Part shown: in pieces, positions 1-64,000 of the stretch
How the letters are laid out: the number at the start of each line of letters is the position of its first letter
How positions within the stretch are numbered: position 1 is the stretch's first letter
NCBI RefSeq assembly: GCF_031195445.1
Contig: NZ_CP133480.1
Span: forward strand, 3,712,501 to 3,776,500
Source of the DNA: Acuticoccus sp. MNP-M23
GTDB taxonomy: Bacteria > Pseudomonadota > Alphaproteobacteria > Rhizobiales > Amorphaceae
Direction of reading: 5' to 3'
Length of the DNA: 64,000 nucleotides
Notes under the pieces: generated by a model
The model's database searches: none
Seen by the model: the letters and a program-made list of their open reading frames with translations, nothing else
Told to the model about the DNA's origin: nothing
Translations under genes and position numbers: made by a program

Positions 1-1206
1 GAGCAATTGCGGTGCACGGGTTTCAAGGTCGGCGCGGGCCTGTTCCATGGCAGGCTTGACCTGATCTGCCACCACCGAGAACGATGGTTTGGGCGTTTCG
101 CGCGGTGGCGCCGTGTCTGCGACAGGGTTTCGCGTCCACAAATGGGCGTCGACGCTGGCCGGGCGGCGCACCGGCGCAAAATGGGTCTCGCGCCGCGTTA
201 TTGTCAACGCGTCCGTTGACGGGCCGATCACCGGTTTTTCCGCAGTGCCAGCGTGACTGGCGACGCCGCGGCGGAGAGGCTGCACAGGCTCGCGCAACCC
301 ATCGCGCCGGGTCGGCGCCACCCCATCGTCCGTACGGTCGCCTTCCGTCGGTAATGTGCTCTGACGGTCTGCCTGCACCTCCCGCATCGCGGCACGGGGC
401 AGGGGCTGCGGTTTCGGCGCTACTGCGGCAGGCGCCGCCGGTGCGGCCGGTGCGGGCTGTGAAAAGGCTCCAAGAGGTGCCGCAACGGCGGTCGCGGGAG
501 CTTGCCCTGGGGCGTTGCTGGCCGGGGCGGCAGCGACTTGCCCGTCTGATGCCTCAGGCCGGGACGTGCCCGGCGCGTCCGGCGTTGCCGTGAGATAGCG
601 GGCAAGGCGCTGGAGGAGGGCATCTCCCGGTTCATCCCGGGGTGCGGTCGATGGCGTTGCCAGAGGCAGGGGCTCTGCCGACACCGCCTGCGCCAACCGT
701 GCCGGGGCAGCCGCGCGCCGCGGCGCAGCCTCTTCACCGGGTGCGTCCTCAATGGCAGCACCCCGAACCGGGCTGACAACGGGTTCACCCAAGCCGTCGC
801 TGGGGGGCGAAACGGTGAGCGGTTTGGCCTCCGCCGCGCTTGCCGGCGGGATCGTTCCGTAGAGCGGCCGTGCGGCATCGGCCACGGAGGAAGCGCCCGC
901 ACGTGCGTGCTGTTCTGCTGGCAACTGGCGGCTGAGAATGACCTTACGCTCTGGCGCATCGGAGGCTGCGGACTCGGGGTCCGCCCCAGGTTCGGCCGCC
1001 GTCGTTCCGAGGTCCGGCGCAGCAACGGCTGTCGACGCCATCAACAGGCGGGGCTGGCGCGGTGGTGCTTGCTCGCTGTTCGCCTCGCCGGCGGTTGCGG
1101 CGAGCACGGCCGCAAACTCCGGCGAAACCGGCGGGACCGCACCTCGCGGCGTGCCCGGCAGCCTCCCGAGCAGAAACTGGAGCGTTGCGTTTGGCGTCAT
1201 GCTCAT
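1..1206 (-). CDS. fliK: Flagellar hook-length control protein FliK/MotD (3' truncated by window edge)
   Basis: The frame opens at ATG 1206, overlaps the motC stop by 4 bases (ATGA) and stays open to the left edge, giving 402 codons without the C-terminal end. The first ~330 residues are Ala/Pro-rich and look disordered, which is usual for the ruler part of FliK. Near the edge comes a segment reading RRETHFAPVRRP, the motif that opens the conserved FliK C-terminal domain (T3S4 substrate-specificity switch) in alphaproteobacteria. In rhizobia the gene after motB-motC was called motD and later recognised as fliK, which fits this position. The protein would control hook length and switch the export apparatus to late substrates. 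The C-terminal domain itself lies mostly outside the window, so the call rests on position and this motif. Confidence 0.82.
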   Translation of the reverse strand, partial: MSMTPNATLQFLLGRLPGTPRGAVPPVSPEFAAVLAATAGEANSEQAPPRQPRLLMASTAVAAPDLGTTAAEPGADPESAASDAPERKVILSRQLPAEQHARAGASSVADAARPLYGTIPPASAAEAKPLTVSPPSDGLGEPVVSPVRGAAIEDAPGEEAAPRRAAAPARLAQAVSAEPLPLATPSTAPRDEPGDALLQRLARYLTATPDAPGTSRPEASDGQVAAAPASNAPGQAPATAVAAPLGAFSQPAPAAPAAPAAVAPKPQPLPRAAMREVQADRQSTLPTEGDRTDDGVAPTRRDGLREPVQPLRRGVASHAGTAEKPVIGPSTDALTITRRETHFAPVRRPASVDAHLWTRNPVADTAPPRETPKPSFSVVADQVKPAMEQARADLETRAPQLL

Positions 1207-4200
1207 TCGCTTGTCCTCAGAAGTTCGTCAATATTTGCAAGCATGTCTCTGGCGCGGCCTTCCAGAGCGGTGGGCTCGTCGGCCTCGGCTGGTTCGCTGC
1301 CCGCGCCAGCCAGCTCTTGGTTCTGGCTCGCGCTGGCAAAGGGTGCGGTGAGGGCACCGGCCGGTATGATCGAGTCGGGAACCGGCAACGTCTCTGCGGC
1401 CACGGCCGGAACAACGGATGCAACATCAACCGTGGCCGAATCGCCCGGAGCGCTCGGATCAGGGGCTGACGCGTCCGCTGCGCGCGGGATATTGATCACC
1501 GAACGGCCAAGGCTGATTGCGGCACGCCGCAGCGCCACGTCCGCATCTTCAAGATTATCGACCGGAATGGCTTCCAGAACGTCGAGTGCATCCTGTGTCT
1601 TTTCGTGGTTCACGACGTCGGCGGCAGCTGCATAAAGTCGGCCCCGGGTGAGCGCCAGCGAACCGTCCGGAGCGCCCTGCATTGCGATCCGTGCAGCAGC
1701 CGTTCCGGCGGTGCTCTTGCCGTGCTCGACCGCCGTGCGGGACAGTTCCAGGAACACTTCGCGCCGGCCCGACTCGGTCATCGGTTCGAGGATTATCTGA
1801 AGCTCGTCGAATGCGCCCGGTTGGTCGAGCATTGTCATTCTGGTGAGCGCAGACGTGAAACGTTTGCGGAAGTTGCCGGCGTAAATGGACCCCCGAAACT
1901 TGCGCATGTAGCGGTCGGTGCTGTCTGCGAACCGTTTGTGGTCGTCCTGCTCGGCTGCAATCAGGATGGTGCGGCGGAGCGCTGCCTCTTCCACCAGCGT
2001 GGCGGGGGCAGCAAGGCGGGCCTGGTCAAGGTGCACCAAGGCACGGTCCGGATCCTCGTCCACGGCAAGAGCGGCCAGGGCAAGCTCCAGCGGACCGATG
2101 AGCGTCGCGGGGACAGCGGCGCGGTCTACCTCGCCGAAATGGCGCTCGGCATCGCCTTCGCGCCCTTCCATGAAAGCCAGCGCACCGGCGACAAGCTTGT
2201 CATAGGGCGGCGCGAAGATGCCCCGGTCGTACGCGGCACGCACTTCGGAGGGGATCCCCCCGGTCAAGGCGTAGGCCGTGAGCGATCGCGCGATGAACGG
2301 ATCGCGGAAATCATCGTCCGCAACCGCCTTGAGCGCTTCGGAAACCCGCTGCCCGATGATGCGTTGTGCTGCCAGCGCTGAGCTCGACCCTAGGGCAATG
2401 TCGTCCTGCAGGGCGCTCATCGTGCGCATGAGGCGGGGCATGGGCCGGAGCCTTGGTGGCTCGGTGAAATCGACGTTGGCGGGCTGGATTGCGGGCACCG
2501 CCTCGCCATCTTCATCGTCGCCGCCGTGCCCGTCGGATTTGGCGTGCGCATCCCCCCCATGGTCATCTGACTTGGCGTGCGCTTCGCCTTCATCACCGTG
2601 GGGTTCTGATGCGCCGTCAGCGTCCGGCTCGCCGTGCGTCTCTGTCTCGGCGTGCGTCTCTGCCTCGGCCTGGGTATCCGCTTCGGCCTCAGCCTCAGCC
2701 TCAGCCTCAGCCTCTGTGGCATTCGGGACGTCTGAAGCCGACCGCGCGATTGCGGTGGCTTCCGTGTCAGGCCCGGTGGGCATTTCAGCTTCCGCTGGGG
2801 CGCTCGTATCGGCGGTGGCGGCGTCAACCGGCGCAGCCGTATGATCGTCTGCGCCATGGTCGGCCTCGGGCACGTCAATCGGCCCAGTTGGCTTTTCCGC
2901 CTCGGTTTCAGCCTCCGGTATGCCAGTGCCGCCTTCGGTATTGGCGAGCTGGCCGCCGGCTGCGGCGTCTTCCGGTTCAGCGGCAGGCTCGGTGTCGTCT
3001 GCCGGGACGGGATCTTCGCCGCTCACGATCTCGGTGGGGACCGGTTCCGGCACCTGCGCGGCCACCTCAACCTCGGGGGCGCTTTCGGCGTTGTCTCGGT
3101 CGTCAGATTCAGCGGCAGCGGCAGGCTCGGGCGCAACGCTGTCCGTGTTGGCGGGCTTGGCCTCAAGGTCCGGCTTTGCCCTGGGCGTCACGGTTGCAGG
3201 GGGCGGCGGCTTCTTGGTCAGCGATGCTGCGGCCACCAGCACGGGCGGCCGGCGGGGGCCGACAAGATCGGTCACCTCAGCATCATCGGGCGCAGTGATG
3301 CCGTCGTATGGGAGGATCGAGCGAAGTGCGCTTTGCACCTCTTCCACACTTTCGGTCTGGGTGGGTGCAGCGGCACGGGCTGTGCCGACAAAAGGAACCG
3401 TCAGCGCGCCGCCGACAGCATTCCATGCCGAAATTGTGTTTTGCGGTTCGGGTGTCGCTGCGGCCGTACGCACATAAGTGGGTGGATGCGGACCAGTCGA
3501 TGAGGCCGTCAACGCCGGGGTAGGCGGCGCCGCTTCTGTCTGCGCAAGTTGCGGATCATCGGCCACAGGCTTGCTGAATGCACCGGGGTGTGGAGACGCA
3601 GTAACCTCGTCGTCCAGCCGCATTGTTACGATCGGCTCGCGGACGGCGGTGATTTCGGCTGCTGCGCCGCGATCCGCATCACCGGGCTTCGCATCTGTAT
3701 CGGCCGGGGGTGTAACAGGGGCCGGTTCCGAAAGCGCGCTGGTCGCCGTAGCCGGGAGCGAGGTGGGCTCGTCCGGCAAGACCCCGTGCCCGCCAAGGAG
3801 CATTGGCGGACGCCTATCCTCAGCTATGGGCGGGGTGAGCTTGGCAGCGTCCGGACCCGAAGTCTGCGCGGCGGCCACAATTACGGGCTCCGGCGTTTCG
3901 GGGTGCGGGCTTTTCCGCAGTGTGATGCGCGCTGCCGTGGGGGTGGTCATTGCATCTGGCTTGCCGTCCGCGGCGCGCGCTGCAGCGCGGGGCGAGGCTA
4001 CAGGGAGAGGCGCCACGATTTCGGCGGGCTCCGCTCTTTCGGGCGGCCGGGGGGCGGGTGCCATGGCGATGGGAGCGCTGGCAGACTTTGGTTGCACAGT
4101 CTGCTCCGCCACCGCGTCGTCTGATGGGGGTGCGCTTGCCGACACACCGGCTTGGTCTTCGCTGATGCCTTGCGCGGCAGTCTCCACGGTGCCGTCAGCA

Positions 4201-4622
4201 TTGCTCGGGGTGGCGGCAGCGGGTGGCTGCTCGGTGTCCAAAGGAGGGCGTGGACGAGGGCGCGCGGGCGGGGTGGGGGCTGGAGCCGGTTGCGTCGCCG
4301 CGCGGGCGGCGGGAACGGCGGAGACTGCGCGTACGGACGGCAGGGGCGCCGCCGGCTCGACGAAGGCAAGAACGCTCGTCCTGTCCGCGTTCGCTGCCTC
4401 AGTTCCGTGCGTGGGGATGATCTCCATCTGTCCGCTTTGGGTGAAGCCCAGCAAGCGGCGCACGCTCAACATGAGCTCATCAGCGGTGTCAGCCCGGGCG
4501 CTGGCGGTCGCCGGCGATGTCGGGTCAAACGCCAATGCGGTCTGTGCAGGCGCAGCGAGCAGCGCTGCCGCCAGCACGGGTCTGGCGACGCTGTACGCCA
4601 GTCTCTCCTTGCGCCGGGTCAC
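1203..4622 (-). CDS. motC: Periplasmic motility protein MotC, greatly expanded
   Basis: 1139 aa with an N-terminal signal peptide (hydrophobic core LAAALLAAPAQTALA), so it is exported to the periplasm. MotC works with MotB in the rhizobial stator. The C-terminal ~430 residues form an alpha-helical region that matches the usual whole length of MotC. Residues ~40-700 are Pro/Ala/Glu-rich and apparently disordered. Around residues 640-700 there is an acidic, His-rich stretch with a repeated HAKSD-x-HGGD unit just after an EA dipeptide run. Its ATG lies 4 bases inside motB and its stop overlaps fliK, so it is translationally coupled in a fliF-fliH-motB-motC-fliK operon. The identity comes mainly from gene order and the C-terminal part; the N-terminal extension is unusual. 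Confidence 0.8.
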   Translation of the reverse strand: MTRRKERLAYSVARPVLAAALLAAPAQTALAFDPTSPATASARADTADELMLSVRRLLGFTQSGQMEIIPTHGTEAANADRTSVLAFVEPAAPLPSVRAVSAVPAARAATQPAPAPTPPARPRPRPPLDTEQPPAAATPSNADGTVETAAQGISEDQAGVSASAPPSDDAVAEQTVQPKSASAPIAMAPAPRPPERAEPAEIVAPLPVASPRAAARAADGKPDAMTTPTAARITLRKSPHPETPEPVIVAAAQTSGPDAAKLTPPIAEDRRPPMLLGGHGVLPDEPTSLPATATSALSEPAPVTPPADTDAKPGDADRGAAAEITAVREPIVTMRLDDEVTASPHPGAFSKPVADDPQLAQTEAAPPTPALTASSTGPHPPTYVRTAAATPEPQNTISAWNAVGGALTVPFVGTARAAAPTQTESVEEVQSALRSILPYDGITAPDDAEVTDLVGPRRPPVLVAAASLTKKPPPPATVTPRAKPDLEAKPANTDSVAPEPAAAAESDDRDNAESAPEVEVAAQVPEPVPTEIVSGEDPVPADDTEPAAEPEDAAAGGQLANTEGGTGIPEAETEAEKPTGPIDVPEADHGADDHTAAPVDAATADTSAPAEAEMPTGPDTEATAIARSASDVPNATEAEAEAEAEAEADTQAEAETHAETETHGEPDADGASEPHGDEGEAHAKSDDHGGDAHAKSDGHGGDDEDGEAVPAIQPANVDFTEPPRLRPMPRLMRTMSALQDDIALGSSSALAAQRIIGQRVSEALKAVADDDFRDPFIARSLTAYALTGGIPSEVRAAYDRGIFAPPYDKLVAGALAFMEGREGDAERHFGEVDRAAVPATLIGPLELALAALAVDEDPDRALVHLDQARLAAPATLVEEAALRRTILIAAEQDDHKRFADSTDRYMRKFRGSIYAGNFRKRFTSALTRMTMLDQPGAFDELQIILEPMTESGRREVFLELSRTAVEHGKSTAGTAAARIAMQGAPDGSLALTRGRLYAAAADVVNHEKTQDALDVLEAIPVDNLEDADVALRRAAISLGRSVINIPRAADASAPDPSAPGDSATVDVASVVPAVAAETLPVPDSIIPAGALTAPFASASQNQELAGAGSEPAEADEPTALEGRARDMLANIDELLRTSE
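2687..2714. repeat. Tandem cctcag hexamer inside motC
   Basis: Four perfect cctcag units plus a partial fifth, encoding the Glu-Ala dipeptide run of MotC on the minus strand. Its 6 bp period keeps the frame, so unit gain or loss by slippage would change length without breaking the gene. Confidence 0.85.
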
Positions 4623-6070
4623 TGGATGCCCTCCGACGGTTCGTACAGAATTTCGATACGGCGGTTCTCGTCGGACAACGGGTCATCAGGCCGCGCCGGT
4701 TCGCGGTCCGCGAGCCCTTCGACGCGGGCAAAACGCTGCTCCGGCACGCCGCCATCCACCAGCGCGTTTTTTGTGGCGTGGGCACGCTGGAACGACAGCG
4801 TCCAGTTGTCGGACGTGCCGCCGCGAAAGGGGCGTGCATCGGTGTGGCCGCGCACAACGATCGTGCCGTCTCTGGCTGCCAGCACATTGCCGACGCGTTG
4901 GAAAAGGCCGGTGGCCTCCAGCGTCGGATCCGAGGAGCCGATCGGGAACATCGAGAATGCATTCCCGTCGGTGAGGGAGATCAGCACCGCGCGCGCCCCG
5001 GCTGTGACGGAAATGTCGGCATCCACATCGGACAGCGCCTTCTGGATTGCCTGGCGGGCCTGTTCTGCGGCGGACTGTGTCGCTGTTTGCGTGCGACCCG
5101 CAACGTTCTCCCGTGCGGTGTCTTGCGAGACGCCGCCCATGGCCTGGGCTTCGGCCAGGATCGCTTCCGCCAGCGAAGAACGCGGCCCGGCGCCCCCGAT
5201 TGCAGCTGCTTGCTCTGCCTGCGCCGTTGGCGCCGCGCTGTCTGCGGGCGCTTGCGATGAATTGGCCTTGGTGGCGGCGGGTTGTGTGATGGCGACCATC
5301 GCCTCGGCAGCGCGCCGTGCGGCAGCTTCCGTGCCGCCGGCGCCATCTTCTGCAGACGCATACGCACCGGGACCGGGTTCGGCTTCTTCGCCGCGCGGTG
5401 TTGCGTCTCCGGCATCGACGATGGCGCCCTCCGGCGGTGCATCGGCCGAGCCCGAGCGGCCGGGCCGCAGGGTCTGCGACGGTCTGCTCTGGACGGTCTG
5501 CCAATAGGCCGGGTCGAAGGGGTCGCGCGCGTTGTCGGTCTGCGCTGTAGCGCCTTCGGTGCCGAGCGTGGAATCCGGTGTGTCCACCGAGGTCGGCTGC
5601 TCCGGATCGATATCGGAGGCCGCAGAAGCGAGCGCGGCATAGGGATCGTTGAAGGCCGCGTTGTCGGTCTCCTCCAGACGGCCGGCCGACGCCATGGTGC
5701 GATCGTTGCCTTCCTCAACGTTGCCGCCGCCGTCGGCACTGCCCTTTTCGCCAGGCGTGGCGGAGCCCATCGGCCGGTTGCCGGAGGGCTGGCCATCCTC
5801 TTCCGCGGTGTCGGGCGGGGTCGCGTCGTCGGTGGGGTCCATGATCCCGCGCGCGCTGGTGGGCGCTGCCATCAGATTCATCGGGTTGAAGTAGTTCGCA
5901 ATGGACTTCTTGATTTCTTCATCCGTCGCGTTCACCAGCCACATGATCAGAAAGAACGCCATCATCGCCGTCATGAAGTCGGCGTGTGCGACCTTCCACG
6001 CGCCGCCCTTCTTCGCCGCAGCTTCTTCATCCGGTCGGCGAATTACGATGATTTCGTCATTTCGTGACAT
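4619..6070 (-). CDS. motB: Flagellar stator protein MotB
   Basis: 483 aa. The N terminus is a short cytoplasmic tail, then one transmembrane helix with the stator signature FMTAMMAFFLIMWLV, which contains the proton-binding Asp preceding FMTAMM. Residues ~70-340 are a low-complexity periplasmic linker. The C-terminal ~130 residues are an OmpA/peptidoglycan-binding domain (GHTDARPF, NWTLSFQRA, NRRIEILYEP). It anchors the stator to peptidoglycan and forms the ion channel with MotA, encoded at 21764-22645. It overlaps the upstream fliH-like gene by 14 bases and motC by 4. The linker is longer than in enteric MotB but similar to rhizobial forms. Confidence 0.95.
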   Translation of the reverse strand: MSRNDEIIVIRRPDEEAAAKKGGAWKVAHADFMTAMMAFFLIMWLVNATDEEIKKSIANYFNPMNLMAAPTSARGIMDPTDDATPPDTAEEDGQPSGNRPMGSATPGEKGSADGGGNVEEGNDRTMASAGRLEETDNAAFNDPYAALASAASDIDPEQPTSVDTPDSTLGTEGATAQTDNARDPFDPAYWQTVQSRPSQTLRPGRSGSADAPPEGAIVDAGDATPRGEEAEPGPGAYASAEDGAGGTEAAARRAAEAMVAITQPAATKANSSQAPADSAAPTAQAEQAAAIGGAGPRSSLAEAILAEAQAMGGVSQDTARENVAGRTQTATQSAAEQARQAIQKALSDVDADISVTAGARAVLISLTDGNAFSMFPIGSSDPTLEATGLFQRVGNVLAARDGTIVVRGHTDARPFRGGTSDNWTLSFQRAHATKNALVDGGVPEQRFARVEGLADREPARPDDPLSDENRRIEILYEPSEGIQ

Positions 6071-6938
6071 TGCGCGGCCCGCTACTGGTGGTCAGGGTGC
6101 CAGCCCACATCCCGATCGTGGTGCGCAACGACGTGTCGTTGATCCGCGCCGTCAGCTCGGCGTCCTCGGATACGACTAGCTGCACGGACGGGCTCTTTCC
6201 CGTCCGCAATCCGTCGAGCGCGTCGATCAGTGGCTGGGGACCTTTAACAACCACAGCTCGCGCCGGGCTTTCCCGAGACAGGAGCGTGTCGATCCTGTCG
6301 CTGAATCGCTCCACCGCCTTGGTGGTCATTTCCTCCTCCAGAACAGGCGCCAGCGCAGCGGCCGCAGCATCGGCAATCCGGTCGTGGAGGGCCTGAATGG
6401 CCTGATCGAGCTGGGTGGACAGGGATGCTGCCACGTCCTCCGCCCAGCGGGTTCGTTCAGCTTCGAGGCGTACCTCGGCGGCGGCTTCCGCGTCCTCGCG
6501 CGCCTTCTCTGCCGCCGCGGCAATTTCCAGCTCCGCCGCAGCGCGCGCTTCCAACCGGGCCTTGTCCACCGCCGAGGCTGCGCCGTCGGCGATATCTGTA
6601 TCGATGGCGGGAATTGCGTTTTTGACAGAACGGGTGGGTGCGCTGCCGGCCCCTCGAGGGGCCGGCATGGGGCCGCGGGAAAGCGCGGCCTCCCCGATGT
6701 TCGGTGCCGGGCTCGCCGGCGCCAGCTCAGGGCGATAGGAAACGGAAGCCGTCCCAGCCTTCTGTGTTGCGGCGGCATGACGATTGCCGCCGACGTCCGG
6801 TTCCTCACGGCGACCGTCCGGCCTTTGCCCCGCACCCAGGACTTTGAGGATTGCTTCGGCTTCGAAGCCTGCCTGGGGCGGTGCACTCTGGGCCTGGCTG
6901 TCGCGCAGCGTCGGCAACGTATCGGCAAAGCTGCGCAT
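6057..6938 (-). CDS. FliH-like flagellar export protein
   Basis: 293 aa from ATG 6938, chosen because GGAAAGGG lies six bases upstream and the fliF stop is at 6940-6942; an in-frame ATG at 6956 would overlap fliF. The first ~110 residues are Pro/Ala-rich. Then comes a long Ala/Glu/Arg coiled coil (AELEIAAAAEKAREDAEAAA) and a compact C-terminal region with KGPQPLIDAL. That layout, and the place between fliF and motB, matches the protein that takes the FliH role in alphaproteobacteria: it holds the FliI ATPase (24432-25790) in check and delivers it to the export gate. Sequence similarity to FliH is weak by eye, so the call is by architecture and context. Confidence 0.6.
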   Translation of the reverse strand: MRSFADTLPTLRDSQAQSAPPQAGFEAEAILKVLGAGQRPDGRREEPDVGGNRHAAATQKAGTASVSYRPELAPASPAPNIGEAALSRGPMPAPRGAGSAPTRSVKNAIPAIDTDIADGAASAVDKARLEARAAAELEIAAAAEKAREDAEAAAEVRLEAERTRWAEDVAASLSTQLDQAIQALHDRIADAAAAALAPVLEEEMTTKAVERFSDRIDTLLSRESPARAVVVKGPQPLIDALDGLRTGKSPSVQLVVSEDAELTARINDTSLRTTIGMWAGTLTTSSGPRNVTK

Positions 6939-6939
6939 G

Positions 6940-8556
6940 CTAGGCCCTTTCCGCATTGAGGAGCCACTGGCGCATCAGATCGGCCGTGCGCTGGGCGTCG
7001 TAGTCGACCACCTGCTCGAGCCGGGTCTGCGGCGTCTTGCCCATCTTGGCCTTCAGACTGTCGATCAGGCTCATTTCGCTATCGGGCGATGCGTCTTTCT
7101 CGTGCTGGCCGTCGCCGGCGGCCTGCGCCAGAAGTTCGGTCATCGGATCCCTGCGCGGCTCGGACGTCAGCGCGCGTATTGCGGGCCGCAGGCCGAACCA
7201 GATCAGCAACACGGCGACGATCAGGACAATGCCGGCGTTGATGATCGTGCCCATCTGGCGGTTGACGGTCGCCAGCCAACCTTCGTCAGGCAGCGCATAG
7301 AGGCTTTCTTCCTCCGGCGCGAACGGGATGGCCGCCACCTCCAGCTGGTCGCCCCGGTCCTGCGAGAAACCGGCTGCCGTCCGCACAAGGTTCTGAATGT
7401 CGGCAAGCTGCGTCTCGACCGGAATTGCGCCGTCGCCCTCGGCGTTCGATGCAAGCCGGCTCTGGTTCACGAGAACCGCGATGGAAAGCCGCTCGATGGC
7501 AAACCCGTCCCGCACCCGCTCCACGTTCTTGGTGGGCACGTTGAAGTTGGTCAGCTCCTCGCGGCGACTTGAATCCTCGCGTGCATCGGCACCGCCCTCA
7601 CCGGGGAGCTCCTCTTGCGGGATGTTCTGCTGGACCGTCACCGGTTCGTCGAGGTTGCGGTTCACCGCGCTTTCTTCCTCGCGCACCGTGCGGCGCGACA
7701 CCGGAACGGCGCCATCGGGATCATAGCTCGTCTCGTTTTCGACAATCCTGTCGATGTTGAGGCGGGACGTGACGCTGACGGTGAAGTTCTGCACCCCCAG
7801 GAAGGGAACGAGGGTCTTGCGGATCTGCTCTTCGAGCGACGCGTTGGTCTCTTTTTGAAGCCGTGACAGGCGGCCGGAGGACTGGTTCTGCGGATCATCG
7901 CCGGATGCCAGCACGGCGCCCCGCGTGTCGAGAACCGTGACCCCGCCAATCTCCATGCCGGGGATCGCGCCAGCCACCAGGTGGCGGATGGCATCTGCCG
8001 ATGCATCGCCCTTCGCACCATCCGAGCGGATGACCACGGAAGCGGAGGCCGGCCGCTGCTGGCGGCGGAACGACCCGCGGTCGCTCATCACCAGATGAAC
8101 CCGTGCGGCGCTGATACCCTGCATCCCCTGGATGGTGCGTGACAGCTCGCCCTCAAGGGCGCGCACCCGCGTCACCTCCTGCATGAAGGAGGTGAGGCCG
8201 AAGGAGCCGATATTGTCGAACAGCTCGTAGCCGGCGTTTGGACTGCTGGGCAGGCCATTTTCCGCAAGGAGCATCCGCGCCGTGGCGGTGTCTGCCGGGT
8301 TGACGAGAAGGGCAGAGCCATCTGCCGCTACATCGTAGGAAATCTGCGCTTCGGACAGGACGCCGCCCATGCGCGTCACGTCCTCACGATCGAGCCCTGT
8401 ATAGAGCACTTCGCGTTGCGGTTTGGCGAGGTAGCTGGCGCCGACGCCGACCACGACAAGCGTCGCGATCGCAATGGCGGCCAGCGCGGTCAGCCGGCGT
8501 GGACCGAGGTCCTTAAGATTTGTGAGCACTCGCTCGACGTGTTCGCGGCCGGTCAT
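6940..8556 (-). CDS. fliF: Flagellar MS-ring protein FliF
   Basis: 538 aa, close to the usual 530-570. A transmembrane helix near residue 25-45 (TALAAIAIATLVVVGVGASYL) is followed by the YscJ-like ring-building motifs (PQREVLYTGLD, LLVNPADTATARMLLAENGLP, GYELFDNIGSFGLTSFMQEV, RALEGELSRTIQGM). A second transmembrane helix lies at ~430-450 and the C-terminal tail binds FliG. FliF forms the ring in the inner membrane that houses the export gate. It starts a minus-strand operon with fliH-like, motB, motC and fliK. ATG 8556 is the first start that keeps the N-terminal helix in its usual place. Confidence 0.97.
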   Translation of the reverse strand: MTGREHVERVLTNLKDLGPRRLTALAAIAIATLVVVGVGASYLAKPQREVLYTGLDREDVTRMGGVLSEAQISYDVAADGSALLVNPADTATARMLLAENGLPSSPNAGYELFDNIGSFGLTSFMQEVTRVRALEGELSRTIQGMQGISAARVHLVMSDRGSFRRQQRPASASVVIRSDGAKGDASADAIRHLVAGAIPGMEIGGVTVLDTRGAVLASGDDPQNQSSGRLSRLQKETNASLEEQIRKTLVPFLGVQNFTVSVTSRLNIDRIVENETSYDPDGAVPVSRRTVREEESAVNRNLDEPVTVQQNIPQEELPGEGGADAREDSSRREELTNFNVPTKNVERVRDGFAIERLSIAVLVNQSRLASNAEGDGAIPVETQLADIQNLVRTAAGFSQDRGDQLEVAAIPFAPEEESLYALPDEGWLATVNRQMGTIINAGIVLIVAVLLIWFGLRPAIRALTSEPRRDPMTELLAQAAGDGQHEKDASPDSEMSLIDSLKAKMGKTPQTRLEQVVDYDAQRTADLMRQWLLNAERA

Positions 8557-8936
8557 CGGCCCTCCTCATGACTGAACGACGATTGTCCAAATGCGGGCAG
8601 CGCACGCGTCATTGGCGCATTCAGTCCCGCGATCCCATATTCGCCGAGCAACCTGTGGCGTGACTTGTCGGGATGGAGGAGGAAGCCAAGTCCCGCGCCG
8701 AAAATTGTGGTTGTGAAACCGCGCATCAAACGCAGAAAACGACCCCGATGCGCGGTCGCGCAGGGTCTGCAAGGAGCTTCAGCGGTTGGGATTGGCGTGC
8801 GAAATTTCGCAAAAATGCAAAGATCCGGCCGGGTCGGACAGACCAACAAGGGCCACGCGTCCGACCGGCGGATATACGCTGAACACTGGCGTCCGAGGGA
8901 GATTTTTGCCCTCGCGAAAGGCGCTTGATTGCGCTG
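8557..8936. other. 380 bp intergenic region before fliF
   Basis: Lies between the end of the first flagellin gene and the fliF start, both on the minus strand, so it should hold the flagellin 3' end and the fliF promoter. A 98-codon minus-strand frame overlaps the fliF start but has no recognisable protein features and I do not call it. No clear terminator with a U tract and no confident sigma-factor boxes were seen. Confidence 0.5.
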
Positions 8937-9866
8937 TTACTGGAAGAGCTGAAGAATGCTCTGGGCCGAGGTGTTGGCGATGGCGAGCGACTGGACGGAC
9001 AGCTGCTGCTGGGTTTGAAGCGCTCGCAGCCGGGTCGATTCCTCTTCCATGTTGGCATCCACCAGGGCGCCAATGGCCCGCTCGTTGGAGTCCATCAGGA
9101 GTTCGACAAAGGACATTTGCGATTCAGCGCGGGCAAGGCCGACGCCCACGGCGTTCTGCGCGGTGATGATCTCGGTCAGTGCGTCGTCGACCAGCTCCAG
9201 CGTGTTTTCCAGAATGGTGAGGTCATCTGCTGAATCCGTCAGCGCGGAAATGTCGATGTTCAGGATCGACGTGGTGACCGCTGTGGCGGCGGCACCGATG
9301 GTGCGGTCGATATCGAGGATGCCGGTCGGTGTTGCGGCGCCATCGACAAGGTAGACCGCGGAAATGTCGAGGTTGATGGTGGAGATGGAAACCGTGCCGC
9401 CCTGGCGCTCGAATGAGGCGACGACGGACTTCGTCATGTTCTCTGTCGCGCTGTCGGCGATGGCCAGAAAATTTTGTTCGTTTATGACGGCCGCGTTCGC
9501 CTTGGTGCGCATATCGGTGAGGAGACCGGCAATCTCCTCCTGCACGTTCGAGCGGTTGATGCCGGGCTGCCGCGCGGAAACAAGGAGCTGTTTGACCTTG
9601 TCGACGCTGCTGCGCACCGTATCGAGACCGGCGTAGGCGACGTCGAACACCGAGCGGCCGAGCGCAATGGCATCGCGCACGGCACCCAGCGCATCGTTGT
9701 CGGAATTCGTGGTGGTTGCGATCGCCCAATAGGCGGCGCTGTCCTGCGCCTCCCGGATCCGCAGACCCGTCGACACCCGGTCATTGGTCTCGATCAGATC
9801 GGCCGTGATCTGATTGAGTGTCTGGAGTGCGACCATCGCTGAGACGTTGGTGAGAAGGCTCGTCAT
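8937..9866 (-). CDS. Flagellin (copy 1)
   Basis: 309 aa from ATG 9866, which gives the flagellin N terminus MTSLLTNVSAMVALQTL; a purine-rich AGAAAGAAAG precedes it. An upstream in-frame ATG at 10232 would add a spurious ~120 residue leader. The D0/D1 N-terminal helices (NDRVSTGLRIREAQDSAAYW) and C-terminal helices (LRALQTQQQLSVQSLAIAN, ending ILQLFQ) are complete, with a short central domain, typical of rhizobial flagellins. Exported unfolded and polymerised into the filament. The second flagellin gene, of exactly the same length, lies 383 bases upstream on the same strand. The two differ throughout, most in the central part, so this is an older duplication. Confidence 0.95.
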   Translation of the reverse strand: MTSLLTNVSAMVALQTLNQITADLIETNDRVSTGLRIREAQDSAAYWAIATTTNSDNDALGAVRDAIALGRSVFDVAYAGLDTVRSSVDKVKQLLVSARQPGINRSNVQEEIAGLLTDMRTKANAAVINEQNFLAIADSATENMTKSVVASFERQGGTVSISTINLDISAVYLVDGAATPTGILDIDRTIGAAATAVTTSILNIDISALTDSADDLTILENTLELVDDALTEIITAQNAVGVGLARAESQMSFVELLMDSNERAIGALVDANMEEESTRLRALQTQQQLSVQSLAIANTSAQSILQLFQ

Positions 9867-9882
9867 CGTCTTTCTTTCTCTA

Positions 9883-9913
9883 AAACTGGGGTTGCCCGAA
9901 AGACATGCCGATG
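9883..9913 (-). promoter_or_regulatory. Shared flagellin leader motif, copy 1
   Basis: On the minus strand the 5' leader holds CATCGGCATGT (plus 9903-9913) and CCAGTTT (plus 9883-9889), both repeated exactly ahead of the other flagellin gene. They lie ~17-47 bases before the ATG, so probably within the mRNA leader. FlbT-type regulators act on flagellin leaders in related bacteria, and flbT is present at 30069-30680; a binding role here is inference. Confidence 0.35.
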
Positions 9914-10166
9914 GACGGCATTGCAGGACGGCATCATGCCTTTGGCGTTCCTGCCCCTTAAAATTCGGACACGGCGGGCACTCGCCCGACCAACCTGCGA
10001 CACACAAGCGGTATAACGATGTCAGCTTTGCTGAAGCTGTCGCGGCTCGATATCTGGCATAACCAAACTGATGGTACGGTGCAGATCCGGCGTGAGCCCT
10101 TCGGCGGGATCGCCCGGCGATCGGAGGGGGTGGTCCGCGCAAGCCAGCTCGCGTTGCGGGCGGACG

Positions 10167-10200
10167 AAAAAAAAGGCCGTGCTGTAAAGCACGGCCTTTT
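10167..10200 (-). terminator. Rho-independent terminator of flagellin copy 2
   Basis: Nine-base perfect stem (ggccgtgct at 10175-10183, agcacggcc at 10188-10196) with a GTAA/TTAC loop. On the minus strand it is followed by eight T residues (plus-strand A run 10167-10174). It sits about 50 bases past the flagellin stop at 10250 and would end that transcript before the next flagellin gene. A second 8 bp stem (10210-10217 with 10222-10229) lies between the stop codon and the terminator. Confidence 0.9.
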
Positions 10201-10249
10201 CCAGAGAAGAACGGCGCCGAAGCGCCGTTCAAAGGGTCAGGAGTCCGTC

Positions 10250-11179
10250 TTACCGGAAGAGGGCAAGAACGTTCTGAGCGGAGGCGTTCGCAATCGAGAG
10301 GGATTCGACGGCGAGCTGCTGCTGTGTCTGCAACGCCCTCAGCTTGGTGGATTCTTCTTCCATGTTGGCGTCGATCAGCGCGCCAACGGCACGTTCGTTG
10401 GCGTCCATCAGCGCGTTCACGAACGTCTCCTGGGTTTCCGCCCGGGCAAGGTTCACACCCACGTTGTTCTGCGCCGTGGTCACCTCGATAAGCGCGGTGT
10501 CGATCAGGGTGATGGAGTGCTCGAGGATCGTGAGATCATCGGCCGAGTCGGTCAACGCGCTGATGTCGACGGTGAGCGCGGTGGACGTCAGTGCGGTGGT
10601 GGCAGCGCCGTAGGTGCGATCCTGGTCCAGGATACCGGTCGGCGTGGCATTGCCGTCCGTCAGGTAGACAGCGCTGATGTCGAGGTCGATGGTGGAGATC
10701 GACACGCCGGTGGCCGAGCGGGTGAAGCCGGCAACCACGGCCTTCGTGGTGTTCTCGGTCGCGCTGTCGGCGATCGCGAGGAAGTTCTGCTCGTTCATGA
10801 CCGAGGCGTTGGCCTTGTTGGTCATGTCCGCCTGAAGGCCGGCGATCTGCGTCTGAACGTTGACGCGGTCAACGCCGGGCTGGCGGGCGGAAACGATCAG
10901 TTCCTTGATCGTCTGCAGGTTTTCGCGAACCGCGTCGAGACCGGCGTAGGTCACGTCGAGGGTCGAGCGACCGATGGCCAGGGCGTCCTTCACGGAAGCC
11001 ATGGCATCGTTGTCGGACTGCGTGGTGGTGGCAATCGCCCAGTAGGCGGCGCTGTCCTGCGCTTCGCGGATCTTGAGACCCGTGGAGACGCGGTTGTTCG
11101 ACTCGTTCAGCTGCATGTTGATGCTGTTGAGAGTCGACAGCGCAACCATTGCAGCGGAGTTCGTGAGAAGGCTCGTCAT
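10250..11179 (-). CDS. Flagellin (copy 2)
   Basis: 309 aa from ATG 11179, with AAGGAAA placed 8 bases upstream; a start at 11203 would add only MYCVRKST. N-terminal helices read MTSLLTNSAAMVALSTLNS and STGLKIREAQDSAAYW; the C terminus ends with SIANASAQNVLALFR. It forms the filament together with the copy at 8937-9866. It is followed by a strong terminator and preceded by a leader that shares two motifs with its paralogue, so each flagellin seems to have its own transcript. Which copy is the major one cannot be told from sequence. Confidence 0.95.
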   Translation of the reverse strand: MTSLLTNSAAMVALSTLNSINMQLNESNNRVSTGLKIREAQDSAAYWAIATTTQSDNDAMASVKDALAIGRSTLDVTYAGLDAVRENLQTIKELIVSARQPGVDRVNVQTQIAGLQADMTNKANASVMNEQNFLAIADSATENTTKAVVAGFTRSATGVSISTIDLDISAVYLTDGNATPTGILDQDRTYGAATTALTSTALTVDISALTDSADDLTILEHSITLIDTALIEVTTAQNNVGVNLARAETQETFVNALMDANERAVGALIDANMEEESTKLRALQTQQQLAVESLSIANASAQNVLALFR

Positions 11180-11201
11180 CGTTGATTTCCTTACGCAATA
11201 C

Positions 11202-11221
11202 AAACTGGAAACATGCCGATG
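11202..11221 (-). promoter_or_regulatory. Shared flagellin leader motif, copy 2
   Basis: Same two words as ahead of the other flagellin (aaactgg at 11202-11208 and acatgccgatg at 11211-11221 on the plus strand), here only two bases apart instead of thirteen. About 65 bases further upstream on the minus strand a GGCGATAAG resembles the -10 box of flagellar sigma-28 promoters, but no convincing -35 partner was found. Confidence 0.35.
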
Positions 11222-11351
11222 AAGGCTGAAACAACTTGGGCTTCATGCCGTTGGCGCGGAAGAGTTCGTCGCGCCAAGTGCCTCGGACACCCTTATCGCC
11301 GAAATGGCTTGGCCCTGGCTTGCGAGAATCCGCGAAGCCGGTGCGGCTCCC

Positions 11352-12107
11352 TCAGCTGAAGGAGCCCACCAGGGAGCCGACCAGAAGGTTCCACCCGTCA
11401 ATCAGTACAAAAAACAGCACCTTGAACGGCAGTGCGATGATTGTGGGCGGCATCATCATCATGCCCATGGACATGATCAGCGTGGCGACAATGAGGTCGA
11501 TCACCAGGAAGGGCAGGAGGATGAGGAAGCCGATCTCGAATCCCCGCCGCAGCTCGGAAATCATGAAGGCCGGGATCAGCATCCTGAGCTCCACCGTCTC
11601 TTCCTGCGCCGGATCGATGCCGGCGAGATCGGCAAAAAGCTCCAGATCACGCGGACGTACATGGTCGAGCATGAACTGGCGGAAGGGTTCGGTGACCCGC
11701 GTGTAGGCCTCTTCCTCACTGATTTCATTGGCCGTCAGAGGCTCGACACCATCGCGCCAGGCGCGGTCGAACGTCGGACCCATCACATAGAACGTCATGA
11801 ACAGCGCAAGCGAGATCATCACGATGTTGGCCGGCGTCGTCTGCAGCCCGAGCCCGGCGCGCAGGAATGACAGCGCGACGATGATCCGGGTGAAGCTTGT
11901 CACCATGATGAGGAGGCCAGGGGCCAGCGACAGGATGGTGATCAGCGCGATGAACTGGACAATCCGCCCGCTTGCCGAGCCTTCCCCGGCGGGAAGGAGT
12001 GCCGACAGGTCGACGCCGCCGACATTTTGCGCCAGCGCCGGGGTGCCCGGGAACAACATGGTTCCGGCGGCGAGGAGCGCCAGAGTGGGGCCGGGGCGAG
12101 CAATCAT
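11352..12107 (-). CDS. fliP: Flagellar export gate protein FliP
   Basis: 251 aa from ATG 12107, which overlaps the fliL stop by 4 bases; the longer in-frame start at 12338 lies inside fliL and is rejected. A signal peptide (LALLAAGTMLFPGTPALAQ) is followed by the FliP core motifs: MVTSFTRIIVALSFLRAGLG, LALFMTFYVMGP, MLIPAFMISELRRGFEIGF, LPFLVIDLIVATLIMSMGMM and PFKVLFFVLIDGWNLL. FliP forms, with FliQ (31092) and FliR (33661), the membrane export gate inside the MS ring. It is the last gene of the flgB-to-fliP operon. Confidence 0.97.
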   Translation of the reverse strand: MIARPGPTLALLAAGTMLFPGTPALAQNVGGVDLSALLPAGEGSASGRIVQFIALITILSLAPGLLIMVTSFTRIIVALSFLRAGLGLQTTPANIVMISLALFMTFYVMGPTFDRAWRDGVEPLTANEISEEEAYTRVTEPFRQFMLDHVRPRDLELFADLAGIDPAQEETVELRMLIPAFMISELRRGFEIGFLILLPFLVIDLIVATLIMSMGMMMMPPTIIALPFKVLFFVLIDGWNLLVGSLVGSFS

Positions 12108-12616
12108 TGCAGCACCATGGACTTGATGATGAGTTCCTGAACGAGACCGTTGCTGAGGAGGCGGGCCCGTTCGTTGAGATCGGCGCGCAGATGGTTGAGA
12201 GCGCCGGCGCCCTGAAGCTCGCCAAGGGTGAGCGTGCGCACGTAGCCCAGCACCGTCTGCGCAAGCTCTGCCTTCAGGCGCGAGACATCCTCGACATTGT
12301 CCTTGTCGAAGACCATCGAGGATTCGATCCGGATCCACGTGGTTGCAGGGTTGGCAAGGTTGGAGATGATCGGGTCAAGGTCGGTGACAGTGCTGGTTTC
12401 GCTCCAGGCCAGCGCTTCCGGCACCTTCTCCGGCGCTTCGTTGGCCTTTTTGGTGATGACCGCGGCCAGGTTGTCCACCTGCATGAAGGCGACGCCGGCG
12501 CCGGCGCCGCCGCCCAGCACGGTGAGGGCCACAATGGCGACGATCAGCCCGCCTTTTCCGGATTTTGGCGTCGCGGCCGCTGGCGCCGCATCGTTATCCT
12601 GGGTGACATCGCTCAT
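12104..12616 (-). CDS. fliL: Flagellar basal body-associated protein FliL
   Basis: 170 aa. A disordered N terminus precedes one transmembrane helix (GLIVAIVALTVLGGGAGAGVAFM) and a periplasmic FliL domain with the usual pattern of a central strand (TWIRIESSMVFD) and C-terminal helices ending LVQELIIKSMVLQ. FliL forms a ring around the stator and affects torque and stator stability. It overlaps flgH by one base (TGATG) and fliP by four. A second FliL-like protein is encoded at 35635-36168. Confidence 0.9.
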   Translation of the reverse strand: MSDVTQDNDAAPAAATPKSGKGGLIVAIVALTVLGGGAGAGVAFMQVDNLAAVITKKANEAPEKVPEALAWSETSTVTDLDPIISNLANPATTWIRIESSMVFDKDNVEDVSRLKAELAQTVLGYVRTLTLGELQGAGALNHLRADLNERARLLSNGLVQELIIKSMVLQ

Positions 12617-13332
12617 CAGAAGGGCACCACGCGGTCGTAGAGCTGCTGGCCCCAGTTGGGAGACTGCACTTCGCTGGAGCGGCCGCGGCCACCGTAGGAA
12701 ATGCGGGCCTCGGCAATTTTCTCGTAGCTGACGGTGTTGGCTCTGGTGACGTCGAGCGGATTGACGATGCCCTTCAGCTGGAGAACACGCACCTCGGCGT
12801 TGACGCGGATTTCCTGCGTGCCGGATATGATGAGGTTGCCATTGGCCAGCACCTCGGTGACGATCACCGCCACTTGCAGGCGAAGGCGCTCGGACCGGTC
12901 GATGGCGCCCGAGCCGCGGTAGCGCGAGCTGGAATCGATACCCAGCTCCCCGTCAGCCTCGGCGGAATTGGCCGGACCATCGAAGCCCTGGCCGGCCCCC
13001 GCAATGCCGAAGCCAAAATCAGTGCGCGACTCCCGCTCGCGCTCGCTTTCGTTGTCGAACTGGGCCTGGTCATCGAGCTCGATGACCACGGTCAGGACGT
13101 CGCCGACATTGCCGGCGCGCACGTCGGTGAGGAGGTCGCGGCTCTGGCGGCCATAAAGGGAGCCGGCGTCGGACATGTTGAGGGGGACCGCAGACGGAAT
13201 AGCGGTGCGCGTGACGGCGAGACCCTCGCCAATGGGGGTGAGCGCCGGAACGCCGAAGGGCTGGCCTTCGGCGCAGGCGGCAAGAGCCAGCGGCACTGCG
13301 AGGATTGCGAGCGGGCGCGCACTCATGCTCAA
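12616..13332 (-). CDS. flgH: Flagellar L-ring lipoprotein FlgH
   Basis: 238 aa. The N-terminal signal ends in a lipobox (LALAAC), so it is an outer-membrane lipoprotein. Conserved parts include SLYGRQSRDLLTDVRAGNVGDVLTVVIELDD, GSGAIDRSERLRLQVAVIVTEVLANGNLIISGTQE and NPLDVTRANTVSYEKIAEARISYGGRGR. It forms the bushing in the outer membrane around the rod, next to the FlgI P ring. ATG overlap with motE upstream and fliL downstream shows translational coupling. Length is normal for the family. Confidence 0.96.
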   Translation of the reverse strand: MSMSARPLAILAVPLALAACAEGQPFGVPALTPIGEGLAVTRTAIPSAVPLNMSDAGSLYGRQSRDLLTDVRAGNVGDVLTVVIELDDQAQFDNESERERESRTDFGFGIAGAGQGFDGPANSAEADGELGIDSSSRYRGSGAIDRSERLRLQVAVIVTEVLANGNLIISGTQEIRVNAEVRVLQLKGIVNPLDVTRANTVSYEKIAEARISYGGRGRSSEVQSPNWGQQLYDRVVPF

Positions 13333-13904
13333 GCGCCCCTGCCGTCTTTGCCCCGGCCGAGGGTGGCCATGATGGTGGCAAGGCGGGCCGCCTTTTCGGT
13401 CTCCATCTCGTTGAGGACCGAGCTTGCGTTGCGCGGGGTCAGCTGGGCGACGATGGCGGCGGCGGTGAATTCGTCCATCACCGCAAGCTGGGCCGAGGCA
13501 GCATCCGGGCGCATGCCCGAATAGATCGACACCAGGCTCTCCTGCGCACGTTGCAGAAACTCCTCACGCCGCTCCAGCCAGTTCTGGTACTCGGTGCGCT
13601 TTTCCTCCAGCGCATTCAGCCGCGCCTCAACCTCTTCTTCAAGTACCTTCAGCGTTTGCGCCTTGCGGGCAAAACGAGCATCGGACGCCTCGTCCGCAAG
13701 GTTGGTGCAATAGGCAAGGGCCGTGTCGACGCCGTCCGGCGGCGTGGCAGCCTCCTGTCCGCGCGCAGTGGTCGCGGCCAGGGCGCCGGCGGCCAGAACG
13801 GCAACCGCGAGGACGATGCGGCGCGCGTGAGGCGGACGGGGATAGCGCGGCGGCTGCGGACGCTCGCGCGGCGGGGAGGGAGATGTTGCGGGACAGGGTG
13901 TCAT
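13329..13904 (-). CDS. motE: MotE-like flagellar protein
   Basis: 191 aa. A signal peptide (RIVLAVAVLAAGALAATTARGQ) is followed by a coiled coil (LEEEVEARLNALEEKRTEYQNWLERREEFLQ) and a C-terminal region with IYSGMRPDAASAQLAVMDEFTAAAIVAQL, the pattern of the MgtE N-terminal/MotE family. In rhizobia MotE is a periplasmic chaperone needed for MotC folding and motor function, encoded between flgI and flgH exactly as here. It overlaps both neighbours by 4 bases. Its presence agrees with the motC gene at 1203-4622. Confidence 0.85.
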   Translation of the reverse strand: MTPCPATSPSPPRERPQPPRYPRPPHARRIVLAVAVLAAGALAATTARGQEAATPPDGVDTALAYCTNLADEASDARFARKAQTLKVLEEEVEARLNALEEKRTEYQNWLERREEFLQRAQESLVSIYSGMRPDAASAQLAVMDEFTAAAIVAQLTPRNASSVLNEMETEKAARLATIMATLGRGKDGRGA

Positions 13905-15025
13905 TGTACGAGGAGCTCCGCTTGAAGGGCGCCGGCCGTCTTGATGGTTTGAAGGATCGAGATGATGTCGGTGGGCGTCAGGCCGATCCGGTTGAGGCCG
14001 TGAACGAGGGTCTGCAGATCGGTGCCCTGGACGATGGCAAGCTTGCCGCCGGTCTCGTCTGCGCCCACCGCGGTGAGCGGGACGATGGCCGTTTCGCCAT
14101 AGGAGAATGGATCGGGCTGCACCACTTCCGGCTGTTCGGTCACGCGAAGGGTGATGTTGCCGTGGGCAAGGGCAACGGTTGACACGCGGACATTCTGGCC
14201 GATGACGACGGTGCCGGTTCTCTGATCCACCACAACACGGGCCGCAATGTCAGGCGTGACCGGGATCTGGCCGATTTCGGCGAGGAATCTCGTGGCGCCG
14301 ACGGCACCGGGGCGCGTGATTTCCACTGAACGCAGGTTGCGCTCTGCGGCAAGGCGCTTGCCCCAGCGGCGCTGCGTATACTCGTTCACGGCATCGGCAA
14401 TCAGCGCGGCGGTGCGATAGTCCGGGTTGTTGAGTTCCAGCACCACCTGTTCGAGGCCTTGCATGGAACCCGGCACGCGCCGTTCCACCAGGGCGCCGTT
14501 GGGGATCCGGCCGCCGGTGGGAACGCCTTGCGTCAGCGCTGCAGCGTCCCCTTCGACGCTGAGGCCCGAAACCTGGATCGGCCCCTGTGCCACGGCGTAG
14601 ACCTTTCCATCGCCCCCGGTGAGGGGGGTCACCACAAGCGTGCCGCCCCGCAGCGAGGAAGCATCGCCGATGGAGCCGATCAGAACGTCAATCCGGGAAC
14701 CGACGCCCACGAAAGGCGGCAGGTCTGCGGTCACGGTCACCGCGGCGACGTTTCGCGCGCGAAGCGGCACGCCGCGCACGGCGACGCCCATCCGGTCGAG
14801 CATCGATTTCAACGCCTGCTCCGTAAACGGGGCGTTGCGCAAGGTGTCACCCGTGCCGGCAAGGCCGATGACGAGCCCGTAGCCGATCAGCTGGTTGTCG
14901 CGCACGCCCTGGACCGTGGTGATGTCCTTGATCCGGGCGGTTGGCTCGGACTGGGCGATGGCGGTCACCGAACCCAGAAGGCACGTTGCGGCCGCCACGA
15001 GATATGCAAGCCAGCGGCCCCTCAT
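13901..15025 (-). CDS. flgI: Flagellar P-ring protein FlgI
   Basis: 374 aa from ATG 15025, which has a signal peptide (YLVAAATCLLGSVTAIAQS) and overlaps the flgA stop by four bases. A longer frame reaching 15484 is a shadow over flgA. Typical motifs: ARIKDITTVQGVRDNQLIGYGLVIGLAGTGD, VTADLPPFVGVGSRIDVLIGSIGDASSLRGGTL, and the C-terminal GLNRIGLTPTDIISILQTIKTAGALQAELL. It assembles around the rod at the peptidoglycan layer with help from FlgA. Length is standard. Confidence 0.97.
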   Translation of the reverse strand: MRGRWLAYLVAAATCLLGSVTAIAQSEPTARIKDITTVQGVRDNQLIGYGLVIGLAGTGDTLRNAPFTEQALKSMLDRMGVAVRGVPLRARNVAAVTVTADLPPFVGVGSRIDVLIGSIGDASSLRGGTLVVTPLTGGDGKVYAVAQGPIQVSGLSVEGDAAALTQGVPTGGRIPNGALVERRVPGSMQGLEQVVLELNNPDYRTAALIADAVNEYTQRRWGKRLAAERNLRSVEITRPGAVGATRFLAEIGQIPVTPDIAARVVVDQRTGTVVIGQNVRVSTVALAHGNITLRVTEQPEVVQPDPFSYGETAIVPLTAVGADETGGKLAIVQGTDLQTLVHGLNRIGLTPTDIISILQTIKTAGALQAELLVQ

Positions 15026-15522
15026 GGCGTGCTCACCACAATTGCGCCGTCCGGGGAGACGACACCGGTGACGGTGCGGCCTGAATCCATGTTTCGTGCC
15101 TGGACGAGATCGCCGACGCCGCCGTCGGCCAGCGGCATGACGGTGGCGGTGATGGACAGGTTGCCGGTCCGGAACCGCGCTTCGGTGGGTTTGCCGCGCT
15201 TGACCACCTCGTGGGTCGTGAAAGCGGTGGCAGGGATGGGTTTGCCGGCGACGAGGGTGCGCCGCGCCGCCTTGCCGATGGCAATGGTGGGGTCGGTGAT
15301 GACCGAAAGCGGGCGGCCCGGGTCGTAGTAGAAGTGTTTTTCGGTGAGCATCTGCGCGGTGATGCGTTCGCCGCGCTCGATGGTGGCAGACGGTACCGGC
15401 AAGAGGCCGCCGGACTGGTCGGCAGCGTTGGCTGATGCGGCAGCAAGGGCTGCAAGCGCGAGCGCCGCCGCCCCTGCAAGGCACCGCGCGGCCGCAATGA
15501 TCGCGTTTCCACGCGCCGCCAT
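15022..15522 (-). CDS. flgA: P-ring assembly chaperone FlgA
   Basis: 166 aa with a signal peptide (LAGAAALALAALAAASANA). It has a SAF-like domain (ATIERGERITAQMLTEKHFY) and a C-terminal FlgA domain (GKPTEARFRTGNLSITATVMPLADGGVGDLVQARN). FlgA is a periplasmic chaperone for FlgI, its direct neighbour. It is short for the family, as often in alphaproteobacteria. It overlaps flgG by one base and flgI by four. Confidence 0.92.
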   Translation of the reverse strand: MAARGNAIIAAARCLAGAAALALAALAAASANAADQSGGLLPVPSATIERGERITAQMLTEKHFYYDPGRPLSVITDPTIAIGKAARRTLVAGKPIPATAFTTHEVVKRGKPTEARFRTGNLSITATVMPLADGGVGDLVQARNMDSGRTVTGVVSPDGAIVVSTP

Positions 15523-16310
15523 CAGCGGATGCCCTGGCTGACCACGCCGGCCATGTCGTCGGCAGCCTGGATGACCTTGGAGTTCATCTCGTAGGCGCGC
15601 TGCGCGGAAATAAGCTCGGTGATTTCCTTCACCGGGTCGACGTTGGAATCTTCAAGATACCCCTGGCGGACCGTGCCGCGCCCGTCGATGCCGGGAAAAT
15701 CTTCGTTGGCAGGGCCGGAGGCGGGCGTTTCGCGGAACAGATTGTCGCCCAGCTGCTCAAGCCCGGCCGGGTTGGCGAAGACCGAGAGCGACAGCTGACC
15801 CACAAGCTGAGGGTCGATCTGGCCCGGAAGTTCGGCGTAGATCTCGCCGCCCTGGTTGATCGTCACCTGACTGGCGTTTACCGGAATCTGCAGGCCGGGT
15901 TGCACTTCATAGCCGTCAAGGGTGATGAGCTCACCGTTGGGGCCAAGGTTGAAGGCGCCGTCGCGGGTGTAAAGGGTTTCACCCTCGGGGCCGGTGATCT
16001 GGAACATGCCGGCACCGTTGATGGCAAGGTCGAGCGGGTTGGATGTGCCGTTGAGCGGGCCCTGCTCGTGCAGGTTCCGCACAGCAATGGTGCGCACGCC
16101 AAGGCCGATGCGCACCCCTTCGGGCACCGGCAGTTCGCCGCCGCGGTTGGGCACGCCCTGCTGTCGGTCGACCTGGTAGAGAAGGTCGGCAAATTCGGCG
16201 CGGGCACGCTTGAAGCCGGTGGTGTTGATGTTCGCGACGTTGTTCGCAATCACCTCGAGGTTGGTCTGCTGGGCGCTCATGCCGGTGGCGGCGATCGCAA
16301 GGGCCTTCAT
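15522..16310 (-). CDS. flgG: Flagellar distal rod protein FlgG
   Basis: 262 aa, standard length. The N terminus carries the rod/hook signature ([20 protein letters not shown]), the middle has [10 protein letters not shown]-like [33 protein letters not shown], and the C terminus ends [20 protein letters not shown]. Builds the distal rod between the proximal rod and the hook. The ATG is preceded by GGAGAGCCC. A 74-base gap separates it from fliE upstream. Confidence 0.97.
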
Positions 16311-16384
16311 GGGCTCTCCTGTCAGGTGGGTAAATGACGCAGCTGGGGGCCTGGGCGAGAGATGACTGCCCGGTCGGGGCGCCC

Positions 16385-16675
16385 TCAGATCTGCATGCGG
16401 CTGATTTCCTGGTACGCGGCGACAACACGGTCACGCACCGCAATTGCAGCGCGCAGCTGCTCTTCGGCGGTCATCAGCGCCTGCACCACGTCCTGGACGG
16501 AGGTGTCGCCGCTGAGGCCGGAAATTGCCGCTGCCTCGCCGGCGCGCATGGAGTCGCGTGCAGCGCTGGCAACGTTGGCAAAGGTCTTGTCGAAGCCGGC
16601 GGAAGAGGGTGCGTTGACGCCTTCCACCGCACGGGGGGTCTCGAGGTCAGAGATGGCACCGACGGGATTCATCAT
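16385..16675 (-). CDS. fliE: Flagellar hook-basal body protein FliE
   Basis: 96 aa. The C-terminal ~50 residues carry the FliE pattern ([40 protein letters not shown]). FliE joins the MS ring and export gate to the proximal rod. The ATG overlaps the flgC stop by four bases, with GGAG six bases ahead. flgB-flgC-fliE is the classic proximal rod set. Confidence 0.95.
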
Positions 16676-17109
16676 GATCCGCTCCTCAATAGGTCGATCG
16701 TCATTGCAATCATCGAGCGGGCGCGTTTCATCATCTGGAGGTTGGCCTCATAGGAGAGGTTCGCCTCGCGCATGTCGGCCATTTCGATGAGAAGATTGAC
16801 GTTGGGAAGTTTCACGTCCCCATCGGCGTTGGCGGCCGGGTTGCCGGGATCGTGCTCCACGATGAACGGGGAATCGTCGAGGCCCGTCCGCTTCACGCGC
16901 ACGCTGAGTGCGCCGATATCCCGGTCGAGTTCGGCGGCGAAGACGGTGGTCTTGCGCTGGTAGGGGTCCGCGCCGGGGGTGCCGCCGGTGGACCTGGCAT
17001 TGGCGATGTTCTGGCTCACCGTTTTCAGGCGGAAACTCTGGGCTTCCATGCCGGCGCCGGCAAGGCGGGACACCATCGCGAGGGGATCGGCTGCGCTGGC
17101 ATAATTCAT
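16672..17109 (-). CDS. flgC: Flagellar proximal rod protein FlgC
   Basis: 145 aa. The N terminus has the rod signature [21 protein letters not shown] followed by [15 protein letters not shown], and the C terminus reads [36 protein letters not shown]. It is a structural subunit of the proximal rod, exported by the flagellar type III system. Overlaps flgB and fliE by four bases each. Confidence 0.96.
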
Positions 17110-17525
17110 CGGAACGACACCGCCGACATCATCATCCGGTAGTAGGTGCCCATCACCGACACGGCGAGCTGATGGCCGCGGGCGGTCTCGTCCGCCTTCA
17201 TCAACTCAGCGTCCAGCGTGACGGTGTTGGCCGAGTGCTCGACGTCGAGGGCATCGGCTTCGCGCACCTCTTCGGCGCGCAGCGCAAGCTCGGGCACCGT
17301 CATGTGCTGCGGTGCGGTGGCGGCCATCTGCAAACGCTCGGTGAACGCCATGCCCGGCTTGAACGGCGCGATGTCGCGCGCCTTGTAGCCGGGCGTGTCG
17401 GCATTGGCGATGTTGCCGGCAATGGCGGCCTGCCGGGTGGAGGCCCAGTCGGCTCGCTTCGCAGCGAGCTGGGTAACGAAAAGTGGCGCGGTGGCGCCGA
17501 TAGCGGAGACATTTCCAACGGTCAT
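17106..17525 (-). CDS. flgB: Flagellar proximal rod protein FlgB
   Basis: 139 aa. It carries the rod motif [25 protein letters not shown] and the C-terminal helix ending [12 protein letters not shown]. First gene of the flgB-flgC-fliE-flgG-flgA-flgI-motE-flgH-fliL-fliP operon. The 146 bases upstream, before the flhB stop, hold a 7 bp hairpin (17637-17655) and are the likely site of a promoter or of flhB transcript processing. Confidence 0.96.
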
Positions 17526-17671
17526 GTCGGCCCTCTATGAAGAAGCATGGCTCGGACAGACCCAACCTACCGGTGGCGGCTTGTCCGGGGCTGGAAGTGA
17601 AAAACTGCTATGCTGCAATGCGGTGGTTGCAGTCCGGCGCGGTGTGAAACCGCGCACGGGACGGGCTCCGG

Positions 17672-18760
17672 TCAGGCCTTGGCGCGGCTGGTCCCACGCG
17701 TATCGTGGCTGTAGACGAAGTAGAGAACCTGGGCGACGGCGCGGAAAAACTCTTCCGGGATCGCGTGGTCCACATCCGCTGCGGCGTAGAGGGCGCGTGC
17801 CAGGGGCGGATCCTCGATCACCGGAATCTCGTTCTTCTCGGCAACCTCGCGAATTTTGAGGGCCACAAGGTCGAGGCCCTTGGCAATCACCTTCGGCGCG
17901 CCGCCGGCGCCCCGCTCGTAGGCCAGCGCCACGGCATAGTGGGTGGGGTTGGCGATCACCACGGTGGCCTGGGGCACGGCGGTCAGCATGCGCTTGCGCG
18001 CCTGGTTCTTCTGGGCCGAGCGGATGCGCGACTTGACGATGGGGTCGCCCTCGCTCTGCTTCAGCTCGTCCTTCACTTCCTGGCGGCTCATCTTCAGGTC
18101 CCGGCGCCACTTCATGCGGGTGTAGACGAGGTCGATCGCCACCAGGAGGATGGTGACGGTGCACACGGCGCTGAGAAGCCGCGTCGCGATGGAAAGGATC
18201 TGCTGGGGCAGAAGCACCGGATCCACGAACACCGAGCGCACCAGCATCGGGAGCTGCGAGGAGAGGGTGAATACGGCCACCGACGCCACGGCTGCGAACT
18301 TGAACAGCGAGCGACCAAACTCCATCAGGCCCGGGCTGCCGAACATCCGCTTGAAGCCGGCCTTGATGGAGATGCGGTCCATCTTGGGGCGGATCCGCTC
18401 GCCCACCACCCGCGGCGGTGTCTGCGCAATTGCGGCAATGACGCCGAAGATGGCGAGCAGGATGACGATGGGGATGAGAAACATCGCCGACGCCCTGTAG
18501 ACCTGCATGAACAGGGCAGTGGCATCGGTGCCCTCGTTGAGGTCGATCACACCGACGCTGTCGTGGACCTGCGCCAGCATGGTGACGAGATCGCGGGTCT
18601 GATCCGTGACAAGCACGCCCAGAACGATCAGAAGAGCCAGCAGCGAGGCAAAGGTCGGCGCCTCGCGCGAAAAGGGGGTCTGCCCCTTGTTCAGCGCGTC
18701 TTCGATCTTTTTCGGGGTCGGCTCCTCTGTGCGTTCGGAGCTGTCGGGCTTGTCGCTCAC
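17672..18760 (-). CDS. flhB: Flagellar export switch protein FlhB
   Basis: 362 aa. It opens with the FlhB signature SERTEEPTPKKIEDALNKGQ, has four transmembrane helices in the first ~220 residues, and a cytoplasmic domain with the autocleavage motif NPTH (in VVIANPTHYAVAL, about residue 270). Cleavage there, driven by FliK, switches the gate from rod/hook to filament substrates. It follows fliG by 57 bases and is the last gene of the motA-fliM-fliN-fliG-flhB cluster. Length is normal. Confidence 0.97.
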   Translation of the reverse strand: MSDKPDSSERTEEPTPKKIEDALNKGQTPFSREAPTFASLLALLIVLGVLVTDQTRDLVTMLAQVHDSVGVIDLNEGTDATALFMQVYRASAMFLIPIVILLAIFGVIAAIAQTPPRVVGERIRPKMDRISIKAGFKRMFGSPGLMEFGRSLFKFAAVASVAVFTLSSQLPMLVRSVFVDPVLLPQQILSIATRLLSAVCTVTILLVAIDLVYTRMKWRRDLKMSRQEVKDELKQSEGDPIVKSRIRSAQKNQARKRMLTAVPQATVVIANPTHYAVALAYERGAGGAPKVIAKGLDLVALKIREVAEKNEIPVIEDPPLARALYAAADVDHAIPEEFFRAVAQVLYFVYSHDTRGTSRAKA

Positions 18761-18817
18761 GCGCGCTGCCTGCTGTCAGGGGGCAACGGGCGTGAGCGGG
18801 GGTGCGTTGCCGCCATC

Positions 18818-19840
18818 TTACTGAACGAGCTCGCCACCCTCGTCGCCAGTCGAGAGGTCGATCTCGCCCCGCTGGCCCATGGACAAGGCAAGGTCGGTGA
18901 TCTTGCGGCGCGCTTCGTTGACGTCGCGCTGGGTCGCCGGATCGCCGGACGCCAGTTCCTGCTCCACCATGCGCCGCGTGCGCGAGGCAAGGCTCGACAG
19001 CACCTTGTTGCGGAAGCCGGCGTCGGTGCCCTTGAGGGCCATCACCAGCTGGTCGCTGTCGATCGCATCGAACAGCGTGGTGAGCGAGCGGACGTCGAGC
19101 TTGACGATATCGTCGAAGGTGAAGAGGAGCGAGCGCAGGATCTCTGCCGACTTCGGATGGGTCTGGGTGATCCCCTCCAGGACGTTTTCCATCTGGTCGA
19201 GCTCCATCTTGTTGATGATCTCAGCCATCCGCGCGTGGCTGTCGCCACCCATTTTCAGCGACAGATTGACCATGAAGTCCTCGTGGAGTGTGACTTCGAC
19301 GAGCTTCAGCGCGTCGTCGACCACCGCCTTGCAGGTGAGCATCCGCCGGGCGACGTTGTCGCGCAGTTCCTTCGGCATCTCGCTCATCACCCGCGCTGCA
19401 CTGATCGGGTTGAGCTTTGACAGGCAAAGCGCCGTGGTCTGCGGGTGTTCGTTCAGGAGGTAGGGGGTGAGCGCCGTCTCCGAGATGCCGGACAGGCGAT
19501 CCCAGATGGACTCGTTCACCCGTCCCTCCATCTCGGCGATGATTTCCGCCAGCTGGCCTTCCGGGACGATACCGCTCAAAAGCGCGCGCACCGAATCCGC
19601 GTCACCGGTCAGCGTCGTGCCGACGCCGAACTGCTCGACGAATTCGTCGACCACTTCCTCGATCTGGCTGAGCGGAACCGGCTTCAGTTCGGCCATCGTG
19701 TGGGTAACGGCCTTGATGTCGTCGGGCGGCAGGAACTTCATGACCCGCCCGGCGGAATCCTTCGACATGGTCATCAGGAGGGTCGCCACCTTTTCGCGCG
19801 TCGACAGGACGCGCGGGCGCACAGCGGTCGCCGGCACCAT
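18818..19840 (-). CDS. fliG: Flagellar motor switch protein FliG
   Basis: 340 aa, typical. The N-terminal domain binds FliF, the middle carries an EHPQT-type motif (LLNEHPQTTALCLSKLNP), and the C-terminal domain carries the charged torque helix (DIVKLDVRSLTTLFDAIDSDQLVMALKGTD and FRNKVLSSLASRTRRMVEQEL). FliG is the rotor protein that meets MotA. It starts just after fliN in a C-ring gene group. Confidence 0.97.
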   Translation of the reverse strand: MVPATAVRPRVLSTREKVATLLMTMSKDSAGRVMKFLPPDDIKAVTHTMAELKPVPLSQIEEVVDEFVEQFGVGTTLTGDADSVRALLSGIVPEGQLAEIIAEMEGRVNESIWDRLSGISETALTPYLLNEHPQTTALCLSKLNPISAARVMSEMPKELRDNVARRMLTCKAVVDDALKLVEVTLHEDFMVNLSLKMGGDSHARMAEIINKMELDQMENVLEGITQTHPKSAEILRSLLFTFDDIVKLDVRSLTTLFDAIDSDQLVMALKGTDAGFRNKVLSSLASRTRRMVEQELASGDPATQRDVNEARRKITDLALSMGQRGEIDLSTGDEGGELVQ

Positions 19841-19843
19841 CGC

Positions 19844-20215
19844 CTAAGCCTCCGCCGAGGCGCCGGGGCCCACGATTTCGGTCAGCGAAACGCCGAAGCG
19901 CGAGGAATCGTCGTCGACCACCACAACCTCGCCGCGTGCGATCACCCGGCCGTTGACCACAATGTCGACCGGTTCACCCACCCTGTGGTCGAGCGCGACC
20001 ACCTGGCCCCGCCCCAGCTTCATCAGCTGGGAGACCGGCATTGTGGCCGAGCCGAGCACCACCTGCAGCACCACCGGAATGCGCAGGATGCTGTCCACGT
20101 TGCCGTCGTCTACGCCGCCGGATCTGCCGCCGAAGGCGGCCGCCTTGGCCCGTCCGGCATCTGCGCCCTTTTCGTGTGCCGCGTCATGGGTGTGCTGGAT
20201 ATCGTCTTGTGACAT
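19844..20215 (-). CDS. fliN: Flagellar motor switch protein FliN
   Basis: 123 aa from ATG 20215 (MSQDDIQHTHD). An earlier in-frame ATG at 20287 would run into the preceding gene and add no family motif. The C-terminal SpoA domain is clear: ILRIPVVLQVVLGSATMPVSQLMKLGRGQVVALD and RVIARGEVVVVDDDSSRFGVSLTEIV. It builds the lower C ring with FliM. The N terminus is His/Asp-rich and variable. Confidence 0.95.
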   Translation of the reverse strand: MSQDDIQHTHDAAHEKGADAGRAKAAAFGGRSGGVDDGNVDSILRIPVVLQVVLGSATMPVSQLMKLGRGQVVALDHRVGEPVDIVVNGRVIARGEVVVVDDDSSRFGVSLTEIVGPGASAEA

Positions 20216-20247
20216 GTCGACCTCTAAAATTGTTTGCTGGCGGTTGC

Positions 20248-20823
20248 TCAGGCCGCGCGGTGCGCAGCGTCGGCGAGGGCGCGCCAACGGGGATTGCGTG
20301 CTGCCGCGGCAGCGTCAGACGGTGACATCCGCGCCAGGGCTGCCTCGATTGCGGCGGCAACGGGGCTGACAGGCTCGGGGGCAGGAGGGCGCGGAACGGG
20401 CATCTGGCTGCGATAATCATGCGCCGTCCTCGCTGAATGCCGCTCCGCCTGGCGGAGCAGACCCTCAAAACGGTCCTCCCACGCGCTGTCGATGATCCGG
20501 GACGGGCTGTATTCGGGTGCGTCGGGCGCTGCGGGCGTATCGTCCGGACGATGCCGCATGGTGGTGCGTTCGATCTCGTTGATCATCAGCCGTGCCTCGT
20601 TGAGGCGGGCCGCCAGCGAGACTGCCATCTCGCCGCCATCGTCCTGCAGTGTTTCCAGCGCGGCCTTGGCGTTGTCGAGGGCGTGGGCGGACGTTGCGAA
20701 CGCGCGCGCCGCTTCGCTTTGCAGGACATCGAACCGGCGCAGGCGCCGGTACATGAGCAAGACGCTGCCGGAGGTGGCAGCAAGAGCGGTCAGAAGAACC
20801 GCATCAATTATTGAGGATATCAC
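20248..20823 (-). CDS. Membrane-anchored protein of the motor operon, unknown function
   Basis: 191 aa from GTG 20823, chosen because GAGGAG lies seven bases upstream; the ATG at 20892 lies well inside fliM. It has one N-terminal transmembrane helix (IIDAVLLTALAATSGSVLLMYRRL), then a helical stretch rich in Ala/Glu (ALDNAKAALETLQDDGGEM, SLAARLNEARLMINEIERTTMRHR), then a Pro/Ala-rich tail. It sits between fliM and fliN and overlaps the fliM end by 20 bases. I recall small proteins of this shape (DUF6468 type) in flagellar loci of alphaproteobacteria, but I cannot confirm the family. An inner-membrane role near the C ring is inference. Confidence 0.7.
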   Translation of the reverse strand: MISSIIDAVLLTALAATSGSVLLMYRRLRRFDVLQSEAARAFATSAHALDNAKAALETLQDDGGEMAVSLAARLNEARLMINEIERTTMRHRPDDTPAAPDAPEYSPSRIIDSAWEDRFEGLLRQAERHSARTAHDYRSQMPVPRPPAPEPVSPVAAAIEAALARMSPSDAAAAARNPRWRALADAAHRAA

Positions 20824-21730
20824 CGAGGAACTCCTCTTCCGGGTCAAAGACGCTTTCAATGCGCAGGCGGTAGGTGCCTTCGGCCTGGCCAAGACTGGTC
20901 CAGAACAAGGGCTGATCGTTGGCTTCGAGCTTCACCGGCGATCGCGGACTGGCGCTGAGATTGATCACCTGACCGACTTCAAGGGTGCTGACCTCGGCAA
21001 GGCTCATGGTCTGTTCGTCGAGGATCGCGCGAAGCTTGATTTCGGCTCGCGTCGCGCCGGCCTTCATCTGCTCGATCCAGCCGGGGTCGCGGGTGCCCGG
21101 CTCATTGTCCGACTTCTTGGACATGGAGCGGCGGATCATCTGCAGGCAGGCGTGCGGCAGGATGATGAACATCTCGCCGCCGCGGTTGATCGCCTGCACC
21201 AGGAAGTTGGCGGAGGCGGCCTGTGCATTGCGCCGCCCGACCACGGCAAAGTGCATCCGCGTTTCGAGGCTGTGCAGGCTGAACGTCGCCTTGGTGTGAG
21301 CTTCGAACGCCTGTGTCAGCGTCTTGCACATCATCTCGGCGATGCGGGCGCAGATCTTCATCTCGATGTTGGAGAAGGCGCGGCCGTCTTCCTCCGGCAT
21401 CTCGCTTCCGTCGCCGCCGAACATCACCTCCACCATGGTGAAGATGAAGTCCCGGTCGAAGCCGAGGACCACCTGGCTGTCCCACTCGGGAACATCGATC
21501 ATCGCACAGACGGCGTTGGCCTCGTAGGGTTCCAGAAGCTCCGTGATGCGGCCCTGCTGCACGTGACTCATGGAAAAGTAGCAGGGGGATGCGGCGACGT
21601 TCCGCAGGATTTCGCCGCATTGATTGGCCACCCGGTCGAAGATGATCGGCAGCATCGGCAACCGATCGACCTGGACACCGGCTGCATCCACAAGACGATC
21701 AGTGACCGAGGGTTTGGTTTCACTGTCCAT
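20804..21730 (-). CDS. fliM: Flagellar motor switch protein FliM
   Basis: 308 aa. It contains the CheC-like middle domain (VPEWDSQVVLGFDRDFIFTMVEVMFGGDG, NIEMKICARIAEMMCKTLTQAF) and the C-terminal SpoA domain (VSTLEVGQVINLSASPRSPVKLEANDQPLFWTSLG). The usual N-terminal CheY-binding peptide is not evident, as often in rhizobial FliM. It forms the C-ring wall with FliN and FliG. Follows motA by 33 bases. Confidence 0.94.
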   Translation of the reverse strand: MDSETKPSVTDRLVDAAGVQVDRLPMLPIIFDRVANQCGEILRNVAASPCYFSMSHVQQGRITELLEPYEANAVCAMIDVPEWDSQVVLGFDRDFIFTMVEVMFGGDGSEMPEEDGRAFSNIEMKICARIAEMMCKTLTQAFEAHTKATFSLHSLETRMHFAVVGRRNAQAASANFLVQAINRGGEMFIILPHACLQMIRRSMSKKSDNEPGTRDPGWIEQMKAGATRAEIKLRAILDEQTMSLAEVSTLEVGQVINLSASPRSPVKLEANDQPLFWTSLGQAEGTYRLRIESVFDPEEEFLGDILNN

Positions 21731-21763
21731 AGAACCGCTCCAGCGTGGGTTGTTTCAGGGCGG

Positions 21764-22645
21764 TCAGGCCGCTTCTTTTTCTTCGGTCGGGCCGCCGCCG
21801 CCAAGCGCCGTGTTTTCGACCTCGTCGATGGTGGGGCGGGAGGAGACGGAGATGGTCTTGCGGCCATGTTCCAGGGCGATCTGCGGCATGGCGCCGTTGA
21901 TGTAGGCAAGCAGAGCCTGCTTCGCGATGATGTAGGGCTGCATCTGCTTTTCGCGCACGTACTTGATCTTGGCGGACATGGGCGAGAAGAACGCGTAAGA
22001 GCCGAAGATGCCGAGGAACGTGCCGACCAGTGCGGCCGCGATCAGGCCTCCGAGGATCTCGGGTGACTGGTCGATCGCGCCCATCGCCTTGATGATGCCG
22101 AGCACCGCCGCGACGATGCCGATGGCCGGCAAAGCGTCCGCAATGTCGCCGAGTGCAAGGGCCGGCTTCAGCTTTTCCTTGCGGATGGTCGCGATTTCCT
22201 GGTCCATCAATGCTTCGATCTCGAAGCCGCGGGCATTGCCGATCAGGATCAGGCGGATGTAGTCGCAAATGAAGGCGGTGAGCTGCTTGTCGCCGGTGAG
22301 GTGAGGGGAGGCATTGAAGATTGCCGACTCCTCCGGATTGTCGACATGGGCTTCCACCTCGTTGCGGGGTTTTGACTTGAGGTCCCGCATCAGCGCGTAG
22401 AGCGCGCCGAGAACTTCGAGGTAGACCGCGCGCTTGGGGGCGCGGCCGAGTGCGGCGTCGGCCATCGCGACGCCGGTCTGCTTGAGCATCGCGGCTGGGT
22501 TGGCAACCACGAAGATGCCAAGGGCGATGCCGAAGATGATCAGGACTTCGAATGGCTGCCACAGGATGTCGACGTGACCTCCCATCGCCATGAAGCCGCC
22601 CAGCATCGAGCCGACGCTGATTACAATGCCCAATATGAGTGCCAA
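21764..22645 (-). CDS. motA: Flagellar stator protein MotA
   Basis: 293 aa from TTG 22645. I prefer this to the ATG at 22675 because GGAGA lies seven bases ahead and the result lines up residue for residue with rhizobial MotA starts (ALILGIVISVGSMLGGFMAMGG). Four transmembrane helices are visible, with the conserved AIGIVAAVLGIIKAMGAIDQSPEILGGLIAAALVGTFLGIF pair, and a cytoplasmic loop with the charged residues that contact FliG. Partners MotB and MotC are encoded in another operon at 1203-6070. First gene of the motA-fliM-fliN-fliG-flhB group; 193 bases separate it from the divergent DUF1217 gene. Confidence 0.95.
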   Translation of the reverse strand: MALILGIVISVGSMLGGFMAMGGHVDILWQPFEVLIIFGIALGIFVVANPAAMLKQTGVAMADAALGRAPKRAVYLEVLGALYALMRDLKSKPRNEVEAHVDNPEESAIFNASPHLTGDKQLTAFICDYIRLILIGNARGFEIEALMDQEIATIRKEKLKPALALGDIADALPAIGIVAAVLGIIKAMGAIDQSPEILGGLIAAALVGTFLGIFGSYAFFSPMSAKIKYVREKQMQPYIIAKQALLAYINGAMPQIALEHGRKTISVSSRPTIDEVENTALGGGGPTEEKEAA

Positions 22646-22838
22646 GAGGTCATCTCCCGTTCTGCGCTGGCCCAATAGAAGCGCGAACGGCTTGTGCGAG
22701 GCTGGAGATTAAGCCTGTCGGTAAGCGCATTTTCGCCGCTTGACACAGACAGGTCCGGACAAGCCATCGGCGTCATGTTCCGCGCCGACCGCGGATGAAT
22801 GTTGATGATTGATATTTCCGCTTTTGGGGGAGCCAGAC

Positions 22839-23624
22839 ATGGACGCCACGACCGGATATCGAATAGTCGCGCAAAATCTAGACCGCTCGCTGGCGCTGAC
22901 CGCAAACCGCGCCCCGGTGAAACTGGGGTCCGAATATTGGATGGAGAACGCCGGTAACGTCAGCTCCATCGAGGAATTTGTCGGCGACAGCCGGTTGTTC
23001 CGCTTTGCGATGACGGCATTCGGTCTTGAGGAACTGGCCGACGCCAAGGGCTACATGCGCAAGATCCTGGAAGAGGGCATTGCCGAGCCTGGCACGCTGG
23101 CCAACCGCACCAACGATCCGCGGATCTCCGAGTTCGCCAGAACATTCGACTTCGCCACGTTCGGTGCCGACACGATGCAACGTCAGGCCACCGGGCAGGC
23201 TGTGGTGGACCAGTTCGTCCGCCAGACCCTGGAGGTGGAAGCCGGCGAACTGGACGGAGAAGGGGTCCGCCTTGCCCTTTACTTCGAGCGCAAGGCCCCC
23301 GAGGTGAACACCGTGTTCGAGATCCTTGCCGATCCGGCGCTGCTCAAGGTGGTGCGCACCACGCTGGGCCTGCCGCAGGAATTCTCCGGCGCGGATCTGC
23401 AGCGCCAGGCCGAAGTCATCTCCGACCGGCTGGATATTGCGGACCTTTCGGACCCGGAGGCCCTGCGCGACATGCTGATCCGCTTCACTGCCGTGTGGGA
23501 CGCGACCGAAAACACCGCGTCCAGCCCGCTCCTGCGCCTCTTCAGCACCGGCGGACAGCAGCAGTCCGTGGCCTCGCTCAATCTTGCCTTGTCACTTTCA
23601 TCCTTGCGACTGGGAGGCGCATGA
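22839..23624 (+). CDS. DUF1217-type flagellar locus protein
   Basis: 261 aa from ATG 22839, preceded by GGGGGAG. The first ~200 residues contain the pattern seen in DUF1217 proteins of rhizobial flagellar loci: TTGYRIVAQNLDRSLALTA, IEEFVGDSRLFRFAMTAFGLEELADAKGYMRKILEEG, and a second half-repeat AALL-like EILADPALLKVVRTTLGLPQEF. No signal peptide or membrane helix is seen. It is the first gene of the plus-strand half and abuts flgF with no gap. Its exact role in the flagellum is not established; a structural or assembly factor is likely from context. Confidence 0.8.
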   Translation: MDATTGYRIVAQNLDRSLALTANRAPVKLGSEYWMENAGNVSSIEEFVGDSRLFRFAMTAFGLEELADAKGYMRKILEEGIAEPGTLANRTNDPRISEFARTFDFATFGADTMQRQATGQAVVDQFVRQTLEVEAGELDGEGVRLALYFERKAPEVNTVFEILADPALLKVVRTTLGLPQEFSGADLQRQAEVISDRLDIADLSDPEALRDMLIRFTAVWDATENTASSPLLRLFSTGGQQQSVASLNLALSLSSLRLGGA

Positions 23625-24347
23625 ATGCCGTCAGACCTTTATGTGACCCTTTCGGGTCAGATCACAATGGATACCCGTCTTTCCACCGTTGCCAACAACG
23701 TCGCGAACATGCGCACGGCAGGCTTTCGCGCCGAAACGGTGGACTTCGGCACCATCTTGTCGGCGACCCGCAGCCAGCGCGTGGCGTTCGCCACTGTCGG
23801 TGAGCAGCACATCGAGCGGCAGGGCGGGCCGGTGGAGGCCACCGGCAATCCGCTCGATATTGCGGTGGTCGGCGAAGGCTGGTTCGGCGTCCAGACGCCG
23901 ACCGGCCTTGCCTACACGCGCGACGGCCGCTTTACCGTGACCGAGGCTGGCGACCTGATGACGCTGACCGGCTTCAATGTGGTGGACGAAGGCGGCGCAC
24001 CCATCGCGCTCGATCCCGAGCGTGGGGAAATCACCGTCGCGGCCGACGGGGCGATCAGCCAGGAAGGCGTGGTTGCCGGCAATGTGGGCCTCTTCGCCAT
24101 CGCAGAAGAAGCCACGCTGACCCGCTACGGCGATACCGCCGTACTCTCGAACCAGGCGGCCGAGCCAATTGTCGACCGCACCGCCAACGGTGTGCGGCAG
24201 GGTTACCGCGAAGGATCCAACGTCAATCCGGTTCAGGCGATCACCGAGCTGATCACGGTGCAGCGGGCCTTCGAGTACGGCAACACGGCGATGCGAGACC
24301 GTTTCCAGACCGTGCAGCAGGCCGTCCGCACCCTGGGCGCCGACTAG
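23625..24347 (+). CDS. flgF: Flagellar proximal rod protein FlgF
   Basis: 240 aa. Rod/hook family signature near the N terminus (TRLSTVANNVANMRTAGFRAE), central GNPLDIAVVGEGWFGVQTPTGLAYTRDGRFTVTEAGDLMTLTG and C-terminal GSNVNPVQAITELITVQRAFEYGN. The order next to fliI matches rhizobial flgF. It begins directly after the DUF1217 stop codon. FlgF rather than FlgG, because a better FlgG is encoded at 15522-16310. Confidence 0.93.
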   Translation: MPSDLYVTLSGQITMDTRLSTVANNVANMRTAGFRAETVDFGTILSATRSQRVAFATVGEQHIERQGGPVEATGNPLDIAVVGEGWFGVQTPTGLAYTRDGRFTVTEAGDLMTLTGFNVVDEGGAPIALDPERGEITVAADGAISQEGVVAGNVGLFAIAEEATLTRYGDTAVLSNQAAEPIVDRTANGVRQGYREGSNVNPVQAITELITVQRAFEYGNTAMRDRFQTVQQAVRTLGAD

Positions 24348-24431
24348 CCCCTTCGGCCGCTTTGCCGATGGCTGAACAACCCTTCTAAGGGCGCCGCCGA
24401 TGAAGGCTGCGAACGGGACGACCGAAGGCCC

Positions 24432-25790
24432 ATGACACGCCCGATGTCTCAATTGGAAACGCTTGCCGCAAAGGTGAGCGGCCTCGACCTGCCGCCCGTC
24501 GTTCTGGCGGGAACGGTGGACGAGGCCACACGGTCCGAACGCTGGGTTCGAGGCCTTTCGCAGGACGCCGCACTCGGCGATCAGCTGGAGATCAGCCACG
24601 TGGATGGCGGGGCACTCGCCGAAATCATCCGGATCGACCAGAAACGCTGTGTCGCAGCGCTCTACGAGCGCAAGGCGGCCGCGTTTCTGGGCGCCGAGGC
24701 ATTGCTGCGCGGCCCGTTCACCATCAGTCCGCACGATAGCTGGAAGGGGCGCACCATCGACGCGCTCGGCCGCCCGGTGGATGGCGCGGGGCCCCTCATC
24801 AAGGGGCCGCCACGGTCGGCCGATGCCAATCCGCCCCATGCCGTCGGCCGCACCCGGCTGACACGGCCGCTTCACACAGGGGTCAAGGCGATCGACCTGT
24901 TCGCGCCGCTGGTGGAGGGGCAGCGGATCGGCATCTTCGCCGGTTCCGGCGTCGGCAAATCCACGCTTCTTGGCATGCTGGCGGGGACCGGCGGCGTCGA
25001 CACCGTGGTCGCGGCGCTGATCGGCGAGCGCGGCCGCGAAGTGGGCGAACTCCTGGGGGGACCGCTCGCGGCCCACCAGGACCGGACCATCGCCGTCACC
25101 TCCACGGCGGACGAAACCGCGCTGATGCGGCGTCAGGCGCTGCGTGCCGCCCTCTCGGTTGCCGAGTATTTTCGTGACAGGGGTGAGCGCGTTCTCCTGC
25201 TGGTGGACAGCCTGACGCGCGCTGCCCAGGCCATGCGCGACGTCGCGCTGTCGGCGGGTGAGCCGCCGGTCGCCCGCGGGTTTCCCCCCAGCGTGTTCTC
25301 GGAGCTTGCCCGTGCCACCGAGCGGGCCGGGCAGGGCTCCGGCGGCGGGTCGATGACCGCCATCTTCTGCGTCCTCGTCGATGGCGACGATCTTGACGAC
25401 CCCATTGCCGATGCTGCTCGCGGCACCCTTGACGGGCACATCGTCCTGTCGCGTGAGCTGGCAGAAGCCGGGCGCTTTCCGGCAATCGACCCGCTGGCTT
25501 CCCTGTCGCGCCTCGCGCCGGTGGCGTTTTCCGCCGAGGAGGCGGAGCTGTCCCGGCACTTGCGCCGCCTCATCTCCAGGTTTGAAGAAACGCGCGATCT
25601 GCGGCTTCTCAGCGGCTATCAGCCGGGCCAGGACGCCGAGCTCGACCGGGCGGTGACCATCGTCCCCAAATTGCAGAGCGCGCTGTTGCAGCGCCCGTCC
25701 GACCCGCTTTGCCGTGACGCCTTCGCCGAGCTTGCTGCCCTGTTGTCGGGCCGCGAGGGCGAGGCGGACGCGGCGTCTGTCCAAGCCTGA
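24432..25790 (+). CDS. fliI: Flagellar export ATPase FliI
   Basis: 452 aa. Rotary-type ATPase with Walker A GSGVGKST (about residue 170), Walker B region VLLLVDSLTRAAQAMRDVALSAGE, and the GFPPSVFSELARATERAG and SGGGSMTAIFCVLVDGDD motifs. The N terminus is typical of type III export ATPases. It drives unfolding and delivery of substrates to the export gate, held by the FliH-like protein (6057-6938). Starts at ATG 24432; an 84-base gap follows flgF. Confidence 0.97.
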   Translation: MTRPMSQLETLAAKVSGLDLPPVVLAGTVDEATRSERWVRGLSQDAALGDQLEISHVDGGALAEIIRIDQKRCVAALYERKAAAFLGAEALLRGPFTISPHDSWKGRTIDALGRPVDGAGPLIKGPPRSADANPPHAVGRTRLTRPLHTGVKAIDLFAPLVEGQRIGIFAGSGVGKSTLLGMLAGTGGVDTVVAALIGERGREVGELLGGPLAAHQDRTIAVTSTADETALMRRQALRAALSVAEYFRDRGERVLLLVDSLTRAAQAMRDVALSAGEPPVARGFPPSVFSELARATERAGQGSGGGSMTAIFCVLVDGDDLDDPIADAARGTLDGHIVLSRELAEAGRFPAIDPLASLSRLAPVAFSAEEAELSRHLRRLISRFEETRDLRLLSGYQPGQDAELDRAVTIVPKLQSALLQRPSDPLCRDAFAELAALLSGREGEADAASVQA

Positions 25791-25892
25791 GGCAAGGCGT
25801 TTCTTACAAACTGTTATCCGCAAGCCGATGGTCTGGCCGTCCAGCAGTGACGCACGCCGCCAGTCGACCCGGCGCCCACGAAAGGGATTTGG

Positions 25893-27281
25893 ATGAGCCT
25901 CTATAACGTATTGAGGACGGGTGTTTCAGGGATGGAAGCCCAGTCCTACAAACTCGGTACCGTTGCCGACAATATCGCGAATTCCGGAACGGTCGGCTAC
26001 AAGCGCGCCACCACCGAATTTTCGTCGCTGATCCTCAACGCGGGACCCCAGTCCTATGCATCCGGTGCGGTGACGGCAAACGTTCGCCACAACGTCTCGC
26101 AGCAAGGCGCGCTCACCTACACGCTGTCTAAGACGGATCTTGCGGTGCAGGGAGACGGTTTCTTCATCGTCCAGGATGCAAAGGGCGGCGACTTTCTGAC
26201 CCGCGCCGGTTCCTTCGTCATCGACGGGCAGACCGGCAACCTGATGAACGCTGCCGGCTTCTCGCTGCTCGGCTATCCCAGCATCGACGGGCAGGACGTG
26301 GCGATCACGCTCAACGACACTGCCGGCCTGGAGCTCATCTCCACCGACTACATGAACATGCGCGCCACGCCCTCCACCGTTGGCGTGTACCGCGCCAATC
26401 TCAACGCCAACGAAGAGGCGATTGTGGGCGATACGCCGTCCGACAATCTGGCCACGTCCAACTTCACGACCCGCAGCTCCGTCGTCACCTACGACGATCT
26501 GGGCCGCGAAGTGACGCTCGACTTCTACTGGACCAAGACCCAGGACTACGACCCCGCCGGTCCGACCCCGCCCCAGTGGGAGGTGACCGTGTTCGACCAG
26601 TCCACCGCGGCGACAACGCCGACAACGCCGTTCCCTTACGGCAACCCCAACCCGCCCATCGGTGGCGCGACGCCGGCCAACCCGATCCTGGCCCAGGCCA
26701 CCATCACCTTCGACCAGAGCACGGGCTCGATCTCCGAGATCGCCTCCGTGGTGCCGGGCACGGCCTATTCGGGCCCCGTCGATCCGACTGATCCGACCCT
26801 GTCTGCCTTCCTCAACATCCAGCTTCCCAATGCGACCGACGAAGCCGTCTTCGACATCACGAACATGACCCAGTTCTCGGCTGACTTCGAGCCGCTGGAG
26901 GTGGCGGTCAACGGCAACGCACCGGCAACGGTGCAGGACGTCGCCGTTTCGGAGGACGGCCGGGTGTTCGCCATCTACGAGGATGGCGGGGAGGTGGAGT
27001 TCTACCGCCTGCCGCTGGCCAACGTTCCCAGTCCCGACCAGTTGCGGCCCTATTCGGGCAACATCTACGGGGTCTCCAACGAGTCTGGCGATCTTCGCAT
27101 TGCCTTGCCCGATGATGCCGGCAACGGCTCCCTGATCGTCGGCGCCGTGGAGCAGTCCAACGTCGAACTGGCGGACGAGCTGACCGACATGATCATCTCC
27201 CAGCGCGCCTACACCGCCAACTCCAAGAGCTTTCAGACCGGCAACGAACTCCTCGAAGTTCTCGTCAATCTGAAGCGCTAG
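25893..27281 (+). CDS. flgE: Flagellar hook protein FlgE
   Basis: 462 aa. N-terminal signature SGMEAQSYKLGTVADNIANSGTVGYKR, central hook domain with LNANEEAIVGDTPS and VTYDDLGREVTLDFYWTK, and C-terminal GSLIVGAVEQSNVELADELTDMIISQRAYTANSKSFQTGNELLEVLVNLKR. It polymerises to form the hook, whose length is set by FliK. First of a hook/junction block flgE-flgK-flgL-flaF-flbT-flgD. The gap of 102 bases after fliI may hold a promoter. Confidence 0.97.
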   Translation: MSLYNVLRTGVSGMEAQSYKLGTVADNIANSGTVGYKRATTEFSSLILNAGPQSYASGAVTANVRHNVSQQGALTYTLSKTDLAVQGDGFFIVQDAKGGDFLTRAGSFVIDGQTGNLMNAAGFSLLGYPSIDGQDVAITLNDTAGLELISTDYMNMRATPSTVGVYRANLNANEEAIVGDTPSDNLATSNFTTRSSVVTYDDLGREVTLDFYWTKTQDYDPAGPTPPQWEVTVFDQSTAATTPTTPFPYGNPNPPIGGATPANPILAQATITFDQSTGSISEIASVVPGTAYSGPVDPTDPTLSAFLNIQLPNATDEAVFDITNMTQFSADFEPLEVAVNGNAPATVQDVAVSEDGRVFAIYEDGGEVEFYRLPLANVPSPDQLRPYSGNIYGVSNESGDLRIALPDDAGNGSLIVGAVEQSNVELADELTDMIISQRAYTANSKSFQTGNELLEVLVNLKR

Positions 27282-27291
27282 GACACCAGAC

Positions 27292-28677
27292 ATGAGCCTT
27301 GACGTTGCCATCAACGTTGCGCGCCAGTCTCTGCTGGCGTCGCAATACCAGATCGCGCTTTCGGGCCGCAACGTCGCGGCTGCAGGCGATCCGGACCGCT
27401 CGCGGGCAGCCGCCACGCTTGCGACCACGATCGACGGCGGCGTCCGGGTCGCCTCGGTTCGCCGCGCCGAAGACTTGGCGGTCTTCAATCGGATGATCAC
27501 CGCCACCGCGGCAACCGCCGAACGCGATGCCGTTCTCACACAGCTGGAAGTGATCGCCGAGACGGTCGGCGATCCGGAAAACGGCACCTCTGTTGGTGCG
27601 TTGATCGGCGATCTGCAATCTGCGCTCGCCGACTACTCCAACGCGCCGGACGACCCGCTCTTCGGTCGCTCGGTGGTGGAGCGGGCACGCGACGTGACCG
27701 ACGCGCTGCGCCGTGTTTCCAACGACCTTCTGCTGGCGCGGGAGGAAGCGGACCGCAACATGGCCGAAAGCGTCGACGAGGTGAACCGCCTCCTCGGCGA
27801 GTTCGACGAGGCCAACCGCGCTGTGGTCATTGCCACCATCTCCGGCAACGACGCCACCATGCACCTCGACCGGCGCGATGCCATCGTGTCCGATCTCTCG
27901 GCCCATCTGGGCATCACCACGCTGCGGCGCGAGAACGACGACCTCGCGCTGTTCACCGAAGGCGGTGTCACCCTGTTCGACAGGCAGGCCCGCCCGGTCT
28001 CCTTCGAGCGCACGGCAGTCTACACCTCCGGCACGATCGGCGGCGAAGTCAGTGTAGACGGGGTCATCGTGACCGGCTCCGGTGCGCCGATGCCGTCCAC
28101 CACTGGCAAGATTGTCGGCCACGCGCTGGTCCGCGACACCGTGGTGCCCACCTACCAGCTGCAGATGGACGAGATCGCGCGTGAGCTGACCGACATTTTC
28201 GAAGACGGCATCGGCAGCCTTTTCGTCAACAATGGCGGGCCGGACTATGCGGGCAGCATTGAAATTGCGCCCGACGTGGACCCGTCCCAGGGCGGCGCCG
28301 TGGAGAATTTGCGCGACGGTACCGGCAACGCCTCCGGCTTTGCCGCCTATCCTGACCGCCTTCTGGCTCTCGGCGCGCAGATGAGCGCGGCAACTGCGTT
28401 CGATCCTAATGCAGAGCTGATCGACAGCGGCTCGATCCTCGATTTTGCCACCCAGTCGGCCGGTTGGCTGGAAGGGTTGCGCATGAGCGTCCAGATCGAC
28501 GCCGACACTGAGGCTGCAATTTTGTTGCAGGCGTCCGATGCGCTGTCGCGCGCCACCGGCGTCAACCTCGATGACGAGTATGCCCGCCAGCTGATGCTGG
28601 AGCGAAGCTTCAATGCGTCTTCGCGGCTGATCGGCATGATCGATGAAATGTTCGACACATTGTTGAGGATCGTCTGA
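27292..28677 (+). CDS. flgK: Hook-filament junction protein FlgK (HAP1)
   Basis: 461 aa. The N terminus has the HAP1 type ALSGRNVAAAGDPDRSRAAATL and FNRMITATAATAERDAVLTQLEVIAETVGD; the C terminus ends VNLDDEYARQLMLERSFNASSRLIGMIDEMFDTLLRIV. It forms the first junction ring between hook and filament. Overlaps flgL by one base (TGATG). Length is a little short but usual for rhizobia. Confidence 0.95.
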   Translation: MSLDVAINVARQSLLASQYQIALSGRNVAAAGDPDRSRAAATLATTIDGGVRVASVRRAEDLAVFNRMITATAATAERDAVLTQLEVIAETVGDPENGTSVGALIGDLQSALADYSNAPDDPLFGRSVVERARDVTDALRRVSNDLLLAREEADRNMAESVDEVNRLLGEFDEANRAVVIATISGNDATMHLDRRDAIVSDLSAHLGITTLRRENDDLALFTEGGVTLFDRQARPVSFERTAVYTSGTIGGEVSVDGVIVTGSGAPMPSTTGKIVGHALVRDTVVPTYQLQMDEIARELTDIFEDGIGSLFVNNGGPDYAGSIEIAPDVDPSQGGAVENLRDGTGNASGFAAYPDRLLALGAQMSAATAFDPNAELIDSGSILDFATQSAGWLEGLRMSVQIDADTEAAILLQASDALSRATGVNLDDEYARQLMLERSFNASSRLIGMIDEMFDTLLRIV

Positions 28678-29714
28678 TGGAAACGACCTACGTTTCGACG
28701 GCTGCGCTGCGCAATCAGCCGCGTCTGGAGATCCAGCGGATCCAGGCCGAATTGGTCAATCGCACCTCGGAGCTTGCCACCGGCCGCAAGGCCGATATCG
28801 GCCTTGCGCTTGGGACCGATACCGGGCGGATGGTGTCGCTGCGCAACGAGGTGGGTCTTCTGGAAACCCTCATGCGCTCCAATGGTGTGGCCGCCGCAAG
28901 GCTCACGCTGATTCAGGCGGCACTCTCCGACATTCGCGACAATGCCTCCAGCGTCCTCAATTCGGTGATCGCGCTGCCGCCGGGCTTCACCTCGGCCGTG
29001 CTTGTCGAGCAGGAAGGGCGCGCAGCACTCGACCGGCTGGCGGACCGGATGAACGGTTCGGACGGGCGCAGCTTCCTCTTCAGCGGTACAGACACCACCA
29101 ACGCCCCGTTCACCCAGTTCGAGGACGGACCGGAGGCGGCCATCGCCTCAGCGTTCCTGACGAAATTCGGCGTGGCCGTGGGAAGCGCCGGTGCTGCTGC
29201 AATCTCCGCCACCGACATGACGGACTTCCTCAACACCGAGTTTGCAGCTTTGTTTGACGATCCTGCCTGGGGCACGACCTGGTCCAGCGCGTCGGACGAC
29301 GACCTTACGAGCCGGATTGCCGTTTCGGAGCGGGTCAAGACCGGCACCAACGCCAACGAGGCATCGCTGCGTCTGGTGACCGAAGGCATGAGCGCCATTG
29401 CGGGCCTTGGCCTGTCGGCACTGTCGCAGGAGGCGCGCGATGCGGTGATCGACGCCACCCGCGTGCGGATTGGCCAGGCGGTGAGCGATGTGGCGGCGCT
29501 GCAAAGCGAGCTTGGCTATTCGGAAAATGCCATCTCGCGCGCCAACGAGCGGATGGGCCTTGCCCGTGATCTCCTCACCCAGACCATTGTGGAAACGGAG
29601 GGAGCCGACGTCGCCGATGCGAAGGTGCGTGTCGACCTTCTGACGACGCAACTTGAGATGAGCTTTGCGCTGACCGGTCAGCTCTCTCGTCTCAGCATTC
29701 TCAACTACGCCTAA
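28677..29714 (+). CDS. flgL: Hook-filament junction protein FlgL (HAP3)
   Basis: 345 aa, flagellin-like. The N terminus reads RIQAELVNRTSELATGRKADIGLALG and the C terminus SELGYSENAISRANERMGLARDLLTQTIVETEGADVADAKVRVDLLTTQLEMSFALTGQLSRLSILNY, both typical of FlgL. It forms the second junction ring. Coupled to flgK and followed after 10 bases by flaF. Confidence 0.95.
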   Translation: METTYVSTAALRNQPRLEIQRIQAELVNRTSELATGRKADIGLALGTDTGRMVSLRNEVGLLETLMRSNGVAAARLTLIQAALSDIRDNASSVLNSVIALPPGFTSAVLVEQEGRAALDRLADRMNGSDGRSFLFSGTDTTNAPFTQFEDGPEAAIASAFLTKFGVAVGSAGAAAISATDMTDFLNTEFAALFDDPAWGTTWSSASDDDLTSRIAVSERVKTGTNANEASLRLVTEGMSAIAGLGLSALSQEARDAVIDATRVRIGQAVSDVAALQSELGYSENAISRANERMGLARDLLTQTIVETEGADVADAKVRVDLLTTQLEMSFALTGQLSRLSILNYA

Positions 29715-29724
29715 GGAGTTCCCA

Positions 29725-30072
29725 GTGCGGGCTGAATATTCAGATGTCCGGCAGACCGCGCCCTCGTTGGCCCGCGAACAGGAGGTCGAGGCCTTTGAAA
29801 CCGGCATCGCCTTGATGGAGGCGGCGCGCGACACGCCGGCGCAATCGGCCGAGGCGATCACCGCCGCCCGCTATATCCAACGCTTGTGGAGGTATCTCCT
29901 CAAGGACGTCAACGATCCTGCCAACGAGCTTTCAGATGAACTGAAGGCCAACCTCGTTTCGATCGGCCTGTTTGTCTTCAAGGAAACCGACCGAATTCTT
30001 GCCAGCGATTCTTCTGATTGGACTGGCCTCATCGAAATCAACCGCACCGTGCGCGAAGGATTGTCATCATGA
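29725..30072 (+). CDS. flaF: Flagellin biosynthesis regulator FlaF
   Basis: 115 aa from GTG 29725, with AAGGAG nearby upstream. FlaF motifs: EVEAFETGIALMEAARDTPA and ARYIQRLWRYLLKDVNDPANELSDELKANLVSIGLFVFKETDRI. In alphaproteobacteria FlaF acts against FlbT to allow flagellin translation and secretion. Its stop overlaps the flbT start by four bases, the standard flaF-flbT pair. Confidence 0.95.
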   Translation: MRAEYSDVRQTAPSLAREQEVEAFETGIALMEAARDTPAQSAEAITAARYIQRLWRYLLKDVNDPANELSDELKANLVSIGLFVFKETDRILASDSSDWTGLIEINRTVREGLSS

Positions 30073-30680
30073 ACGGACCGCGGCCCCGGCGCTCTCGGCG
30101 CGAGGACGACAATGCGACCCACAATGGGACCGGTATGCGGCCCATGCACATCTCGCTTCGCTCCGGCGAACGCCTGTTCCTGAACGGCGCCGTCTTGCGC
30201 GTCGACCGGAAAGTGACCCTCGAGCTTCTGAACGACGCGACGTTCCTGCTCGAGAACCATGTTCTTCAGGTAGAGGACACGACCACACCGCTGCGCCAGC
30301 TCTATTTTGCGGCGCAGGCGATGCTGATGGACCCGCAAAATGCCCGCTCCAGCCGTGCGCTGTTCACGGCAATGGCAACGGATCTGCGCAATGCGCTGAA
30401 GTCCGAGCGCCTCCTTGCCGGGCTGGACGAGGCGTGCGCGCTCATCGCAGCCGAACGTCCGTTTCAGGCGCTGAAGGCCCTGCGTGCGCTGTTCGACGAG
30501 GAGGCTGCCGTGCTTGCCCAGCAAAACAAGCCGGAACGGCCGGAAGAGCGAGACCCCGGCCGAAGCGAGGACCGCGAGGGGACCCTCGGCTCGGTCGTCC
30601 CGCCGCAGAATTATGCCCAGGGCGCTTCCGGCGGACGCGGGGGCCAGCCTGGCGCCTCGACGATCCTGCAACAACACTAG
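30069..30680 (+). CDS. flbT: Flagellin biosynthesis repressor FlbT
   Basis: 203 aa from ATG 30069 (ATGA overlap with flaF); ATG 30135 would remove a polar 22-residue leader and give the usual FlbT N terminus (MHISLRSGERLFLNGAVLRVDRKVTLELLNDATFLLENHVLQ). FlbT binds the 5' leader of flagellin mRNA in relatives and promotes its decay. The last ~60 residues are Pro/Gly/Arg-rich and longer than in the family. The two flagellin leaders here share motifs at 9883-9913 and 11202-11221. Confidence 0.94.
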   Translation: MNGPRPRRSRREDDNATHNGTGMRPMHISLRSGERLFLNGAVLRVDRKVTLELLNDATFLLENHVLQVEDTTTPLRQLYFAAQAMLMDPQNARSSRALFTAMATDLRNALKSERLLAGLDEACALIAAERPFQALKALRALFDEEAAVLAQQNKPERPEERDPGRSEDREGTLGSVVPPQNYAQGASGGRGGQPGASTILQQH

Positions 30681-30690
30681 GAGAGGCCCG

Positions 30691-31095
30691 ATGAACGTCG
30701 TCAATCCCGTTGCCGCCACCGGCCCCGCGCCGTCCGCCGGCGTGAGTGCCGCAGCGCAGACCGATACGCTGGACTACGATTCTTTTCTGCGCCTGCTGGT
30801 GGAGCAGATGAAAAACCAGGATCCGCTGGAGCCCATGTCGGACACCGAATATATCGCCCAGCTCGCCAGCTTCTCCAATGTGGAGCAGAACATCATCACC
30901 AATGACCGGCTGCAGGCGCTGATGACCAGCAGCGCGCTGTCCGATGCCCAGTCGCTCATCGGGCGCAACGTGACAACGCCGGAGGGCACCAGCGGCACGG
31001 TCGCCAGCGTCCAGATTGCATCGGGCGAAATCTACGCCACGCTGACCAGCGGCGATTCAGTGCTGGTGGGCGACGGGATCACCGTTTCGTCATGA
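30691..31095 (+). CDS. flgD: Hook assembly protein FlgD
   Basis: 134 aa from ATG 30691, with TAGGAGAGG upstream. It contains the FlgD core LDYDSFLRLLVEQMKNQDPLEPMSDTEYIAQLASFSNVEQ and a short C-terminal domain. It acts as the hook cap. It lacks the long C-terminal part of enteric FlgD, as usual for rhizobia. Overlaps fliQ by four bases. Confidence 0.95.
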   Translation: MNVVNPVAATGPAPSAGVSAAAQTDTLDYDSFLRLLVEQMKNQDPLEPMSDTEYIAQLASFSNVEQNIITNDRLQALMTSSALSDAQSLIGRNVTTPEGTSGTVASVQIASGEIYATLTSGDSVLVGDGITVSS

Positions 31096-31358
31096 ACGAG
31101 GTCGATGCCGTGGATATGGTGCAGTCTGCCATCTACACCGTGCTGATCGCAGCTGCACCTGCGGTGATCGTGGCGATGGTGGTCGGCGTCAGCATCTCGC
31201 TGGTTCAAGCGCTGACCCAGGTGCAGGAAATGACGCTTACGTTCATTCCCAAGATTGCCGCGATCCTGATCACCGTTGCCGTCACCGCGACGTTCATCGG
31301 CGCACACATCTTCTCGTTCACCGAGTTGGTTTACGGACACATCGCGTCCGGCTTCTAG
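31092..31358 (+). CDS. fliQ: Flagellar export gate protein FliQ
   Basis: 88 aa, two transmembrane helices. Motifs VDMVQSAIYTVLIAAAPAVIVAMVVGVSISLVQALTQVQEMTLTFIPKIAAIL are typical. Part of the FliPQR export gate. Followed by a 147-base gap before flhA with no recognised feature except a small inverted repeat (ccgca/tgcgg). Confidence 0.96.
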   Translation: MNEVDAVDMVQSAIYTVLIAAAPAVIVAMVVGVSISLVQALTQVQEMTLTFIPKIAAILITVAVTATFIGAHIFSFTELVYGHIASGF

Positions 31359-31505
31359 CGCCACTACCGCCGGACCCCGCAATTGCTGCGGTGCCCGGCG
31401 TGCGTTTGCCGACCCCAAAAAAATCAAGGGTGAGCGCTCTGGGCGGGCCGATGCAAGGCTCTCCTGCGCGCCGCGTCTGATCAGCAGCCATGAAGGCCGT
31501 CGACC

Positions 31506-33611
31506 ATGAGCACCGCAGAGAACGTCACTCCCGCAACCTCGCGCTATGCGCGCCTCGTGCCCGGAGGGCTGCGCGACGTCGCCTTCGCCATGGGCGTCAT
31601 CTCGATGCTCGGCGTCCTCATCCTGCCGATTCCCACCTTCCTGATCGATGTGGGGCTGGCCTTCTCGGTCGCCATCGCCGTCCTCATCCTGATGGTGGCG
31701 CTGTGGATCGAGAAGCCGCTGGAATTTTCGTCCTTCCCGACGGTGCTTCTCATCGCGACCATGCTGCGGCTGGCGCTTTCCATTGCCACCACCCGCCTTA
31801 TCCTGGCCGATGGCCATGAGGGCATCGATGCCGCGGGGCAGGTGATTGCAGGCTTTTCCAACTTCCTGATGTCGGGTGACTTCGTCATCGGGATCGTGGT
31901 GTTCCTGATCCTGGTGGTGGTCAACTTCCTCGTCATCACCAAGGGCGCCACCCGTATTGCCGAAGTCGGTGCCCGCTTCACCCTCGACGCCATTCCCGGC
32001 AAGCAGATGGCGATCGATGCCGACCTCTCCGCCGGCCTCATCAACGATACCGAAGCCCAGCGCCGCCGCCGCGAGCTGGAGGAGGAAAGCGCCTTCTTCG
32101 GCTCCATGGACGGTGCGTCCAAGTTCGTGCGCGGCGAGGCGATCGCATCGCTGATCGTCATTGCGGTCAACATCTTCGGCGGGATCGTCATTGCGACCAC
32201 CCGCTACGGGATGGAGCTTGGTCCGGCATCCGACGTGTTCACCCGCCTTTCGGTGGGCGATGGCCTCATCAGCCAGATCCCGGCGCTGATCATCTCGCTG
32301 GCAGCGGGCCTCCTCGTCTCCAAGGGCGGCACGCGCGGCTCTGCCGAAAAGGCGGTGCTTGGCCAGCTTGGCGCCTATCCCCGTGCGCTCCTGATGGCAT
32401 CCGGCATGATGGCGATCTTCGCGATCATGCCCGGCCTGCCGCCAATCCCCTTCATCACGCTTTCGGGCATCCTCGCCTTTGTGGCCTACACCATCCCGCG
32501 CGCCAAACGGGCCGCCGAGGCCGAGGTGCAGCGCAAGGCACAGCGTGCGGTGGAGGAAACTGCGCGCTCCCAGAAGGACTCCGTGCGCGACGAGCTCAAT
32601 GTGCCGGAGCTGGAGCTGGTGGTCGGCAAGCAGCTCGCCCGCACCGTGTTGCGCTCGCCCACCGAACTCACCCACCGCCTTGCCAAGATCCGCCGCAAGT
32701 TTGCCCGCGAATATGGCTTCGTCATCCCCGAGGTGAAGGTGAGCGAAGACCTGACCCTTGGCGCAAAGGACTACATGGTGCGCGTCCACGGTACCGTCGC
32801 GGCAACGCAGAGCCTGCGGGTCGGAGACTATCTGGTCGTTCTGGGCGACGGGCCGAAGCCCCGCGTTCCGGGCGATCCGGCGCGCGATCCCGCCTTCGGC
32901 ATGGACGCGCTCTGGGTCAACGAGGCCTTCCTGCCCGACGTGACCCGCGAAGGGTTCGTCCCGATCGACAACACGTCGGTCGTGCTGACGCATCTGGTGG
33001 AAATCGTGCGCAACAACCTGGCGCAGCTCCTCTCCTACAAGGACATGCGCGCGCTGCTCGACCGTCTCGACCCCGAATACAAGCGCCTTCTGGAGGAGAT
33101 CGTGCCATCCCAGATCTCCAACTCCGGCCTGCAGGCGGTCCTCAAACTTCTCCTTGCCGAGCGCGTCTCCATCCGCAATCTCCACCTCATTTTGGAGGCT
33201 GTGGCGGAGGTGAGCCCGCACGCGCGCCGCGCCGAAGCTGTCGCCGAGCATGTGCGCATCCGCCTTGCGGCCCAGATTTGCGGCGACCTTTCCGAAGACG
33301 GTGTTCTCAAGGTCGTGCGCCTCGGCAACCGCTGGGACCTGGCATTCCACCAGAGCCTCAAGCGCGATGCCAAGGGCGAGGTGGTGGAACTGGCGATGGA
33401 CCCGCGCCTTGTGGAGGAATTTGCCGAGGCGGCATCCAAGACCATCAAGCAGGCCATGGCCGAGGCGCCGCGCTTTGCGGTGGTCACGGCGCCGGACGCG
33501 CGACCTTACGTGCGGATGATCATCGAGCGGATGTTCCCGTCCATTGCCGTCCTGTCGCATCTCGAGATCGCGCGCGGCGCGACGGTGAAGCCCGTCGGCG
33601 CAATGTCGTGA
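31506..33611 (+). CDS. flhA: Flagellar export gate protein FlhA
   Basis: 701 aa. Eight transmembrane helices fill the first ~330 residues, with the FHIPEP-type loop ([28 protein letters not shown] and [21 protein letters not shown]). The cytoplasmic domain carries the chaperone-substrate docking platform ([44 protein letters not shown]). Forms the nonameric ring of the export gate. Length and motifs are complete. Confidence 0.98.
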
Positions 33612-33660
33612 GGCTGCACAGTCAGCCGGCCGGTGCGCCGGGGGAGGGGGAGGCTCTCCG

Positions 33661-34416
33661 GTGAACGATGCACCCGCGGCTTACGTCCTTGCCATGGCGG
33701 TGCTTTTTGCACGGATCGGCGCGATCTTCATGATTGCGCCCGGACTGTCCTCCATGCGCGCACCGGTGAAGGTCCGCCTTCTGATCGCGCTCGGCGTCAC
33801 GCTGGCGCTGGCACCCCCGCTGATCGACACGGCGGCGGACGCAGTGTCAGACCGCACGCCGGCCGCGCTCCTGCGCGTCCTCGGGATGGAGGCCATCATC
33901 GGTCTGTTCATCGGGCTGATGACGCGGCTTTTGATGATGGCGCTCAGCACCATGGCCATCGCCATCGCCAACATGGTCGGCCTTGGCGGCATTCCGGGCA
34001 CCGCGATTGATGGCAATGAACCTTCCCAGGCAGCGGCATCGCTGTTCAATGTCACCGCGTTGATGATCATCTTTCTGACCGATCTTCACCACGAGATCCT
34101 GCGCGCCGGGCTTGATTCCTACGCAGTGGTCGCCCCCGGCGGCATATACGACGCGCAGACCGCTCTGTCGGACGTCGCAGACCGCGCCAGCGAGGCCTTT
34201 CTGGTGGCGCTTCGCCTTTCGGCGCCGTTCATCATCTATTCGGTGATCGTCAACTTCGCCATCGGCCTGACCAACAAGCTGACCCCGCAGCTGCCGGTCT
34301 TCTTCGTGGCGTTGCCGATGGTGACGGCCGGCGGTCTCATGATGATCGCCTATGCGGTGCGCGAAATGATGTTCGCCTTCCGCCTCGCCTTCGAGCAGCT
34401 TGTGGTGGCGCTGTGA
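33661..34416 (+). CDS. fliR: Flagellar export gate protein FliR
   Basis: 251 aa with six hydrophobic segments. Motifs ARIGAIFMIAPGLSSMRAPVKVRLLIALGVTLAL, GNEPSQAAASLFNVTALMIIFLTDLHHEILRAG and IGLTNKLTPQLPVFFVALPMVTAGGLMM are FliR-type. Completes the FliPQR gate. Overlaps the next small gene by four bases (GTGA). Confidence 0.97.
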   Translation: MNDAPAAYVLAMAVLFARIGAIFMIAPGLSSMRAPVKVRLLIALGVTLALAPPLIDTAADAVSDRTPAALLRVLGMEAIIGLFIGLMTRLLMMALSTMAIAIANMVGLGGIPGTAIDGNEPSQAAASLFNVTALMIIFLTDLHHEILRAGLDSYAVVAPGGIYDAQTALSDVADRASEAFLVALRLSAPFIIYSVIVNFAIGLTNKLTPQLPVFFVALPMVTAGGLMMIAYAVREMMFAFRLAFEQLVVAL

Positions 34417-34850
34417 ACCGGGCGCGCCGCAAACGACTTGAGCGACTTGCGCATGCGCAGCGGGCGCTGGCCGATGCGGCGGTCGAGCAGGAGCGCAACG
34501 CCATCGTCAGACACCGCGAGAGCGAACAGGCGGCGGGCAAGATCCTTGCGGCGTTGAACGGCGACAATCCGCTCCACGGGCACCTCGTCGTCACCATGGC
34601 GACAACGCTGGACGCCAATGCGCGAGAGACAAGCCGTCTGGCGGCAGCGGTGCGCAGTGCCGAGGAAGCGCGCCTTGCAGCCGATACCAGGGCCCGCTCC
34701 CTGGAGGGACGCCACGAACGCGCCCGAAAGGAATTCCGCCGAGCCCACGAAAAGCGCGTCCTTGAGGCGATGACAGTGCCGATGATCGACCCGACCGGCC
34801 CCGCAGAGCCTGCAACGCAAGCTCCTGACCAGCCGAAAGCCGTAATCTGA
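34413..34850 (+). CDS. Small coiled-coil protein, candidate FliJ-like export factor
   Basis: 145 aa from GTG 34413, coupled to fliR by a GTGA overlap. Nearly all helical and strongly charged (RLERLAHAQRALADAAVEQERNAIVRHRESEQ; RLAADTRARSLEGRHERARKEFRRAHEKRVLE), with a Pro-rich tail. Size, charge and antiparallel coiled-coil appearance fit FliJ, and no other fliJ is seen in the locus. There is no strong motif, so the assignment is by shape and position. Confidence 0.6.
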   Translation: MNRARRKRLERLAHAQRALADAAVEQERNAIVRHRESEQAAGKILAALNGDNPLHGHLVVTMATTLDANARETSRLAAAVRSAEEARLAADTRARSLEGRHERARKEFRRAHEKRVLEAMTVPMIDPTGPAEPATQAPDQPKAVI

Positions 34851-34905
34851 TTGCGGATTTCTGGCCTTCCTTGCGGGAAGGCACCTCTCACGCTGGAGCG
34901 ATCGC

Positions 34906-35238
34906 ATGATCGAGCTTTCGTCCCTTTCACCACTTGCCGGCGCCGGTGCGTTAACGCCCGCTCAGGCGGCGAACGCACCGTCGGCGTATTCGGCCCGGCC
35001 GCCAGGGGTCACGCCCAGCCAGACCCTCGGCGAAAAATTCGAAGCCGCAATGATGACGCCGATGATCGCTGCGATCCTGCCGCCGGATGACAGCGTCGTC
35101 TGGGGTGGCAGCGCGGGCAAGATGTGGCGCGGCTTGTTTGCAGAGGAAATCGCAACCGCAACGGCCAGCGCAGGCGGGTTTGGCATCGCCCAGATCATTG
35201 ACCGCGCCATCGCCGAGCAGACGGGAAGCACGCAATGA
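34906..35238 (+). CDS. Rod-binding protein (FlgJ N-domain type, CheL-like)
   Basis: 110 aa. The core TLGEKFEAAMMTPMIAAILPPDDSVVWGGSAGKMWRGLFAEEIATATASAGGFGIAQIIDRAI matches the rod-binding half of FlgJ. The muramidase half is absent, the normal state in alphaproteobacteria, where the gene has been called cheL or flgJ. It would cap the growing rod. Overlaps the next gene by four bases. Confidence 0.85.
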   Translation: MIELSSLSPLAGAGALTPAQAANAPSAYSARPPGVTPSQTLGEKFEAAMMTPMIAAILPPDDSVVWGGSAGKMWRGLFAEEIATATASAGGFGIAQIIDRAIAEQTGSTQ

Positions 35239-35624
35239 CAAAACATCCACTGACACCGACGTTGATGCAGCTTGAAGCGGTTCTGGACGAGACCGCTGAC
35301 GCGATCCGGACCAAACAGTCCATCGACGACACCGCCATGGTCAAAGCCAAGGGGCGCGCACTGCTCAGCCTTTCGCATCTTTCCGGCGAAATCTCGGCGG
35401 AACGGCTCAGCGCGGGCGAGCAGGACGCGATCCGCCGGATCCGCGAAAAACTCGCCACCGAGCGGGGCCTGCTGGAACGCCGGCTCGAAGCATCGCAGTT
35501 GGTGGTGAAGCTGATTGGCGAGGCAATGCTCGCCGAGGAATGGGACGGCACCTACGCCCCCGAGGCGGTGCACCCGGTTCATCCGTCGCGCCAGCCGCCG
35601 GCAGCACGCCCGGTGCAGACTTGA
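35235..35624 (+). CDS. FlgN-like flagellar chaperone candidate
   Basis: 129 aa, all helical in appearance (TLMQLEAVLDETADAIRTKQ, KAKGRALLSLSHLSGEI, RRIREKLATERGLLERRLEASQLVVKLIGEAML) with a Pro-rich tail. FlgN-type chaperones for FlgK and FlgL have this size and build, and this position after the rod-binding gene is common in rhizobial loci. No catalytic or membrane features. Moderate confidence from context. Confidence 0.6.
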   Translation: MTKHPLTPTLMQLEAVLDETADAIRTKQSIDDTAMVKAKGRALLSLSHLSGEISAERLSAGEQDAIRRIREKLATERGLLERRLEASQLVVKLIGEAMLAEEWDGTYAPEAVHPVHPSRQPPAARPVQT

Positions 35625-35634
35625 GGGTTGGCGG

Positions 35635-36168
35635 ATGAAACTCGTTCTGGTCGGCCTGTGGGCAGTCTTCGTTGCGCTTGGTTCCGGTTATGCCGTGGCC
35701 TCGTGGAAGGTGGACACGGCAGGCGGCGAGGAGCCGGTGAAGCTTGAGGGGCTGCGATACACGTCGCTCCCCACCATGTCGGTTCCGGTGCTCGGTGCCG
35801 GCGAGGTGAAGGGCTACGTGGTCGTGCGTGTGGTCTACACGGCGGACGCTGCAACCTTGCGCCTCATCAGCGCCGAACCGGATCCCTTCATCAGCGATGA
35901 GGTGTTCCGCACACTCTACAACCGCGCGGAGATCCATTTCGGCCGGCTTGCCCGGATCGATCTGGAGGAGTTTGCCGAAACCGTGCGCTCAGGCGTGAAC
36001 AAGCGTCTGGGGGACGATGTGATCCAGGACATCCTGGTCGACGGCCTCAACTACATCGACCTCGCAACTGTCGATGCCCAGCGCGAAATCCCCGGCATGC
36101 AGGAACCTGTTGCGGATGCGGACAGTGGCGCCGGACAGGCGGCCAAGGCGAAGGGCGGGGGTCACTGA
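35635..36168 (+). CDS. FliL-like membrane-anchored periplasmic protein
   Basis: 177 aa from ATG 35635. An N-terminal uncleaved-looking signal anchor (LVLVGLWAVFVALGSGYAVASW) precedes a periplasmic domain with the FliL layout: a strand in GYVVVRVVYTADAATLRLISAE, then IRD-like helices (DEVFRTLYNRAEIHFGRLARIDLEEFAETVRSGVNKRL) and a final strand (DDVIQDILVDGLNYIDLA). A canonical fliL exists at 12104-12616, so this would be a second, divergent member. It is the last gene before cheA, 63 bases away. Confidence 0.65.
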   Translation: MKLVLVGLWAVFVALGSGYAVASWKVDTAGGEEPVKLEGLRYTSLPTMSVPVLGAGEVKGYVVVRVVYTADAATLRLISAEPDPFISDEVFRTLYNRAEIHFGRLARIDLEEFAETVRSGVNKRLGDDVIQDILVDGLNYIDLATVDAQREIPGMQEPVADADSGAGQAAKAKGGGH

Positions 36169-36231
36169 CACCCCGCGTTCAACCCCCGAGTTTTTCGAGC
36201 GAGACGGCGCACGCCGCATAGGAGATCAGGA

Positions 36232-38937
36232 ATGGACGGTCTCGACGACCTTTTGGCCGAGTTCATCACCGACACGCAGGAGTCGCTCGAGTCGGTCGAC
36301 GTGCGACTGGTGGAGCTTGAAAGCGCGGCTGCCGATCCGGATGTCGACAACGCCGCCAGCGTGAACGAGCTGTTCCGCATCATGCACACCATCAAAGGAA
36401 CCTGCGGGTTCCTGGGTCTGCCGCGGATGGCGAACGTTGCCCACGTGGCTGAAAGCCTGATGGATGACTTCCGCAACGGCAAACCCGTCACCCACGAAGC
36501 CGTCGACGCCACGCTTCTGGCGGTCGATCGGCTGAAAGAGCTTCTGTCCGACATCGAATCCAGCAATGGCGAAGAACCCAAGGGCAGCGACGAGACCATC
36601 ATCGAGACTTTGAAGGCAGCCGCCAACGCGCAGGCGCCGGCAAAGGCTGCCGCAGACCCGGGTGCCGCGGCTGCAGCCGAGCCAGAGCCGGTTCCGGCTG
36701 CGAAGGCGCCGGCGGCAGCCGCTGCTCCCGCTGCCGGCTCCGCTGCCAACGCCAACGTTGCCAAACCCGGAAGCCCGGCCAAGCCGGCGGCGCCTGCCAA
36801 GCCTGCTGCCAGGGCCAAGCCCGGTGAAGGTGGTCGCGGCGGCGACACTGGCGAGGCCGAGGCACGCTCCGACAGCTCCATCCGCGTCTCCGTCGAGACG
36901 CTGGAACATTTGATGACGGTGGTCTCGGAGCTGGTCCTGACCCGCAACGAGCTGACCGAGATCATGCGGTCCGACGAGGGGTCCACGCAAAAACTTGCGC
37001 TGCAGCGCCTTTCCACGGTGACGGGCGAACTGCAGCAGGCGGTCATGTCAACGCGGATGCAGCCCATCGGCAATGCATGGCGCAAGCTGCCGCGGATCGT
37101 ACGAGACGTTTCATCCAGCCTCGGAAAGAAGATCGAGCTGGAGATGAACGGCGCACAGACGGAACTTGACCGGCAGGTGCTGGAGGCAATCAAGGACCCT
37201 CTGGTTCACATGGTGCGCAACGCGGCCGACCATGGCCTGGAGACGCCCGGTGAGCGCCGCGCCAAAGGCAAGCCAGAGAAAGGCCGCATTACCCTCAACG
37301 CCTACCACGAGGGTGGGCAGATCCTCGTGGAGATTGCCGACGACGGCAAGGGCCTCGACGTGGACAAGATCCGTGAAAAGGCCGTCGATCGCGGCATGGC
37401 CACGGCCGAGGACGCCGCACGGATGCCGGACGAGCAGGTGTTCTCGTTCATCTTCGGCGCAGGGTTTTCCACCGCCGCACAGGTCACCAGCGTGTCCGGA
37501 CGCGGGGTGGGGATGGATGTCGTCCAGTCCAACGTCGAGCGGATCGGCGGCTATATCGACGTTCGGTCCACCCTCAACGTGGGTTCGATCTTCACGCTGA
37601 AGATCCCGCTGACGCTGGCGATCTCCAAGGCGCTGATCGTCGGCATCGACAACGACGATTTTGCGGTTCCGCAAACCTCCGTCGACGAATTGTTGAAGGT
37701 GGAGCCCCGCGGCCCGCATTGCATCAAGCTGATCAAGAATTCGCCGGTGCTGCGTTCCCGGGACCGCCTGTTGCCGGTGGTGGACCTCCGCTCGCTGCTC
37801 GGCCTGCCCGGTGCCTACAACGAGGACGGAACGCCGCGGGTCACCGACGAGAACACCACCGGGTTCGTGATGGTGATCGTCGCCCGGGGCATGCGCTTCG
37901 GCATGCTGGTGGACACGGTGCTGCGCACTGAGGAAATCGTCGTCAAGCCGTTGCCGACGGCATTGCGCAACCACGAAGTGTTCTCCGGGTCCACCATTTT
38001 GGGCGACGGCCGGGTCATCATGATCGTCGATCCCAACGGTTTGCGCAGCGCGGCCAGCAATGCGGCCGATGGCAGCCTGCAGGCCCCACCAAAAACGGTC
38101 GAGGAGCCGGAAGCCGTGCGCGACAAGCAGCTTCTTCTCACGTTCCGCGCGGCGGGTCCCAACCGCAAGGTCATGCCCATCAGCCTGATCACGCGGCTGG
38201 AAGAGATCGACCTGGCGGATGCCGACCAGAGCGACGGGCAGTGGTGCATCCAGTACAATGACGAACTCATCCCGCTGGTCTGGTTCGGCCCGCCGCCGGA
38301 CCCCACCAAGGGCGAGAACAAGCCGCTCCTCGTCATGTCCGACGACGGCCGCTCCATGGGCCTTCTGGTGGACGAGATCCTCGACATCGAGGAGGACGAG
38401 GTCATCGTGCAGATCCCGTCCGAGCAGGACGGCATCCTTGGCAGCGCGATCATCGCAGGCCACCCGGCCGAAATCATCGACGTCAGCTACTTCCTGGGTC
38501 TGGCCTCGGCCCACTGGTTCGAGCCGCAGGTATCGAGCGCGGATCGCAGGATCCAGATCCTGCTGATCGATGACTCGGTGTTCTTCCGCAACCTTGTCGC
38601 CCCCGTGGTGCGAGCGGCCGGCTTCGATCCGATCGTGTGCAGCTCCGGCAAGGAGGCGATCGAGCGGCTCAACAACGGCCTGCGGCCGAAGATCATCGTC
38701 ACCGACGTCGATATGCCGGAGATGGATGGCTACGAGTTTGCGGAGACGGTCACCAAGATGCCCGAGCTTGAGGGGATCCCGGTCCTGGCGCTCACCGGTC
38801 TCGTCAACCAGGAGGCTATTGATCGTGGCCGCGAGGCAGGCTTCTACGACTACATCTCGAAGCTCGATCGCAACGGACTGATCCAGGCACTGCGTGAATT
38901 TGCACGTCCCAGCGAAAAGCAGGAGATGGCCGCATGA
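36232..38937 (+). CDS. cheA: Hybrid chemotaxis histidine kinase CheA with C-terminal receiver
   Basis: 901 aa. Domains in order: Hpt with phosphorylated His52 (IMHTIKGTCGFLGL); an Ala/Pro-rich linker at ~120-205 with no P2 domain; dimerisation helices (~215-280); HATPase with MVRNAADHGLE, EIADDGKGLD and GRGVGMDVV; a CheW-like domain (~450-600); a second CheW-like region (~630-765); and a receiver (~775-890) with the DD pair, phospho-Asp in VTDVDMPEMDG and Lys in YISKLD. ATG 36232 is preceded by AGGAG. It heads cheA-cheW-cheB-cheR. The fused receiver may act as phosphate sink or output, since no cheY is in the window. Confidence 0.96.
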   Translation: MDGLDDLLAEFITDTQESLESVDVRLVELESAAADPDVDNAASVNELFRIMHTIKGTCGFLGLPRMANVAHVAESLMDDFRNGKPVTHEAVDATLLAVDRLKELLSDIESSNGEEPKGSDETIIETLKAAANAQAPAKAAADPGAAAAAEPEPVPAAKAPAAAAAPAAGSAANANVAKPGSPAKPAAPAKPAARAKPGEGGRGGDTGEAEARSDSSIRVSVETLEHLMTVVSELVLTRNELTEIMRSDEGSTQKLALQRLSTVTGELQQAVMSTRMQPIGNAWRKLPRIVRDVSSSLGKKIELEMNGAQTELDRQVLEAIKDPLVHMVRNAADHGLETPGERRAKGKPEKGRITLNAYHEGGQILVEIADDGKGLDVDKIREKAVDRGMATAEDAARMPDEQVFSFIFGAGFSTAAQVTSVSGRGVGMDVVQSNVERIGGYIDVRSTLNVGSIFTLKIPLTLAISKALIVGIDNDDFAVPQTSVDELLKVEPRGPHCIKLIKNSPVLRSRDRLLPVVDLRSLLGLPGAYNEDGTPRVTDENTTGFVMVIVARGMRFGMLVDTVLRTEEIVVKPLPTALRNHEVFSGSTILGDGRVIMIVDPNGLRSAASNAADGSLQAPPKTVEEPEAVRDKQLLLTFRAAGPNRKVMPISLITRLEEIDLADADQSDGQWCIQYNDELIPLVWFGPPPDPTKGENKPLLVMSDDGRSMGLLVDEILDIEEDEVIVQIPSEQDGILGSAIIAGHPAEIIDVSYFLGLASAHWFEPQVSSADRRIQILLIDDSVFFRNLVAPVVRAAGFDPIVCSSGKEAIERLNNGLRPKIIVTDVDMPEMDGYEFAETVTKMPELEGIPVLALTGLVNQEAIDRGREAGFYDYISKLDRNGLIQALREFARPSEKQEMAA

Positions 38938-39407
38938 GCATGACTGCGGTTCAAAGAGAGATGACGGACGACGCGGAGGGGTTCGTCACGGCACGCCTTG
39001 CCGGTCACTGGTTCGCGCTGCCGATCAGCGCGGTCCATGAGATCTTCCCGCTGACGCGCATCACCACGGTGCCCTTGTCGCCGCCCGGCCTCATCGGAGT
39101 CCTGAATTTGCGCGGCCGGATCGTGACGGCACTGGACACGCGGCAGATCCTGGGATTTCCGGCGCGCAAGGAGCCTCCCAGCATCGCCATCGGCATCGAG
39201 CGGGGCAATGAACTGTTCGGCCTGGCGGTGGACGAGATGGGAGACGTCCTGACCTCCCTTCCGTCCGAGCGCGAACGGCCGCCCTCCAACCTCGACAAGC
39301 GGTGGCGCGATGTTGTGGTGGGCGTGCAGCGCTCGGAAGACCAACTTGTCCTCATTGTCACGGTGGACCGCCTGTTCGACGATATCGTCTCGCTGGTTGC
39401 CTCGTGA
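38934..39407 (+). CDS. cheW: Chemotaxis coupling protein CheW
   Basis: 157 aa. CheW fold with FVTARLAGHWFALPISAVHEIFPLTRITTVPLSPPGLIGVLNLRGRIVTALDTRQILG and NELFGLAVDEMGDVLTSL. Couples receptors to CheA. Overlaps cheA by four bases and cheB closely. Confidence 0.95.
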   Translation: MSMTAVQREMTDDAEGFVTARLAGHWFALPISAVHEIFPLTRITTVPLSPPGLIGVLNLRGRIVTALDTRQILGFPARKEPPSIAIGIERGNELFGLAVDEMGDVLTSLPSERERPPSNLDKRWRDVVVGVQRSEDQLVLIVTVDRLFDDIVSLVAS

Positions 39408-39445
39408 CGCTGACGGCAGCGGCCAGACCTGCCGGGGCAGGGGCC

Positions 39446-40498
39446 ATGGAAGTCGGTTTGTTGACGCAGTCGCCGGCGCTGCGGATCGCGCTGCGACGCG
39501 CACTTCAGAGCGCAGACGCGAACATGGTCCTCGCCAGCAACGATCTGGTTCCGTTGCGTCCCGGGGCACCCAGGGCCGGGCGCACAGCTCTGGTAATCGA
39601 CGCGGACATGCCGGGGCTGGGCGGCGAAGCCTTGACCGAGCGTATCTCGGACGTGGCGTCCACCAGTCAGATCATCGTGGTCACATCCGACGCAGCGCGC
39701 GGCAAGACGCTGCGGGTCCCGGTGACACGCGCCGGCGCCGCTGCCTTCTTCATCCTTCCCGTGACCGACCACCCGAGCGAATTGAAACCCATCGCAACCC
39801 AGATTGCGGCGCTCCTCCGATCGTCGAAACCTGCAGCCCGCCGCAGTGTCTCCCAGCTGGCGGCACCGGAGGCCGCCGCACCACGCCCCGTGCGCGCACG
39901 GCGCCGGATCAAGCCCGAAATTCTGGTGATTGGCAGTTCAACCGGAGGCCCGCAGGCACTGATCACGCTTTTTTCCGATTTCTCGCCCGCCACCACGAAC
40001 GTGCCCGTGCTTATCGTCCAGCATATGCCGGCGGCATTCACGCCGGTTCTTGCCGAGCACATTTCCCGGTCCACCGCGTGGCGCGCCAGGGAGGCGCAGC
40101 ATGGCGAGGGTCTCGCGCCGGGCGAAGTGCGCATTGCGCCGGGCGGTGTTCATCTTTCCATCAAGGGGCGGGGTGCAAACGCGAAGCTTGCCTTGACCGA
40201 TGATCCCCCCGTCAATTTCTGTCGACCATCGGCGGATGTGCTGTTCTTTGCGGCAGCCGAGCAATTTGGCGCCGGTGTGCTCGCCGTGATCCTGACCGGC
40301 ATGGGGCATGACGGGGCCGCCGGCGGCCGCGCGATCAATGCAGCCGGCGGCACGGTTCTGGCGCAGGACGAAGAGACGAGCGTTGTCTGGGGCATGCCCG
40401 GCGCGGCTGTCGCGGCGGGGGTTGTGGAGCGGGTGGTTGCGCTGCCCGCCATGGGCACAACGGTTGCGCGTGCGTTGTCAGGGGAAACACCATGGTAG
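39446..40498 (+). CDS. cheB: Chemotaxis methylesterase CheB with degenerate receiver
   Basis: 350 aa from ATG 39446; a GTG at 39404 overlapping the cheW stop would add 14 residues and is possible. The receiver-like domain (1-125) keeps the phospho-site Asp52 (VIDADMPGLGG) but lacks the acidic pair (LLTQSP in its place) and the conserved Lys (ILP instead of a KP motif). The methylesterase domain is complete: Ser in IGSSTGGPQAL, His in VQHMPAAFT, Asp in LTGMGHDGA. It removes methyl groups from receptors, opposing CheR. Overlaps cheR by 7 bases. Confidence 0.92.
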   Translation: MEVGLLTQSPALRIALRRALQSADANMVLASNDLVPLRPGAPRAGRTALVIDADMPGLGGEALTERISDVASTSQIIVVTSDAARGKTLRVPVTRAGAAAFFILPVTDHPSELKPIATQIAALLRSSKPAARRSVSQLAAPEAAAPRPVRARRRIKPEILVIGSSTGGPQALITLFSDFSPATTNVPVLIVQHMPAAFTPVLAEHISRSTAWRAREAQHGEGLAPGEVRIAPGGVHLSIKGRGANAKLALTDDPPVNFCRPSADVLFFAAAEQFGAGVLAVILTGMGHDGAAGGRAINAAGGTVLAQDEETSVVWGMPGAAVAAGVVERVVALPAMGTTVARALSGETPW

Positions 40499-41364
40499 CG
40501 CCGCCTGCACTGTCATCGGACGATTTTGCCTATATCAGCCGTCTCCTGAAGGAGAATTCGGGGCTCATCGTCACGCCGGACAAGGCGTACCTCATCAACA
40601 CCAGGCTCAAGCCCATTGTGGAGCGCAACGGCCTTGCGACGGTGTCTGCGCTTGTGCGCCAGATGAAATCGGGCCGCCTTCTCTCGTTGAAGGACGAGGT
40701 GGTCGACGCGATGACCACCAACGAATCCCTCTTCTTTCGTGACAGCAAACCGTTTCAGGCCCTCATCGAGATGATGCTGCCAACGCTTTGCGAACGGGGC
40801 AGGACGAGACCGATCCGCGTCTGGTGCGCTGCGGCCTCCACTGGCCAGGAGCCCTATTCCATCGCCATGATGCTGGAAGATAATGCGCGGCTGTTCGGCG
40901 GCAGGGACATCAGCATCTTTGCCACCGATCTGTCGCAGGCGGCACTGCGGCGGGCGCGCATGGGCGAATACACTGCTTTCGAAGTGGGCCGGGGCATGCC
41001 GGCCGACGTGCTGCAGCGCCACTTCACCAAGACCGAGAGCGGCCACTATGTGGTTTCGCCCAAGGTTCGTGCGCGTGTCAGCTTCCGGGCCCGCAACCTG
41101 CTCGAACCGTTCGACTCGATGGGCAATTTCGACATCATCTTCTGCCGCAACGTGCTCATCTATTTTGATCGGCCGACGAAAGCAGATGTGCTCAACCGCA
41201 TGGCAAAGCTCCTGCCGCCCGAGGGTTATCTCGTGCTCGGCGGCCCGGAGACGACGCTCGGCCTGTCGGACGCGTTCGTGCGGCACCCGACCTGGCGCAA
41301 TATCTACACCAAGGCTGATAAACCGGACTCGGCCGCCAAAGTGAGGGATGGCGCTTACGCCTGA
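40492..41364 (+). CDS. cheR: Chemotaxis receptor methyltransferase CheR
   Basis: 290 aa. The N-terminal helical domain is followed by a SAM-dependent methyltransferase domain: VVDAMTTNESLFFRD, IRVWCAAASTGQEPYSIAM (SAM loop), IFATDLSQAALRRARMGEYTAFEVGRG, FDIIFCRNVLIYFD, and LVLGGPETTLGL. Methylates receptor glutamates. Last gene of the che operon. A weak 5 bp hairpin (gcgga/tccgc) follows at about 41377. Confidence 0.97.
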   Translation: MVAPPALSSDDFAYISRLLKENSGLIVTPDKAYLINTRLKPIVERNGLATVSALVRQMKSGRLLSLKDEVVDAMTTNESLFFRDSKPFQALIEMMLPTLCERGRTRPIRVWCAAASTGQEPYSIAMMLEDNARLFGGRDISIFATDLSQAALRRARMGEYTAFEVGRGMPADVLQRHFTKTESGHYVVSPKVRARVSFRARNLLEPFDSMGNFDIIFCRNVLIYFDRPTKADVLNRMAKLLPPEGYLVLGGPETTLGLSDAFVRHPTWRNIYTKADKPDSAAKVRDGAYA

Positions 41365-41487
41365 ATGCGCGCCCTGCGGAGGAATCCGCCCTGCTTGAGC
41401 GACAGTTGCCGGGGCCGGTTTCAACCTTGCGGCCCTCGGCGCAGTGGTTCGCGTTGGCGCAGGCAACGGCGCCAGCCAGGGCGCTCC

Positions 41488-42399
41488 TCAGGATAGTGCG
41501 GCTGTGCGTTGGCGGGATATGGGGGCGGGGGTGTTCTGCCACTCGCGCTGCATCCAGCGGGCAAGCGTTTCGGCAGCCTGCGGGTTCTGCCCGTCCGGAT
41601 TGACGCCGATGGTTTGGCGCGCGCCGGCAATGCGCATTGACGGCCAAGGCTCCACCAGCGCGCCGGACAGGATTTGTGCGGCAAGAAGGTCCACCGGGGC
41701 AACAATCGCGCCGATCCCCGAAAGCGCTGCCTCCAGCGCAATGTAAAAGTGCGGATACACCTTTGGTGGACGCTTTGGCGTGCCTTTGAGCGCATGGGTG
41801 CACCAGCGGGAGAGATCGCCAGTCCGGGTTGCCGCGTCGACGAAGGCAAGAGATGCGGGGTCTGCGGCGCTGCCGGCAAGAGCGGCAGGCACCAGAAGGC
41901 CAAGGCTTTCGGTGTAGAAGGGCCGGGGGCCGAGCCGCTCGGGCAGCGGCTCCGCGCGGCGCACGACAAGATCGTAGCCGAGCGCGTCCCAATCCTCGGT
42001 GGTGTGGGTGGGGCGAACTTGAACCCCGATGCCGGGGTGCTCCTGCGCAAACGCCGGCAGGCGCGGCATCAGCCAGCGCATGGCAAAGGTGGCCGGGGCC
42101 ACCACGGTCAGCGCCGCCTGACCTTTTGAAGCGGACACGTCTGCAAGCGCGGACTCGATCCCGTTCAGGGCGCTTTCCACGGACGCGGCCAGCCGCGCGC
42201 CCGCTTCGTTCACAATCATGCCGCGGCGCCGCTCGCAGAACAGATTCATCCCCAGCCATGTCTCCAGCTGCGCCAGTTGCTTGCTGACGGCGCCATGTGT
42301 GACCGACAATTGCTCCGCTGCAGCAGATACACTGCCAGTGCGAACAATAGCATCAAGTGCAATTAATGATTTTATCGGCGGAAGTCGTCGTTTTGTCAT
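41488..42399 (-). CDS. LysR-family transcriptional regulator of the phn operon
   Basis: 303 aa. The N-terminal winged HTH reads LIALDAIVRTGSVSAAAEQLSVTHGAVSKQLAQLETWLGMNLFCERRRG, followed by a periplasmic-binding-like effector domain. Divergent from phnA across 147 bases, the usual LysR layout, so it probably activates the phosphonate operon on binding its substrate. In Pseudomonas a LysR protein (PhnR) governs phnA; equivalence here is inference. Confidence 0.88.
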   Translation of the reverse strand: MTKRRLPPIKSLIALDAIVRTGSVSAAAEQLSVTHGAVSKQLAQLETWLGMNLFCERRRGMIVNEAGARLAASVESALNGIESALADVSASKGQAALTVVAPATFAMRWLMPRLPAFAQEHPGIGVQVRPTHTTEDWDALGYDLVVRRAEPLPERLGPRPFYTESLGLLVPAALAGSAADPASLAFVDAATRTGDLSRWCTHALKGTPKRPPKVYPHFYIALEAALSGIGAIVAPVDLLAAQILSGALVEPWPSMRIAGARQTIGVNPDGQNPQAAETLARWMQREWQNTPAPISRQRTAALS

Positions 42400-42437
42400 G
42401 TGAATTCAGCTCACATTGGCGGAATTTATTTCGTTTG

Positions 42438-42451
42438 TAGCTTTGAAGCTA
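42438..42451. promoter_or_regulatory. Palindrome in LysR-phnA intergenic region (candidate operator 1)
   Basis: tagcttTGaagcta, perfect 6 bp arms around a 2-base centre, with the outer T and A typical of LysR boxes. It lies 39 bases upstream of the regulator start, where autoregulatory sites are often found. Confidence 0.4.
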
Positions 42452-42508
42452 TCGAAGTACGCCGCTTGGCAACGAGATGACGTTTCCTCTGCTTGACGGG
42501 CATATCTA

Positions 42509-42523
42509 TACGTCATGCACGTA
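42509..42523. promoter_or_regulatory. Palindrome upstream of phnA (candidate operator 2)
   Basis: tacgt-N5-acgta, perfect 5 bp arms, ending 24 bases before the phnA ATG. It may be the activation or operator site for the LysR regulator. No convincing -35/-10 pair was found to place it against a promoter. Confidence 0.35.
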
Positions 42524-42546
42524 ACGGTTTGATAACAGGAGTCCGC

Positions 42547-43812
42547 ATGGCGCTGAGAGAGACCGGCGATGCGCAACGTTCGCGCGCTGTCACCGTCAAC
42601 GGGCGCCGCTACGCGCTGCCGACCCGCACCACGGCGGTGATCTGCTACGACGGTTGCGATCCGGCCTATGTCGAGGCCGCCCGCGCGGCCGCCATCGTCC
42701 CGCACCTTGCGCAGATGATGGACGAGGGCTTTGCCGCCATCGCTGACGCGGCGATGCCCACCTTCACCAACCCCAACAATCTGTCGATCGTCTGCGGGGC
42801 GCCGCCCAGCGTTCACGGCATCTCGGGCAATTATTATTTCGATGAAGCCACGGGGCGCGAAACCATGATGGTGGACGCCGAGGGCATGCGCGCCGGCACC
42901 ATCCTCGCCGCGCTGGCAGGGGCCGGCGCGCGGGTGGCCGCCATCACCGCCAAGGACAAGCTCCTCAAGGCACTCGCGAATGACCTTGATGGGATCGCCT
43001 TTTCGGCCGAGCGCGCGGACGACGCGACGCTGGCGCAAAACGGTATCGAGGATGTGACCGGGCTCGTCGGCCGCGCAGCGCCCTCGCAGTACGACCCCGA
43101 CCTGTCGCTGTTCGTGCTGGATGCCGGTGTCCGGCTGATCGAGGCGGGCAGGGTGGACGTCGCCTATCTCTCGCTGTCCGATCTGGTGCAGCATTCCCAC
43201 GCGCCGGGGTCGGGTGGCGCCAACGCCTTCATGGCCGCGGTGGACCAGCGCGTTGGTGCGCTGATTGCCGCGGGCGCCACGGTCGGCATTGTCGCCGACC
43301 ATGGCATGAACGACATGGCGCATGGCGATGGTAGGGCCCGCGTGGCCTATGTGGCCGACGCGCTGGACGCCACATTCGGCCCAGGACGAACGCGGGTGAT
43401 CTGCCCGATCACCGATCCGTTCGTGCGCCACCACGGCGCGCTCGGCGGGTTCGTTCGCATCCACGTGACCGACGCTGCGGTGGACCCTGCAGCAGTGCTG
43501 GCTGCGGTCGGCGCGATTGCCGGCGTGGGCCGGGTGCTGCCCGGCGCCGAGGCGGCGGCGGAATTCGAGATGCCGCCGGAGCGCGAGGGGGCAGCGGTGG
43601 CCATTGCCGCGCCCGGTTACGCCCTGGGTGCCCACGCCGCCGACCACGACCTTTCGGCGCTGGCGGGAACGCGGCTGCGCTCGCACGGCGGGCTGGCGGA
43701 GCGGCGCGTGCCGTTCATCCTCTCCCGGCCGCTGAATGCTGCGTACCAGCAGAAAACCGCCAACCTGCGCAACTACGACATCTTCGACTTTGCCCTGAAC
43801 GGGGTCGTCTGA
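42547..43812 (+). CDS. phnA: Phosphonoacetate hydrolase
   Basis: 421 aa from ATG 42547, with AGGAG seven bases upstream. Alkaline-phosphatase superfamily: metal ligand Asp in VICYDGCDPAY, nucleophile Thr in MPTFTNPNNLSIVCG, HGISGNYYFDEATGRE, LSDLVQHSHAPG and VADHGMND. These match phosphonoacetate hydrolase, a Zn enzyme cleaving the C-P bond of phosphonoacetate to acetate and phosphate. First gene of an operon with a phosphodiesterase and an ABC importer; stop overlaps the next start by one base. Length fits the family. Confidence 0.92.
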   Translation: MALRETGDAQRSRAVTVNGRRYALPTRTTAVICYDGCDPAYVEAARAAAIVPHLAQMMDEGFAAIADAAMPTFTNPNNLSIVCGAPPSVHGISGNYYFDEATGRETMMVDAEGMRAGTILAALAGAGARVAAITAKDKLLKALANDLDGIAFSAERADDATLAQNGIEDVTGLVGRAAPSQYDPDLSLFVLDAGVRLIEAGRVDVAYLSLSDLVQHSHAPGSGGANAFMAAVDQRVGALIAAGATVGIVADHGMNDMAHGDGRARVAYVADALDATFGPGRTRVICPITDPFVRHHGALGGFVRIHVTDAAVDPAAVLAAVGAIAGVGRVLPGAEAAAEFEMPPEREGAAVAIAAPGYALGAHAADHDLSALAGTRLRSHGGLAERRVPFILSRPLNAAYQQKTANLRNYDIFDFALNGVV

Positions 43813-45080
43813 TGGCCCGTGCGATTGCGCTCATTCTGGACGGTCTGCGGCGCGACCTCATTTCGCCAGAGACGACGCCCAACCTCGTGCGCTTTGCGGA
43901 CAAGGCCTCGCGCTTTGCCGCCCACCGCTCGGTGTTCCCGTCCGCCACGCGGGTGGTTTCGGCAGCTTTTGCAACCGGCTGCCAGCCGGGCCGCAACGGT
44001 CTGCGCGGCAACACGGTCGCGCTTCGGGACAACGGGCGCCTCGCCTTGTTCGACGTCGGCAAGCCAGAGTTCTTCGAGACCAAGCGCCGCCTCACCGGTG
44101 CCACCCTCACCATGCCGACAATGGCCGAGCGGCTGGCCGGTTGCGGCGGCGTGGTGGTGTTCAACAACGTGTCGCCGGGCGCTGCCTATGCGCATGATCC
44201 CGATGGCCACGGCACGATCTATCACCGCGCCGGCTCGCGCGGACCGGGCTTCGAGCCGGTGGCGGAGCCGCTCGACATCAAGAGCGGGATCGACGGCGAC
44301 AGGACAATGGCGGCCCGCTTCATCGACGAGGTGGTGAACGGCGATGCGGCCCTCGGTGTCCTGTGGCTTTCCGAGCCGGACACCGTCCAGCATTCCGTTC
44401 CGCTGGGGTCCCCGGCGCACCTCAGGGTCCTGCGCGAGGCGGACGCCATCGCCGGGGAGGTAATGGCCGCCGTTGCTGCGCGCGATGAGGACATTCTCCT
44501 CATCGTTGGCTCCGACCATGGCCACCAGAGCGTTGGCGAGATCGTCGATATCGCGGCCTTTCTGGCCGCAAAGGGGCTGCTGGAGCCCGGTGACGACATC
44601 GTGATCGCGCCCAATGGCACCGGCGCCGTCATCTACGTCGGCCCCGGACATGCGGAGCGGATTGCAGCGCTCCACGCGGTCATTGCATCGGCGCCATGGG
44701 CCGGGGCGGTCTACGCCGGATCGCGCCTTGCCGAAATCGGCCTCGAGGCGACGGGCGGGCTCGCCATTGCCGTTTCCATGCGCTCGCGCGAGCTGACCAA
44801 CATCTACGGCGTTCCAGGCATCAGCGCCGCCGTCAAACCGGCCGCCGGCAAGCCGGACCGCCTTGGTTGCGGCCAGCACGGCGGCCTTGGGACGTATGAG
44901 CAGTCCCCCTTTCTCATGATTTCCGGGCGCGGCTTCGCGCCCGGGATCCTGCGCGGGGAGGCGACCTCCATCGTCGACCTTGCGCCCACCATTCTCGCCC
45001 ATCTCGGCAGGCCCCGGACGGACCTCGACGGGCGCGAACTCCAAGTCACTTCGGAACCCGACGGAGACCAACGGCCATGA
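43812..45080 (+). CDS. Alkaline-phosphatase-superfamily phosphodiesterase/phosphonate-ester hydrolase candidate
   Basis: 422 aa. Same fold as its neighbour: Asp in LILDGLRRDLI, nucleophile Thr in FPSATRVVSAAFATGC, LWLSEPDTVQHSVP, VGSDHGHQSVGE and the C-terminal His in GCGQHGGLG, all metal or catalytic positions of nucleotide pyrophosphatase/phosphodiesterase-type enzymes. No signal peptide, so cytoplasmic. Overlaps phnA by one base and the binding protein by four. Context suggests it cleaves an ester or related derivative of a phosphonate to feed PhnA; substrate unknown. Confidence 0.8.
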   Translation: MARAIALILDGLRRDLISPETTPNLVRFADKASRFAAHRSVFPSATRVVSAAFATGCQPGRNGLRGNTVALRDNGRLALFDVGKPEFFETKRRLTGATLTMPTMAERLAGCGGVVVFNNVSPGAAYAHDPDGHGTIYHRAGSRGPGFEPVAEPLDIKSGIDGDRTMAARFIDEVVNGDAALGVLWLSEPDTVQHSVPLGSPAHLRVLREADAIAGEVMAAVAARDEDILLIVGSDHGHQSVGEIVDIAAFLAAKGLLEPGDDIVIAPNGTGAVIYVGPGHAERIAALHAVIASAPWAGAVYAGSRLAEIGLEATGGLAIAVSMRSRELTNIYGVPGISAAVKPAAGKPDRLGCGQHGGLGTYEQSPFLMISGRGFAPGILRGEATSIVDLAPTILAHLGRPRTDLDGRELQVTSEPDGDQRP

Positions 45081-46627
45081 CCCATACGCTCTTCCGCCTC
45101 AACCGCCGCGCACTGTTGATTGGTGCTGCAACCGCAGCGCTCTTCACCGCAGCGCCCGTGTTCGCGCAGGATACTGCCCCCAGCCACGGCGGCGTTCTCA
45201 ACTACGCAACCCTCGGGCTCGACACGTCCGACCCCCACCGCCACACCGGCTCCATTGCGGTGCAGCAGCTTTATGTGGAGGCGCTGACCTCCATCGGTGC
45301 CGACGGCCGCATCGAGCCGTTCCTTGCCGAAAACATCGACGTGTCGGCCGACGGCAAGACCTACACCTTCACCCTGCGGGACGGTGTGACCTTCCACAAC
45401 GGCGATCCGCTGACCGCAGACGCCGTGGTGGCCAACATCGAGCGCGTGCGCACCAACGTCACCGGCGGTTGGCTGGCATCGGCCATGAAGCTGGTGGGCG
45501 CGGTGTCGGCGACGGACGAGCGCACCGTGGTCCTCACCATGACCGAGCCCTATGCCCCGCTGGTGGCGCTGCTCTCCGAACTGTGGATCGTGTCGCCGGC
45601 CTCCGATGGCTGGGATGCCACCATCACCACCCCCATCGGGACCGGCCCGTTCACCTTCGGCGAATGGAAGCCGCAGGTGAGCCTTACCGCGCCGGCCTTC
45701 GACAATTACTGGCGCGGCGATGATCTGCCCTACCTCGCCGCGGTGAACGTCAACCTGCGCGAAGACATCGACAAGGCCAACGCCCTGCGCGCCGGTGACC
45801 TCGACATCGTCAACGTCGACCGCGACGTTGCGCGCCGCCTTGCGCAGGACCCGGACATCCGCACGTCGACCCTGAAAGACTCGACCTGGTACTTTGCCGC
45901 GTTCAACAACCGCAATCCGCGTCCGCCGTTCGACAACCCGGCTGTGCGCGACGCGATCATGACCGCCATCGACAAGACGGCATTCATGAACTTCCTTGCG
46001 CCGGCAACCGGCGTCCTCAGCAACCAGATGGTGATGCCTGGCCACGTCTACTACGACGACGCCATGGGTGAGGCCGACGCCTACAAGAACGCCGACGTCG
46101 ACAAGGCCAAGGCGATGCTTGCCGATGCGGGCGTCGATCCGGCCGCAATCACCATCGACCTCGTGTCCTGGCAGGAGAACTACCCGCAGGTGGTGGTCCA
46201 GATGCTGCGCCAGCTCGGCTTCAAGGTGGAGCATTCCGCGCTTGACGATCTCGGCGCGCAGAACCGCCTCGGGCAGTACGACTGGGACATGTCGGTGATG
46301 GCGTCCGGCCCGCGGGCGGACATTTTCCTGCGCTTCGTTCGCCTGATGAGCGATGGCCCGAACCCCGTGTTGTGGGGCGGCATCCAGGACGAAGATCTGG
46401 ATGCGCTGATCAAGGCGGCGGTTGCCGAAAGCGACGAGGCCAAGCGCAAGGAACTCTACACGAAGGCGTTCCAGCATGTGCTCGACAAGGACTATCTGAT
46501 GGTCCTCGGCCATGCCCCCAACGCCATTGCCATGCGCGAAGAGGTGCAGGGCTATGAGCCGGGCTTCACCTGGTCGCCGAACTGGGTGAGCGGCGGCATT
46601 GCGCAGACCTGGCTCGTCAAGGACTGA
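45077..46627 (+). CDS. ABC transporter substrate-binding protein (family 5, peptide/opine type)
   Basis: 516 aa with a signal peptide ending APVFAQD. SBP_bac_5 features: GVLNYATLGLDTSDPHRHTGS, VTFHNGDPLTADAVVANIERV, TITTPIGTGPFTFGEWKP, and NPAVRDAIMTAIDKTAFMNFL. It binds the substrate in the periplasm and delivers it to the two permeases downstream. The operon suggests a phosphonate-type ligand instead of a peptide. ATGA overlap with the phosphodiesterase gene. Confidence 0.92.
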   Translation: MTHTLFRLNRRALLIGAATAALFTAAPVFAQDTAPSHGGVLNYATLGLDTSDPHRHTGSIAVQQLYVEALTSIGADGRIEPFLAENIDVSADGKTYTFTLRDGVTFHNGDPLTADAVVANIERVRTNVTGGWLASAMKLVGAVSATDERTVVLTMTEPYAPLVALLSELWIVSPASDGWDATITTPIGTGPFTFGEWKPQVSLTAPAFDNYWRGDDLPYLAAVNVNLREDIDKANALRAGDLDIVNVDRDVARRLAQDPDIRTSTLKDSTWYFAAFNNRNPRPPFDNPAVRDAIMTAIDKTAFMNFLAPATGVLSNQMVMPGHVYYDDAMGEADAYKNADVDKAKAMLADAGVDPAAITIDLVSWQENYPQVVVQMLRQLGFKVEHSALDDLGAQNRLGQYDWDMSVMASGPRADIFLRFVRLMSDGPNPVLWGGIQDEDLDALIKAAVAESDEAKRKELYTKAFQHVLDKDYLMVLGHAPNAIAMREEVQGYEPGFTWSPNWVSGGIAQTWLVKD

Positions 46628-46634
46628 GCGCACC

Positions 46635-47495
46635 ATGTCCCTTGCGATTGACATGAAGGGCCGCCGGGAGACCGGCGGCCGGATACCGGTCCTGATCGCA
46701 GGGGCCGTCGTTCTGGCCGTTGTCCTGATTGCCGCGTTCGCGCCGTGGATCGCGCCCTACGATCCGTTCGCGCAGGATCTGATGCACCTCAACAAGGGCC
46801 CGGGGGCAGCGCATCTCCTGGGCACGGACCAGATCGGGCGGGATGTGTTCTCCCGTCTCGTCATGGGCGCGCGGCAGACGCTGGAAGTCGGCGTCGGCGG
46901 CACGCTGATCGCATTTCTCATCGGCGGGGCGCTGGGGCTGGTTGGCATGGCGCTGGGACGGGCGGGCGAGCTTGCCGTCTTCGCCTTCATCGACCTCGTG
47001 CGCGCGGTGCCGGGCATCCTTCTGGCGCTCCTCATCATTGTCGCGGTGGGTGAGGGGACGGGGCCGGTCACCTTTGCGCTCGGTGTCTCGTTCGCGCCGT
47101 TCTTCGCCTACGTTGCCCGCGCCACCTACAAGCGCGAGGCCGCGCAGGATTATGTGCGCGTTGCCGGCCTTTTCGGCGGCGGGCGGATGCATGTGCTGCG
47201 GCTTCACATCGTGCCCAACGTTCTGGGAAGCCTGACCACGCAGGCGGCCATCATCCTGCCGCGCTGCATCGTGACGGAATCGGTGCTGAGCTTTCTCGGC
47301 CTCGGCTCCTCGCCGGACGCCCCCACCTGGGGCCGGATGATCTCCGACGGCAGCCGCTACATGGAGGTCGCCCCCCACGCGATCCTTGCACCGGTGTTCG
47401 CGCTGATCGCGCTGACGGTCAGCCTCCTCATTCTGGGTGATGCCCTGCGTGAGCGGTTCGATCCGCTGCGGCACGGCGCGGCGGGAGACCGGTGA
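46635..47495 (+). CDS. ABC transporter permease (DppC type)
   Basis: 286 aa from ATG 46635, seven bases after the binding-protein stop. N-terminal transmembrane helix (IPVLIAGAVVLAVVLIAAFAP) then PWIAPYDPFAQDL and LLGTDQIGRDVFSRLVMGAR, typical of DppC/OppC. The EAA loop is in KREAAQDYVRVAGLFGGGRMHVLRLHIVPN. Forms the membrane channel with the next gene. The C-type permease comes before the B-type, the reverse of the usual dpp order. Confidence 0.93.
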   Translation: MSLAIDMKGRRETGGRIPVLIAGAVVLAVVLIAAFAPWIAPYDPFAQDLMHLNKGPGAAHLLGTDQIGRDVFSRLVMGARQTLEVGVGGTLIAFLIGGALGLVGMALGRAGELAVFAFIDLVRAVPGILLALLIIVAVGEGTGPVTFALGVSFAPFFAYVARATYKREAAQDYVRVAGLFGGGRMHVLRLHIVPNVLGSLTTQAAIILPRCIVTESVLSFLGLGSSPDAPTWGRMISDGSRYMEVAPHAILAPVFALIALTVSLLILGDALRERFDPLRHGAAGDR

Positions 47496-48406
47496 TGGCA
47501 AGACCGGGACGGCTGGTCCTGGCGTTCTTGCGCATGGCGGCGCAGGCGGCGGGCATTGTGGTCATCGTGTTCCTCATGTGCCGCGTGGCGCCGGGCGACG
47601 CGGTGGACAGGCTCGCGCTGGAGGGCAACCTCACCGCCGCGCAGGAAACCGAACTCCGCCGCGAAATGGGGCTCGACAAGCCCATTCTCACCGACCTGAC
47701 CGATTGGGCCGGCGCCGCACTCACGGGTGATTTCGGCAAGTCGCTGCGCTACAACCGCCCGGTGGCGGACATGCTTGCCACAGCGCTCCCCACCACGTTG
47801 ACGCTGGCATTCGGTTCCTTCGTTCTGGGCCTTGCCATTGCCGTCGGCCTTTCGGTGTCGGCAGCTGTGACCGGAAACCGGGTGCTTGCGGGGCTGGTGA
47901 ACCTCGTCAACGTCTGGTCGATCGCACTCCCGACCTTCTGCGTCGGGGTGGTGGGAATTCTCGTCTTCTCCATCTGGCTCGGCTGGCTGCCGGTCATCGG
48001 CGCTCTGGCGCTCCCCATCGTGATCATCGGCATCGACAATGCCGGGCAGATCGGCAAGCCGCTGTTCGAGGAACTGCGCGAGGCGGCCACCTCGGCCCAC
48101 GTGCGCACGGCACGGGCCAAGGGTCTGAAGCGGCCGCGGATTGCGTTCTTCCACCTAATGCCCACCGCGCTGCCGGTGGCGCTGGCGCTCTCCGGCCTGG
48201 TGCTGGCCGGGCTGGTGGCGGGCACGCTGACGATGGAAATCCTGTTCGGTCTGCCCGGCCTCGGCAGCCTGATGCTGAATGCCATCCATGGCCGTGACTA
48301 TCCGGTAGTGCAGGCCGCAATCACCGTGATTGCCGTGTCGCTGGTGGTCATCAACGCCGTGATCGACCTCATCCACCGTGCCGTAGATCCAAGGCTTTCC
48401 CGATGA
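47495..48406 (+). CDS. ABC transporter permease (DppB type)
   Basis: 303 aa from ATG 47495 (a GTG one codon earlier is also possible). DppB-like: VVIVFLMCRVAPGDAVDRLALEGN, ELRREMGLDKPILTDLTDWAGAALTGDFGKSLRYNRPV, six helices, EAA loop in RTARAKGLKRPRIAFFHLMPT, and FGLPGLGSLMLNAIHGRDYPVVQA near the end. Overlaps its partner permease and the ATPase gene. Confidence 0.93.
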   Translation: MARPGRLVLAFLRMAAQAAGIVVIVFLMCRVAPGDAVDRLALEGNLTAAQETELRREMGLDKPILTDLTDWAGAALTGDFGKSLRYNRPVADMLATALPTTLTLAFGSFVLGLAIAVGLSVSAAVTGNRVLAGLVNLVNVWSIALPTFCVGVVGILVFSIWLGWLPVIGALALPIVIIGIDNAGQIGKPLFEELREAATSAHVRTARAKGLKRPRIAFFHLMPTALPVALALSGLVLAGLVAGTLTMEILFGLPGLGSLMLNAIHGRDYPVVQAAITVIAVSLVVINAVIDLIHRAVDPRLSR

Positions 48407-50004
48407 CCACGCCATTGCTCGATGTGAAGAACCTCACGGTGCGCGCGGGCGGTGCCGTGATCGTGGACAACGTGTCGTTTGCGCTGGCTCGCGGCAGGAC
48501 ACTCGCCATTGTGGGGGAATCCGGGTCCGGCAAGTCGACGCTGGCGCTTTCGGTACTCGGCCTTCTGCCGGGTGGCCTCCGCGCCGATCCGGCCTCCGAT
48601 GTCCGCTTTGACGGGGTGCCGCTGCCGCTTGGCAACGAGCGTGCGATGCGGGCCCTGCGCGGCCTGCGCATCGGCGTGATCTTTCAGGACCCGATGGCGT
48701 CACTCAACCCGTTCATGCGGGTTGGCGGGCAGATTGGCGAGGCGCTCGGCCGGGCAGGGGTGGCGCGCGATGTTGCGGCGCGCACCCGTGCGCTCCTCAA
48801 GGAGGTGGAGCTGGACGCGGACATGGCAGGGCGCCACCCGCACGAGCTCTCCGGCGGGCAGCAGCAGCGTGTGATGATTGCAATGGCGCTGGCAGGCGGG
48901 CCCGACCTTCTGGTCGCAGACGAGCCGACCAGCGCCCTCGACACCGCAACCACCAGCGAAATTGTCGCGCTGCTGGACCGTTTGCAGCGGGAGCGGCAGA
49001 TGGCGACGCTGTTCATCAGCCATGACCTCGGCCTTGCCGCGACGGCAGACCATGTGGCGATGCTGGACAATGGCCGCATTGTCGAAACCGGCCCGGCGCG
49101 ACGGGTGCTGGATGCTCCACGTGAGCCGTCCACGCAGCGTCTTGTCGCAGCGCGGCAGATGCTGGCGACGCCGCGGCCGCCGGAGGGCGCGGCGGGCGAG
49201 GTGCGGGCCCGTGCAGAGGGGCTTGGCGTAAACTATCCGGCCCGGCGCCTGTTTGCGGCGCCGGTGCGTGCGGTGGCGGCCGCAAGTGCCGTGCTGCAAG
49301 CCGGCCGAACGCTCGGAATTCTGGGCCGCTCCGGCTCCGGCAAGAGCACGTTTGCGCAGGCGCTGGCGGCCATGCGCAAGCCCAGCAGCGGCACGGTGCA
49401 TCTTCTGGGTGCAGACCTTACTGCCACCAGTCGCGGCCTTCCGCAGGCACAGCGGCGGGCCGTCCAGTTCGTGTTCCAGAACCCGCAAGGTGCGCTCAAC
49501 CCGCGGCTGACGGTGGGCCGGGCGATGGCCGAACCGCTGCGCCTTGCCGGCCGGCGCGAAGGGCTCGACGCTTCGGTGGCCGCAGCCCTTGCCGAAGTTG
49601 GCCTTCCGGGCGCCATGGCGGCGCGCTACCCCCATCAGCTTTCGGGCGGCCAGCGGCAACGGGTGTGCATTGCGCGGGCGTTGCTCTGCGACCCGGCGGT
49701 GCTGATCTGCGACGAGGTTGTCTCCTCACTCGACATGAGCGTTCAGGCCGAGATCCTTGCGCTGCTCGTGCGCCTTCAACGCGAACGATGCTTTGCCATG
49801 GCCTTCATCGGCCATGACGTCGACGTCGTGCGCTGGATTGCCGACGAGATTGTTGTGATGCACGGCGGCGTTATCGTCGACCGCTGCACGCCGGACCTTT
49901 TGTATGGCCCGAACCGTCACGAACAAACACGCCGTCTCGTCATCAACGCAGCACCGCCGCACGCGACCCGTGAAGACCGTGCCCCGCTCGCAGCCGCCGT
50001 CTGA
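48403..50004 (+). CDS. Fused double ABC transporter ATPase (DppD-DppF type)
   Basis: 533 aa with two complete nucleotide-binding domains. First: Walker A GESGSGKST (Lys44), signature LSGGQQQR, Walker B LLVADEPTSALD. Second (from ~270): Walker A GRSGSGKST, signature LSGGQRQRVCIARALL, Walker B VLICDEVVSSLDMSVQ. Powers the importer encoded just upstream. Fusion of the D and F subunits is seen in peptide/nickel transporters. Last gene of the phn operon; no clear terminator before the tRNA. Confidence 0.95.
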   Translation: MTTPLLDVKNLTVRAGGAVIVDNVSFALARGRTLAIVGESGSGKSTLALSVLGLLPGGLRADPASDVRFDGVPLPLGNERAMRALRGLRIGVIFQDPMASLNPFMRVGGQIGEALGRAGVARDVAARTRALLKEVELDADMAGRHPHELSGGQQQRVMIAMALAGGPDLLVADEPTSALDTATTSEIVALLDRLQRERQMATLFISHDLGLAATADHVAMLDNGRIVETGPARRVLDAPREPSTQRLVAARQMLATPRPPEGAAGEVRARAEGLGVNYPARRLFAAPVRAVAAASAVLQAGRTLGILGRSGSGKSTFAQALAAMRKPSSGTVHLLGADLTATSRGLPQAQRRAVQFVFQNPQGALNPRLTVGRAMAEPLRLAGRREGLDASVAAALAEVGLPGAMAARYPHQLSGGQRQRVCIARALLCDPAVLICDEVVSSLDMSVQAEILALLVRLQRERCFAMAFIGHDVDVVRWIADEIVVMHGGVIVDRCTPDLLYGPNRHEQTRRLVINAAPPHATREDRAPLAAAV

Positions 50005-50154
50005 CTGCACGGGTTCGCGCCGCTGCATCGCCTGCTTGCCGACACCTCCGCTCACATGCTACCCGGCATTGCCGAAGACGACGTTTGCTTGTTCCTTTTT
50101 GCGAAGTTGAAAGTCGGCACTCGGGGCATCAGACACGACAGCGTTTTTGAATAC

Positions 50155-50244
50155 GGATGGGTGGCCGAGTGGTTTAAGGCACCGGTCTTGAAAACCGGCG
50201 TGCGGGAGACCGTACCGTGGGTTCGAATCCCACCCCATCCGCCA
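50155..50244 (+). tRNA. tRNA-Ser (anticodon UGA)
   Basis: Acceptor GGATGGG pairs with CCCATCC, D arm GCCGAGTGGTTTAAGGC, anticodon stem CCGGT/ACCGG with loop CTTGAAA (anticodon TGA), a long class II variable arm, T arm GTGGG-TTCGAAT-CCCAC, discriminator G and an encoded CCA. It reads UCA codons. It marks the boundary between chromosomal genes and the mobile region to its right, and tRNA 3' ends are common integration sites. Confidence 0.96.
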
Positions 50245-50951
50245 CTCAGCGAGTTCGAACGGTTCTCTGCTCCTCCATCGAGCGCCGAAAACGCCACGGG
50301 GCGCGGCGTCGTTGCGCCGAAGCTGTTGACTACACAATCGGCGGAACGAGGTGAATTCGCTCTCTCCGGGGCAACATTCTCTCAAGCTGTTGACTACGCC
50401 ATCTTAGTCAACAGCTTTGGTAGGCCCGGATTTCGTGCGTTTTTCGGCGAGCGGCCGATCGCTGTTTTGCATTCTCGATCGGTAGGGGGCTGGGCGCCCA
50501 AATCGAAATTGCGACCAAGCTGAGGTCCGCAGTTGACCCATAGCTGCCCCTCGGCTGCCCTTTCAGCGACGTCCGCTTTGCGCCCCATTTCGGTCGTTCA
50601 GCCTGTAATGGGGAATGCTTAAAAGCGGACATTACTGTCACATGGACGGAATGGCCGCCTCCCCGGATTTATTGTGGCGTTCCCAAGTCCTCCGTCCACA
50701 GCAGGGATCGCCAAGAGCAGACTGCAGCTGGTGACGCTCATTGCGCCGGAATGTCGGAAAATGCGAACATGCGTTTGTTTGCGGAAAATGTCTAAACAAG
50801 AGACTGATGCCACGGCTCAATGGTCGTTGGTGCCAAGCCGCATAGCTTGTCGAGTTTATGCTGTGAACAATTCTTTGGTAAATCATACACCTTGCCCAAT
50901 TTCTTCGTCAGCGCTGGCGCGCTTAGGAGCGAGCATATACGCTTTGCTGAG
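50245..50951. other. 700 bp gene-free stretch after tRNA-Ser
   Basis: Several short frames cross it but none has family features or coding look. It holds the repeat cluster at 50320-50417 and a 12-base word (aaagcggacatt at 50622-50633) that recurs inverted at 59188-59199. Base composition is visibly less GC-rich than the operons to the left. Probably the edge of an acquired region. Confidence 0.6.
50320..50417. repeat. Direct and inverted 13-14 bp repeats next to tRNA-Ser
   Basis: The word aagctgttgactac occurs at 50320-50333 and again at 50384-50397, 64 bases apart. Its reverse complement (13 bases, tagtcaacagctt) follows at 50405-50417, so copies two and three form a perfect 13 bp hairpin with an 8-base loop. 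The set could be recombinase arm sites, a regulator binding array, or, for the hairpin alone, a weak terminator. Confidence 0.7.
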
Positions 50952-53900
50952 ATGAAAATGCGTTCGTCCGCTCCGCTACCAAGTTACCCCAAGGTCTCGC
51001 AGAATCCGCAGGACGAGCATTCGTTTTGGGAGCTCGGATCACGACGGTTCGAGCAATTTGCGCGCGCACTCCATGAAGCTCAGCCTGAGATTCTCAGTAC
51101 GAACCTATACGGTCCCGATGGACAGGAGCAGTTCGGTGCTGATCACATAGCGTTTCATCGACACGACCCAGCGCCTTATCTTGAAGTTGGTCAGGCCAAG
51201 GCCGAACGCCGGTTCGGACCAATTGGCATCCGTGCCGCCGCTGGCAGGTTTTTGAAGCATTGGGACAGCCATTGGCGGGAAAAGGACGTTCGTCACTTCA
51301 TCCTATTCGTTGGATGCTCGATCAAAAGCCGTCAGGCGAGTGACGAGATCATCGCCCAAACCCAGAATTTTGCAGCCCTTGGCATTCAATTTTCTGTGTG
51401 GGATTCGTCCCAAATCTATGATCGTCTTCCCGGCGCTAATGTCGCAGTTAGAGCCTATCTCGGCCAAAACTGGTATGAACGAATATTCGGCAAGCCCACC
51501 GGGCCACTTACCGGCTTGCAGCAGGCTCTCGAGCGCGGTTGGGACCTCAGCGCAGTCAGCCTTCAACATTATGTAACCCGCCTCAATCAGGCCGAGACAG
51601 GAGAAATTGCCGAGCTCAAGCGGCGTGCGAGGCGGGGAGAGACGCTCCGCGTTATCGCGGAACTCGAAAGTGCGTTGCGCTCCGAAGCCGTCGAAGCGCT
51701 GAGCGCGAGCGTTAGAGCGGGAAAGCTGCGGCTTTTAGCCGGACTGCTTATTCCCTCGGAAGACTTCACCCGGGTACGACGGCTGCTCGATCAAGCCGAC
51801 GCGCTCGAAGGCGAGTCGATCAGGCTGCGAGCAATTTTAACTCTCGAAGAGCTTGGTCCACAGCCGCTGCTGGACGGGGTATCGGCTGACGATATGGCAG
51901 AGTTGGCCGAGGTGCGCGCCGCGGCGCTGCTTCGTCAGGGTCGATCACAGGCCGCTTACGACGAGTTAGCAGTCCATATCGATGGGGATGACGCTCGGGC
52001 AGAGACCCTTCGTCTCGCCGCTTTGGCAAAGCTGGTGGCTAATGATCGCGAAGCGGCGGTCGCTCTGGCAGAGCGGGCTCTGGCCCGCGAACCCGATACA
52101 CGTGCCTGTCAGCAGGCGCTCGCCATCTGCCAGTTTCAACGCGCCTTGGCACCATCGGTCGAAATTGCTGTCGGCGAGTGGCCACCGCCCATCGATCAGC
52201 CTTTGGTCCGGCTGTCGGATGCGGCTCGAGCGGACTTGGAGAAGGCCGATTCCCTTCTCAGTGCGTTGATAGCCGATCCTGCCTTGGACGCGCACCGTTC
52301 TATGGTCATGTGGCACTTCGGCGTCCTGGCTTGCATGCCTTGGCGTCACGCAGTGACGACGCAGCGGTTGGCTCAGCTACAGGCCGATGGGGCGCTTCCG
52401 ACGCCGCTCATCGCATGGGCACTCTCGCGAGCCTTGCCGTTCGACAGGAGGGCCGCCATCGCGCAATGCGACGCTGATCTCGACTCTGATCCCGATGATT
52501 TCGAGACCCTGTTTATCCGCGTGGCGCTCGCAAACGCGGATCGCGACTTCGCGTGCGCACGTCAAATTCTTCAAACACGTTCAGACGCCTTGGAGGCTGC
52601 TGGCCATGCGGAGGTGCGAGATTATTGGCTTGCCGTCATCAACATGGAGACACATCGCTTACCAGCCGAGAGCGCGCTCGACGCGCATCCCTGGCTCCGA
52701 CTTCGCCGAGCCATGGAGATCCGTCGGAAGAAGCGGAGACGCGTCGCTATCGCTTCGGTCCTGGACGAGCAGCTCGCCGGCAGTAGCGATCCACGCGTCA
52801 TTCTGGCGGCCACGCAGTTGCTGCTCGAGGCTGGCTGGCATAAAAGCGCTGTTAAGGCGGCACCCTATCTCATTGAAAGAATTGGCACCGCCGAGGCCGT
52901 GGCGGCAGCCGCGCATGCCTACTATCGAAATGGGCAGCCGTCTCAAGTTCTATCAACGCTTGAGCATCTGCACGCTTTCCCGGGCGGAACGCTCCCTGTT
53001 CAACTGGAAAGGCTGCGGGCGAATAGTCTCGCCGCCAAAGGTGAGTTGATCGGCGCACGAGATCTCAGTCTGTTGATCGCCCAATCGACGAAACGGCCTG
53101 AGGATCTGTGGCGCTCGATCGAGCTTCAGCTGGCGATTGGAGCGGCGCCGGAAGCTCTGGCGCTGTACGAACAACATATTGCGGACTTGGCGCAGCCATC
53201 GCCGGGGCACATAGCCTTGGCGCGCGCTGTCATGCAGTCGCATCCCGATGCGGCGATGCGCATCACTCGCGATATTTCTGCCGACGCTCCCGATGAGTAT
53301 GTGACGGCAGCCTTCGATCTGGCGCTCAAGCTGAAAATGGCGGCCGAACAGCGCGTGCTAACGGGCCGCCTCGAACAACTGGGCGCGCAAGGACGCGGCG
53401 GCGTCAAGCGTTTCTCGATCGACGACATCGTGAGGATGATGCAGGAGCGCCGCGAGCAGGTAGAGCGGACGTTCGAACTGTACGCTAAAGGGCACGCGCC
53501 GGTCTATGTTCTGGCGAGTTTTCGACAGGAAGCGCTGGCCTCTATCTATCTTGGTCCGCTCCTCAAGGCACCCGAACCCACGGAGAACCGGGCGGTTCTC
53601 TCGGCCCGCTACGGTCGGCGTATGGAGGATGACCCGTGGCCGGAAAATCGCGCGGATGTGCGACTTCTGGTCGACCTCACGGCGCTACTGACAGCGCACG
53701 GGCTCGGAATTCTGGAACTCGCCGAACGCGCCTTTGCGCCGCTCTGGATTGCGCCGGAAGCCGTTCCTGCCATGCTGGCGTTACGATCGGCCAGCGAGAT
53801 CGCACAACCTGAACGCGTTGACGCTATGCGCGCCGTTCTGGCGCGTCTCGCTGGTGGAGAGCTTCACGATCGGGCGCAGCTATCTGCGGCCGATACCTTT

Positions 53901-55323
53901 CACGTGCTCTGGGACGGTGATGGCGGAGAGCCAAATTCTACCTTGTCCTTCCATCGCCTGTTCGACGTCTTAGCGAAGCAGCTCGGGAAACGAGCCGGGG
54001 AGAAAGCGCGCGATACATTAGGTACAACTCTCGACGCCGCTGCTGTTGGTGCAACCCCTCCGAATGGCGCAGTCGTCACGCTCGACCAGGGCATCGCCGT
54101 AACCTTGGAACAGGCCAATCTCCTCGGCGCCTTGTGCGCGCAGTTTCAGGTTGGCATCCAGGAAAGCGAGATCGCTGAGGTCCGCGTAACGATTGTTGAT
54201 GCGGATCGGCGGCTGGCAACCGTAGAGAGTCTCTCTGCCCTTATTGGTAAAATCCGCGTCGGTCTCGAAGACGGCACCTACAAGAGCGTGCCGGTTCGCG
54301 ATGTTCAGCACCCGGAGCATGCGGGGCGTAGCTTCATGCAACTCCTCCAGTCGCTGGCGTCGGACGGAGGGATCGCATGGGTCGACGACCGCTATACCTC
54401 GTCAATTAACAATCAGGCATTCCGGATCGCGACTACGGTCGAAATTCTCGACGCACTTCTTCGATATGGGCGGCTGACGGGGAGTCAGCTTGACGGTTTT
54501 CGGCAGCGCCTACGTGCCGCGCGCTGGCTTTTCATGCCGCTGCGGGGCGATGAGATCGCCGGCTTCATGCGACGGGCGGTGCGACATGCCCAGCTTCGAG
54601 AAACCGAAGACCTCGCAGTCATTCGCCGGTCCATTGGCGAGGCCCTCATCCATCGCCGGCGTTTGCAATGGCCCGAGCCGACAGCGGTCGAACACGGTAT
54701 CAAGGGCGAGGTACCCTTCTTGCTCGATTCCGAACATGCGATAATCCAAGCCCTCGCAGCTATATGGAACGACGATAGCTGGACCGTTGGCGATGCGGAG
54801 GTCGCATCGGCCTGGATCGTCGATACGCTGGAGATGAGCCTCATCCCCATGCTGGTTTTGGCGGCCGGGGATCCTCGATCTGACAGCCTGCTCGGTACCC
54901 ACCTCGGCTGGTTGGCGCTCGTCGCCATCCAGATATTTTCAGGCAAGAGGTCCGAGCAGCAGCAACGCGCATATCTCGACTGGTTATGGCGGCATGTGCT
55001 TGCAAACGCGCTGAGAGTCCGCCCTGAAATACGCAGCGGCCTTGAAGAGATGATCGAACGCCATTTGACGCGGACCGACGACGGACTAATGGAAGATCGC
55101 CTTTGGCTGGCGCTGTCGGGGCGGGTCCTGAACGCCATGCCGCTACCGCTGCGTGTGTCGCTGCTTCAACGTCCCAGTATGCGTAACGCCCTCAATCTCC
55201 CTGATCACGGGCAGATAACGGTCGACGGTTTCGACTTCGACGAGCGGGAAATTTTGGGACGCTATCGTCAACGCCGCTGTTGGTCTGGTCAAGGAACTGA
55301 AGACGATTCGCGATGAAGCGGCG
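50952..55323 (+). pseudogene. 5' part of a giant nuclease-TPR-PIN protein gene (frameshifted, then cut by IS)
   Basis: From ATG 50952 the frame gives 1454 residues and stops at 55316. Residues ~25-175 look like an Mrr-type PD-(D/E)xK nuclease: FEQFARALH, Asp64 in FGADHIAF, and EVGQAK with Lys83. Residues ~200-800 are TPR-like helical repeats (AAYDELAVHIDGDDARAETLRLAALAKL). A PIN-like domain follows at ~900-1190, with LLVDLTALL (Asp908) and WVDDRY (Asp1145). No P-loop is seen. At 55249-55251 one extra A shifts the frame; removing it gives EREFWDAIVNAAVGLVKELK, which runs up to the IS and in frame into the 3' part. I recall similar TPR/PIN giants as predicted conflict-system proteins; no function is proven. 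Confidence 0.8.
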
Positions 55324-55349
55324 TGACGTTGCCCCAGAAGTGTCCCCGC

Positions 55350-56171
55350 TCATAGCTGGACTCTGTTCGTGTTGTGGTCCCATCGGGACCGGGTTGCAAA
55401 CTCGTTCGGGGTGAGGCCGCCCAGGCTGGTGTGCGGCCTGTCGTGGTTGTAGTCGGTGCGCCATTCCTCAATGATGCGGCGAGCGCCCGGAAGGCTGCGG
55501 AAGAGATGCTCGTTGAGGCACTCATCGCGGAAGCGACCGTTCAGGCTCTCTACGAAGCCGTTCTGCATCGGCTTGCCGGGCGCGATGTAGTGCCAATTGA
55601 CGCGGCGGTCCTCCTGCCATTCGAGGATGGCATGGGAGGTCAGCTCGGTGCCGTTGTCGCTGACGATCGTGAGCGGCTTGCCGCGACTGACGATCAGGCG
55701 GTCGAGTTCCCGTGCCACGCGAGCCCCCGACAGTGATGTGTCGACAACGAGCGTCAGGCACTGGCGGGTGAAGTCGTCGAGCACCACCAGCACACGGAAG
55801 CGGCGCCCGTCGCTGAGCTGGTCGGAGACAAAGTCGAGGCTCCAGCGCTGGTTTGGTCCTCGCGGCAAGGTCATTGGCGCCCGCGTTCCGATGGCACGTT
55901 TTCGGCCGCCGCGCCGTCGTACACTCAGCCTCTCCTCGCGGTATAGGCGGAACAGCTTCTTGTGGTTCACCTCGATACCCTCGCGCCGCAAAAGGATATG
56001 CAGCCGCCGATAGCCGAACCGGCGCCGTTCGTTCGCCAGCGTTTTCAGGCGTTGGCGCACCGTCGCATCGTCCGGCCGCTGCGACCGGTAGCGGTAAGTC
56101 CTTGGATGCATCCCGATCAGGGCACAGGCGCGCCGCTGGGAATACCCCTTCTTTTCAATCGCCCAACTCAC
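55350..56171 (-). CDS. IS3-family transposase OrfB
   Basis: 273 aa from ATG 56171; in practice made as an OrfAB fusion by -1 frameshift, since the OrfB frame is open back to the OrfA end. Catalytic DDE residues: Asp in SLDFVSD, Asp in VSDNGTE, and Glu in [14 protein letters not shown], exactly 35 residues after the second Asp. N-terminal HTH_21 region ([19 protein letters not shown]). Ends just inside the IS left end. Confidence 0.95.
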
Positions 56172-56194
56172 GAAGCCTCTCCGTGCGCTGGGCG

Positions 56195-56461
56195 TCAGAA
56201 GTTTTTTCCCAGAGCGTCCCGCAGCGTCGCCACATCGAGCATCTGTTCGGCGAGAAGCTTCTTCAGGCGGCCGTTCTCATCTTCCAGCGCCTTCAGCCGC
56301 CTGGCTTCAGACACTTCCATTCCGCCGTAGCGCTTGCGCCACGTGTAGAACGTCGCGTCGCTGATCCCGTGCTTGCGGCACAGCTCCGACACACCGATCC
56401 CCGCGGCATGCTCCTTCAGGACCGCGATGATCTGCTCTTCGCTGAAGCGGCTCTTCTTCAT
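56195..56461 (-). CDS. IS3-family transposase OrfA
   Basis: 88 aa. HTH motif of the IS3 OrfA type ([41 protein letters not shown]) and a leucine-zipper-like tail ([22 protein letters not shown]). The run of six A on the minus strand (plus-strand T run 56202-56207), just before the stop, is the likely -1 frameshift site to OrfB. Confidence 0.94.
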
Positions 56462-56520
56462 CTCCGTCTCCTTCTGACGGAGTCCAGTTCAGACCGAGGA
56501 CATTCCAAGGGGCAACGTCA

Positions 56521-58216
56521 GGCGACCGTCGAATGGATTGAGAGCGACGACGATCCTCACCTGAAGCTGACGGTCGGTCGGAGAAAGATGCGGCTCGACG
56601 CTTGGCCGCGTCGGGTTGCGAGCGAGGACGCCACTGTTCGGAAGCAAGCCCTTCTCGAGCGGGCTGGCGTCATGGACCTGTCGGAAAAGCAATTGGACGC
56701 GTTCAATGCTTCGCTCGCCTCGACGAGCCCAACTTATTTACGCGTGCGGGCAAGCTTTGCGAAATCACATGAGGCGATGCAGCACTGGTACGCAGATCTA
56801 GACACTGACGTTCGCGAAAAGCGAGCGTTCGCGTTGGCCGATCTTGAACCTGACGCAATCGGCAAACTCATCCGGCACCTCCGCTTGGACGACGATTTTG
56901 AGCAGGCAGCGCAAACGTTGATCGATGAGCGCGGTCTAGTCGTGGCGGTGCGCAGGCTCGGCGGCATCCCCATCGCCCCACCAGCGCCGATCATTTCCGC
57001 CCTCGCGTCGCTCGAAGAGAATGGCATGGCGTGCTTCCTTGATGAAGTGGAAGGCGAGACTTCATCGCCTTGGACTCAGCTCTTTCTTGCCGATGCGCTG
57101 GCGAGCCGCGACCTGAGCGACCTCGTATCGGCCAGAGTGCGGGGCTGGGTCGATCGGGCCCTCTCGGAGGAGGCCAACCCAATATGGAACCTCTACATCG
57201 CCCTTGCGAAGTTCACAGCGTCCGCAGCCTATGCCGACCCCGAGTGGGCAACGCTATCCGCGCGAAAGCAGCTCGCCGCGTGTTGGTCGCACGCCAACGC
57301 ACTCACCGAGATCCTTATCGCAGGCCATGTGATTATCGAGAAAGTGCTCGATATGATCGGTAGCAATCGGCTTGTTTCACCACGTATACTAGTCGAGCAA
57401 CTCGATCAGTTCACCCAAGACACCGCCAATCCCAGGGAGATCGCTGTTGATCGCTTGAAAGCGCATGTAGCGGCGCCGGCGTTGATCCAGTTCCAGAAGC
57501 AGGCTTCCCATCAAGAATGGGCGGGGTCGAAGCTCCATCAGCTGGTTGTCGAAATCAACGATGACGGCGAGCGTCCCCGGATGGACATCATTCGCGGGTC
57601 ATTGGCGCCAGACAACGCGATGCCCAGTAGGCTGAATGCCGAGCTGGGGGATGTGTTTGACGCGCTCCATCCCCACACCGGCGCGTTATTCCGCGACAAG
57701 GTAGAAGGATTGCTCACAGCGTTGCTGGCAGCCGAGCCGGGCAGCCGCGAAGCCGTCTCTGGCTGGCATTTGCTACGTGAAGCCAGCACCGATACGCCCT
57801 TGCCAAAGGATCTGGCTGACCTTGCGCGTGAACGTGCCAATGACTGGGATCTGTCACTTCCCGGCGAAGAGTTGGAAAGTGCGCGCTTCCACCTTCTCAT
57901 CTTTACAGCGCTCGCGTCAGTAAACGGTTGGGTTCATCAGTCTGACAAGATCGATATCGCCGCGACAGCGCTTGGTCCGCGCGAGGGTGATGACGAGGCC
58001 CCGGTATTGTTCGAGATCGCGATCTGGCGGGCAAGGATGATCGGCGAAATTCCCGAGCGCCTGCAGTTCTTGGCGCGCGACCTCCTTCGGCTCGCGCGCC
58101 ACGAGCCTCTTCGCGAGCAGGCAATTGTTGCTGCACGACACTTCGCTCGTAGCTTGTCGGGGCAGCAGGCCGAACATTTTGTAGACGCCCTTGGCGAACT
58201 CATCGCCACCTACTGA
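56521..58216 (+). pseudogene. 3' part of the giant nuclease-TPR-PIN protein gene
   Basis: Open from the IS edge to TGA 58214-58216, about 564 codons, with no own start or ribosome site. Joined to the 5' part by removing the IS and one ggcg copy, it reads TIRDEAATVEWIESDDDPHLKL without a break; with the upstream extra A also removed the intact protein would be 2020 residues. The part is helical throughout (ASEDATVRKQALLERAGVMDL, EQAAQTLIDERGLVVAVRRLGG) with no recognised catalytic motif. Probably not translated now, though a downstream reinitiation product cannot be excluded. Confidence 0.8.
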
Positions 58217-58711
58217 CGGTCAGACGGTCGGCCGCGAACCTTCAAAATTTCCGAGTCCGCGGCAGGTCAATCGGACCTAACATTCAGGAATGGAGGCGGC
58301 TATTTGGGGGGGCATTCCTGCCCGGACGTTTAGAGGCATGCCAACGACGGGTCCCGGCGTGAACGGATATTAACTTGTCTGCTACCAAATGTCATGAATT
58401 CGTCGGAAACGGACGCGAACACTGCCACCGTCGAATCGCAGCTTCGCTCGATCCGGCGGCCAAGACCGGACGGTCGGCAATCGGCCCCATGCCGGACGTT
58501 CGGGCCTTCATTTGCCAAAGTCTGCTTTTGGCACGACTTAGTGGCGGGTCTGCCCTCGAACTGCCTAGGCTGGGCGACCATCGCTTGAGTGGCCTGCTCC
58601 GACGCGCATTTCCGTTCCAGAGCGAGGCCACGATGCGCCGCTTGAAAAATGTGCCGGCAGTGCTTCAGCCTCTCACTCCAGAAAGCCGCGCGCGAGGAGG
58701 ACATGCGATCG
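58217..58711. other. 495 bp stretch without a supported gene
   Basis: Frames of 149 and 170 codons overlap here on opposite strands, but neither has family features. A 7 bp inverted pair (aggaatg 58285-58291 and cattcct 58312-58318) flanks a G-rich run. The end carries the AGGAGG ribosome site of the next gene at 58695-58700. Confidence 0.5.
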
Positions 58712-59095
58712 ATGGGAAAATACGGCATAGTCGCAGTGAACGCAGCAAGGTTACTCGCGGGGGAGGGCTCCTCTTCCCCGCGTTCCGCGTGGGAACAGGC
58801 TGCGAAGGCAGTATTTCCAAATAGCCCATCATCCCAGTGCAAGGGGTGCCCCCGGAACGCGTTTCTTGCGTTGTGCGAGATGGGTTTGCTCGCGCGGGTA
58901 GTAACGGGAAGTTACACTCGCTCCGAAAAAAATAAATCTTACGTTTGTCGCGCTTTAATGGCGCTGCGCTTGGACCATACGCTGGCGACGGACAAACAGG
59001 CTCTTTGGAAACGAGCTGTCCTTGGCGAGCCGAAAAAACACAATTCCCAGATGGACGTCCTGCTCGCGTTGTGGAGGAACAGGCTGATCGAGTGA
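58712..59095 (+). CDS. DUF6979-type small protein
   Basis: 127 aa from ATG 58712 (MGKYGIVAVNAARLL); ATG 58703 is nearer to AGGAGG but leaves only two bases spacing. Features: AWEQAAKAVFPN, a KGCPRNAFLALCEMGLLARV segment with two Cys, YTRSEKNKSYVCRALMAL, ALWKRA and a C-terminal QMDVLLALWRNRLIE. I recall this pattern as DUF6979, small proteins scattered in bacterial accessory regions, with no known function. It is intact, unlike its upstream neighbour, and convergent with the recombinase module. Confidence 0.7.
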   Translation: MGKYGIVAVNAARLLAGEGSSSPRSAWEQAAKAVFPNSPSSQCKGCPRNAFLALCEMGLLARVVTGSYTRSEKNKSYVCRALMALRLDHTLATDKQALWKRAVLGEPKKHNSQMDVLLALWRNRLIE

Positions 59096-59282
59096 TGACC
59101 GATCGCTCCCGCAGCCGATCCGAACCTTACCCCGTAACCGAACAACGACGTTGGCTTCTTCGCAAGGCGAGCCGCCCGTCGTCCCGGAATGTCCGCTTTG
59201 AAATTGATGGAAAGCCGGGTCGAACGGCGGGAATTGGCACATTCTAGACATGATCGTTCAAACGGGCGGTGAGGTCGTACTC

Positions 59283-59690
59283 TCATGCGGTGCTGCTTGA
59301 GCGTTCCAGAAGGCGCGCCTGCTCATTCCAATCCGCGGAGAAGGGCTTTGACAAGCTCTGGAAGTCCAGTGTGACAGCCTGGGTTCCGTTCAGGGCATTC
59401 TCAACGAGTGTGGGCGAGAGCAGCGTCAGCCTGAGCACCCGGCTCACGTACGATGGATTGATCCGCTCCGCTGTTGCCAGCTCCCGCAGCGTCGCATACT
59501 CGCCGCCCTCAAGCATGCGCTGCCAGCGGTGGGCCCGCGCGATCGCCTTCACAAGTGCATTGTCGATTTCGCGCTCAGGCGACGGCTTCAACTCGATTCC
59601 ATCTGGCGTGACCACACGCTTGCGGCCGCGCCAGCGCTGAAACGTGATCGGCACCTTCACCGTCATCGTCTTGTTGGAGGCGCTGCTCAT
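59283..59690 (-). CDS. ParB-type HTH protein of the recombinase module
   Basis: 135 aa. A basic N terminus (TFQRWRGRKRVVTPDG) is followed by an HTH that reads EYATLRELATAERINPSYVSRVLRLTLLSPTLVENALNG, like the DNA-binding helix pair of ParB/KorB proteins. Its ATG overlaps the recombinase stop by four bases, so it is made with the recombinase and may guide it or regulate the element. No partition ATPase is seen nearby. Confidence 0.75.
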   Translation of the reverse strand: MSSASNKTMTVKVPITFQRWRGRKRVVTPDGIELKPSPEREIDNALVKAIARAHRWQRMLEGGEYATLRELATAERINPSYVSRVLRLTLLSPTLVENALNGTQAVTLDFQSLSKPFSADWNEQARLLERSSSTA

Positions 59691-61009
59691 GCCGCAAGCG
59701 CCTCCCGCGCAGCCATCTCTTGTGTGACGCCGGAGAAGCCGTCGATCCGCAGGCGAACTGCCACCCCATCCAGCTCGATCTGGACACGCTCCACCAGCAG
59801 CTGGACAAGCCGGGACTGCTCAGCGGGGAACAGCTCGTTCCACACCGAATCCAGAGCCTGCAGCGCGTCGCGGACTTCGGCTTCGGTCACGTCCGCGTCC
59901 TGCTCCCGAGCCTCGCGCCACGTTCCGACGATGATCTCGGGCTGGCGGAACAAGTTACGCAACTGGTCGATGACCGCGGCCTCGACCTCACCCGCGGAGA
60001 CACGGCCCACAGGGCATGACCCGGCGCCATGCTTCAGCACGGTCTGGCTGACGTAATAACGGTAGAGCTTGCCGCCCTTGCGGGTGTGCGTCGGCGAGAA
60101 TGCGGCGCCGTCGGGACCGAACAGCAGCCCCTTCAGGAGTGCGGGCGTGTCGGCGCGAGTGCGTGCCGCGCGCTTTCGCGGGCTTTCCTGCAGGATGGCG
60201 TGGACGCGCTCCCACATCTCGTGATCGATTATGGCGTCGTGCTCGCCGGGATAGCTGTCGCCCTTGTGGACCGCCTCGCCGATATAGGCGCGGTTGCTGA
60301 GCATCCGATAGAGGTATTTCTTGTCGATCCTGTTCCCGCGCGGGGTGCGGATGCCGCGAGTGCCGACCTCCCGCGCCAGTTCCGTGCAGGACCCGATCTC
60401 GAGGAAGCGGTCGAAGATCCAGCGGACATGCGCGGCGGCTTCTTCGTCGACCACCAGCTTCCGGTTTTCGACCCGGTAGCCGTAGGGCGGGACCCCGCCC
60501 ATCCAGATGCCCTTTTTGCGGCTGGCGGCGACCTTGTCGCGGATGCGATCGGCGGTTACCTCGCGCTCGAACTGGGCAAAGCTGAGCAGGATGTTCAGGG
60601 TGAGCCGGCCCATGGACGTGGTGGTGCTGAATGACTGCGTGATTGAGACGAAGGTGACGCCGTGCCGTTCGAACACGTCGACGAGCTTGGCGAAGTCGGT
60701 GAGCGAGCGGCTGAGGCGGTCGATCTTGTAGACCACCACTACATCGACCAGCCCATCTTCGATGTCGTCCAGCAGCCGCTTCAACCCGGATCGTTCCAGC
60801 GTCCCACCCGAGATGCCACCATCGTCATACCGATCGCGTACCAGCACCCAGCCCTCGGACCGCTGGCTGGCGATGTAGTTCTCACACGCTTCGCGCTGGG
60901 CGTGGAGCGAGTTGAACTCCTGCTCCAGCCCTTCCTCGGAGGATTTCCGGGTGTAGACGGCGCACCGCAGCTTGCGGACCACCTTAGATTTTTCCGCCGG
61001 CTTCATCAT
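59687..61009 (-). CDS. Serine recombinase (resolvase/recombinase family)
   Basis: 440 aa. The resolvase domain has catalytic Ser23 in AVYTRKSSEEG, then DRYDDGGISGGTLERSGLKRLLDDIEDG, VVVYKIDRLSRSLTDF and LSFAQFEREVTADRIRDK. A recombinase domain follows (PPYGYRVENRKL, LAREVGTRGIRTPRG, LYRMLSNRAYIGE). In the place of the zinc ribbon it reads GLLFGPDGAAFSPTHTRKGGKLYRYYV, without the CxxC pairs of most large serine integrases. Expected to integrate and excise the element. Overlaps DUF2924 upstream and the HTH gene downstream by four bases. Confidence 0.95.
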   Translation of the reverse strand: MMKPAEKSKVVRKLRCAVYTRKSSEEGLEQEFNSLHAQREACENYIASQRSEGWVLVRDRYDDGGISGGTLERSGLKRLLDDIEDGLVDVVVVYKIDRLSRSLTDFAKLVDVFERHGVTFVSITQSFSTTTSMGRLTLNILLSFAQFEREVTADRIRDKVAASRKKGIWMGGVPPYGYRVENRKLVVDEEAAAHVRWIFDRFLEIGSCTELAREVGTRGIRTPRGNRIDKKYLYRMLSNRAYIGEAVHKGDSYPGEHDAIIDHEMWERVHAILQESPRKRAARTRADTPALLKGLLFGPDGAAFSPTHTRKGGKLYRYYVSQTVLKHGAGSCPVGRVSAGEVEAAVIDQLRNLFRQPEIIVGTWREAREQDADVTEAEVRDALQALDSVWNELFPAEQSRLVQLLVERVQIELDGVAVRLRIDGFSGVTQEMAAREALAA

Positions 61010-61458
61010 GCGCCTGTCCTATGGTTCTTGAGGCCGAAGAAGACCCAGCCGTTCCAGCGTGTAGCGGTGATGGCGCGGGCGATGGCCGAGAGCGACTTGT
61101 AGGGCCGCCCTTGCCATTCAAACCCGTCAGCGGTGACTGTGACGATGTGCTCGACACCCTGCCATTCGCGCAGGAGCCGGGTGCCGGTGATGGGGCGGCC
61201 GCGATCGGCGCGAGCGCAGCGCATCTTGCAGTCGCCGCCATCGAGCTCTTCGCCCAGCCGTTCCAGGCGCTTCACTGTCTCGGGTTTCAGGCCGCCGTAG
61301 GTGAGCTTTTGGATGCGGTAGGCGAGACGGCTCTCCAGGTAGCGGCGGTTGAACGGCGGCGGTTCACTGTCGAAGAGATCGCGCCACTGCTTCTTCAGTT
61401 CGGGGGTCGGAGCCGTCTTCAGTGCAGCGAGACGGGCGGGGATGGTGTCGGCGGTCAT
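61006..61458 (-). CDS. DUF2924 protein
   Basis: 150 aa from ATG 61458, chosen because GGAG lies five bases ahead and it overlaps the upstream stop by four bases. Family features: LKKQWRDLFDSEPPPFNRRYLESRLAYRIQKLTYGGL, GTRLLREWQGVEHIVTVTADGFEWQGRPYKSLSAIARAITATRWNGWVFFGL. DUF2924 genes are commonly found just before a serine recombinase in alphaproteobacterial elements. Function unknown; a recombination helper is a guess. Confidence 0.9.
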   Translation of the reverse strand: MTADTIPARLAALKTAPTPELKKQWRDLFDSEPPPFNRRYLESRLAYRIQKLTYGGLKPETVKRLERLGEELDGGDCKMRCARADRGRPITGTRLLREWQGVEHIVTVTADGFEWQGRPYKSLSAIARAITATRWNGWVFFGLKNHRTGA

Positions 61459-61724
61459 GCGGTCTCCAATGGGTTGGCTGACGGACAACCGCTCTCATCG
61501 GGCGGGAGGTGAAGTCGAAATTCTCCATCTCCCGCAGTGACTTGGATATCGCGGCTGCGGAGCCGGAGAAGTCCGGCCGCAAGGATTGCGCAAAGTTCAC
61601 AAAGCCGCTCTTCGGTGCTCAACAGTTTCGGGTCGAGTGTGTTTGGACCTGCGGTCGGGAGGAGCGGCCGGTTATCGATGTCCCCCCGCCGCTTGTTCGG
61701 ATAAGGCAAGATTTGCGTCCGCAT
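61455..61724 (-). CDS. Small protein of the mobile module, unknown function
   Basis: 89 aa. The central part LLSTEERLCELCAILAAGLLRLRSRD is helical and looks like a conserved core seen in proteins of the same gene neighbourhood; both ends are polar. The stop overlaps the DUF2924 start by four bases. The ATG at 61724 overlaps the ATPase gene by 53 bases, so a later start is possible. Confidence 0.6.
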   Translation of the reverse strand: MRTQILPYPNKRRGDIDNRPLLPTAGPNTLDPKLLSTEERLCELCAILAAGLLRLRSRDIQVTAGDGEFRLHLPPDESGCPSANPLETA

Positions 61725-63593
61725 CGTCCGCCGTCGAGGCCAGCGGTGACGTTTTGCGGGCGGTCGATGTCGACTCAGCGTCCGCAGGAAGCCGTGTTGC
61801 GTCCGCGGATCCCGGCTGCCTCGCCGCTCGATCGCGTTCGAGATCCGCAGTCACGCTGCCCACCGCATCCTGCGCGGACGATGCGGACGATGCGGACGGT
61901 CGTTTCCCATCATCGTCGGAAGGCGCGTTGGCCTGCCGTGTGATGTGGATCAGACGGATGCGCTCATGCCCGGATATCGTGTAAGCGATCTGCAGTCCGG
62001 CATGCCTGAGGGCAGCTGCGCAGCGGCGGACCCGACCCGACAGGGCGCGCGGACTGTCTGGCCACAACTTCGACCGGGAACGCTCGCCGGCGACTCGTGT
62101 GAGGGTGGACAACAGCTCCATCGCGGTGCCGCTCCATTCGTTCTGGTCCGCCATCAGCACCCTCAAGGCGGATGCGGCGGGATCGGCCTCGATCACCTCG
62201 TCAACGATCCTGTCGCGATTGGCGCGGTACGCGTTCATGAAAGAGCCGGCGGGCCACAGCGTGCTCTCACAGGCGGTCGCCCAGAGCGTGAAGTCCGCCA
62301 TCCGCGGCAAGCTGCCGATCCTGGTTTCGGAAAGTTCGCGCAGGCCGGTCGAGAGGGCGTCGAGCAGAGCGCCGAGGAGGCGCGGCCGCGCATCATGAAA
62401 CCGCGCCTGGAGTGCAGTCTCGGGCACGCGATTGTACTCGGGGATCGGCTCAAGAGTGAGGAAGATCGCCCGATCGGCGAGATCGTCGCGTGAGACCACA
62501 TCCTCGATCCCGTTGAGGATTACGGGGCGCACCGCGGTGAAGAGGGCCTCATCCTGATCGGTATGGAGCTGGCGGGTTGCGTAGCCGCCGCCGGTCGCGA
62601 GGCGGCACAGAGTGTCGGACAGCCAGACCGGAATCGCCGAGACGTTGTCGAATGCCTGGACGTGAGCGTTGCCGGCGGCGATGAAGAGATCGCGATCGTC
62701 GCGCGGCAGGGCGCGAAGCGGAGCCGTGTTGGGATCGACGATGTTGCGCAGGATCGTCACGAAGGTGGATTTCGCCGACCCCTGCTCGCCTGAGACAACC
62801 AACAGGGGATAGGGGCAACGATCGCGTAGCGCGGCAAGAAGCCAGGACACGACGAGGATGAAGTCGTCGTCCGAGCCGACGTTGAGGAACTCCCGGAGCT
62901 CGGCGATCAAGCCGCCCGAGGCGGGCGGCGGCAGAGGACGCATATCCCGCGTCCGGATGAAGCGCACAGGGGGACACTCGACGATGCGCCAGCCGGTCGC
63001 ATCGATCTCCACGGCGCGCCAGCCATCGTCGACGAGGTCGAGGAAGAGGTGCCCCGCGTGGCTGGCGAGGCGAAGGTGAACCGGCCGCTCCGGTCCGTCG
63101 AAGGGGGCCTGGGCCTCCAGCACGTTCAGCGCTGCCTGGAAGGCGACGGCGCCGGGCGCGCTTCCGGTCTCCTGATAGTAGCGCCGTGCCAGCCAGTGAC
63201 GGAAGGGCTGGCTGCGAACTCGGTAGGTCTCGCGATGGTTGTCGATCTGGAGGTCGGCGCAGGCGCCGCCATCGGGCGAGTGGAAGAGTTCGACAGCGCT
63301 CGCGATGTCGATGAGGATGTCGGCCTGTGCGGAGCTGCTGCCACCTTCGCCGCGCTCGGACTCGATCAGCTTGTCGAGCGCGGCAACGCGGACGCCAGCC
63401 TTCTTCAGTCGGGCGCGGAGGTCTTCGAACTCGGGGCGGTTCGAAGCCTTTAGCAACGTTAGCTCGGCGAGAACGCGGCGCCGGGATCGTGCGTCACTGC
63501 GGCAACGAGCTCGTTGAGGGGATCGGCCACAGCCTCCGCGCCCTCGACAGCTGCGATAATTGACAGATGGGGATTCCGAGACTGATCGATCAC
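61672..63593 (-). CDS. Primase-helicase-type ATPase of mobile element, with N-terminal frameshift
   Basis: The real start is GTG 63593: GGAGG lies seven bases upstream and it overlaps the Toprim stop by four bases. That frame gives VIDQSRNPHLSIIAAVEGAE to THDPGAAFSPS, then stops at 63459-63461. The main frame picks up at about 63475 with VLAELTLLKA and runs to 61672. The shift equals a net loss of one base (mod 3), perhaps a deletion between two ttctcgccga-like words. The main frame has Walker A VVSGEQGSAKST, LIAAGNAHVQAFDNVSAIP, RPVILNGIEDVVSRDDLADRAIFL: a D5/primase-helicase-type ATPase. Probably inactive unless the shift is a sequence error. Confidence 0.7.
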
Positions 63594-64000
63594 GCAGAAA
63601 CCTCCGTGGTGGCGGCGCCGCGGATGAGGAGGTCGTTGAAGTCCACGCCAGCGGGAGGGCGAGCGATGCGAACACTGCGACCTTCGGCGCGCCAGCGACG
63701 GGCTGCAGCCGTCGCAGCCGACTCGCCGGGCGGATCGCCGTCGGCCAGAACGATCACGTCGCAGATGGTGCGGGGCAGGTCGAGAAGGCGCAGGCCAGAG
63801 GTCGACAGTGCGGCCCATGCGGGCCGGCCGGTCGCCTGCATGACGGCGAGGCAGGTCTCGATGCCTTCGCCGACCATCACGCTGTCGGTGGCATTGGCGA
63901 GGCGGAAAGCGCCGCCGCCGCTGGGGCCAAGCATCATCTTGTTGGGGCTGACGAGTGCTTTGCCACTACCGTCCGCTTTCAGGAAGGTGCGATGGATCGC
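63590..64000 (-). CDS. Toprim-domain protein (primase type), 5' truncated by window edge
   Basis: 137 codons are visible, open to the right edge. The frame reads AIHRTFLKADGSGKALV and MMLGPSGGGAFRLA, then the Toprim motifs: VGEGIETCLAVMQATGRPAWAALSTSGL (catalytic Glu), VIVLADGDPPGESAATAAARRWRAEGR (DxD) and ARPPAGVDFNDLL. These are features of phage/plasmid-type primases. It is first in line of the overlapping module Toprim-ATPase-89 aa-DUF2924-recombinase-HTH, all on the minus strand. The N terminus, which would hold the zinc finger, is outside the window. Confidence 0.88.
   Translation of the reverse strand, partial: AIHRTFLKADGSGKALVSPNKMMLGPSGGGAFRLANATDSVMVGEGIETCLAVMQATGRPAWAALSTSGLRLLDLPRTICDVIVLADGDPPGESAATAAARRWRAEGRSVRIARPPAGVDFNDLLIRGAATTEVSA

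Follow-up and report, generated by a model that had tools for sequence, protein, structure and literature searches.

The question raised by positions 50952-58216 of the window, i.e., the whole 64,000-nucleotide stretch of Acuticoccus sp. MNP-M23 DNA analysed here, is what giant protein was encoded there, and whether an intact form of it would serve in immunity.

A giant gene in two pieces

The region was found to hold one giant-protein gene in two pieces (Table 1), in agreement with the first-pass annotation, which had joined them across an insertion sequence and a frame break into a single protein of 2020 residues. Orthologues from three sphingomonads (L003, L004 and L005) are indeed intact, are 86-87% identical to the window protein and measure 2020 amino acids from the equivalent Met, so that the reconstructed length is correct; it is to be noted that the ORF lister places their starts upstream of this Met and gives 2022-2024 amino acids. 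The dN/dS ratio is 0.19-0.23 among the intact orthologues and 0.14-0.15 between these and the window copy (codons 1-1433). Since the orthologues are long and intact and the ratios are low, the gene can be considered real beyond chance.

The window copy itself is a pseudogene, broken by a loss of frame and by the insertion. In the alignment with L003, residues 1421-1430 of the first piece match except for one, and there is no agreement from residue 1431 on, i.e., the frame is lost just past codon 1430. The IS3-type element has the ends TGACGTTGCCCC and GGGGCAACGTCA, is flanked by the target duplication GGCG at 55320-55323 and 56521-56524, and carries minus-strand genes for HTH_Tnp_1 and rve proteins; the unoccupied site is present in the orthologues. 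As regards the domains, the nuclease and PIN motifs of the first-pass annotation stood, with Asp64, Q81-A-K83, Asp908 and WVDDRY (1143-1148) all at the positions claimed; what it had missed were the HTH, the GreAB-C, the duplication of the PIN region, the exchangeability of the effector and the broken state of this copy.

Table 1 Features of the giant gene and of the element inserted in it (window positions)
Feature	Position	Strand	Basis
Piece 1 of the broken gene	50952..55316	+	1454 codons; stop at 55314-55316; matches intact L003-L005 frame to about codon 1430
Mrr-like PD-(D/E)xK nuclease, residues 1-190 (Asp64, Gln81, Lys83)	50952..51521	+	Invariant motif; Mrr_cat similarity
Helical TPR-like scaffold, residues 200-814	51549..53393	+	TPR families in relatives
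HTH upstream of double PIN (PF24407), residues 823-890	53418..53621	+	Pfam match
PIN copy A, residues 895-1036	53634..54059	+	First Asp (908) present, without DDR
PIN copy B, residues 1037-1265	54060..54746	+	D1145-D1146-R1147, E1201, E1253
Permuted GreAB-C (PF24388), split by frame loss and IS	55221..56572	+	Placed via L003 residues 1424-1473
IS3-type insertion sequence	55324..56520	-	Terminal inverted repeats, 4-bp target duplication
Piece 2, GreAB-C end and C-terminal region	56528..58216	+	Stop at 58214-58216

The N-terminal nuclease belongs to a set of exchangeable effectors

Among the aligned nuclease-type N-termini, D64 and K83 are invariant in all 12, and position 81 is Q or S; for the row of L085, position 83 reads K in the local N-terminal alignment and Q in the full-length one. 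The Pfam Mrr_cat family was matched at E<=1 by nine of the 12 (best 7.7e-5), with no match for the L003 row at this threshold. The N-terminus thus combines a D...(Q/S)xK motif with an Mrr_cat-like domain, as is expected of an Mrr-like PD-(D/E)xK nuclease.

Other members of the family carry other domains at this end. Across 23 places, the N-terminus was typed as Mrr-like nuclease in 14, death-like domain bDLD3 in three, and caspase, fused phosphorylase and alpha/beta-hydrolase in one each; two further N-termini match no assigned type, one is cut off, and the type of the L026 giant was assigned by eye. In the three bDLD3 members, a phosphorylase-bDLD3 gene lies directly upstream, and the fused phosphorylase, a nucleoside phosphorylase, matches two PADLOC models, one of which is named Effector. 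The caspase version is 51.5-53.9% identical in its core to three cyanobacterial nuclease versions, and about 21% identical to one of the nuclease versions (P0007) at the N-terminus. With five assigned types on homologous cores, the predicted nuclease is one among several interchangeable effectors on a conserved core, and because swappable N-terminal effectors are a signature of conflict systems, such a reading of the gene is supported.

A duplicated and partly decayed PIN region

The two PIN copies are homologous (E 3.7e-6), and copy B aligns end to end with single-PIN relatives (E 1.4e-27); the predicted PIN region is thus a tandem duplication, which has partly decayed. The losses are complementary, such that copy A always retains the first Asp and was found without a DDR, and copy B always has the DDR and often lacks the first Asp. 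In numbers, D908 of copy A and D1146, R1147, E1201 and E1253 of copy B are present in 20 of 20 rows, residue 1145 being Glu in some, and the region is doubled in 17 of the 20. These rows are not all independent, since several are near-identical (the window with L003-L005, and L032-L034), and the broken Rhizobium beringeri copy (P0018), which does not extend to the PIN region, was excluded from them. The conservation of the nuclease and PIN catalytic residues among relatives, on which the first-pass annotation had staked its defence reading, is therefore borne out for Asp64, Lys83, Asp908 and the DDR at 1145-1147.

Family identity and the closest known systems

Pfam assigned the region just before the PIN copies to PF24407, HTH_upst_double_PIN, with E 3.4e-12 and 47 bits against a cut-off of 27, and the same family was matched at E<=0.1 by 11 of 14 relatives. 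PF20698, PIN-TPR-GreABC, was found in its place in the window protein, at 20.4 bits and below cut-off, and at E<=0.1 in eight of the 14, the best of the members listed scoring 26.9 bits against the curated cut-off of 27.8. Permuted GreAB-C (PF24388) was placed on residues 1424-1473 of the L003 orthologue (P0003) with E 0.0019 and 18.2 bits, which is below the cut-off of 27; it rose above cut-off in a split Agrobacterium relative (P0017), and three of the 14 matched at E<=0.1. For the scaffold, the window protein matched none of the TPR families of Pfam; TPR_2, TPR_14 and TPR_19 scored above cut-off in the relative P0012, and TPR_14 matched three of the 14 relatives at E<=0.1.

Searches beyond Pfam were less productive. 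Of four intact relatives tried against the PADLOC models, three gave no match, nor did either window piece, and NCBIfam gave nothing at E<=0.01 for the window piece or P0003. Among solved structures, a search with the entire protein gave no match at E<=1, and the nuclease, PIN and GreAB-C profiles gave only unconvincing weak ones. The titles and abstract openings searched in the open-licence literature named no experiments on this giant nuclease-PIN family, and we know of no phage challenge of such a protein.

Kaur et al. 2021 (eLife, PMC8195603) predicted TPR-GreA/B-C-PIN conflict systems, mostly standalone genes, in which N-terminal effectors or EAD10 sit on a constant TPR/GreAB-C/PIN region; the passages on them count 13 effectors, name a restriction-type nuclease, HNH, phosphorylase, TIR, SIR2 and proteases, and predict action on RNA polymerase or transcripts. 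The first-pass annotation had named this very type, and the assignment agrees with these passages as well as with the PF24407 and PF20698 matches. The exchangeable N-terminal effector, with a restriction-type nuclease and a phosphorylase occurring in both, and the mostly standalone gene are common features, and the TPR-like scaffold, the PIN and the GreAB-C probably are as well. The differences lie in the layout: the passages describe a C-terminal PIN, a wording that does not fit here, because the PIN region precedes the GreAB-C and some 550 further residues; moreover, the PIN is mostly doubled here and preceded by an HTH. The Pfam double-PIN and permuted GreAB-C models do fit. The effectors named in those passages, which do not amount to the full list, include no caspase, hydrolase or bDLD3 N-terminus. 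By its domains, the gene is thus placed with the predicted standalone TPR-GreA/B-C-PIN conflict systems, in the HTH_upst_double_PIN / Permuted_GreAB-C variant, and would add another member to a kind already predicted as self-sacrifice immunity.

A second parallel is DS-3 (DefensePredictor, PMC13092281), described as a one-protein defence with its PIN split between the N- and C-terminus, whose catalytic mutants are reported to lose defence. The likeness, drawn from that description, is of a single protein with a PIN ribonuclease in two parts; unlike in DS-3, the two parts here go back to a tandem duplication within a protein of about 2000 amino acids.

Distribution, spread and carriers

The gene is patchily distributed, being present in two of 150 relatives, a count that takes in the genome of the window itself. 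A set of 337 genomes gave matches in 32, nearly all of them short and confined to the TPR part (G569 matches positions 1371-1474); judged by match length, the true relatives among these appear to be limited to the own genome and G731. In a second set, 17 of 48 genomes matched, five of them strongly (G281, G269, G320, G253 and G213), and in another set of seven, G397 and G506 matched weakly, with internal stops.

The homology among L003, L004 and L005 extends over about 6.2 kb, from 114-131 bp upstream of the gene to 9-19 bp beyond the stop. It thus ends just outside the gene, as befits a standalone gene, and comparison of these loci indicates that the gene is spread as a 6.2-kb single-gene cassette. 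In L003, the last ~550 codons look to have been exchanged separately, as a unit. The first-pass annotation had tied the gene to an adjacent tRNA and recombinase, and neither link was supported. The recombinase lies outside the homology to the sphingomonad copies, which spans the gene only. Integration targeted to the tRNA was rejected, as no exact repeat of at least 14 nt of the tRNA region (about 50151-50319) occurs in 83.4 kb of the window and downstream contig, a search by which a diverged repeat would be missed. On the question, also raised there, of whether homologues sit near defence genes, toxin-antitoxin, restriction and other conflict-type genes lie within about 12 kb in eight of 10 annotated plasmid relatives, a count without a background figure.

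Proposed mechanism and alternatives

Overall, we consider it probable that the gene is an inactivated TPR-GreA/B-C-PIN member, and that the intact protein would be a three-part suicide-immunity device; such a predicted defence role is supported by comparison with the relatives. A constant middle of TPR scaffold, HTH, doubled PIN ribonuclease and permuted GreAB-C would restrain the N-terminal effector, which is interchangeable and in this gene an Mrr-like DNase, and the C-terminal region probably helps in detecting the invader. On detection, the PIN region would cleave RNA, possibly at RNA polymerase as suggested by the passages in Kaur et al., and/or the DNase would be freed, so that DNA is destroyed and the infection stopped. 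We infer this order of events, the assignment of the sensor and the contact with RNA polymerase; the last is the weak step, because PF20698 in the listed members and GreAB-C in the close orthologue stay below cut-off.

The carriers suggest another target, namely that the element bearing the gene would use it mainly to keep out plasmids, whether incoming or competing, and other mobile DNA, rather than phages. Of the 11 plasmid loci read, seven belong to conjugative plasmids and one to a mobilisable plasmid, L009, L027 and L028 being typed non-mobilisable; genes for a TrwC relaxase and a coupling protein are found about 3 kb upstream of the L005 copy, and a TraI-type helicase protein is encoded about 8 kb upstream of that in L003. 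Phage records and six scans of viral contigs also gave no relative, a result that says nothing about the target. However, many kinds of defence genes are known to travel on plasmids, and caspase, phosphorylase and hydrolase effectors typify cell suicide rather than DNA exclusion, so that plasmid exclusion appears rather unlikely.

Still less probable is an Mrr-like type IV restriction enzyme that senses modified DNA, with the nuclease as its sole active part and the PIN as a structural remnant. The nuclease motif, with its Mrr_cat similarity and invariant D64 and K83, is shared with such enzymes; unlike in these, it is only one of several N-termini, non-nuclease effectors replacing it on the same core, and the invariance of D908, D1146, E1201 and E1253 is hardly that of a remnant. 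A misread Avs/STAND-like sensor NTPase, to which the large size, the N-terminal effector and the long helical regions could point, is barely credible, and this reading was rejected for want of a P-loop. The absence of the latter, already claimed by the first-pass annotation, was confirmed in the window pieces and the L003 orthologue (P0001, P0002 and P0003), where neither Walker A nor any NTPase family was found; in 21 sequences, Walker A gave just two isolated matches (P0010 and L085), at unrelated places.

Within the suicide-immunity reading, the complementary PIN losses allow a tentative, at present doubtful, joint model, in which two decayed PIN copies form a composite RNase site that is combined with a C-terminal docking module and an NTP-independent core. 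The first Asp (908) would come from copy A, and the DDR and the glutamates would be contributed by copy B, an arrangement that would constitute a built-in switch, the enzyme being active only when both copies are pressed together; the separately exchangeable C-terminal module would set this docking in response to the invader. If true, this would mean a P-loop-free, NTP-independent sensor core bearing swappable effectors. An NTPase-free, giant, single-gene immunity candidate with the effector set of suicide systems would represent a distinct design of sensor-effector switch. With the complementary losses and the C-terminal exchange, what was a prediction on paper can be cast as specific mutants and chimeras, and named sphingomonad strains carry intact copies of 2020 amino acids.

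A broken giant gene with intact orthologues

The first-pass annotation had rebuilt one gene of 2020 residues, split by an insertion sequence (IS) and a loss of frame, and this was borne out by its relatives. A scan of genome contigs retrieved four loci; the gene is intact in three of them, namely Sphingosinicella microcystinivorans (L003), Sphingobium sp. Leaf26 (L004) and Sphingomonas sp. A2-49 (L005), and is cut at the N-terminus in the fourth (L002). Counted from the equivalent Met, the three intact orthologues are 2020 amino acids long, and they are 86-87% identical to piece 1 of the window gene (best segment). The window copy tracks them through codon 1430, after which the frame is lost. 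The IS is bounded by terminal inverted repeats and a duplicated GGCG target, the orthologues have the site empty, and the two proteins encoded within it on the minus strand show matches to HTH_Tnp_1 and rve. Since the frame is lost and the IS lies inside the gene, the window copy is a pseudogene, intact copies being found elsewhere, although piece 1 could still give rise to a truncated protein with the nuclease and PIN parts. The dN/dS values, 0.14-0.23 over both gene parts in all pairs, indicate purifying selection through most of the history of the gene; they are compatible with a recent break of the window copy, without dating it.

Features of the window gene, its protein and its surroundings, with recurrent genes at related loci
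Feature	Position	Strand	Remarks
Giant gene	50952-58216		two pieces
Piece 1	50952 to stop 55314-55316		1454 codons
IS	55324-56520
Piece 2	ends 58216
DUF6979 gene	58649-59095		directly downstream of giant; not shared with L002-L005
Serine recombinase, DUF2924, 667-aa protein, Toprim/DUF7146 protein	59283-64000	minus	downstream of giant
PF24407 HTH_upst_double_PIN	residues 823-890		Pfam E 3.4e-12, over cut-off
PF20698 PIN-TPR-GreABC, partial	residues 906-946		Pfam 20.4 bits, cut-off 27.8
PF24388 Permuted_GreAB-C	residues 1424-1473 of L003 orthologue P0003		E 0.0019, below cut-off
Phosphorylase-bDLD3 genes	L022:13645-15633; L023:588-1703; L026:983-2104		directly upstream of bDLD3-headed giants
RHE_PE00001-family genes	L029:5025-6155; L032:1373-2518; L033:8309-9442		upstream of giants on rhizobial/Agrobacterium plasmids

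Domains and the doubled PIN region

The N-terminal nuclease motif named in the first-pass annotation proved right, as all 12 aligned nuclease-type N-termini carry D64 and K83, with Q or S at position 81. Mrr_cat (E<=1) was matched by nine of these 12 (best 7.7e-5), the L003 row giving no match. In 14 relatives searched with Pfam at E<=0.1, PF24407 was found in 11, PF20698 in eight, and PF24388 and TPR_14 in three each; PF24388 was over its cut-off in the second gene (P0017) of the split Agrobacterium relative.

The PIN region was compared over the 20 rows spanning it, 17 of the long and three of the short form, which are not independent, as the window with L003-L005, and L032-L034, are close kin. 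The PIN residues named earlier are conserved: D908, D1146, R1147, E1201 and E1253 are kept in all 20 rows and E1217 in 19, while D (15 rows) or E (five) stands at position 1145. In the short form, the first half is joined directly to the DDR half. In the long form, a profile comparison shows copy A (895-1036) to be a collinear homologue of copy B (1037-1265), with E 3.7e-6 and a probability of 87%; for nine other segments of the same proteins, the lowest E was 0.045 against B and 0.1 against A. The single PIN is matched from end to end by copy B (E 1.4e-27) and more weakly by copy A (4.8e-12). Because the copies are homologous and collinear and each matches the single PIN, the 'double PIN' is evidently a tandem duplication.

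The losses in the two copies are complementary. The first Asp is present in copy A of all 17 rows and DDR in none of them; a loose acidic-pair pattern matches nine, at varying places (DDK in L032, and LDE or LEE in the four rows from cyanobacteria). In copy B, DDR (or EDR) is present in 17/17, with Asp at its own start in six only (otherwise N in four, G in five, S in one and E in one). On one reading, the two copies would together form a composite site; on another, copy B would use other acids and D908 would be structural. Two observations speak against a simple complementary picture. Copy A also has an acidic residue at column 1005 in 15 of 17 rows, and of the six rows in which copy B is complete, four belong to the window and its close orthologues, in which copy B by itself could work.

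N-terminal effector exchange and a probable C-terminal exchange

N-terminal types were counted over 23 places, window included. An Mrr-like nuclease stands at 14 (the 12 aligned N-termini, plus L005 and L034 from the full alignment), a death-like bDLD3 domain with its upstream phosphorylase-bDLD3 gene at three (L022, L023 and L026, the last typed by eye), and a caspase (L028), a fused nucleoside phosphorylase (L024) and an alpha/beta-hydrolase match (L029) at one each; L027 and L086 have no assigned type and L002 is cut off. The sharpest case of an effector swap involves the Leptolyngbya caspase protein: from about residue 256 onward, its identity to nuclease proteins from three cyanobacterial loci is 51.5-53.9%, against 21% for its N-terminal part to the cyanobacterial nuclease-type relative P0007. 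Two PADLOC models, one named Effector, PN-superfamily, are matched by the fused phosphorylase. The L022 phosphorylase protein has a long extra N-terminal region of ~310 residues.

Identity along the orthologues was measured in 250-base bins. L003 and L005 are 94.8-98.4% identical up to alignment column 4250, 92.8% in the next bin and 80.8-86.8% beyond it, while L004 and L005 remain at 92.8-98.8% along the whole length. Between L003 and the window, identity is 83.6-89.2% before the change point and 87.5-92.0% after it, and synonymous distance drops from 0.45 to 0.30. Most simply, the final ~550 codons of L003 would derive from a different lineage. Conservation of the GreAB-C region and the final C-terminal stretches is a little lower than elsewhere in three other groups, with no dramatic drop. 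The C-terminal region may act as a sensor; this and the possible composite PIN site are the most interesting part.

Relation to known systems

Kaur et al. 2021 (PMC8195603) describe a constant, fast-evolving TPR, GreA/B-C and PIN region, mostly standalone, to which EAD10 or one of 13 effectors is attached. They propose that the system targets virus-hijacked RNA polymerase, where the PIN would cut the transcript as it is extruded, with the N-terminal effector as a back-up. The window gene is very likely a member of this predicted family, but differs from the described architecture in domain order and in the doubled PIN, a variant for which named Pfam models already exist. A defence or abortive role is likely for this candidate, and the predicted contact with RNA polymerase is weakly supported; titles found by literature search named no experiment on the family. 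DS-3 is reported as a defence system made of one protein whose PIN is split (PMC13092281, which labels TPR proteins too among its systems); by its description it would resemble the giant as one protein with a PIN in two parts.

Distribution, mobility and neighbourhoods

The gene is rare, being found in 2 of 150 relatives of the window's genome and in 7 of 398 genomes of the phylum (two of them weak), own genome counted in both; PF24407 was present in 1 of 61 relatives (the own genome) and 0 of 14 control genomes. By tblastn, the window piece matched 11 plasmid records, and more were matched with relatives as queries; no relative was found in phage records. Relatives lie on cyanobacterial (L007-L009, L028), rhizobial (L030-L034), Agrobacterium (L029) and Azospirillum (L027) plasmids, and further ones in genomes (L022-L026, L085, L086). 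L026 and L030 are partial or broken copies, and a second gene follows the L029 and L085 giants, which stop early.

The DNA common to L003, L004 and L005 is limited to one ~6.2-kb block per pair, which begins 114-131 bp before the gene and ends 9-19 bp after its stop; the stretch that these sphingomonad copies have in common with the window is 50951-58219 (from 50908 for L004). The shared DNA ends just outside the gene, which thus moves as a single-gene cassette among unrelated sites. The suggested link to the adjoining tRNA and recombinase was not supported, as no exact attachment repeat of tRNA-Ser (50155-50244) was found and the homology to L002-L005 excludes the downstream DUF6979, serine recombinase, DUF2924 and Toprim genes. 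The minus-strand set looks like part of an integrated element; its 667-aa protein has no Pfam match at E<=0.001, and the Toprim/DUF7146 protein extends past the window end.

Conflict-type genes lie within 10-12 kb of the giant at 8 of 10 annotated plasmid loci, an uncontrolled count and suggestive only, and L030 and L031 have no clear case within that distance. These genes include toxin-antitoxin genes (L007, L009, L029, L032), a TaqI-like specificity-domain protein (L008), HsdR-N and SIR2 (L029), the GTPase-associated-system gene GASH (L033), phospholipase-D/AAA genes (L034) and, ~1-3.5 kb upstream of the caspase-type giant on a Leptolyngbya boryana plasmid, multiubiquitin, ThiF-type E1 and DUF6527 genes (L028:4214-6580). 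The recurring RHE_PE00001-family neighbours, accompanied by VapBC-type genes (L029, L032) or an integrase (L029, L033), suggest a shared insertion hotspot. Among the sphingomonads, TrwC relaxase and coupling-protein genes lie ~3 kb upstream of the L005 copy, a TraI-type helicase protein ~8 kb upstream of the L003 copy and a phosphorylase protein near the L004 copy; a Schlafen AlbA_2 gene (L003:16115-17185) lies ~50 bp downstream of the Sphingosinicella orthologue, outside the shared block.

A 2051-aa relative (L086:8436-14591), its N-terminus without a Pfam match, is preceded by a DUF499 protein gene. Another relative, on the Rhizobium beringeri plasmid pRlX4 (L030:9884-14516), looks broken too, the match spanning four annotated hypothetical proteins; decay of the gene would therefore have happened more than once.
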